From positions 1 through 34,527 of the forward strand of contig RGVC01000002.1 in NCBI GenBank assembly GCA_010027485.1: 34,527 nucleotides of DNA. The letters run 5' to 3'. Within the stretch, counting starts at the first letter, position 1. Each line of letters starts with the position of its first letter. Under the pieces are notes generated by a model. The model was not told where the DNA came from. It saw only the letters and a program-made list of their open reading frames with translations, and did not search any database. Below are positions 1 through 34,527 of this stretch, one piece after another. This DNA comes from a bacterium (GTDB lineage: Bacteria; Patescibacteriota; Saccharimonadia; Saccharimonadales; UBA4665). A program made the position numbers and the translations under genes.

Positions 1-206
1 TTTACTTCATAATAAAGTTTGTTGTTGGTGTTATCGGAAGTGATAATACCAATACTTAATAAGTTGCTGAGTTCCCTGCGCACAGAATTTATTTGCTCGT
101 CTATTTTGCGAGTAATTTCTCTTACGTAATATGAGCGATTAGGATTGCTGTAAAACAGCTGTAAAAGCTTTACACGTGTTTTTGACCCAAAGAGTTGCTC
201 AACCAT
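1..206 (-). CDS. winged-helix/HTH-type transcriptional regulator, C-terminus cut by window edge
   Basis: Minus-strand translation from ATG at 206: MVEQLFGSKTRVKLLQLFYSNPNRSYYVREITRKIDEQINSVRRELSNLLSIGIITSDNTNNKLYYEV..., open to position 1; wHTH-like pattern. Not in the supplied ORF track. Confidence 0.7.
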   Translation of the reverse strand, partial: MVEQLFGSKTRVKLLQLFYSNPNRSYYVREITRKIDEQINSVRRELSNLLSIGIITSDNTNNKLYYEV

Positions 207-242
207 ATATTTATTGTATCAAATAATGGTTCAATACGTATA

Positions 243-1133
243 TTATTTATCCAAAAAAGTTGTAATTAAGTCTACTACGTCTGCCTGATTAACAGGGGTG
301 GTGACCCAGTGAATACTTTTGTTGCGCCTGAACCACGTGCGTTGCTTTTTAGCCAGATATTTAGTGTCTTTTATGATTTCAAATTTGGTTTTTTCTAGGC
401 TTTTTTTACCCAAAAAGAACCCTTCCCATTCTCGATATCCAACAGCCTTCAATCCTTCGCACTGCCAGCCAAATTGCTCAACCAATTGCTCGACTTCGCT
501 TTCCAGTCCTAGCTCAATCATTGCTTCTGTTCGCTCGACAATATTACGGTTCAAAGCTTCACGATCGGTTTTTAGCCCAATAATTAAAGTATTGCTGCGC
601 AGTGGACGCCTTTTGGGTAATTGTCCGTTGGTTTGAATAAATCTTATGAGTCTATTTTTATTGGCTGTATCAATATCCGATACATCAAGTTTGCGCCCCT
701 TGGCAACTGATACTAGATCTTTGATGTTGAGTTTAGATAGCAGTTCCCGCTCTTTCTGGTCTCCAGCGGGCAAAAATTCATAATCATATAAAACAGAATC
801 AACATAAAGACCACTGCCACCAACCATAATTGGCAATTTACCCTTGCTTGCAATATTGGTAATGGCTTTTTGTGCCAAGTGCTTAAACTTAGCGGCCGAG
901 AAGACTTCATCGGGTTTAGCCACGTCTAGCAGATGGTGTTTAATTTGTTTTTGATCTTCTTTACTAGGTTTGGCCGAGCCAACATCTAGCCCGCTCCTAA
1001 TAGTTGAGCTATCGGCACAGATAATCTCACCTTCGAACTTTTTGGCCACTTCCATAGCCAAGGCCGATTTACCACTAGCGGTTTCGCCAACAATGACCAC
1101 CATTTTCGGTGATTTAGAAGTGTTATTGGACAT
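243..1133 (-). CDS. miaA: tRNA dimethylallyltransferase
   Basis: P-loop VGETASGKSALA, DSSTIRSGLDVGSAKPS, VGGSGLYVDSVLYDYEF, KAVGYREWEGFF motifs of MiaA. Confidence 0.95.
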   Translation of the reverse strand: MSNNTSKSPKMVVIVGETASGKSALAMEVAKKFEGEIICADSSTIRSGLDVGSAKPSKEDQKQIKHHLLDVAKPDEVFSAAKFKHLAQKAITNIASKGKLPIMVGGSGLYVDSVLYDYEFLPAGDQKERELLSKLNIKDLVSVAKGRKLDVSDIDTANKNRLIRFIQTNGQLPKRRPLRSNTLIIGLKTDREALNRNIVERTEAMIELGLESEVEQLVEQFGWQCEGLKAVGYREWEGFFLGKKSLEKTKFEIIKDTKYLAKKQRTWFRRNKSIHWVTTPVNQADVVDLITTFLDK

Positions 1134-1135
1134 AT

Positions 1136-2980
1136 TTATAGGGTTGATTTGCTACTACGCTGGCTGGCCTCTTTGGCCACGGTGCTCAAGAATTCTTCAA
1201 TACTTATTGCTGGCGCTTCTTCTTGGGTAGTTAAGTCCTTGCGAATACGCGGCATTAGCTGGGAAGACTGCATTTCTTTTTCACCTAGAACGACTGTGTA
1301 CGGAACTTTCATAAGCTCTGCTGTGCGGATTTTTTTACCAACAGATTCGTTGGTGTTATCGGCATAAATTCTAAGTCCGAGCTTCTTAGCATCAGCCACA
1401 ATTTTGACAGCAAAATCTAACGTTTCAGCTTCTTGATTAACAGTAATCAGCCTAATCTGCTCAGGCGCAGTCCAGACCGGGAATTTACCAGCGTTATGCT
1501 CTATGTAAACCGACATGAACCGCTCAATAGAACCCAGTAAAGCACAGTGAATCATAACAGGACGATGATTAGTGCCGTCTTCAGCCGTATATTCCAGCTC
1601 GAAACGTTCTGGTTGCACAAAATCAAGCTGAACTGTAGCCACTTGGTGTTCACGGCCGATAGCATCTGTGGCCATGAAATCGATTTTAGGGCCATAGAAG
1701 GCCGCTTCGCCCTGCTCTTCGTAAAAGTCCATGTTGTTATCGATAACGGCATTTTTAAGCTGTTCCTGTGCGGTCTGCCACAATTCTTTGGAGCCCAGGT
1801 ATGCATCAGAATCGTCGCGGTAACTTAACCGAACTTTTAGCTCCATGCCGACAGTTGCATATAACTCTTTAGCAGCCTCAATTAATTGTTTTATTTCTGT
1901 TTCTATTTGATCCTCACGACAAAATACATGGCTATCATCTTGAGTCAGTGCCCGTACTCTGTTAAGACCACCCAGTTCGCCGGTTTTTTCATCACGATAA
2001 TCAGTGGTTGTTTCAAGGTAGCGGACTGGTAAATCACGGTAGGATTTAGGCTGAAAAGCATATATTCGGGTGTGATGTGGGCAGTTCATTGGTTTAAGCA
2101 CTAGCTCGTCACTAGTTTCTTGGCTTTTTACCAAAAACAGCTCGTCGCCAAACTTGTCCCAGTGACCAGATTTTTCGTACAAATCTTTCTTGGTTATGTG
2201 TGGAGTCCAGACTTTTTCAAAGCCTTTATTCTGGCGTAGTTCATTAGCGTATTTTGCTAATTCTTCTCTGATAACAGTGCCTCTAGGCGTAAACATTGGT
2301 AGTCCTGAGCCAACCAATTCAGAGAACAAGAACAGGTCTAGTTCTTGGCCTAGTCGGCGATGATCGCGCTTTTTAGCTTCCTCGAGCATTGCAAGGTGTT
2401 GGCGAACTTCTTTTTCGTTCTCAAAAGCCACTCCATACAATCGTTGCATCTGAGGATTCGTCTCTTTGCCACGCCAATAAGCTCCAGCAACTCTCATAAG
2501 CTTAAATGCCCCTACTTTACCAGTGTTTTCCACGTGCGGCCCACGACATAAATCTCTAAAATCGCCATTGTCGTAGAAAGTTACAGTGTCTACCTGCGAA
2601 TCGCCGCTGGCGATAGTGCCCATTTCGTCTTTGTTGAGGTCTTTAGCTACAGTCGTACCAGCACGTTTTAGGTCGTTTAGTAGTTCCTCTTTATAGGGCT
2701 GGTTGTTGCTTTTGGCCCACTCAATTGCTTCATCGATACCCATTTCTACTCTGTTAATGGGCTGATTTTCGCCAATTATTTTCTGCATCTCGGCTTCAAT
2801 TTTAGCGAAATCTTCTTCTGAAATCTTGGTCTCACCAAGATCAATATCATAATAAAAGCCGTTTTCAACTGCTGGCCCCACGCCAAATTTGGCCTCTGGC
2901 CAGAGTCTTTGAACTGCCGAAGCCATTACGTGGGCAGAACTATGACGCATTACTTGTAATTGATTATCTGATTCAGACAT
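1136..2980 (-). CDS. thrS: threonyl-tRNA synthetase lacking the N-terminal TGS domain
   Basis: HSSAHVMASAV, class II motifs, KPMNCPHHTRIY, NRVRALTQDDSHVFC, anticodon-binding domain; starts directly at the editing domain; in-frame TAA immediately upstream of the ATG. Confidence 0.96.
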   Translation of the reverse strand: MSESDNQLQVMRHSSAHVMASAVQRLWPEAKFGVGPAVENGFYYDIDLGETKISEEDFAKIEAEMQKIIGENQPINRVEMGIDEAIEWAKSNNQPYKEELLNDLKRAGTTVAKDLNKDEMGTIASGDSQVDTVTFYDNGDFRDLCRGPHVENTGKVGAFKLMRVAGAYWRGKETNPQMQRLYGVAFENEKEVRQHLAMLEEAKKRDHRRLGQELDLFLFSELVGSGLPMFTPRGTVIREELAKYANELRQNKGFEKVWTPHITKKDLYEKSGHWDKFGDELFLVKSQETSDELVLKPMNCPHHTRIYAFQPKSYRDLPVRYLETTTDYRDEKTGELGGLNRVRALTQDDSHVFCREDQIETEIKQLIEAAKELYATVGMELKVRLSYRDDSDAYLGSKELWQTAQEQLKNAVIDNNMDFYEEQGEAAFYGPKIDFMATDAIGREHQVATVQLDFVQPERFELEYTAEDGTNHRPVMIHCALLGSIERFMSVYIEHNAGKFPVWTAPEQIRLITVNQEAETLDFAVKIVADAKKLGLRIYADNTNESVGKKIRTAELMKVPYTVVLGEKEMQSSQLMPRIRKDLTTQEEAPAISIEEFLSTVAKEASQRSSKSTL

Positions 2981-3009
2981 TTACTTTAACCTGTTACTTA
3001 ACTAATAAA

Positions 3010-3018
3010 ATTATAGCA
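3010..3018 (-). promoter_or_regulatory. extended -10 (TGCTATAAT) of thrS
   Basis: Minus-strand TGCTATAAT about 29 nt upstream of the thrS ATG. Confidence 0.5.
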
Positions 3019-3033
3019 CCTAGACAGAAGTAT

Positions 3034-3075
3034 TAAAAAAGCTTGATGACTCTCGCATTGGTCATCAAGCTTTTT
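3034..3075 (-). terminator. Rho-independent terminator
   Basis: 14-bp inverted repeat AAAAGCTTGATGAC/GTCATCAAGCTTTT with a U-tract on the minus strand. Confidence 0.7.
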
Positions 3076-3218
3076 ATGAAATTTGTTCGAAAAACATTCT
3101 CGACAAAACTTCGCCTCAACAACTATCATAGCAAGGTTAGTATTATAAGGCTAGTATAATTATGGTGTATTAAAAACACCTACTATGGGGAAAACCCTTG
3201 CCTGCCAAAACATATCAC

Positions 3219-3288
3219 AAGCGGTATATTTGATGGCGCCACATTGACGTTGTGGAGGTGATAGGTTCGAATCCTATATCGCCCACCA
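3219..3288 (+). tRNA. tRNA-Val(GAC)-like gene with intact 3' two-thirds; 5' acceptor and D-arm degenerate or missing (possible pseudo-tRNA or att scar)
   Basis: Anticodon arm CCACA-TTGACGT-TGTGG, variable AGGTG, T arm ATAGG-TTCGAAT-CCTAT, acceptor 3' strand ATCGCCC-A-CCA; the complementary GGGCGAT was not found upstream to about 2990. Confidence 0.55.
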
Positions 3289-3318
3289 ATTAGAGCCCCT
3301 TTTTTAGGGGCTCTAATT
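3288..3318 (+). terminator. strong hairpin immediately after the tRNA-like CCA
   Basis: 13-bp stem AATTAGAGCCCCT-TTTTT-AGGGGCTCTAATT. Confidence 0.65.
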
Positions 3319-3342
3319 ATTTAATTCAGGCTTTTAGTGAAT

Positions 3343-4554
3343 TCAATACTCTATATTGTATTTATAGAAGGCATCAAGCGCTTGCTCAACCTCATAGGCG
3401 TCTTTGGCATCACCGTGATAAGCGTTAAATAGTACTGCAAAATGCTTATTGTAGCCCCTTTTGAACTCAGCGTGCAGTCGTTCCATAGAACTTACCTGTG
3501 TAGCGTAAAATGAGCTGACAGATACAGAGTGGCTATCATGTTTAATATCGGGATTGCCCTGCGCTAATTGACTGAGGTATTCTGTCATTCCCTCATTGGC
3601 ATCTGTACCGTGCCCATTCGCGCAAAGCCCTATTCTCCAACTATTTCCTCTGTAGCCATCATCTGTGTCGCTCTGAGCCGATATTGCATGATGTAGCTCG
3701 TGAACTACTACTTTTCTGGCTATTTCTTCCTCTTGCAGTGAAGGGTCATTAACTGTGCCATTGAAAAGAACCTGAATTCGCAATGTACCGTCTGAATAAT
3801 CGCCTACGGCTTTGTTTCTATCACCTGATGTTATCAGATTATTTAGATGATCAAAGCTACCGAAGGTAGTATGTTGCATCTGTTTTTGAATGCGTTCAAG
3901 CATAGCGTCACTTAATCCTGTTTGACTAGCTAAATCTAGAGTTTTGGCATAAACTAGGCACTTCGATTGATTGAGCATACTGCCATATAGCCCGTTTTGA
4001 TATTTTTCTCCGAGTAAAGAACGGTGTGCTAAATAGCTAGCAACCTCGATAGTTAAACTTTTATCTTCGTTTTTTGTTATATCTTTTAAAAGTCGATCCT
4101 TATCAAGATTAGACCAAGTATTTATAGTGTCTAAATCGAAGCCGTAATTATTTTGTATGACCTGATCAAACCTTTTAGCCCATTCTAGCCCACCATTAAT
4201 GAATCCTCGCATATTCATAAAAAAATTATTACCAACAGGCTGATCCAAATTTCCTTCCTCCACTCGAGAGTGCAGGCGTTTTACTGGAGCAGTAAAAATC
4301 TGGGGGTACTCATCGTAAACTTGCTGTAAAACCCCCTTTTTATAGGCCTCCAATATAACCGCCCTTTGGCCGGTGTCCATTTTGCCAACATCACGTAAAG
4401 GCGTGCGACCTTCTTCAAAGTCTTTTGTAATTTTATCAAGATCACAAGGGCGCACTAAAGTATCGGCAAGCTTCCGAGTATCTGTTTTATCTTGCTCATA
4501 ATGTCCTTGAATAACGGACTCATGAACGTCACTGGTACTAGTAAATTTTTCCAT
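3343..4554 (-). CDS. putative gluzincin-like zinc metallopeptidase (HExxH ... E), orphan
   Basis: VVHELHHAIS motif followed by ANEGMTEYLSQL; ATG (MEKFTSTSD) at 4554 preferred over the track's TTG at 4590; no signal peptide visible. Confidence 0.65.
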   Translation of the reverse strand: MEKFTSTSDVHESVIQGHYEQDKTDTRKLADTLVRPCDLDKITKDFEEGRTPLRDVGKMDTGQRAVILEAYKKGVLQQVYDEYPQIFTAPVKRLHSRVEEGNLDQPVGNNFFMNMRGFINGGLEWAKRFDQVIQNNYGFDLDTINTWSNLDKDRLLKDITKNEDKSLTIEVASYLAHRSLLGEKYQNGLYGSMLNQSKCLVYAKTLDLASQTGLSDAMLERIQKQMQHTTFGSFDHLNNLITSGDRNKAVGDYSDGTLRIQVLFNGTVNDPSLQEEEIARKVVVHELHHAISAQSDTDDGYRGNSWRIGLCANGHGTDANEGMTEYLSQLAQGNPDIKHDSHSVSVSSFYATQVSSMERLHAEFKRGYNKHFAVLFNAYHGDAKDAYEVEQALDAFYKYNIEY

Positions 4555-4699
4555 AAAGAGTATTATGCCACAAGAAGTATTGTTTTGCAAGTTTCAGCAC
4601 CCCCTTATATGCCCCTGGTAATAGGCTCAAATACCATGATTTAACTATAATTTAATAAATCCGCCCCTGTTATAAGCATTAGCATAAATGGGCAAAGTA

Positions 4700-4728
4700 T
4701 TGACTAGTATGTTTTTTATTGATACTCT
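4700..4728 (+). promoter_or_regulatory. sigma70-like promoter TTGACT-N17-TACTCT
   Basis: Correctly spaced hexamers upstream of a non-coding stretch that ends in a terminator. Confidence 0.4.
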
Positions 4729-4734
4729 TGTTCA

Positions 4735-4926
4735 GTTAAACAGGGACTTTAAATATCAAGAAAAGTAGCGCGCTTGATGCTTTTACTTTGTTCTATGAGG
4801 AGCTAATCGCTTCGAAACCGAGCAATCGTATTCGCAGATTTCGCACTCCATCTACTGTTAAGTAATTCATACTTACGGTAAGAGCTCTAACCCCTTACAG
4901 ATCTGATCTGTAGGGGGTTTTTGTGT
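4735..4926 (+). ncRNA. candidate small non-coding RNA of unknown class
   Basis: Promoter upstream, no convincing ORF, several short hairpins (ATCAAG...CTTGAT, TAAGTA-ATTCA-TACTTA), strong terminator at the 3' end. Confidence 0.35.
4891..4926 (+). terminator. Rho-independent terminator
   Basis: 12-bp stem CCCCTTACAGAT-CTG-ATCTGTAGGGGG followed by a T-run. Confidence 0.85.
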
Positions 4927-4985
4927 TAAATGCCCACTTCTCCACCACTTTTGAGTAGTTATCCACTAGCGTTTTTTATAGCGGT

Positions 4986-5003
4986 ATGACAATATGTAGT
5001 CAT
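4986..5003. promoter_or_regulatory. NrdR-box-like palindrome overlapping the nrdR start codon
   Basis: ATGACAATATGTAGTCAT; core ACAATATGTAGT agrees with NrdR-box core ACWATATATWGT at 11 of 12 positions. Confidence 0.5.
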
Positions 5004-5403
5004 GGTTTGTATACAATGTGGTCAAAATACTCAAGTTTTCAACTCTCGTCCTCAAAAAAGGTTTAATAAGATTTGGCGACGGCGTCGGTGCACTGCCTGT
5101 AAGTCTGTATTTACCACTGTTGAGAGCGCCCTTTATGATGAATTGTGGCTAATTGAAACGCATAATAAGCGATTAAAGCCCTTTTCGCGGGACAAATTGT
5201 TCTTAAGTATACATTCTAGCCTTGGACACAGAAAAACTGCTACAGCCGATGCTGGAGCCTTGTGCGACACGATTATTAAGAAGCTTGTGCCCCATGTAAG
5301 TGGCGGAAAGCTGAAATCAAGCGATATTATCAAGTCAACAGAGGTGGCGCTGAATAGGTTTGATAAGCTTGCTAGCGCCCACTACCGTGCTCACCACAGT
5401 TAA
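5002..5403 (+). CDS. nrdR: transcriptional repressor NrdR
   Basis: N-terminal Zn ribbon CIQC...CTAC with RRRRC, followed by an ATP-cone domain. Confidence 0.9.
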   Translation: MVCIQCGQNTQVFNSRPQKRFNKIWRRRRCTACKSVFTTVESALYDELWLIETHNKRLKPFSRDKLFLSIHSSLGHRKTATADAGALCDTIIKKLVPHVSGGKLKSSDIIKSTEVALNRFDKLASAHYRAHHS

Positions 5404-7035
5404 CTAAGAGTTAGGGTCGGCGTTGGTAGAGATAGTTTTGCCAGTAGAATCCTTGACGGCCTTCTCTGTTACATCGAACTTGGACAGGTAGCGCTTGAAC
5501 ATTAATCTAGTTTGAGAGTTAAATGCCGCTAGAGATCCGTAAGCCAAACTGGTGATTGGCAGGAATATCCATTGAGTCACCATAAATATGGAGCGGTGTC
5601 GCCTGTAGCGCTCAGGTCGTGGTGGTAATGTAATCAAGCAGACAAAAACAGATACCAATAGGCCGATGATGCCAATTCTCTGCACCTGACTAACAATCAA
5701 CGGCAATTCGTTGGCAGCGATATTTTGCGGATGTAACAGTGGTGGTATGAAAGCAGCGAAATAGATGATAATTGTGCCTGTTGCCCAGCTGACATGCCCT
5801 TCTATGGTTCTAAGTAACTTCGACCAAACGTCAAATTTGGAAGCGTTATTTTTTTTGAACAAGCCTTTGTCGGCAATATAGGCGATATCCGAAGCGCCAT
5901 AAGTCCAACGCCTGAGCTGTACGAACTGAGCTTTCATGGTTCGCCAGTAGCCATCAGCCAGCACGGCGTCCTGATAAATTGGCACACTCAATGGGTAAAC
6001 CCGGTAATCTCCATCGAAATGGAAGTAACTGCGCCAAAAATGATGACCGTCTTCTACGATAGTGCGAACCGACCAGAAGTTCATGTCAATCAGAGCCTGC
6101 ATGGGTTGAGCATGGGCTGAAAAGTTGCGCGACAAATGTTGACGGCGGGTGCCGACAATATAAAACAGGTTGTTGCCGGTGGCAATCACCCTCATAAGTG
6201 TTGGTGCATCCCAAATATTATTAGTAAACATTGGCAGTGGTTGATAAGAGGCTTTTTGCTGATCGGGAACTACACTATACAAATAGCTAAGCGCTCCAAA
6301 ATAGCGCTGGTCGGGGCGATTATCGGCATCTAATGTGGTTACTAGCACCCGGCGGGGGTCGATTTTGGCCTTTTCTAAATATTTCTGCAAAGCCTGACCG
6401 GCGCGAGTCACATTACCACCCTTGCCAATAACTTCTCCTGCGATATTTGGCGGGTGCTTAACGGCCATGGCGTGCTTAAAATTCTTGCCATATAGCTTAA
6501 TTAACTGATTAACGCGATCTTCTGTGTCCTTGCCCGCTCGTCCTTCGTAGGCAATCACTAGCATAATTTTTTTGGGGTCATAATCGGCATGCAACACCGC
6601 TTGAATAGTTGGTTCAAGCACCTCACGACTCTCGTTTACAGTGGCAATAATCACGGCATGCAAAATTTTGCTAGGCGCAATTGGATCTTTACGAACAGCC
6701 AATCTTTTGAGATTTTTTAGGTGCCATTTTGGTCTTTTATGGCCACCTGGCAAAACTTTCTCGGCCTCAATTTCATCGCACAGAGCATTCCAGTCCAGTG
6801 ATTTTTGGTGCTTCATTTCCTGATAACCTTCTAGGGCCCGAATAGAATAAGCAACAGAGCGGACAAAGAAAATTAACAGATACGCTAGAATGAAAAATAC
6901 CGCCAAAGTGGCGTTAATTACAGATAAAACTACTGGTAAAAGCACTAGTGTCCAGCTGAGAGCTCCGGGCAGAATCTCGAAAAAACGATAATGACCGTGG
7001 CGATCTTTTTCGTAAGGAATTTCTAAATCAGTCAT
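5404..7035 (-). CDS. membrane glycosyltransferase family 2 (processive-type motifs)
   Basis: LDADNRP, TIVEDGHHFW, QLRRW motifs and flanking TM segments. Confidence 0.85.
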   Translation of the reverse strand: MTDLEIPYEKDRHGHYRFFEILPGALSWTLVLLPVVLSVINATLAVFFILAYLLIFFVRSVAYSIRALEGYQEMKHQKSLDWNALCDEIEAEKVLPGGHKRPKWHLKNLKRLAVRKDPIAPSKILHAVIIATVNESREVLEPTIQAVLHADYDPKKIMLVIAYEGRAGKDTEDRVNQLIKLYGKNFKHAMAVKHPPNIAGEVIGKGGNVTRAGQALQKYLEKAKIDPRRVLVTTLDADNRPDQRYFGALSYLYSVVPDQQKASYQPLPMFTNNIWDAPTLMRVIATGNNLFYIVGTRRQHLSRNFSAHAQPMQALIDMNFWSVRTIVEDGHHFWRSYFHFDGDYRVYPLSVPIYQDAVLADGYWRTMKAQFVQLRRWTYGASDIAYIADKGLFKKNNASKFDVWSKLLRTIEGHVSWATGTIIIYFAAFIPPLLHPQNIAANELPLIVSQVQRIGIIGLLVSVFVCLITLPPRPERYRRHRSIFMVTQWIFLPITSLAYGSLAAFNSQTRLMFKRYLSKFDVTEKAVKDSTGKTISTNADPNS

Positions 7036-7036
7036 T

Positions 7037-7405
7037 TTATCGTAGTGCCAATAAAGAGTTACTTACGATAATTGCCAAAGACAGTAGCAACAACCCAAGA
7101 CTCAATATAGTAATGGTCAGTTCGCGACTGATAGTGTAAACCCTGTAACTAAGTACAGCGTTGGCCACCAAAACAACCGCAAAAAAGACCACGAAACTAA
7201 CGATATCTAATGCCACCCCCGTTTTAAAAGCGTTAACCCCTAAGTTTGCGCGGTACTGCACTATATACCCCGTGCCATGACTGGTACTCATGCGCAAAAT
7301 TGTTGCAATACTACCAGCTACTGCCAAAAAAGCGTTAAGGCTCAGTAGTAAAAGCACGAAATGATCATGAAAATATTTTTTTTGTTCTGAAATTTTCTCT
7401 GCCAT
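7037..7405 (-). CDS. small multi-TM membrane protein next to the glycosyltransferase
   Basis: About 3 hydrophobic segments; TGGTACAAT extended -10 upstream. Confidence 0.6.
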   Translation of the reverse strand: MAEKISEQKKYFHDHFVLLLLSLNAFLAVAGSIATILRMSTSHGTGYIVQYRANLGVNAFKTGVALDIVSFVVFFAVVLVANAVLSYRVYTISRELTITILSLGLLLLSLAIIVSNSLLALR

Positions 7406-7484
7406 AAATCAATCTATATTGTACCACTTTTGAACAATGAATAAATTATTTAATTGCTACTAGTACATCTGTTCTATAAAATTT

Positions 7485-7560
7485 TGGAGCCACCTGCCGG
7501 GATCGAACCGGCGACCTATGCGTTACGAGTGCATTGCTCTACCAGCTGAGCTAAGGTGGC
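7485..7560 (-). tRNA. tRNA-Thr(CGT)
   Basis: Full cloverleaf GCCACCTTAGCTCAGCTGGTAGAGC...CTCGTAA...GCCGGTTCGATCCCGGCAGGTGGCTCCA. Confidence 0.95.
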
Positions 7561-7655
7561 AAAACTAAGGTTCAGTCTATTATATCAAGACGCTACTACA
7601 CTTTGCCTGTTGCAAATTGTGCTAAAAATTGATATCATTACCCCTGTATTTTTTT

Positions 7656-7731
7656 GGGCTCGTAGTGAAGTGGTTATCACGCCTCCCTGTCACGGAGGAG
7701 ATCGCCGGTTCAAATCCGGTCGGGCCCGCCA
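7656..7731 (+). tRNA. tRNA-Asp(GTC)
   Basis: Cloverleaf GGGCTCG...CTGTCAC...GCCGGTTCAAATCCGGTCGGGCCCGCCA; promoter TTGCAA-N17-TATCAT upstream. Confidence 0.95.
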
Positions 7732-7739
7732 ATAAAAGT

Positions 7740-7764
7740 ACCCCTGCTTGTCAGGGGTGTTTTT
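7740..7764 (+). terminator. Rho-independent terminator after tRNA-Asp
   Basis: ACCCCTG-CTTGT-CAGGGGT then T-run. Confidence 0.8.
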
Positions 7765-7813
7765 ATTAGCATAAGCAATTGACATTTTGGCCTCTGTAAG
7801 TAATCATACAGTA

Positions 7814-8263
7814 ATGGAAAAATTTAATCAGAGCGCTAAATACGAAAACGAAGAACAGCCAATCAGCGAACGTTTTACGGAATTTGTCATTAGCCACATC
7901 GAAGATTATGAAACGCCTAGAGGTCTTGGGGACAAGAAAGAATCAACTTACGTAATCGATAAGTCTAAGCAAGTAATGCCCTTCAGACACCTTGTGTTCT
8001 CTGTTATGAACAACGACGACATCTACATGGAAGATATTGATTCCAGTTTTATTTCATTAGATTTTTATATGGACTACGGCAAAGATGCCAACAAAAATAT
8101 GAGTCTAGTGCTGGTAAGGCCAAATGGAGTTGAAAGTACTGGCGGTTATTTCTTTTTACACAATGACAATGACATTGATATAGATGTGACCGACGGTTTT
8201 GTAGAAGATATTATCGGTTCAGTCGGCGATATTGACCTAAAGCAAGAAGCTAATTCTTTATAG
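7814..8263 (+). CDS. acidic protein of unknown function
   Basis: ORF with ATG at 7814 (MEKFNQSAKYENEEQP...); the track's start at 7787 is TTG. Confidence 0.55.
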   Translation: MEKFNQSAKYENEEQPISERFTEFVISHIEDYETPRGLGDKKESTYVIDKSKQVMPFRHLVFSVMNNDDIYMEDIDSSFISLDFYMDYGKDANKNMSLVLVRPNGVESTGGYFFLHNDNDIDIDVTDGFVEDIIGSVGDIDLKQEANSL

Positions 8264-9353
8264 TAATGTACTTCTTGGGTGGGTTTTTAGTTTCTAGTGG
8301 TTTGGTGTACTTAGTAATCGGCTGAATTGTAAATTGGATATGCGAAGCCCGCACGCTGTTATTGGTTTTTTCGGTAACTTTAAGAATTTCCAAGGTGTAG
8401 CCGGCGTTGACTACGCTTGAAGTTTGACCGGCATTTAACTTAAATAACGCATCGGTCAAAGCTGGTGCTATATCTCTGTCGTTGGCAGTTATTGGTTTGG
8501 CATATTGACCGCCACTACCCTTTGTACTCAAATCATCTGATTGAGCGCTGGCAACAGTAGCAAAATCTGTGCCACTTTGAATTTGTTTTAGAGCGCTCTC
8601 GGCACGAGCCTGAGTTGCCGTATCTAGCTTAACTGCTACAGCCTGTTGCAACAGTTGTTGCCGTAGTTCCTGTTTGAAGTCTGACTCATTCCAGCCCCAG
8701 AACTCTTTTAAAACCTCTTTAAATACACGATCGCTATTGCCTAGACGATTTTCATTACGAACTAAGACTAGCTGATTATTAACCTGCACGTTAGTCACCT
8801 TAACGCCGTTTTTTGCGGCCAGTTGCTTAACGTAGGCATCCTGAATAACCTGATTGAGCGCTTGTTTTTTGAGTAAAACCAATTGATCTTTGCCTGAACG
8901 GCTAGAAAAGTCTGTTTTTTGCTGAGTGGCATAGTAATGCATGTTTCGTCTTAGCTCAAAAAGATAAGATTCATAACTAACCCAAGATGAACCAACTTTA
9001 GCAACAGGAAAAGGAATAACTTTGGTAACACCATACATAAAGCCGTTTGTTACCTGCAACTTATAGAGCCCCGCTATGCAGTAGGCAAAGAATGCAATAA
9101 TTACGGCCACTAATAAGCCGATGGATATCTTGACTATAGAGTGCTTGGAGTGTTGCAGTGGATAAATAAATTTACGAGCACCTTTTAGCACCTCTTCGCG
9201 GTGTTCGGTAACTGTCTCGTTGGTAATTCTAGGCACATTAGAAATAGCCTCGCTCATACGCTCTTCTGCAGGCTTGCGACGCAATAATTTATCACGCGCT
9301 GTTTTAGCGGTTGCTGATACTTTTTCTAATTTAGGCTTTTTAGGCTTCTTCAT
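8250..9353 (-). CDS. membrane-anchored SurA/PrsA-like peptidylprolyl isomerase (parvulin-type)
   Basis: N-terminal TM, SurA_N-like helical region, parvulin-like FATVASAQSDDLSTKGSGGQYAKP...ALFKLNAGQTSSVVNAGYTLEILKV. Confidence 0.8.
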   Translation of the reverse strand: MKKPKKPKLEKVSATAKTARDKLLRRKPAEERMSEAISNVPRITNETVTEHREEVLKGARKFIYPLQHSKHSIVKISIGLLVAVIIAFFAYCIAGLYKLQVTNGFMYGVTKVIPFPVAKVGSSWVSYESYLFELRRNMHYYATQQKTDFSSRSGKDQLVLLKKQALNQVIQDAYVKQLAAKNGVKVTNVQVNNQLVLVRNENRLGNSDRVFKEVLKEFWGWNESDFKQELRQQLLQQAVAVKLDTATQARAESALKQIQSGTDFATVASAQSDDLSTKGSGGQYAKPITANDRDIAPALTDALFKLNAGQTSSVVNAGYTLEILKVTEKTNNSVRASHIQFTIQPITKYTKPLETKNPPKKYITIKN

Positions 9354-9918
9354 CTACTTGAACTAGTGGCGATACCGATCCGGCTGGGAACGAACTGCCA
9401 ATCACACCTTGATCTCTTAATATTGTTAATAATTTCTTCTGGGTCTTTGCAGGGTGATGCACGTCTTTTAAAGTCAGGTCTCCAACATATGTCTGCATCT
9501 TTATTGTACCAAATCCCAGCAGAGTTTCCTGAAAACCAGCAATCTCATAATTGACTGATTGAATCTGATTGAGCTGTAAATCGGCAACCGAACGATGAAA
9601 CAAACCCTTTTGTTTTATCTGTAAAAAACGCTTATCGGTAACAATAAACACGCTAAAACGCCAACCAATCCAGTCTGGTAAAAAGATTAGTGCGCCAAGT
9701 ATAAATCCTGCAGCCAAACCTATAAAAAAAGCATTGAAGCCTAGCTCGGGTTTTACGGCAGATGGAATTATGCCAATTAGTGGCCCAAACATGCCAAACA
9801 CCAAACCTTTTCGCATCACAATTGGGTGGTGTCGAAATACATAAAGCACTTCTTCGTCGTCGAATTGATCGGCAAAGTATTTTACGGGCTTATTGGACTT
9901 CTTGTTTTTCTTAGCCAT
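9340..9918 (-). CDS. bacterial PH-domain (YdbS-like) membrane protein
   Basis: Two TM segments followed by VTDKRFLQIKQKGLFHRSVADLQLNQIQSVNYE, a typical bPH_2 pattern. Confidence 0.8.
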   Translation of the reverse strand: MAKKNKKSNKPVKYFADQFDDEEVLYVFRHHPIVMRKGLVFGMFGPLIGIIPSAVKPELGFNAFFIGLAAGFILGALIFLPDWIGWRFSVFIVTDKRFLQIKQKGLFHRSVADLQLNQIQSVNYEIAGFQETLLGFGTIKMQTYVGDLTLKDVHHPAKTQKKLLTILRDQGVIGSSFPAGSVSPLVQVDEEA

Positions 9919-9951
9919 AACTACTATTTTACACTACTTGCTCTTTAGAAT

Positions 9952-10026
9952 TGGTGTCCCCGCCGCGACTCGAACGCAGATCAACTCCTTAGGAGAGAGC
10001 TATTCTATCCATTGAACTACGGGGAC
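9952..10026 (-). tRNA. tRNA-Arg(CCT)
   Basis: Cloverleaf GTCCCCGTAGTTCAATGGATAGAAT...TCCTAAG...GCGTTCGAGTCGCGGCGGGGACACCA. Confidence 0.93.
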
Positions 10027-10059
10027 CCGTTTAGCTATTTTATCAAGAAAACAGTATTT

Positions 10060-10524
10060 TTACTGTCGTTCGTGATCTTCGTACAAGTTTAAGTATTCAC
10101 TCTTTTCGTAATCGAACAATTCTTTTGCATCGAAAAAGAAATCTACTTCCGAGATTCCGCTTTCTTTGGAATCAGATGCATGAATCAAATTTCGACCTGC
10201 CCCAATTGCCAAATCACCCCTGATAGATCCGGCTACTGCCTGTCTGGGGTTAGTTACGCCAACCAATGTTCTGACAGAATCAACACACTCAAATCCTTCC
10301 CAGGCCATAAGCACAACTGGTGAACTCTGCATAAATTGTTCAAGTCCTTTATAGAAAGACTTTTCGATGTGTTCAGCGTAGTGAGTTTTGAGCATAGCTT
10401 CGTCTAGTCGGCTCATTTTGAGTCCAATTAGTTTTAGGCCCTTTCGCTCTAATCGGCTAATTATTTCTCCAACTAGTCCGCGTTGTACGGCATCTGGTTT
10501 GGCGATAATAAGTGTTCGTTCCAT
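10060..10524 (-). CDS. ndk: nucleoside diphosphate kinase
   Basis: RTLIIAKPDAVQRGLVGEII; catalytic His in GRNLIHASDS. Confidence 0.95.
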   Translation of the reverse strand: MERTLIIAKPDAVQRGLVGEIISRLERKGLKLIGLKMSRLDEAMLKTHYAEHIEKSFYKGLEQFMQSSPVVLMAWEGFECVDSVRTLVGVTNPRQAVAGSIRGDLAIGAGRNLIHASDSKESGISEVDFFFDAKELFDYEKSEYLNLYEDHERQ

Positions 10525-10549
10525 GTATTTTTCCTATTTAATTACTGTC

Positions 10550-10558
10550 ATTATAACA
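10550..10558 (-). promoter_or_regulatory. extended -10 (TGTTATAAT) of ndk
   Basis: Minus-strand TGTTATAAT upstream of the ndk ATG. Confidence 0.5.
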
Positions 10559-10700
10559 GATATAAACTGCCTTAGGTAATGTATGGATTACGTCGCATAG
10601 CGATATTGATCCTGAATTAATTCGTAAGTGGCGCCTATGGCTTAATCGCTTAGGCACCAACACCTCTGATGAACTAGGAAAAGCTACCCAAAACTATCAT

Positions 10701-11378
10701 TTGATTGCTCTTAGAAGCTTCTTAAAATTCTGCGCTAAGCGCAACATTCCATGCATGGCTGCCGACAAGATTGAACTGGCCCGCACCAAGCGCAAACAAG
10801 TAACTTTTCTAAATGAAGAGGAATTAGCTAGGCTTTTTGCCGAGCCAGACACCAAAACAGTTAGTGGCACCCGAGACAGAGCCATACTAGAACTACTTTT
10901 TAGCTCAGGACTCCGCGTAAGTGAGCTAGTTGGTCTAGACCGTGACCATGTGAACCTGAAACGACGAGAGTTCATGGTGCGTGGTAAGGGCCAAAAAGAC
11001 CGCCCGATATTTATCAGCCCCGAAGCATCGAAATGGGTCGAAGAATATTTATCTAAACGCCAAGATAACTCCAAACCTTTGCTGGTGCGCTACAGTGGCA
11101 GTAAAAAGGTAGATAACAGTGGTAATTTTAGTCGCCTAACTGCCAGAAGCGTGCAAAGAATAGTGGCTCGCACTGCCCTGTTAGCTGGTATTACCAAAAA
11201 GGTCACGCCCCACACCCTGCGCCACTCTTTTGCAACAGATCTACTAATGAACGGCGCCGATATTCGCTCCGTGCAAGCCATGCTTGGCCACAGCAATATC
11301 GCTACCACCCAAATCTACACCCACATCACCGACCCACACCTAAAAGCCGTCCACGAAAAATTCCACCGCCACAGTTAA
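10701..11378 (+). CDS. tyrosine recombinase, Xer-like, N-terminally truncated (possible pseudogene)
   Basis: Complete C-terminal RKHRHY domain ([46 protein letters not shown]). Homologous reading continues upstream in frame to about 10568 without ATG/GTG/TTG; first start is TTG at 10701. Confidence 0.8.
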
Positions 11379-11399
11379 TTTAGTTATTTAATTCTGAGT

Positions 11400-11445
11400 C
11401 TAATAGATAACAAGAGCTTGACCTAATAGATAACAAGAGCTTGAC
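11400..11445. repeat. 23-bp perfect tandem duplication
   Basis: CTAATAGATAACAAGAGCTTGAC x2 (11400-11422, 11423-11445). Confidence 0.97.
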
Positions 11446-12539
11446 GTTTCTGCTTTGTTTTTTTCACTGTCAAGCATATTTACGTAAGTGGTTATGGTGG
11501 TTTCAAGACCAGCCTGTGTTGTTGCTGTCGCTACTTCAAGGCGCTTACAAATACTTGTAGACTGTAGTACATAAGCAGGACTTTCATTACTGATGTCAAT
11601 TAGTATACTTGGGTTTTTCAACGGAACCCTTACCTTAATACGCTTTACAACGTCTTGTGCTTTTGCCGTTACGTCTATTTCTGCTTGAGTATTATACAGA
11701 CTGTTAGCTTCTGGTGTAGGAAGACCTGAACCATAGGCAGTTTTATTGGCTGTTAACGTAAATGTCGTATCTGCCCTGGCGTATGGAGCAATCATGCTAA
11801 ATAGATACTTACTAGTGCCATTATTATTGTTATTGAATTTATATTCACAAGTACCAGTGCTTGTACTGCAGCTTGCAGTATATTTACTGGCAACATTATT
11901 AGAAGAAGAACAAGATGCTGTAGACAAACTATTATATGAGGTCTGTGGAGTGCTGCTACTTGGGTAAATAAACATGTTATATGTTTTATTAATAAGACAT
12001 GATCTACTATATTCAGTATCTTTGAGAGGTGTTATAGAAATTTGAACGATAGATGGAGCTTTATAGTTCGAATCATTTACAGGGTTAGTTGATGTATTGC
12101 TCAATACGCTGTTGCTCTTGGGGTTCTGCCACTTAAAGGAAAAACTAGCAGCGTTATTACCATCTCCAACGTCTATAACAAAATAGTTGCCATTGGGGTT
12201 AAAGGTACTTTGATAATCCTTCACTGAAGTTGTATTCAAAAGCACGCACGTTACCTTAACTCCATTTGTTCCTGCTGATGACCCTAAGTTACTATAGGTT
12301 GTGTTGTCACAATTACCGATATCGGAAAAGGAATTTGTATTGAGTTGTTTCACAACTCTATTTACTGCAGATTCTGCAGCAAAATTTGCTTGAGTCGATA
12401 ACTGCTGATTAAGGCTGTTTTGTTGTTCTCTTCTTGCAATTTGTGCAAAACCCAAAGTAATCAATGAAAATACTAAAACTAAAATAAGTGATACCACTAT
12501 AGAAGCAAAAATTTTACTCCTACAGTCTAGAAGTAACAA
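11400..12539 (-). CDS. PilX-like pilus assembly protein with tandem-duplication-altered C-terminus
   Basis: FASIVVSLILVLVFSLITLGFAQIARREQQNSLNQQLSTQANFAAES N-terminus; position in pilus cluster; start codon uncertain (TTG). Confidence 0.75.
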   Translation of the reverse strand: MLLLDCRSKIFASIVVSLILVLVFSLITLGFAQIARREQQNSLNQQLSTQANFAAESAVNRVVKQLNTNSFSDIGNCDNTTYSNLGSSAGTNGVKVTCVLLNTTSVKDYQSTFNPNGNYFVIDVGDGNNAASFSFKWQNPKSNSVLSNTSTNPVNDSNYKAPSIVQISITPLKDTEYSRSCLINKTYNMFIYPSSSTPQTSYNSLSTASCSSSNNVASKYTASCSTSTGTCEYKFNNNNNGTSKYLFSMIAPYARADTTFTLTANKTAYGSGLPTPEANSLYNTQAEIDVTAKAQDVVKRIKVRVPLKNPSILIDISNESPAYVLQSTSICKRLEVATATTQAGLETTITTYVNMLDSEKNKAETSSSCYLLGQALVIY

Positions 12540-13042
12540 CTGTTTTTAATGATGTTACAGCACAATATTTATATGAATTATCTACCTTACATTTAGGATC
12601 GCTAAGATCGCTCGTATCTACAAGATTATCTTTACTTCCATAAAGCAATGCAGCTTTGATATTGTATTGTTTACCGCCAAGTGGTTGGTCTATATTGAAA
12701 GATGTAAGCATTGAGTTATTTGGCACTAATTCATCTCCTGTATTTGACGCCTCGCAAGTAGCACCTGGACCCATGTATGATCGTTTGAGAGCGTAGTCAG
12801 TTGATGTTGGCATTACTCCTATTTTATAGCTGTACTTGATATTGCCAATACAATACACACCTGTGGTTATACCTATTAGCGTCATCTATTTTCGTTTTAT
12901 AAATGCCTTTTGAATACAGGTTTCCAATACTAATCATCACAATAGTTACTAAAAGTAGTACGAATGAAAAACCAGCCATAGCTATCAACAATTCGACTAT
13001 GGTGAAACCAGATTTTTGTTTTACTAAGTTAGTTGTAGACAT
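12520..13042 (-). pseudogene. PilW-like minor pilin broken by a frameshift
   Basis: Frame 1 (12824-13042) carries SGFTIVELLIAMAGFSFVLLLVTIVM...KIDDANR; another frame (12520-12885) carries the plausible C-terminal part VYCIGNIKYSYKIG...YCAVTSLKTVVTS. Confidence 0.7.
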
Positions 13043-13463
13043 AAGTCATCTCCGCAGTGTATTGTTTGCTGCCCATCTGCCATGCAGCTTTTGTTGTATA
13101 GATGTTGGGGTTAGCAGTTTCCCTGCGAGAAATAGAAATCTGAAAACCATCCATATTCGTGCAGGAATCTTCTGTGCTAGGTTTTAATACAGGATTTGCA
13201 ACCCCGTTATTGGGTTCTGGTATGCAGTAGCTTTCAGCATTAACGGTCCAGGCAGACAAATCAGTAATACGTAGATATTCAACTTGTTGCTGAAGAAGTG
13301 CTGTCGCTTCAGCATTCTTTCTAGCTACCGCAAGAGCCATAATGCTACTATTGGCTATGGAGTAAGAGATTGACATCGCTAAACTAAGTATTGTTAGAGC
13401 AATCAAAACTTCAACTATGGTATCGCCTTTTTTACCATTGTTTTTAAACAAAATCATGTGCAA
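13029..13463 (-). CDS. PilV-like minor pilin
   Basis: GDTIVEVLIALTILSLAMSISYSIANSSIMALAVARKNAEATALLQQQVEYLR. Confidence 0.8.
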   Translation of the reverse strand: MHMILFKNNGKKGDTIVEVLIALTILSLAMSISYSIANSSIMALAVARKNAEATALLQQQVEYLRITDLSAWTVNAESYCIPEPNNGVANPVLKPSTEDSCTNMDGFQISISRRETANPNIYTTKAAWQMGSKQYTAEMTYVYN

Positions 13464-14137
13464 TTAGTTCTCCCGTAGAAAAAGTCTGTTTTAACACCTA
13501 GAACATTTTTGTTGTCTCCAACTGTAACTTTAGCACTAAATCTTCCATTGGTTAGACATACAGACAGCCCTGTGGTGTTATTTATTATGTTGTTGTCTGC
13601 GTCAATGAGCAAAATATTCTGAGCACTCAAAGAACTATCGCCAAGTGACCCATCTGGATTCAGTACAAAACCAAAAGTTTGATTAGCAGTAGGATATAAT
13701 CCTCCTGAAATAACATTACTGGTATCTATTACACTTACTTCTTTTAAGCCAATTGAGCTAAGTTGTACGCCGTCAAGCCTCTTGCCGGCTAGGGTTGCAA
13801 TAGTATACTTTGGTTCTGGACTAGAAAATTTGATTTTCTTACCTAGATAAATGCAGTCTTTTTTTGTGGCCTGTTCATTAGTACCAGCCACTGGGTTTAT
13901 ATTACCTAATAGATCAATTGAACAATTAAGCGGTCGATCACTAAATTGACCACTGCTGACCTGATTAATAATGTCCTGAATCCTAGATGCCATTTCATTC
14001 ACTCCAGTGCGAAAAGAGGTTTCTGCGACACGCCCAGAAATGAAGGCGTTGGCAGCAATGAACATTGCAGAAGATATAGCCAGTACTATTAACACCTCTG
14101 TAATGGTGTAGCCTGTTTTGGTTTTGCCACCTCTCAT
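13454..14137 (-). CDS. FimT/GspH-like minor pilin
   Basis: GYTITEVLIVLAISSAMFIAANAFISGRVAETSFRTGVNEMASRIQDIINQV. Confidence 0.8.
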   Translation of the reverse strand: MRGGKTKTGYTITEVLIVLAISSAMFIAANAFISGRVAETSFRTGVNEMASRIQDIINQVSSGQFSDRPLNCSIDLLGNINPVAGTNEQATKKDCIYLGKKIKFSSPEPKYTIATLAGKRLDGVQLSSIGLKEVSVIDTSNVISGGLYPTANQTFGFVLNPDGSLGDSSLSAQNILLIDADNNIINNTTGLSVCLTNGRFSAKVTVGDNKNVLGVKTDFFYGRTNCT

Positions 14138-14146
14138 AATGCACTA

Positions 14147-14155
14147 ATTATAGCA
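14147..14155 (-). promoter_or_regulatory. extended -10 (TGCTATAAT) with very short leader upstream of the minor pilin operon
   Basis: TGCTATAAT ends 9 nt from the ATG at 14137. Confidence 0.5.
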
Positions 14156-14179
14156 CAAGCGTAATCTGTAAATTGCAAA

Positions 14180-15031
14180 CTATACAACTAAGAATGTACG
14201 TTGATACCAACTAATAATTTCTGTGCCGAAAAGTACCGTAATATACGTGGCAAAAATTAGAAAAGGACCAAACGGTATAAGTAATTTTTTCCTAGATTTA
14301 CCAGACGCAAGCAATGGCACGGCAAAAAGCGTTCCGCCGAGGCTTGCCAGGAATATTACCAGAAGCATTTTAGCAGGATCGGCAACTAATACACCGAGTA
14401 GCACTGCTAGTTTTACATCACCACCACCTATCCAATTGCCACCAGAAAGCTGGAAAATAGCATAGAACAGTCCACTACCTAGCAAAGCCGCAATTACAAT
14501 CATAAGTGCCTGGTGAGCCACGTTAACAGATGAGGCTTGCCAAAAAACTTGCATGAAAACAGCTACAATTAGCGAAAATGCGATTATTGAGTTCGGCAAA
14601 ATCATATATTTGATGTCATAAACAGACAAAGCCACTAGGCTTGTTAAAACAATTAGCCATAGCCCAAAAACAACTACTCCTGTACCAGTTATAAGAATTG
14701 GCCAGTAAATATAAGAAAAAACAAACAATCCAGCTGTAGCCAGCTCAACTAGTGGATACTGCCAAGAAATAGGCTTAGAGCAGTATCTGCACCTACCGCC
14801 AAGCATCAACCAGCTAACTACAGGAATAAGATCGGTCACACCTAGAGTATGATGGCAATTCGGACACATAGACCGGCTATTTGCCTTAGAAAGCTGCTTA
14901 ACAAGCTTCTTGTCACCCTTGCCCTCACTCACCAACTCCTTCTGCCGAAGCCTCCACACAAGAGCATTTACAAAACTCCCAAGGCATAACCCCGTTATAA
15001 TAAGCAACACAATATTCACTAGCAATATCAT
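14180..15031 (-). CDS. pilD: type IV prepilin peptidase/methyltransferase
   Basis: CPNCHHTLGVTDLIPVVSWLMLGGRCRYC cysteine motif and GGGDVKL catalytic motif, multiple TMs. Confidence 0.93.
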   Translation of the reverse strand: MILLVNIVLLIITGLCLGSFVNALVWRLRQKELVSEGKGDKKLVKQLSKANSRSMCPNCHHTLGVTDLIPVVSWLMLGGRCRYCSKPISWQYPLVELATAGLFVFSYIYWPILITGTGVVVFGLWLIVLTSLVALSVYDIKYMILPNSIIAFSLIVAVFMQVFWQASSVNVAHQALMIVIAALLGSGLFYAIFQLSGGNWIGGGDVKLAVLLGVLVADPAKMLLVIFLASLGGTLFAVPLLASGKSRKKLLIPFGPFLIFATYITVLFGTEIISWYQRTFLVV

Positions 15032-15041
15032 AGCACATAAA

Positions 15042-15069
15042 AAAACAGGGTTATGTTTAACCCTGTTTT
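15042..15069 (-). terminator. Rho-independent terminator between pilin remnant and pilD
   Basis: 12-bp stem AAAACAGGGTTA/TAACCCTGTTTT with T7 on the minus strand. Confidence 0.75.
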
Positions 15070-15082
15070 ATATAAGGTGAGA

Positions 15083-15226
15083 CTATTGTGCGTCTAAACA
15101 GCCACCGATTGTTGTGCCGCCATCAAGAGGGTAGTATACAGCTATGTTTGTTTTAGTTGTGGATGCTTTATACGTTACGCCAAGCCCACTACACTAAGCC
15201 CCTGTAAGCACAGTTAGTTTGTTCAT
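15083..15226 (-). pseudogene. pilin remnant: pilin SD/start fused to an alternative pilin C-terminal disulfide-loop module
   Basis: Single-frame translation MNKLTVLTGA*CSGLGVTYKASTTKTNIAVYYPLDGGTTIGGCLDAQ*; C-terminus resembles SCVGTTPTTLTTADKTRAVVYYVNDGGGSSCVTAN of the adjacent pilin. Confidence 0.8.
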
Positions 15227-15246
15227 TTGCAGGTGCCCCTTTGCAA
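15212..15246 (-). repeat. 35-bp direct repeat, copy A
   Basis: AGTTAGTTTGTTCATTTGCAGGTGCCCCTTTGCAA, identical to 15763-15797. Confidence 0.97.
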
Positions 15247-15248
15247 AG

Positions 15249-15278
15249 TATGAAGGACATTGTTAAATGTCCTTCATA
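15249..15278. terminator. hairpin downstream of the pilin gene (terminator or mRNA stabiliser)
   Basis: 12-bp perfect stem TATGAAGGACAT/ATGTCCTTCATA, loop TGTTAA; no strong T-tract. Confidence 0.6.
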
Positions 15279-15297
15279 TAGTTTAAGCAAACTTAAC

Positions 15298-15777
15298 TTA
15301 ATTAGCAGTTACGCAAGAGCTTCCACCGCCATCATTAACATAATATACTACCGCCCTGGTTTTGTCTGCAGTAGTCAAGGTTGTTGGTGTAGTACCCACA
15401 CAACTAGCCGAAACATATATATACGCAGTATTAATAGTAGTGGGTAGATCTGCCGCTTTCGCCGGTACAGTTGCGGTTGGCGCATCAACTGACCTTAATT
15501 GGCTATTGCCAACGTTAGCTCTAGTTTTAATCTCCGCTGCAGTTGCCCCAGTTAGATCAGCATTATTGTTGTCACTTGCCCATGCTGTAAGCGCGCTAGC
15601 GATTCTTGATGCGTCTGCTTTACGAGCACTATTACGTTGATTGTTTTGTAGAGCTGGTACTGCAAGTAGTACGGCTAGGATAATTAGCGCGCCGATAGCT
15701 AGTACGATCAATACTTCGATAATGGTGAAGCCTGATTGCCCTTTTTGAGAGTTTAGTTTGTTAGTTAGTTTGTTCAT
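15298..15777 (-). CDS. type IV pilin, probable major pilin
   Basis: Prepilin motif SGFTIIEVLIVLAIGALIILAVLLAVPALQNNQRNSARKADASRIASALTAW; C-terminal Cys pair; SD AAAGGGG. Confidence 0.88.
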   Translation of the reverse strand: MNKLTNKLNSQKGQSGFTIIEVLIVLAIGALIILAVLLAVPALQNNQRNSARKADASRIASALTAWASDNNNADLTGATAAEIKTRANVGNSQLRSVDAPTATVPAKAADLPTTINTAYIYVSASCVGTTPTTLTTADKTRAVVYYVNDGGGSSCVTAN

Positions 15778-15797
15778 TTGCAGGTGCCCCTTTGCAA
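15763..15797 (-). repeat. 35-bp direct repeat, copy B (SD and start of the intact pilin)
   Basis: Identical to 15212-15246. Confidence 0.97.
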
Positions 15798-15885
15798 TTT
15801 AATTTTAATCGCGTTATTACGCTTATGATTAGATATTATATTCTTTTTCTACTATAAGCAAGTACTTTTTTTTGGTGTGGATAAG

Positions 15886-16335
15886 TTATAGTTGTCTACA
15901 CTGTGACATGGACGGGTCAAGTGCATATAGGGCGACTATATCTCTGGAACCACCAGCTATAAATTTACCGGTTGTTGTAGTATCGCAGAGTGCATTATTA
16001 TAAATATATATTTTTGACGAATCTGTTACTGAGTTAGGGTCTGTGTTTAATCCTGAAACGATTGGAATCTTAATCGTAACATTTGTTGCCACATATATAC
16101 TTAAGGCTGGGAATGTTAAAGGATTTGTTGTGTCTGGAAATCTACCCATGTTTTGGAGACGGTAATCGGAGACGGCCTGGAGGATGGCAGAGACATCGGC
16201 TTTACGCTTGCTGTTGTTGTTCCATCTGTTGATTGCCGGAATGGCTAAGAAAACCATCATGAGTATTAATCCACCGATGGCGAGTACGAAAAGTACCTCT
16301 ACTATGGTAAAGCCTTTTGCTTTACTATTCTTCAT
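15886..16335 (-). CDS. type IV pilin
   Basis: KGFTIVEVLFVLAIGGLILMMVFLAIPAINRWNNNSKRKADVSAILQAV; ATG at 16335 with GGAAGG SD preferred to GTG at 16353. Confidence 0.85.
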   Translation of the reverse strand: MKNSKAKGFTIVEVLFVLAIGGLILMMVFLAIPAINRWNNNSKRKADVSAILQAVSDYRLQNMGRFPDTTNPLTFPALSIYVATNVTIKIPIVSGLNTDPNSVTDSSKIYIYNNALCDTTTTGKFIAGGSRDIVALYALDPSMSQCRQL

Positions 16336-16339
16336 GGCC

Positions 16340-17554
16340 TTACCTTCCACCAAAACCAGATTGATTGGCTAGGCCGTATATTGGAAGTAGGATTGCTGCG
16401 ACAAGTATAAAAGCCATAATGCCCATTACAATCATCATAACGGGCTCAATTATGGTGCTGATGGTTTTAACTTCGTTATCTACTTCTTTTTCGTAGTAAT
16501 CGGCTACTTTGCCCATCATTTGTTCCATAGCACCGGATTGCTCGCCAATTTTTATCATTTGCGGAACAAGATCTAAGAATTCAGGTTTGTTTTCAATGGA
16601 CTCGGACAATGATTTGCCACCCTTTACCTGCACAATTGCTTGCTTTAATGTGGCTTCAATATGCACATTGTCTATTGATTCGGCGGCTATTTGAAGCATT
16701 TGCACCAGTGGCACGCCACTAGAAATTAATGTTGATCCAGTGCGCGCAAAACGGGCCATGTATAGTTTCATAAACAGTGGCGCAATTGGCCAAGCACGCA
16801 TTTTTACACGATCAAATACTGCCTTGCCAGGACCGGATTTGATCCACCTGAAGCCTGAAACACCAAAGATAACGACAAGTATAATAACCAAGTACCAGAA
16901 ATGGGTTATGAAGTGCGATACAGCAAGTAACAGTCTAGTAACAAATGGCAAAGAAGCACCTGGAATACCACTGTAGATATTCTGCACTTGCGGCAACACC
17001 TTGACCACCATGAATGTGCCCACGCCGGCCATTACTAGAAGCACAATTAATGGATAAATCATGGCTCCACGCACCTTAGATTTCACATCAGCATCTTTTT
17101 CTTGTTGGTTAGCAAGACGCTCTAAGCCTTTATCTAGTGTGCCTGATGTTTCGCTGGCTTCAACTAGGCTCACGAATATCTTATCGAATATTTTAGGGTG
17201 TTTGGCTAAAGACTCGCTAAAAGATTTACCAGCTTCAACATCGGATATGACTTGTTTAATTACTTCTTCGAAAGCTTTGTTTTTAAGCTTGTCGGCAATA
17301 CTGCGTAGACTTTGCACTAAGGGCAAGCCGGCATTAATGAGGGTAGCTAGTTGCCTGCTAAACAGTATCTTGTCTTTAGTCTTAATGCGTGTTCCACCAA
17401 AAAGCTTGTTGTTGGTTTTTTCTTGTATTGTAATTGGAATTAAACCTTGTTTTTGAACAAGTTTGGTGGCTTCTTTTTCGTTGTTGGCCTGCACCAATCC
17501 TTTTATTTTTTTTCCAGTTTTGGTGTTTTGTGCCTGGTAGGTAAACGTCAGCAT
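16340..17554 (-). CDS. pilC: type IV pilus inner-membrane platform protein
   Basis: Two GspF-like repeats (FSRQLATLINAGLPLVQSL; FARTGSTLISSGVPLVQML). Confidence 0.93.
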   Translation of the reverse strand: MLTFTYQAQNTKTGKKIKGLVQANNEKEATKLVQKQGLIPITIQEKTNNKLFGGTRIKTKDKILFSRQLATLINAGLPLVQSLRSIADKLKNKAFEEVIKQVISDVEAGKSFSESLAKHPKIFDKIFVSLVEASETSGTLDKGLERLANQQEKDADVKSKVRGAMIYPLIVLLVMAGVGTFMVVKVLPQVQNIYSGIPGASLPFVTRLLLAVSHFITHFWYLVIILVVIFGVSGFRWIKSGPGKAVFDRVKMRAWPIAPLFMKLYMARFARTGSTLISSGVPLVQMLQIAAESIDNVHIEATLKQAIVQVKGGKSLSESIENKPEFLDLVPQMIKIGEQSGAMEQMMGKVADYYEKEVDNEVKTISTIIEPVMMIVMGIMAFILVAAILLPIYGLANQSGFGGR

Positions 17555-17558
17555 TGGT

Positions 17559-18626
17559 TTAAGACCTCATCAAGCGTTTAAGCTCTTCTGTGTCCACTGC
17601 ATAATTTAAGGCTTCATCAAATGTAATTGTGCCTTGGTTTACTAAGCCAGCAAGCTCTTTGTCCATAGATTGCATACCAAATTCTGAGCCAGTTTGGATG
17701 ACTGCCTCTAGCTGATGAGTTTTGCCTTCCCTGACTATGTTTCTTACGGCTGGTGTTGAAATAAGTATTTCTGATGCAGCGACCCGTCCACCGTTTATAG
17801 ACGGAATAAGCCGCTGGGAAACTACGGCCATTAGTATATTAGCGAGCTGAGCTCGAATTTGAGGTTGCTGGTGTGGCGGGAACACATCTATCATGCGGTC
17901 GATTGTTTGTGAGGCGCTATTAGTATGCAGGGTAGCAAATACTAAGTGTCCAGTTTCGGCTATAGTAATGGCGCTAGCAATGGTTTCTAGATCGCGCATC
18001 TCGCCAATTAGCACTACATCTGGATCTTGGCGCAGAGAGCTCCTAAGCGCCGCTGAAAATGAGTAGGTATCATAGTGCACTTCCCTTTGAACAATAATAG
18101 ATTTAGCTGATTTATGAGTGTATTCAATAGGATCTTCGATAGTAATTATATGCTTGCTTTGTTCTTGGTTTATTTTGTTTATAAGAGCAGCAAGCGAGGT
18201 AGACTTACCTGAACCTGTTGGGCCGGTAAATAGTACTAGGCCTCTAGGGTAATCAACCATTTTATTGACTATTGCTGGCAAGCCGAGCTGTTCAATTGAC
18301 ATAATCTGACTAGGTATGAGTCTTAGAGCTGCTGCTAAGTTGCCACGTTCATGAAAAGCATTAACTCTAAATCGGCCAATATCACCGTAGGCAAAACTAA
18401 AATCAAATTCTTTGTCTTTTAATAAGATTTGCTTTTGGTCTTCATCTAAAATAGCAAATACTAGAGCCTCGATTGCCGACTCATCCAAAACTTCTGCACC
18501 GTTTACGGGCGCCAGTGTACCATCCACTCTAAGCATCGGTGGCAAGCCCACCTGCAAGTGAATATCAGAACCTTTTCTTTTTATTACTTCTTCGAGTAAC
18601 AGTTCTATTTTTGGTTGAGATTGCAT
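17559..18626 (-). CDS. pilT: type IV pilus retraction ATPase
   Basis: GPTGSGKSTSLAALI, LRQDPDVVLIGEMRD, AETGHLVFATLHTNSASQTIDRMIDVFPPHQQ. Confidence 0.95.
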   Translation of the reverse strand: MQSQPKIELLLEEVIKRKGSDIHLQVGLPPMLRVDGTLAPVNGAEVLDESAIEALVFAILDEDQKQILLKDKEFDFSFAYGDIGRFRVNAFHERGNLAAALRLIPSQIMSIEQLGLPAIVNKMVDYPRGLVLFTGPTGSGKSTSLAALINKINQEQSKHIITIEDPIEYTHKSAKSIIVQREVHYDTYSFSAALRSSLRQDPDVVLIGEMRDLETIASAITIAETGHLVFATLHTNSASQTIDRMIDVFPPHQQPQIRAQLANILMAVVSQRLIPSINGGRVAASEILISTPAVRNIVREGKTHQLEAVIQTGSEFGMQSMDKELAGLVNQGTITFDEALNYAVDTEELKRLMRS

Positions 18627-18645
18627 TTTTTATGCCCTACCCTTT

Positions 18646-20448
18646 TTATGCATTATCTATCGCTGCCACTCGGTTAATTTCTTCGATGGTCGTTCGTCCA
18701 TCCAGCGCTTTTAGGTATCCGTCTTGGCGCATGTTTACCATACCCTCAACTTCTGCTACGGCCGCTATTTCGGCACTAGTAGCTTTTCGCAGAATCAATT
18801 TTTGAATTGTATCTGTTATCTCGAATACTTCGTATAGTCCAAGACGACCCTTAAAGCCACCTGGAGTATCGGGTGTATCTTGACCCTTATATAAAGTATA
18901 AGCGGTTTGGCTAGCAAGTGGCAAGGTTTTATAGCCTAAATCTTCTGAAACCGCAGGTACCTTATCTGGTGCCTTCGGCAACAATTTACCAACCGTTGCC
19001 TGAATGGCGCCTGTTTCGGCTGGCGATGAAGCGTATTTTACTTTCATACTTTCATCTATTTTACGCACCAAACGCTGTCCTATAACTGTATGGACTGTAC
19101 TAGCAATCAAAAACGGCTCGATGCCCATTTCTAGTAAACGAGGCAAAATACCAGCCGCACTGTTGGTGTGCAGGGTGGCGAAAACAAGGTGACCGGTAAG
19201 AGCTGCTTCCACTGCTAGCTGAGCGGTTTCTTTGTCGCGAATTTCTCCAACCATCACAACGTCGGGATCTTGGCGAAGAATACTTCTAAGTCCTGTAGAG
19301 AATGTAAGTCCAACTTCTGTGTTTACCTGAATCTGGTTGATACCTTCCATTTTGTATTCCACTGGATCTTCAAGCGTGACGATGTTTATGCCGTCTCCCA
19401 TAATTTCCTGAATAAGCGCATACATGGTGGTTGACTTTCCGGAGCCTGTTGGGCCACTGGTAAGTACCATGCCGTTTGGCCTGCCTAGGCCTTTTCGAAT
19501 CATTCTTAGCGACCGGCCAGCGTAACCCATATCTTCTAGCTTTAAAGTTGTGCCAGACTTATCTAGTAAACGAATCACCACCTGCTCACCCCAAACAATT
19601 GGCGCAATTGCAATACGAAGATCGATACTCTTACCGTCCACTAAAACACTAAAGCTACCGTCTTGAGGGATGCGGTGCTCATCGATTTTTAAGTTAGACA
19701 TGATTTTAATTCTAGATATTAGGGCTGGTTCGATAGTTTTCGGCAGGCGCATAATTTCTCTTAATATTCCATCAATACGACAACGAATTTTGACTTCTTT
19801 TTCGATTGGTTCTATGTGAATATCACTGGCGCGGTTATGTGCGGCGTATTCCAAAATGGCCGTTAAGGCCTTAGAGATCGGTGAATCGGCAACGATTGTT
19901 TTAATTTCGGAGGCTGAATCTTTTTTACCAGATTTTTTCCCTGCTTTTTCCTGTGCAGACCTAGACTTTTCTTCTCCGTCCATAGCGCTAGATAAATCAG
20001 TGTTTATGTTGGACTGGTACTGTTGCATTACATGGCGTATGCCCGCTTCGCTTGCCACATACACTTTTAGCGGTCTACCAATACGATTACTCAAGAAATC
20101 CACCGCCTGAACATTGTCGGCGTCGAGCATAGCCACTACTAGCCTGCTTTGCATCTCACCCAAAGGTACTGCCATGTATCTTTCTGCAATATCGATAGGT
20201 AGAAGTGTGAGGATTTTAGGGTCCACCTTGGCATTTGTAAGGTTCACATAAGGCACCCCGGTAATAGATGAGTTAGCTTTTACTAATTGTTCTTCTGTGA
20301 TGTATTTTTGCTTTATTAAAAACCCAATTAGCGGTTGCTTAGCCTTATCTGATTCGGTCTTAGCCTGCTGCATTTTTTCGGCTGTTAGCATGCCCTCCTT
20401 AACAAGAGACTCTTCTATTTTGAGTGCTTGTGTAGCTGGCTCAGCCAT
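18646..20448 (-). CDS. pilB: type IV pilus assembly ATPase
   Basis: GspE N-domain, GPTGSGKSTTMYALI, LRQDPDVVMVGEIRD, ALTGHLVFATLHTNSA. Confidence 0.95.
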   Translation of the reverse strand: MAEPATQALKIEESLVKEGMLTAEKMQQAKTESDKAKQPLIGFLIKQKYITEEQLVKANSSITGVPYVNLTNAKVDPKILTLLPIDIAERYMAVPLGEMQSRLVVAMLDADNVQAVDFLSNRIGRPLKVYVASEAGIRHVMQQYQSNINTDLSSAMDGEEKSRSAQEKAGKKSGKKDSASEIKTIVADSPISKALTAILEYAAHNRASDIHIEPIEKEVKIRCRIDGILREIMRLPKTIEPALISRIKIMSNLKIDEHRIPQDGSFSVLVDGKSIDLRIAIAPIVWGEQVVIRLLDKSGTTLKLEDMGYAGRSLRMIRKGLGRPNGMVLTSGPTGSGKSTTMYALIQEIMGDGINIVTLEDPVEYKMEGINQIQVNTEVGLTFSTGLRSILRQDPDVVMVGEIRDKETAQLAVEAALTGHLVFATLHTNSAAGILPRLLEMGIEPFLIASTVHTVIGQRLVRKIDESMKVKYASSPAETGAIQATVGKLLPKAPDKVPAVSEDLGYKTLPLASQTAYTLYKGQDTPDTPGGFKGRLGLYEVFEITDTIQKLILRKATSAEIAAVAEVEGMVNMRQDGYLKALDGRTTIEEINRVAAIDNA

Positions 20449-20453
20449 CTTAA

Positions 20454-20705
20454 CTATCTCCCAGGAGAATTAAAAGGATCAGTGTTAGAATTTTGTCCGA
20501 TAACAATTATTCTGGTTGGGTCAAAAGCTGATGAGTTATAAAAACGCTTGTCTGGCTGCTGAAATGTAGAAGTAATTTGCGGAACCACCTCTACTTGACT
20601 CTGTCTGTCCTTGGGTGTTACGAACACATAATTAGAAATTATGAACGAGAATATTCCACTGACCACTACAATTACTGCGATTACGGCTATGTCTTTTTGC
20701 TTCAT
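20454..20705 (-). CDS. small single-TM protein of the pilus operon
   Basis: N-terminal TM, located between pilO and pilB. Confidence 0.6.
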   Translation of the reverse strand: MKQKDIAVIAVIVVVSGIFSFIISNYVFVTPKDRQSQVEVVPQITSTFQQPDKRFYNSSAFDPTRIIVIGQNSNTDPFNSPGR

Positions 20706-21373
20706 TTCACCACCTTTTTCTCTATCTTGAATTCTTTGGCTGGCTGGTAGTAAGTATGTGCAGTAAACGTAATAGTCATATTACTAGAAGAACCGCTAAC
20801 ATTTACTTGGTCTATAACCATTGGTCGGATTGATTTTTCTAAGCTATCAAATAGGCCTTGCGCCGCACTATAGTTGGTGGTGACTGTAAAGCCGAATGGC
20901 ACCTTAATAGCAGTTGGAGCTCCGCTACTTGCTGTATTTTGAGCATTGGGATCATCTACACCAGACACACTTGTAAAGTTTATGTTGCGGTCTTTTAAAA
21001 TTTTCTCAACAGATGAGGTAAGAGCCGGAAAATCGTAAACACTCGGCAACGAATTAAGAACGATTTTGGCATTATTGCCATCATTATCTCCAGTGCCCTT
21101 TTGGCTCCCGCCGATTACATTAGGGTCGGCATTATTAAATTTATTGTAGGAATTCTGCAGAGTGTTATAGGCAGCTACATTGGCATCTAGTTGTTTTTTG
21201 GCACTTTCTTTGGCAACAGCAACATGAGATTGATATTTGTTTTGACTGATTAATGCGTTGGAAGCCACTAAACAGAAAATTACTATAAATGAAGCAGCGC
21301 CAACTATGCCGACCATACGTGCATTGGTTTTGGATAGCTGGGCAGCTTTTTTAGATAATGAGCTTTCGGCCAT
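20702..21373 (-). CDS. pilO: PilO-like pilus alignment protein
   Basis: N-terminal TM, coiled coil, position after pilN. Confidence 0.75.
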   Translation of the reverse strand: MAESSLSKKAAQLSKTNARMVGIVGAASFIVIFCLVASNALISQNKYQSHVAVAKESAKKQLDANVAAYNTLQNSYNKFNNADPNVIGGSQKGTGDNDGNNAKIVLNSLPSVYDFPALTSSVEKILKDRNINFTSVSGVDDPNAQNTASSGAPTAIKVPFGFTVTTNYSAAQGLFDSLEKSIRPMVIDQVNVSGSSSNMTITFTAHTYYQPAKEFKIEKKVVK

Positions 21374-22054
21374 TTAGTTACCCTCCTGTTTTGGTGCGTC
21401 TTTAAATACCTGCGTGGGTTGTTCGGTAGATGATCTGGTAGAGGTCTGATTAGGTACACTTAGCAATATAGTCTTGTTGATATCGAATATTACAGGGTCA
21501 TATTGAAAACCAACAGAATAGGTTGCGCCTCCCTGACCGCTCACGGCATAAGAGCTTAGCACTACACCGCTAAAAGCTTTGGCGCTGGTCTTGCTTTTTT
21601 CTATTTTATATTGAGTAAATTTTAGAGTATCAACATACTTATTAACGCTACTTAGCGTTGGTGCGGTTCCTGTGATTGTAATTTTATGAGTATTAAAATC
21701 AACAGTAAAATTAGTAATGGATACATCCGATGGTGTAGTTTGAATCAAATAATTAAACAGTCTAGACGCTGCGGGCTTTGAAGCGTGTAAGGCGGTCAGG
21801 CTATTTAGCTGGTTTTGAACGGTAAGAATTTTTTTAAGCTGTGAATCTTTTTGTATTTGTGCGGTTGTTTTTGCAATGTCTTGGTTTAAGTCGTTAATAT
21901 GTTTTTTTTGAATTTGACTCAAAGAAAACAGCGTTACAACTAATGCTATTGCTGCCGCACTAGCCAATAAAGAAGCCACAATAATTATGCGTTGAACACG
22001 ACTGGCTTTGACTAGTTCTTGTTTTACATCTGGTAATAGATTTAGCTCGATCAT
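21374..22054 (-). CDS. pilN: PilN-like pilus alignment protein
   Basis: MIELNLLPDVKQEL start, TM, position after pilM. Confidence 0.85.
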   Translation of the reverse strand: MIELNLLPDVKQELVKASRVQRIIIVASLLASAAAIALVVTLFSLSQIQKKHINDLNQDIAKTTAQIQKDSQLKKILTVQNQLNSLTALHASKPAASRLFNYLIQTTPSDVSITNFTVDFNTHKITITGTAPTLSSVNKYVDTLKFTQYKIEKSKTSAKAFSGVVLSSYAVSGQGGATYSVGFQYDPVIFDINKTILLSVPNQTSTRSSTEQPTQVFKDAPKQEGN

Positions 22055-23091
22055 GCTTTACGCTCCGCTAAGCCGACTGCAACTGCAAACTGATTAGATA
22101 ATGCTAGTAACTCATTTTGCCTGGACTGGCTGTATGCTACATTTCGCCAGGAATTGCCTATTTCTATGTTCATGCCAAATTTATTCGCCAAGTACAGCGG
22201 AAACTCAGGAATCACAGATGCGCCACCTGTAACAATTATGTTACTAACCTTCTCGCCAGCATATCTAGTCTGATAAAACTTTATAGACTTTTCAATCTCG
22301 GTGCACAGACTGTCAATGGTCTGCACTATGGAGTTTACAACTTGACCTTCCAGCTTGGCTTTGGTCATTCCAAACTTGAACACGAATTGTTCTGCCTGCT
22401 TTTGGTCGACATTTAAATTATCCATTGCTGATTTCACTATCGATTCCACTCCAGTTGGTATACTGCGTGTCAAAAATGGTATACCGCCTTTTATTATTAC
22501 TAAATCGGCAGATCTGCGTCCAATATCTATTATGATATGCGGGGTGGCATCTTGAGGCGTCAATGCTCTGGCCATTGCTAAATTATCTGGTTCAAAAGCC
22601 ACCACATTTAACCCGATTGCTTCTAGCATATCCAAACGATCTTCAACATATTTATTGGGAATACTAGTTAAAATAATTGATTGTTTAGTTTTGTCGGTTG
22701 GCGAATCACCAATCACTGCCCAGTCAATTTTTGACTCATCAATAGGCGTAGGAATCAAAGAATCTGCTTGTAATTTGATGGAGTTAGCTAGCTCTTTAGG
22801 TGGTAGCCTGTCGACATCGGCAATAGTAGTAAATACCCTATTAGATGGAATGCCTACTGCGACATTTTTGGTGCTTAAGACTGTTTTAGAGACTAATTGC
22901 TGTATAATTCCAGCCAGTTTTGCCCTATCAGACGCTGAATCACTCATGGAAATACGGCTATCTATTGGTACGTAAGAATATTTAACTAAAGTCTTGGACG
23001 CGCCAGAGCCACGCAACTGGACAAGTCTAATAGCACTAGAGCCAATGTCTAGTCCGAAAAAGTCTTCACTAACAGATAATAACGGGCTCAT
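22051..23091 (-). CDS. pilM: type IV pilus assembly actin-like ATPase
   Basis: FFGLDIGSSAIRLVQL, IIDIGRRSADLVI, IIVTGGASVIPEF. Confidence 0.93.
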   Translation of the reverse strand: MSPLLSVSEDFFGLDIGSSAIRLVQLRGSGASKTLVKYSYVPIDSRISMSDSASDRAKLAGIIQQLVSKTVLSTKNVAVGIPSNRVFTTIADVDRLPPKELANSIKLQADSLIPTPIDESKIDWAVIGDSPTDKTKQSIILTSIPNKYVEDRLDMLEAIGLNVVAFEPDNLAMARALTPQDATPHIIIDIGRRSADLVIIKGGIPFLTRSIPTGVESIVKSAMDNLNVDQKQAEQFVFKFGMTKAKLEGQVVNSIVQTIDSLCTEIEKSIKFYQTRYAGEKVSNIIVTGGASVIPEFPLYLANKFGMNIEIGNSWRNVAYSQSRQNELLALSNQFAVAVGLAERKA

Positions 23092-23103
23092 AATCTATCC
23101 TCG

Positions 23104-23112
23104 ATTATAGCA
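23104..23112 (-). promoter_or_regulatory. extended -10 (TGCTATAAT) of the pilM operon
   Basis: TGCTATAAT about 12 nt upstream of the pilM ATG. Confidence 0.5.
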
Positions 23113-23217
23113 TAAGCGTTATCTTTCATTCTGCTGTATGTGCCTGCTGTTTTTGCTTTCAAGTTTTATCCCACCATTCTCAACTTAGCACCCCAGAGGG
23201 CTAATGCTTATATTTTA

Positions 23218-26200
23218 TCACAGTATTGGAGGCATATTCTTTATTAGATTATAAGGATTCTTGGTTGTGTTTTCATTTCCAGTATTAGTTCCATTGATGT
23301 ATATTTCTGGACTTTTTACAAACACTTCTGCAGCACAATTAGTATACTCCTTAACTGTTCCTGAATTATTATTGCATGAGGCTGGGTTAGAGTCATTAAT
23401 ATCTCCAAGCGTCCTTAGCAGGTTGATTTTATTGGCTATGAATGAACCATATACAAGTAACTGCTTATTACATTCAAAGAGTGAAAGTATTGGTTTCTTT
23501 GAACTATTAACGCAGGTAAAAATAGCATTGTTAGCAACGTAGGTTCCATCGAGTCTAGTGACATTTTGGTCAATGTATATGTTGCCTGTAGCCCTGATTA
23601 CCAATGAGGGGATACTGACACTATCAGACCATGAGCTATCACTGGCGTATTTGATATTGTTTTTTATATATATGTTTCCGTCTACATTTACCACTATGCG
23701 TTTGCCTACGGCAATTGTTTGCGCTCCTGAATTGCCAATGGTTACATCGCTTTTATAATTCTTAACTCCGGTATTAGTCAAGGCATCGCTATCTGCGTAT
23801 ATTATGGTACTGTCTGCAACACTTACTGGGCTTCGTGCACAATTTGTTTTAAATAAGCCCCCAAGTTTCGGACTAGTACTATCTACGGTAGTGTTAGTGT
23901 TAGTATTTGCAAAGGATAGACCCGCAGGACCATAGGTTGAGCCAATTGAACTTGCAAAACCTACTATTGGATTATTTGATATTGAAGCCAGTGTTGTTCC
24001 TGACCCATTAGCAGCACCGCTATTGTTATAGTATCCTGACAATAAACCAAGATTGCATCCTGCCATCACACTTCCATTAATAGCTTGAAAAAAAGGATAC
24101 TTACTTGTGGTCGTTGTAGTGGGATCTGGTGGTGGATTTGCTGCCACTACTGAACATACTGCATTACTAGAATAAGTACTACCGTCACCATATTGTAAAC
24201 TACCAGCAAATATTTTTTCACAAACCTTATCGCCTACCTTGTAGCCATTTGCTGTGGTTGGCTTAAACACATCATTGACATTATTAGGATTATAACCATT
24301 TGACCGGACATTATCGGCAGGTAGCAATGCTTGTTTTTGGCCGCTCAGGGTCACATCGACAACGGATATACCCAGTGCTGATGAACCTTTTTCATTGGCG
24401 TCAACCTGACTAGGAGTTGTAGTGCTTTTAGTTACTTTATACCTTCTGACAATGAATTTATAATCAATCGGGTATGGCGAAGCATTCTTTACGGAGTGTG
24501 TAAAAGTTATATTATTGTTTAGTTTAACTGAATTTGGCGTGACCGAAGTTCTAGTCTCTACCTTGGGTATACGACGGTAATAGAAGTATATATTTGTCCA
24601 CTTATTGTTGTTTAGGTTGCCTTCCTGCCAACTAGGAAAACCCTCGGGCAATTTATCATTCAGTGGAGGCGTGTCTGATGAAGCCGAGTTATTATAGTCT
24701 GTTTTTACCATAACGCCATCATTTGCAATAGCGCCTGCTTTAGTGCCATATCCATGAGATTTAGGGAAGATTTTGTCTTCCACTACCTTACCTCCTTGTT
24801 TAAAAGCAGTAGGATTCATATACCTGTAATAATACTTTTTTGTGGGGCTTACCGGCTGCCAAATGCTGGGAGCAGGATGGCCCACAACGCTCCATGTTGG
24901 CTCAAAACTATAGCATGTATCGTAGTAGTATATTCCGTCCGCACTACTATCGGTTGTATAAGTGTAACTTTTATATTGATTAAGAGTTTTAGGCATTTGA
25001 CCTTTGAAGTTTATTACACAATTAACAGCTGTTTTAAAATATTTTACAGTATTATCGTTATTGTCAACGGTTAGTTTTGTACCGCCTATAGATTTGCCGG
25101 TATTTATGTCTACCGAGACTAGATTAAATTTAATTCTATGCGCTGGACAATCAATTTGTTCTGCACTAACATTCTTGAAGAGAACATTTTCAATTATTCC
25201 ACTACGGCTTTCCTTATTGCTTAACATCATTGGTTTGCTGCTAGAAAATTCTTTGTAATTTTTAGGTAGATATTTTTTTTTGTAAAAACCTAAAGCCTCA
25301 TTCCATGAATTAAACTTAGCGTTATTGATACTTTCCAGTCGAACGATCATTAAATTTCCAGTTTTAGAAGCAAATATTGGCGTGGTGTCACCTTTATTCT
25401 TTAGTTTTTTGATTTGTTCGTCGGTGTTGTACCATTTTTTTGGTTTATAGCTCATGAATGATCCGCTGTCCAAATCGTTGAAGTATTGTTGGTCTACCTG
25501 ATAGCCTTCTTTATAATCTACAGTTGTTACTGGGCCGTTATAAAATTTGCCCAGTTCATCAGTGTTAGAACTTCTACTGCCTTCTCCGAAATACTGTACA
25601 TCAACCTTTTTAGATATTGATTCTTTACTAATATTCTGTTTAACTAATCGTTCCAATTTCTGCATTCTACTTTGAGCATCATTTAGTAATCTAGGCTTAT
25701 CCGAATCATTAGCCTGTAAGTAAAACGGCGTATCTAGGTTTAGTGCTACTATAAAAATATCTCTTCTAGTAATTAGATTTTTGTCTAGTTTATTTTGTAG
25801 GGCTTTATTTTCCTTAACTATCCTAAGTATTACACTAGAGCCAGCTAAATAATTTTTATATTCGCTCGGATCCATTTGTGATTTAAGGTCTGGGTCTATT
25901 GATACATACAAGTCGTCATTGCTTAAATTTAATTTATAGTTATTGAGCTCATTTTTTAGCGAAGCATTCAAAACTAGGTCGTCAACAGCCGCCTGCCTTG
26001 GCGACTTATCTTTCAGAGATATGTTGTTTTCTTTATTGTATAGTCTCAGTTCATTCTCATAATTATCTATTTGTTTCTTAGTTATTGTCTGATCACCGAT
26101 TTTAATGTCATCAGATGACTTAATATAAAAAATTTGGTACAAAAATATGCCAGTAATTGTTATAAGTATAAAAACAGATACAACTAATAGGGTTCTTTTC

Positions 26201-26268
26201 TTCCTCAGAAAAACGAGAAGCCTATTATTCGTATTGCTATCTGTTGCTTCCACGTCTGCCATAAGCAT
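23218..26268 (-). CDS. large membrane-anchored surface protein, candidate pilus-associated adhesin
   Basis: 1016 aa; N-terminal TM; SurA_N-like segment (IKIGDQTITKKQIDNY...QAAVDDLVLNASLKNELNNYKLNLSNDDL); long beta-rich, Thr/Asn-rich C-terminal part; next to pilM. Confidence 0.7.
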   Translation of the reverse strand: MLMADVEATDSNTNNRLLVFLRKKRTLLVVSVFILITITGIFLYQIFYIKSSDDIKIGDQTITKKQIDNYENELRLYNKENNISLKDKSPRQAAVDDLVLNASLKNELNNYKLNLSNDDLYVSIDPDLKSQMDPSEYKNYLAGSSVILRIVKENKALQNKLDKNLITRRDIFIVALNLDTPFYLQANDSDKPRLLNDAQSRMQKLERLVKQNISKESISKKVDVQYFGEGSRSSNTDELGKFYNGPVTTVDYKEGYQVDQQYFNDLDSGSFMSYKPKKWYNTDEQIKKLKNKGDTTPIFASKTGNLMIVRLESINNAKFNSWNEALGFYKKKYLPKNYKEFSSSKPMMLSNKESRSGIIENVLFKNVSAEQIDCPAHRIKFNLVSVDINTGKSIGGTKLTVDNNDNTVKYFKTAVNCVINFKGQMPKTLNQYKSYTYTTDSSADGIYYYDTCYSFEPTWSVVGHPAPSIWQPVSPTKKYYYRYMNPTAFKQGGKVVEDKIFPKSHGYGTKAGAIANDGVMVKTDYNNSASSDTPPLNDKLPEGFPSWQEGNLNNNKWTNIYFYYRRIPKVETRTSVTPNSVKLNNNITFTHSVKNASPYPIDYKFIVRRYKVTKSTTTPSQVDANEKGSSALGISVVDVTLSGQKQALLPADNVRSNGYNPNNVNDVFKPTTANGYKVGDKVCEKIFAGSLQYGDGSTYSSNAVCSVVAANPPPDPTTTTTSKYPFFQAINGSVMAGCNLGLLSGYYNNSGAANGSGTTLASISNNPIVGFASSIGSTYGPAGLSFANTNTNTTVDSTSPKLGGLFKTNCARSPVSVADSTIIYADSDALTNTGVKNYKSDVTIGNSGAQTIAVGKRIVVNVDGNIYIKNNIKYASDSSWSDSVSIPSLVIRATGNIYIDQNVTRLDGTYVANNAIFTCVNSSKKPILSLFECNKQLLVYGSFIANKINLLRTLGDINDSNPASCNNNSGTVKEYTNCAAEVFVKSPEIYINGTNTGNENTTKNPYNLIKNMPPIL

Positions 26269-26315
26269 AATGGTAGCATTTTAGGGGTGATAGGCGCAAG
26301 CGTTTTGGGGTGGGA

Positions 26316-27782
26316 TTACATGTGGTCAGCTGTGGGCTGTTTTACTGGAGTTGGTTTGATTACAAATAGTGCAATCAAGGAAGCTATGATGCCAAAGCTA
26401 GAGGCGAACAGGAAACCTTTTTGGAAGCCGTGTACAGAGGCGGCGGCCGTTATTTGAGGTGTTACGGTTGTATGCAAGTTGGCTATGTAGCGAGTGGTGC
26501 TAGAAGTAACCAAGCCGGTAAGTATGGCGAGTCCGATGGCGCCGCCGATTTGCTGGGCGGTGGTAAGTAAACCAGATGACAGACCCGACTCTTGCTTGCT
26601 TACACCGCTAGTTGCAGCAATGGTGACACTCACAAAAGTGGCACCCATGCCTAGAGCAAAGACCATCATGCCAGGTGCTACGTTGTGCCAGAAGTCGCCA
26701 TTAACTGGGATATGCGACAACATGAATAAGCCTATGGACACAAATAGTGGAGCTACTACTAAGATTGGTTTGTAGCCAATCTTGGCGATTATGCGTGGCA
26801 CATTAGCAGCCGTTATGCCGATGATTATAGGAATAATCAAGAAGTTTACACCAGTTCTAACAGGCGAATATCCGAGAATTTCTTGCATGTAAAGTGTTAA
26901 GAAAAAGAATACTGAGAATATGCCTGCTGCCAAAATCAGTTGAGCTAAATCTGCTCCAACTAGGTTGCGATTTCGGAAAATTCTAAGTGGCAAAAGTGGG
27001 TGCTTGGCCCGGCTTTCGTTTATTACAAACAGTGTTAGAGAAACAATACTGATTGTGAAATATGTAATAGCGTGGCGTGAAGTCCAGCCGTCTATAGGAG
27101 CTTTGACTAAGCCGTAAACTAACGCCATCAAACCACCAGTTACCAAAAATGCACCTATAGCGTCAAAGTTACGATGCTCTGATTCAGATTCATGCTTAGG
27201 CAATATCCAAAATGCCGTCAGCACAACCAAAACTCCTACCGGAACATTGATAAAGAAGTTCCAGCGCCAGTTAAGGTACTGAGTCAAAATACCACCAAGT
27301 AGCACGCCTACCGCTGCCCCGCCGGCAGCTACTGCGCCCCATACCGATAGTGCGACGTTGCGTTCTTTGCCCTCTTTATAGATGACCAATACAATAGACA
27401 AAGCCGCTGGAGACATAAAAGCACCGGACAACCCCTGTAATATTCTGGCTGTTATGATCATCCCGCCACTTTGCGATAGTCCACTAAGTAGTGAGGCCAA
27501 GGTAAAACCAGTTATACCCAAAATGAATGTTTTGCGCCTGCCAAATAAATCGGCTGTTCTGCCGCCAAGCAGCAAGAAGCCGCCAAAGGCCAATGAATAG
27601 GCAGTTACTATCCACTGCAAGCTAGTATTTGGCATAGAGAATGCCTTTTGAATCGATGGCAACGCAACGTTTACGATTGATACGTCGAGCACCACCATAA
27701 ACTGGGCTAGCGCCAGCAGAATTAATATAAACCAGTGACTCGTGCCACCCTTACCAGAACTTTTTGAATTTTTTTGAGCCAT
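26316..27782 (-). CDS. MFS transporter, DHA2-type (EmrB/QacA-like)
   Basis: QFMVVLDVSIVNVALPSIQKAF, GGRTADLFGRRKTF, about 14 TM. Confidence 0.92.
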   Translation of the reverse strand: MAQKNSKSSGKGGTSHWFILILLALAQFMVVLDVSIVNVALPSIQKAFSMPNTSLQWIVTAYSLAFGGFLLLGGRTADLFGRRKTFILGITGFTLASLLSGLSQSGGMIITARILQGLSGAFMSPAALSIVLVIYKEGKERNVALSVWGAVAAGGAAVGVLLGGILTQYLNWRWNFFINVPVGVLVVLTAFWILPKHESESEHRNFDAIGAFLVTGGLMALVYGLVKAPIDGWTSRHAITYFTISIVSLTLFVINESRAKHPLLPLRIFRNRNLVGADLAQLILAAGIFSVFFFLTLYMQEILGYSPVRTGVNFLIIPIIIGITAANVPRIIAKIGYKPILVVAPLFVSIGLFMLSHIPVNGDFWHNVAPGMMVFALGMGATFVSVTIAATSGVSKQESGLSSGLLTTAQQIGGAIGLAILTGLVTSSTTRYIANLHTTVTPQITAAASVHGFQKGFLFASSFGIIASLIALFVIKPTPVKQPTADHM

Positions 27783-27887
27783 TTCTTGCCTCTCTTGTGT
27801 ATGGAAATATCTTAATGCTAATTGTAAATCAGCAACTTACTCAATCCAAACAAAATACATTTTAACTACAGTGATCTAGGCTGGTTA

Positions 27888-27896
27888 TGTTATGAT
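27888..27896 (+). promoter_or_regulatory. extended -10 (TGTTATGAT) of ychF
   Basis: Located about 26 nt upstream of the ATG. Confidence 0.45.
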
Positions 27897-27922
27897 TAAC
27901 AGATGAAAATTGAGGTTTTTAA

Positions 27923-28999
27923 ATGAGTTTGAGTATTGGAATTGTGGGGCTACCAAATGTTGGCAAGAGCACTTTGTTCAATGCGCTGACCGGCAGTAAT
28001 ATATTGGCGGCTAATTACCCGTTTGCCACCATTGAGCCAAATACCGGGATTGTACCAGTACCAGATGCACGGCTGGCTAAATTAGCTGAAATGTATAGTT
28101 CTCAAAAAGTAGTACCAGCCACTGTGACTTTTGTAGACATTGCCGGATTAGTAGCCGGAGCTAGCGAGGGTGAAGGATTGGGCAATCAGTTCCTAGCACA
28201 CATTCGCTCCACCAGTGCAATTGTGCAGGTAGTCAGAGCTTTTGATGATAGCAATGTAATTCATGTAGACGAAAAACATGATCCAAAAAAAGATATAGAC
28301 GTTATAAACACCGAGCTAGTTTTAGCGGACTTGCAGACAGTTGAAAAACGCCTGCCCCGTATTCAAAAAGAATCACGCGCCAACCCCAAACTGAAGCCTG
28401 TCGTAGACGCCACAGAAAAATTGCACACAATATTAAATAATGGTGAACCAATCTGGCAACACCCTGATATAGACCTGGATTTAGTCAGCGATTTACAGCT
28501 ACTTACCACTAAGCAGATTATATATTTATTCAATCTTGACGAAGCTGGACTGAGTGATCAAGCTAAGCAAAATGAACTACGAAAATTTGTGGCACCAGCG
28601 CAGTGCTTGTTTGTGTGTGCTAAGCTTGAAAACGAGCTAAAGGACCTAGATGAGTCTGATGCTTCGGAGCTTTTAGAGAGCTACGGTCAGCATCAATCTG
28701 GTCTGATGCAGTTAATCCATTCAGCCTATCAAACATTGGGCCTTCAAAGTTATCTAACGGCTGGCGAAAAAGAGGTTCGAGCCTGGACTATTAAGTCTGG
28801 TAGCACTGCCCCGCAAGCTGCTGGTGTAATTCACGGGGATTTTGAGCGAGGCTTTATTGCTGCTGAAATTGTTCGATACCAAGACTTAGTTGAAACCGGA
28901 TCACTAGTAAACGCTAAGTCTGCCGGCAAGGTGCGCACCGAAGGCAAAACTTATGTCATGCAAACAGACGACGTAGTAGAATTTCGCTTTAATGTTTAA
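27923..28999 (+). CDS. ychF: redox-regulated ATPase YchF
   Basis: GIVGLPNVGKSTLFNALT, ANYPFATIEPN, FVDIAGLVAGASEGEGLGNQFLAHIR. Confidence 0.96.
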   Translation: MSLSIGIVGLPNVGKSTLFNALTGSNILAANYPFATIEPNTGIVPVPDARLAKLAEMYSSQKVVPATVTFVDIAGLVAGASEGEGLGNQFLAHIRSTSAIVQVVRAFDDSNVIHVDEKHDPKKDIDVINTELVLADLQTVEKRLPRIQKESRANPKLKPVVDATEKLHTILNNGEPIWQHPDIDLDLVSDLQLLTTKQIIYLFNLDEAGLSDQAKQNELRKFVAPAQCLFVCAKLENELKDLDESDASELLESYGQHQSGLMQLIHSAYQTLGLQSYLTAGEKEVRAWTIKSGSTAPQAAGVIHGDFERGFIAAEIVRYQDLVETGSLVNAKSAGKVRTEGKTYVMQTDDVVEFRFNV

Positions 29000-29892
29000 T
29001 CTATAGCTGGGATTTGGCTATTGCCATTTGGCACTGCTACTTCTATGTGCGGAGCTTTTGGCTTAATAGCCTGAGGTATTTTTGAGTAAGCCATTTTCAA
29101 AGGGTTAACCGAAAACTGGCTACTTTCAGAGTCAACATATTGCAAGCTATCTCCCTGTCCTTCGACACTTGCGACTTGGTTAGTTGGTTTGCCAAAAATT
29201 TCTCTCATGCCTTCGTCGTATAGTTCTTGGTTTAGCTGAAAATTTGCTTCTTGGTATTGCATAGGTTGATTTTCTTCTGGGCTACGCTGCTGATTGATTC
29301 CTTGAGCAAACAAATATTCACTAAGTTCAGGGGAAATTTCTGGTTCAGGTTTTGTTACTTGATTGGGCTGAGATTGGGCTCTTTTAAGATGTTCGCCTAT
29401 CTCTTCTTGCTGTCGGTGCTGAGCTAAAAGGTAGGTTTGCAACTGCTGATTGATTCTTTCTAGGTGCTGTTTTTGGTCGGTTTGAGACTCTGATTGAACC
29501 TTCTTTGAGTCCGCCATACAGTGCTGAACATGAGTTATTAATTTACGTAATTTACGCTGATTCAGACTTGTAAATCGTAGGCTTTTAGATCCAGCCGATA
29601 TGTTTATATAGGCACCGATTATGCGGTGACTGTAGTCTAGCTCGTTTATCATATCGAAACGAAGATCTTCAACAGTTAGATAGTTCAAAGGTTTTTTATC
29701 AATAAGGAGCACGCGCACATTAGTAGCTACTAAGAGCGCAAAACCGCCCTCGTAAATGCCATTAACGCATTCGTAAATTACCTCGTCGGGCAAAATAATG
29801 CTTGGCAATTCGCCAACTTCAGTACGTCCCCAACCATTCTGGTTGAAGCTGATGGCTTTAAGCTGATTTTCGACTGATTCTCTGCTTACCAT
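28996..29892 (-). CDS. bacterial PH-like domain protein with Gln-rich C-terminal half
   Basis: IYEGGFALLVATNVRVLLIDKKPL...LDYSHRIIGAYINISAGSKSLRFTSL; start at ATG 29892 preferred (GGAAGGAAAGG upstream; TACAAT -10 lies inside the longer ORF). Confidence 0.7.
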   Translation of the reverse strand: MVSRESVENQLKAISFNQNGWGRTEVGELPSIILPDEVIYECVNGIYEGGFALLVATNVRVLLIDKKPLNYLTVEDLRFDMINELDYSHRIIGAYINISAGSKSLRFTSLNQRKLRKLITHVQHCMADSKKVQSESQTDQKQHLERINQQLQTYLLAQHRQQEEIGEHLKRAQSQPNQVTKPEPEISPELSEYLFAQGINQQRSPEENQPMQYQEANFQLNQELYDEGMREIFGKPTNQVASVEGQGDSLQYVDSESSQFSVNPLKMAYSKIPQAIKPKAPHIEVAVPNGNSQIPAID

Positions 29893-29968
29893 GATTTTAC
29901 CTTTCCTTCCTTTGTAACTATATTGTAGTAAGTTTTTGAATCCCATGCGGTGAAAATACTCACCAGCT

Positions 29969-29990
29969 GGGTGCGATTTTTATCACACCC
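29969..29990. promoter_or_regulatory. CRP-like operator palindrome 1
   Basis: GGGTGCGATTTTTATCACACCC containing TGCGA-N6-TCACA. Confidence 0.6.
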
Positions 29991-29994
29991 TATC

Positions 29995-30010
29995 TGTTAC
30001 ACAGGTCACA
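29995..30010. promoter_or_regulatory. CRP-like operator palindrome 2
   Basis: TGTTA-CACAGG-TCACA, centre 23 bp from site 1. Confidence 0.5.
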
Positions 30011-30013
30011 AAT

Positions 30014-30042
30014 TTGCAAATTAGAGTTATTTTTATCATAAT
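30014..30042 (+). promoter_or_regulatory. promoter TTGCAA-N17-CATAAT of the Crp/Fnr gene; predicted start at or near the ATG
   Basis: Correctly spaced hexamers; 6 nt between the -10 and the ATG. Confidence 0.5.
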
Positions 30043-30048
30043 AGATGT

Positions 30049-30702
30049 ATGTTGGCGTCAAAAGAACAGATGGCCGAGTTCGTGGGACTGTTCAAGACGT
30101 TAGGGATAAAACAAATATATAGAAAAGGCGATCAAATCATACGCCCCGGCGATATACCGCGCGGGGTTTATTATATTGAAAAAGGCTTAGTTAAGGCTTA
30201 TGACATTACTCGCTACAACGAAGAAAATCTGCTTATTATAAGAAAAGGCGAAGAGGTCTTTCCCCTAATTTGGGCCATGACTGGCCAAGAACGACACGTA
30301 ATATACGAAACTTTAGAAGAAACTATTGTTTATCGTTTAGATCGTAAAGTTTTTCTGAAATTCATAGAAAGCAGTCCTGAAGCCATGGCTCCTCTGCTTG
30401 ATATGACCATTGAAATGTATCGATTGCATAGTGAGAGAATTATTAATTTAGAATATCGTACTGCCCGCGAGAGAATAGTTTCGTTCTTGCTTACAATGAG
30501 CCAACGTTTTGGCAAAAAAACAGCCGAAGGCTTATTAATTAACGTACCGCTTCGGCATCAAGATATAGCCAGCTCGGTAAATGCTACTCGAGAAACTGCT
30601 TCCCGAGAAATGGCTGCCCTAGCCCGAAAAGGTCTGATTGTAAACAAACAATATCAGACAATAATTAAAGATGCTGAGTCACTGAAAAAAATTCTAGACT
30701 GA
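30049..30702 (+). CDS. Crp/Fnr family transcriptional regulator
   Basis: cNMP-binding fold (GDQIIRPGDIPRGVYYIEKGLVKAY) and HTH HQDIASSVNATRETASREMAAL. Confidence 0.9.
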   Translation: MLASKEQMAEFVGLFKTLGIKQIYRKGDQIIRPGDIPRGVYYIEKGLVKAYDITRYNEENLLIIRKGEEVFPLIWAMTGQERHVIYETLEETIVYRLDRKVFLKFIESSPEAMAPLLDMTIEMYRLHSERIINLEYRTARERIVSFLLTMSQRFGKKTAEGLLINVPLRHQDIASSVNATRETASREMAALARKGLIVNKQYQTIIKDAESLKKILD

Positions 30703-31359
30703 TTATTTCCAGTTTAGAATAATTTTTTCGATGGTTTCTAAAACGTCTTTATGTGATGGCATTTTCTTTTGATCGTAGTAGTGATCCGTAGCAATATAAT
30801 CTGATACTACATTCATGCAGTAGAGATCATCAGCCAATACGTGCATTCTATCTACCGCTTTTACGCTAGCGAAAGGCACTGCTACAACCAGGCTTTCAAC
30901 TTTGATTGGTTTTAAAAATTCAGCCGCCAAATCCAGCTGAAAACCATTCTCAAGTCCATCAGAAACAATTATTACATGGTGCCCTCTGAGCAAGCTTTTT
31001 TTAACTGTTCCGTTCATACCGACCAAGCGATTCATGTCGCGCATTTTTGATAGTTTTTCTTGCTCAATTAAATTGAAATAGTCTCGTTTATACTCCTCTA
31101 TTTGCCCACTAGAATATTCACTGTTATATATCATTTCACCGCTCGAAGTAATGCCAGCCAACGCTTTATTTTCGCGCGGTAAAATAATTTCTGACATCAT
31201 CAATAGGTTGACTGAGCAATGCAGTTTAACTGCAATTTGCGAGCCAATGACTACACCACCGTCGTTTAGCGCTAAAACCGCACAGTTTTCGTAGCGGTAC
31301 TTATCATACAGTTGGCTGGCGAGCATACGCCCCGCCTGAACTCTAGAAGCAAAATACAT
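30703..31359 (-). CDS. phosphoribosyltransferase-like protein with degenerate PRPP loop
   Basis: PRT-like fold pattern; VIIVSDGLENGFQLDLA at the PRPP-loop position. Confidence 0.65.
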   Translation of the reverse strand: MYFASRVQAGRMLASQLYDKYRYENCAVLALNDGGVVIGSQIAVKLHCSVNLLMMSEIILPRENKALAGITSSGEMIYNSEYSSGQIEEYKRDYFNLIEQEKLSKMRDMNRLVGMNGTVKKSLLRGHHVIIVSDGLENGFQLDLAAEFLKPIKVESLVVAVPFASVKAVDRMHVLADDLYCMNVVSDYIATDHYYDQKKMPSHKDVLETIEKIILNWK

Positions 31360-31368
31360 ATGCTTAGT

Positions 31369-32088
31369 TTAGCTTATTTTGCTAAGTAAGTAGAAACGTT
31401 CTTGATTACCCTTGGCTCCAGCAACTAATGAATCAGCTTTATTTTTTATGACAAAATACTGCCTTGCCCATAGTTCAAAATCTTTTAAAATTTCTCGACG
31501 AATTTTATCGTTCTTAATGACACCTTTATGCATAATTTGGCTATTTATAGCCTCGAACTGTGGCTTAACCATAGCTACTATCTGAGTATTTTTAGTTGAT
31601 AATTTAGCGACTGCTGGAAGTATGATTCTAAGCGAAATAAACGATACATCTACTACAGTTATGTCCACCGTTTGATCTGTTTGAAAAGTGATTATATCTG
31701 TTTTTTCATGAAGTTCAATTTTGGGGTTATTAATTAAGCTAGGATGCATTTGATCACTGCCGAGCTCTACGGCAATAGACTTTTTAGCACCATTTTGAAG
31801 AGCATAATCTGTAAATCCGCCGGTGCTACTGCCTACGTCTAAAACTACCTTGTCTTTAAAACTAATATTCAAAGCCTTAGCAACTGATGCCAGTTTCAAC
31901 CCAGCACGACTAACATATTGCTCGCTTGCTTCTAGTTTTATTTTGTCTTTGGCTGAAACCAGCGTTCCAGGCTTAGTGACAATTTGTCCGTTAACACTAA
32001 CTTGCCCAAGTTTTATATAGCTCTCGGCTTGAGAGCGCGAATTAACCTGTCCACTGACAGCCAAATATTGATCGAGTCTTGTTTTCAT
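31369..32088 (-). CDS. tlyA: TlyA family RNA methyltransferase (S4 domain + FtsJ-like)
   Basis: S4 domain TRLDQYLAVSGQVNSRSQAESYI; VVLDVGSSTGGFTDYALQNGAKK. Confidence 0.92.
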   Translation of the reverse strand: MKTRLDQYLAVSGQVNSRSQAESYIKLGQVSVNGQIVTKPGTLVSAKDKIKLEASEQYVSRAGLKLASVAKALNISFKDKVVLDVGSSTGGFTDYALQNGAKKSIAVELGSDQMHPSLINNPKIELHEKTDIITFQTDQTVDITVVDVSFISLRIILPAVAKLSTKNTQIVAMVKPQFEAINSQIMHKGVIKNDKIRREILKDFELWARQYFVIKNKADSLVAGAKGNQERFYLLSKIS

Positions 32089-32654
32089 TATTTTTTAACG
32101 CGTTCACGGTAAGCTCCAGTGGAGGTGTCCACCGAAAGTACATCGCCAGTCTTGATAAAAGCTGGGACTTTTATGGTTATACCCGTTTCCAGTGTGGCGT
32201 CTTTGGTAATAGACGAACTGGTGTCGCCCTTAACAGCATCTTCGGCGTAAGTTACTTTTAATGGTACGTTTTTGGGCAGCTCTACGCTAATAGGTTGGTC
32301 GTTGAAAAACTGCAATTGCACATTGTCGCCCTCTTTCATAAACCCTGCACATTCGCCCACCAAATCCGAACTAACTTCGAACTGATGAAAAGTATCTTGA
32401 TTCATGAAGAAATAATTTGTACCGTCGCTGTAGAGGTATTGAACAGCTTGATTAGATACATCTGCACTATCAAGCTGTTCGTTGCCCTTAAAAGTTTTTT
32501 CCAAAACTTTGCCATCGATTAAACTTTTTATTCGAACATTTACAATTGAACCGCCACGACCCATAACCTTTTGGTTATAGTCGACCACGCGAAAAGGCTC
32601 GCCCTCGTATTGGAAAAGGACGCCTTTTTTTAATTCGGTGATACTAAGGCTCAT
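32088..32654 (-). CDS. efp: elongation factor P (Arg at loop tip)
   Basis: EF-P domains; KVMGRGGSIVNVRIKSLIDGKVLEKTFKGNEQL. Confidence 0.92.
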   Translation of the reverse strand: MSLSITELKKGVLFQYEGEPFRVVDYNQKVMGRGGSIVNVRIKSLIDGKVLEKTFKGNEQLDSADVSNQAVQYLYSDGTNYFFMNQDTFHQFEVSSDLVGECAGFMKEGDNVQLQFFNDQPISVELPKNVPLKVTYAEDAVKGDTSSSITKDATLETGITIKVPAFIKTGDVLSVDTSTGAYRERVKK

Positions 32655-32671
32655 TGGTATTTACCTGGGCT

Positions 32672-32875
32672 CTAGTTAGTTGCAACGAAAGGCATGAGTG
32701 CTAAATGTCTAGCACGCTTGATAGCAGTGCTTAGGCGTCTTTGCTGACTTTCGGTTAGACCGGTTTTTTTGCGGCTTTCAATTTGCCCGTATACGTTTAC
32801 GTATCGTTGCAAATTCTTGAAATCCTTGTGGTCAAAATAGGCCACTTCACTTCGATGTTTAAAAATCTTTGCCAT
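32672..32875 (-). CDS. rpsR: 30S ribosomal protein S18
   Basis: YFDHKDFKNLQRYVNVYGQIESRKKTGLTESQQRRLSTAIKRARHLALMPF. Confidence 0.96.
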   Translation of the reverse strand: MAKIFKHRSEVAYFDHKDFKNLQRYVNVYGQIESRKKTGLTESQQRRLSTAIKRARHLALMPFVATN

Positions 32876-32884
32876 ATTTACTCC

Positions 32885-33346
32885 TTAAAATGGTATATCG
32901 TCTAAATTGATTGGTTCATCGCCGATATCTTCTACGACGACGTCATCTTTCTTTGATTTTTTGCTGGCTGGTTTGGAGCTGGAATCGTCTGAGTAATTTT
33001 GAGCATTGTCGTCACTGCGACCGTCTAAGAATGTTACGTCGTTTGCTAAAACTTCCACTTTACTACGCTTTTGACCTTCTTGTTCCCATGCACGTGATTG
33101 TATTCTGCCCTGCACAAGACAACGTCGGCCTTTGCTTAGGTACTGATTTACTCTTTCGGCTAATGGTCCCCAGCAAACTATGTCTACATAGTCTGTGGCT
33201 TCTTGCCATTCACCACCTGAGTCTTTGTAACTGCGATTTAGCGCAATGCTAAAATTAGTTACATTTTGACCATTTGGTGTGTTGCGTAGCTCTGGATCTC
33301 TTGTGAGATTACCCATTAAAGTTACTTGGTTTAAACTGCGTGCCAT
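32885..33346 (-). CDS. ssb: single-stranded DNA-binding protein
   Basis: NQVTLMGNLTRDPELRNTPNGQNVTNFSIALNRSY, C-terminal acidic tip DDIPF. Confidence 0.96.
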   Translation of the reverse strand: MARSLNQVTLMGNLTRDPELRNTPNGQNVTNFSIALNRSYKDSGGEWQEATDYVDIVCWGPLAERVNQYLSKGRRCLVQGRIQSRAWEQEGQKRSKVEVLANDVTFLDGRSDDNAQNYSDDSSSKPASKKSKKDDVVVEDIGDEPINLDDIPF

Positions 33347-33364
33347 ACTGACATCCTCCTTTAT

Positions 33365-33378
33365 AAGACATATGTCTT
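33365..33378. repeat. 14-bp perfect palindrome upstream of ssb
   Basis: AAGACATATGTCTT. Confidence 0.8.
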
Positions 33379-33470
33379 TTAATATTTAGTATTTTTACCC
33401 TACGATGCTCTTCACCTTTGCGTCAAGCATAAAATCAAATTTTTAAGATATTTTTAATGTAGATTAAATT

Positions 33471-33845
33471 CTACTCTTCAGTTTTTTCGGTTTCTTCATC
33501 ACCGCGTTTAGCAGCTTGCTGGGCTTTTTCGGCCTTTGCAGCTTCAGCCTTAGCTATGCGCTTAAGGTCTGGCTTGGTGATCAAGAATCGAATCACTTCG
33601 TCTGTAATGTTGAGTGTGTTTTCCAGCTTTTTAACACCAGATCCTGGCATTTCAGCAGTATAGAAAACATACACAGCATGCTCGTTACCCTTGATTTTGT
33701 AAGCAAGTTTGCGCTTGCCCCAATTGTCGGTAGCTGTAATTTTGCCGCCGTTGTCGGCAACAATTTTAGCTACTTTTTCCTCAGCCTTGCTAAGGTCGAC
33801 TTCTAAATCAGGATGATAGAGAACAGCTAATTCGTACTGATTCAT
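33471..33845 (-). CDS. rpsF: 30S ribosomal protein S6
   Basis: YELAVLYHPDLE...GGKITATDNWGKRKLAYKIKGNEHAVYVFYTAEMPG. Confidence 0.95.
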   Translation of the reverse strand: MNQYELAVLYHPDLEVDLSKAEEKVAKIVADNGGKITATDNWGKRKLAYKIKGNEHAVYVFYTAEMPGSGVKKLENTLNITDEVIRFLITKPDLKRIAKAEAAKAEKAQQAAKRGDEETEKTEE

Positions 33846-33916
33846 ACTTGTCCTTCCTTTGGTTAAAGCCTACGTACCATAAAAGATTGTCGTAAGCAGA
33901 AGTTGATATTAACTTA

Positions 33917-33945
33917 ATTATAACTCATTGACCCCTGTTAGTCAA
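33917..33945 (-). promoter_or_regulatory. sigma70 promoter of the rpsF operon
   Basis: TTGACT-N17-TATAAT on the minus strand. Confidence 0.75.
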
Positions 33946-33949
33946 TTAC

Positions 33950-34527
33950 TTAACGAAGCGGGGCGTCAGGATCGTCTAAATAGTCTTCGTTTTTACCGGC
34001 TGTATCAGATGAACCACCAAATACTTCATCAACTGAATTGACTAGAACCTGTCTTGGTCTAGATCCTTCAGCTTGCCCAATAATACCCTGTTCTTCCATT
34101 TGCTCGATAATCCTAGCTGCCCTACCATAACCTATTCTAAGGCGTCTTTGGAGCAAACTGGTGCTAGCTTTTTTGTTTTCTATAACTACGCCAACAGCGT
34201 CCTTAAACATGCTGTCATCGGCATCATTAGCGCCATAATCGGCCACGATTCCGCCTTTGCCGTTTAGTTGTACTGGCTGAGCAACGACCTCATCGTCGTA
34301 TTGTGGTCCACGCTGCATACGAATGAAGTCTAGCACTTTCTTGGTTTCTTCGTCGCTTATAAATGCTCCTTGTACGCGCTTCGGTTTAGCCATATCAGAA
34401 GTATTAAATAGCATGTCACCCATGCCTAAAAGTTTTTCGGCGCCTGGCTGATCAATAATCGTACGGCTATCAATTTGGCTTTGGGTAGTAAAGGCAATAC
34501 GGCCTGGTACATTGGCCTTGATAAGAC
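33950..34527 (-). CDS. ftsK: DNA translocase FtsK, C-terminal part, truncated by window edge
   Basis: IKANVPGRIAFTTQSQIDSRTIIDQPGAEKLLGMGDMLF plus gamma wHTH domain (STSLLQRRLRIGYGRAARIIEQMEEQGIIG); reading continues to 34527. Confidence 0.95.
   Translation of the reverse strand, partial: LIKANVPGRIAFTTQSQIDSRTIIDQPGAEKLLGMGDMLFNTSDMAKPKRVQGAFISDEETKKVLDFIRMQRGPQYDDEVVAQPVQLNGKGGIVADYGANDADDSMFKDAVGVVIENKKASTSLLQRRLRIGYGRAARIIEQMEEQGIIGQAEGSRPRQVLVNSVDEVFGGSSDTAGKNEDYLDDPDAPLR

Follow-up and report, generated by a model that had tools for sequence, protein, structure and literature searches.

The window, the whole 34,527-nucleotide stretch of DNA analysed here, carries at positions 23218-26268 an open reading frame (ORF) for a protein of 1016 aa, the same extent and length that a first-pass annotation had given it. 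We found that the ORF lies on the minus strand, running from 26268 to 23218, an orientation absent from that annotation; the plus-strand reading of this interval contains 61 stops. The protein is the sole homologue in its own genome (680 kb, 106 contigs), and its gene is the first of a complete type IV pilus (T4P) operon, all of it on the same strand. The expected position just upstream of pilM was borne out, with pilM (22051-23091) beginning after a gap of 126 bp. It is followed by genes at 16340-22054 that we take, by homology and gene order, to be pilN, pilO, pilB, pilT and pilC, and then by a block at 13029-16353 made up of two pilins (15886-16353 and 15298-15777), pilD (14180-15031) and minor pilins (13454-14137 and 13029-13463). 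The series ends with a PilX-type minor pilin at 11400-12539, which matches Pfam PilX_N above the cut-off (E 6.4e-7) and is the docking partner proposed below. Between two minor-pilin genes lies a 121-aa ORF (12520-13029) without a pilin N-terminus, which may represent one piece of a split pilin, or a frameshift. Named relatives reached through pilM were nearly all Candidatus Saccharibacteria, and the window most likely comes from a genome of that group. A second T4P set is found on another contig of the window's genome (G000 contig C10, locus L320, 5704-15650), where pilB, pilC, pilM, pilins and a gene for a 624-aa PilX-like protein adjoin a recA-looking gene; in the study of TM7x pili, a second T4P set with recAX is confined to clade G1 (PMC12206443).

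The protein begins with a transmembrane (TM) segment at residues ~17-49 (26122-26220, minus strand), seen in the first-pass annotation and recovered here both by hydropathy and as an AF2 helix at residues 19-49. The SurA_N domain by which SurA/PrsA-type foldases are recognized was found with both Pfam and hhalign, in agreement with the SurA/PrsA N-domain-like segment reported earlier. Residues 18-142 (25843-26217, minus strand) matched SurA_N_3 at E 5.8e-7, with 29.9 bits against a curated cut-off of 27.2, and the whole-genome family search supports the same assignment. An AF2 model of residues 55-340, built from 24 relatives, shows a helical domain of SurA_N type followed by a parvulin-like one, with pLDDT mostly 75-97. 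In profile-profile comparison, the N-terminus matched the 24-member family of the genome's own stand-alone foldase with a probability of 92% (E 5.9e-7), and pilM, used as control, reached 0.4%. SurA was also the best Foldseek match of the N-terminal model, at an E of 0.034 (above the usual 0.001 limit) and a probability of 0.38; the SurA claim therefore rests on the sequence profile. The parvulin/PPIC-like domain at residues ~166-333 (25270-25773, minus strand) is assigned from its AF2 topology and from a Rotamase match, below cut-off at E 0.003, in a separate homologous partner (L024). PPIase activity seems unlikely for the window copy, because the ASHIL or G[FY]H hallmark histidines of parvulins are missing from it in our reading of the alignment.

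Residues 1-340 thus have the order of TM, SurA_N and parvulin-like domain seen in PrsA/SurA/PpiD-type membrane foldases, but they differ from these in the missing histidines and in being fused to a client-like body of ~680 aa. The window genome also encodes a normal stand-alone, membrane-anchored SurA/PrsA-type foldase (8250-9353, minus strand; SurA_N_3 E 1.5e-14, Rotamase E 7.9e-12), with orthologues in 30 of 31 genomes searched. These orthologues often lie ~15-20 kb from the pilus body gene on the same contig, and at its C-terminus the window's stand-alone foldase seems to begin another, truncated parvulin domain (RASHIQFTI).

The remainder of the protein is a beta-rich, Thr/Asn-rich body. 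No cysteine occurs in residues 1-340 and 11 follow after residue 340, and there is a single PPP, at residue 712; the PPP and Cys residues attributed to the body, and the C-terminal segment quoted for it, were correct. An Ig/CnaB-like beta-sandwich is predicted at residues ~374-480 (24829-25149, minus strand) by an AF2 model of low confidence, with weak Foldseek matches to Gram-positive pilin Ig domains. Behind it, after a linker, a conserved C-terminal domain (C-domain) occupies residues ~725-1016 (23221-24096, minus strand) and includes the near-invariant Cys738 (83/83), Cys810 (85/88), Cys919 (91/91) and Cys933 (90/91); Cys705 is conserved in 82 of 84 sequences. AF2 modelling of residues 590-1016 with 91 sequences reached a pLDDT of 84-94 over approximately positions 245-370 of the fragment and gave a short-strand pattern typical of a solenoid, and we consider a beta-solenoid the probable fold of this domain. 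The best PDB neighbours of the model were triangular solenoids, namely DUF3494 ice-binding proteins (probability 0.95) and the Thermus pilin ComZ (0.80), at Foldseek E values of 0.05-0.1 that exceed the usual 0.001 limit and indicate fold class only. Pfam DUF7305 (PF23981) weakly and repeatedly covers the same region in several family members (best E 1.6e-5); all its genome matches fall below the curated cut-off and the window copy is unmatched. The chain ends in a free tail, MPPIL-COOH (23221-23235, minus strand), corresponding to a family consensus of LPP[VI][LFY], and the pattern [PSA]P-x-[LFYV]-COOH is present in 107 of 111 homologues.

Searches of the PDB found no sequence relative of the whole protein or of either profile, NCBIfam and PHROG searches found no family for it, and a viral fold library gave nothing significant. 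Two candidate identities were rejected. The protein is not a type IV pilin, having a bitopic TM and SurA_N N-terminus and no N_methyl or PilX_N match; nor is it anchored as a Gram-positive LPXTG protein, as it ends in MPPIL-COOH with neither an LPXTG motif nor a C-terminal TM.

Pilus synteny in related genomes and similarity to SurA_N had been set beforehand as tests of the first-pass reading. The similarity is real by Pfam, AF2 and profile comparison, and the synteny was found in 100 of 109 homologous loci, where pilM follows immediately or with a tandem copy in between, at a median gap of 81 bp. A profile of the C-domain matched 254 of the 295 genomes of the order, covering 130 of 143 genera, and 203 of the 223 good genomes. 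Family members range from 364 aa, which amounts to a signal plus the C-domain, to 2081 aa. Homologues away from pilus genes include some in one genus of family f35 as well as L276, L281 and L294. One f35 genus (L143, L144, L146, L147, L163-L171) no longer has the body gene at the pilM locus, and its tail is mostly E[LIV]APR[YQWR] instead of LPPVL. At L163, away from pilM, the gene stands beside minor pilins in the arrangement pilin-pilin-PilX-like-TM-body, and in other f35 genomes (L259 and L264) a PilX-like gene adjoins the body gene.

Tandem copies show how differently the two ends of the body evolve. In three pairs the C-domains are 75% (L031), 72% (L046) and 60% (L068) identical, whereas the N-terminal bodies, at 26%, 25% and 24%, are at the level of shuffled sequences (24%, 25% and 26%, respectively); other tandem pairs retain some head similarity. 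Tandem duplicates of the body gene occur at L031, L033, L037, L046, L060, L068, L080, L098, L101 and L113, mostly with a TM partner for each copy, and they keep the C-domain, with heads that are often unrelated.

Most relatives secrete the body as a protein of its own, with a signal peptide, a likely cleavage site and no second TM; just ahead of its gene, and often overlapping it, lies a short gene for a membrane partner. Defining such a partner as a gene for 80-380 aa with an N-terminal TM within 30 nt upstream, we found one in 85 of the 105 homologues whose upstream side was visible; in 50 of 89 partner genes the overlap with the body gene is 4 or 1 nt. TPR_2 was matched by at least 29 of the 77 non-SurA partners, and in seven genomes (L024, L027, L034, L055, L056, L079, L113) the partner is SurA/PPIase-like. 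These separate SurA-like partners are homologous to the fused N-terminus (profile-profile probability 96.5%, E 7e-10, 238 columns). None of the five fused genes in the 105-gene set has a TM partner within 30 nt, an outcome with a chance of ~1.6e-4 in a simple hypergeometric calculation without correction for relatedness. Fusion is rare, occurring in 16 of 393 genomes at E 1e-8 and scattered across families f1, f24, f32 and f35; the fused N-terminus and the C-domain share one ORF in L021, L025, L028, L060, L255, L260, L261, L263 and the window. The first-pass annotation had seen a chaperone-like stalk carrying an adhesin body. Because the SurA-like part exists in relatives as an independent, often translationally coupled membrane protein, the sequence comparison argues instead for a fused helper, a foldase-like module that is usually encoded by its own gene. 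Most species thus encode a chaperone and its likely client separately, and a few as a single polypeptide, which is a rare arrangement.

At the junction of the two parts lie a hydrophobic stretch and a VSA site (GIIENVLFKNVSA followed by EQIDC; 25162-25212, minus strand), which are suggestive, and only that, of a relic signal peptide or cleavage site. Fused proteins tend to have a hydrophobic stretch and an [AV]xA site here, as a relic signal peptide would. The signal is modest over 15 fused proteins (combined chi2 56.7 on 30 df); in the window copy the hydrophobicity is weak, and 2% of shuffles score equally well. A profile of the post-junction beta-sandwich did not match the separate body proteins, leaving the fusion point unanchored by homology there. 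The fused form keeps its N-terminal TM, which would leave the body attached to the membrane if no cut is made at the junction.

The protein is almost certainly associated with the pilus, and its closest counterparts in plan are the PilY1/PilC tip adhesins of T4aP (PF05567). Secreted by way of a type I signal peptide, PilY1 combines a poorly conserved N-terminus with a C-terminal domain that is conserved; it acts with minor pilins in priming the pilus and remains at the tip (PMC7541494). Its contact with PilX is predicted to be a beta-strand complementation, with the PilY1 N-terminus outermost (PMC13190605). Common to both are the type I signal peptide (here in the non-fused relatives), many cysteines and the linkage to pilus or minor-pilin genes. 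Relatives also combine a variable N-terminus with a conserved C-terminus, and paralogues share the C-domain and differ in their heads; the window form instead has a TM and a fused foldase. The strand complementation predicted for PilX and PilY1 would suit the conserved free tail of the family. In contrast, the C-domain of the family is a predicted beta-solenoid where PilY1 has a seven-bladed propeller, the gene lies before pilM and not after pilX in most genomes, and PilY1 has neither a membrane partner nor a fused SurA-like module. The propeller domain (PF05567) had no Pfam match in the window protein, for which AF2 gives a solenoid; a search of 99 relatives was silent too, but so were its control genomes, and it counts for neither side. 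We therefore file the family as a functional analogue of PilY1 and not as a member, since the defining propeller was looked for and not found, and we ascribe to it the same plan because the C-terminus is conserved and the N-terminus swappable, and because of the signal peptide and the link to the pilus.

Two further pilus proteins are relevant. ComZ of Thermus thermophilus (PDB 6QVI) also carries a large triangular beta-solenoid; this is closest to the ice-binding protein FfIBP, and ComZ has been argued to sit at the pilus tip (PMC6561018). Both the ComZ solenoid and our C-domain match the same ice-binding protein, with a direct Foldseek E of 0.1 that marks a likeness of fold class only. ComZ differs in being a DNA-binding pilin whose pilin fold holds the solenoid as an insertion, whereas the window protein lacks a pilin helix. 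Another candidate T4P adhesin from a Saccharibacterium is PilX2 of Nanosynbacter lyticus TM7x, but it is a minor pilin with a beta-propeller and belongs to the second pilus (PMC12206443); the family described here is encoded in the conserved T4P-1 operon.

On balance, we regard the family as the probable PilY1-like tip or priming protein of the Saccharibacterial T4P and, with slightly less assurance, its variable head as a candidate for host binding. The variable N-terminal body would be carried by the conserved beta-solenoid, which would dock onto the minor-pilin complex, the free LPPxL tail probably supplying an extra strand to a minor pilin such as PilX. The body would then be pushed out at the pilus tip, where it could contact the host bacterium. 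In most relatives the body would be exported through its normal signal peptide, and the TPR or SurA/PPIase-like membrane partner, synthesized immediately ahead of it, would keep it at the membrane or assist its folding there. In the window genome partner and body are fused, so that the presumed chaperone and its client form one chain, perhaps split later at the VSA site of the junction. The first-pass annotation had proposed a host-attachment factor at either the pilus tip or the cell surface; the PilY1-like plan favours the tip, and attachment to the host stays a candidate role.

A rather unlikely alternative is that the protein is a membrane-anchored adhesin of the cell surface, placed in the pilus operon for co-expression only, with the TM holding it, the SurA-like part acting as spacer or foldase and the body reaching the host. 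The window form has an N-terminal TM without a classical cleavage site beside it and a body composition that would fit an adhesin, and envelope proteins predicted to carry adhesin domains are essential in a related epibiont (PMC10633639). Anchoring is not the rule of the family, however, given the signal peptide, probably cleaved, and the lack of a second TM in the bodies of most relatives, and the strict linkage to pilM, or elsewhere to minor pilins, exceeds what shared expression would need. Moreover, homologues of 364-418 aa that consist of the C-domain without a head (L082, L084, L087, L091, L096, L099, L102) retain the link to pilM.

Those headless homologues would also suit a priming or assembly factor that binds no host. 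Its C-domain would cap or nucleate the filament, and its variable part would serve as a spacer, as a DNA receptor like ComZ, or as a species-specific plug. Near-universal presence in the order fits such a core part, and ComZ, whose fold is the nearest among solved pilus proteins, acts as a DNA receptor; yet the large, fast-diverging and swapped N-terminal bodies look ligand-facing and not like spacers, and we consider this reading improbable. Least probable is that the protein is a substrate or effector, released towards the host after export by the T4P/T2SS-like machine, with the SurA/TPR partner serving as its export chaperone. A signal peptide, a dedicated chaperone-like partner and an operon shared with a secretion-type machine speak for this; order-wide conservation, the fixed C-terminal tail, strict pilM linkage and family-domain searches that found no catalytic or toxin domain in the protein speak against it.

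The tip-protein reading may extend beyond the order. In a phylum sample, 83 of 287 genomes matched the C-domain, ~60 of them outside the order, and the C-domain core is present in about a quarter of the sampled Patescibacteria there. At least 9 of 21 outside-order contexts are T4P loci, six with pilM directly downstream (L278, L279, L280, L282, L287, L292); in L288, L295 and L322, also from other classes, the gene lies inside a pilin/T4P cluster. An open frame of 25,343 codons in a class-level relative was discarded as a masked-N artefact, the real context there being a T4P cluster. A gene for ~170-230 aa also stands upstream of the solenoid protein in L276, L282, L286, L288, L289 and L294, which suggests that the two-gene unit is ancient. 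We tentatively propose, as something short of probable, a T4P tip complex found throughout the Patescibacteria, with a solenoid anchor and its donor-strand tail, exchangeable host-range heads and dedicated TPR/SurA-type chaperones, some of them fused and cut after export.

T4P genes are class I essential in the related epibiont S. epibionticum (PMC10633639). In TM7x, the essential nature of T4P-1 prevented its dissection, and the pilus study of that organism names no tip adhesin for this conserved pilus (PMC12206443). If our reading is true, the family would provide an order-wide host-recognition candidate for the conserved, essential T4P-1, and its clear division into a part that would dock and a part that would face outwards would make host recognition open to study in epibionts.
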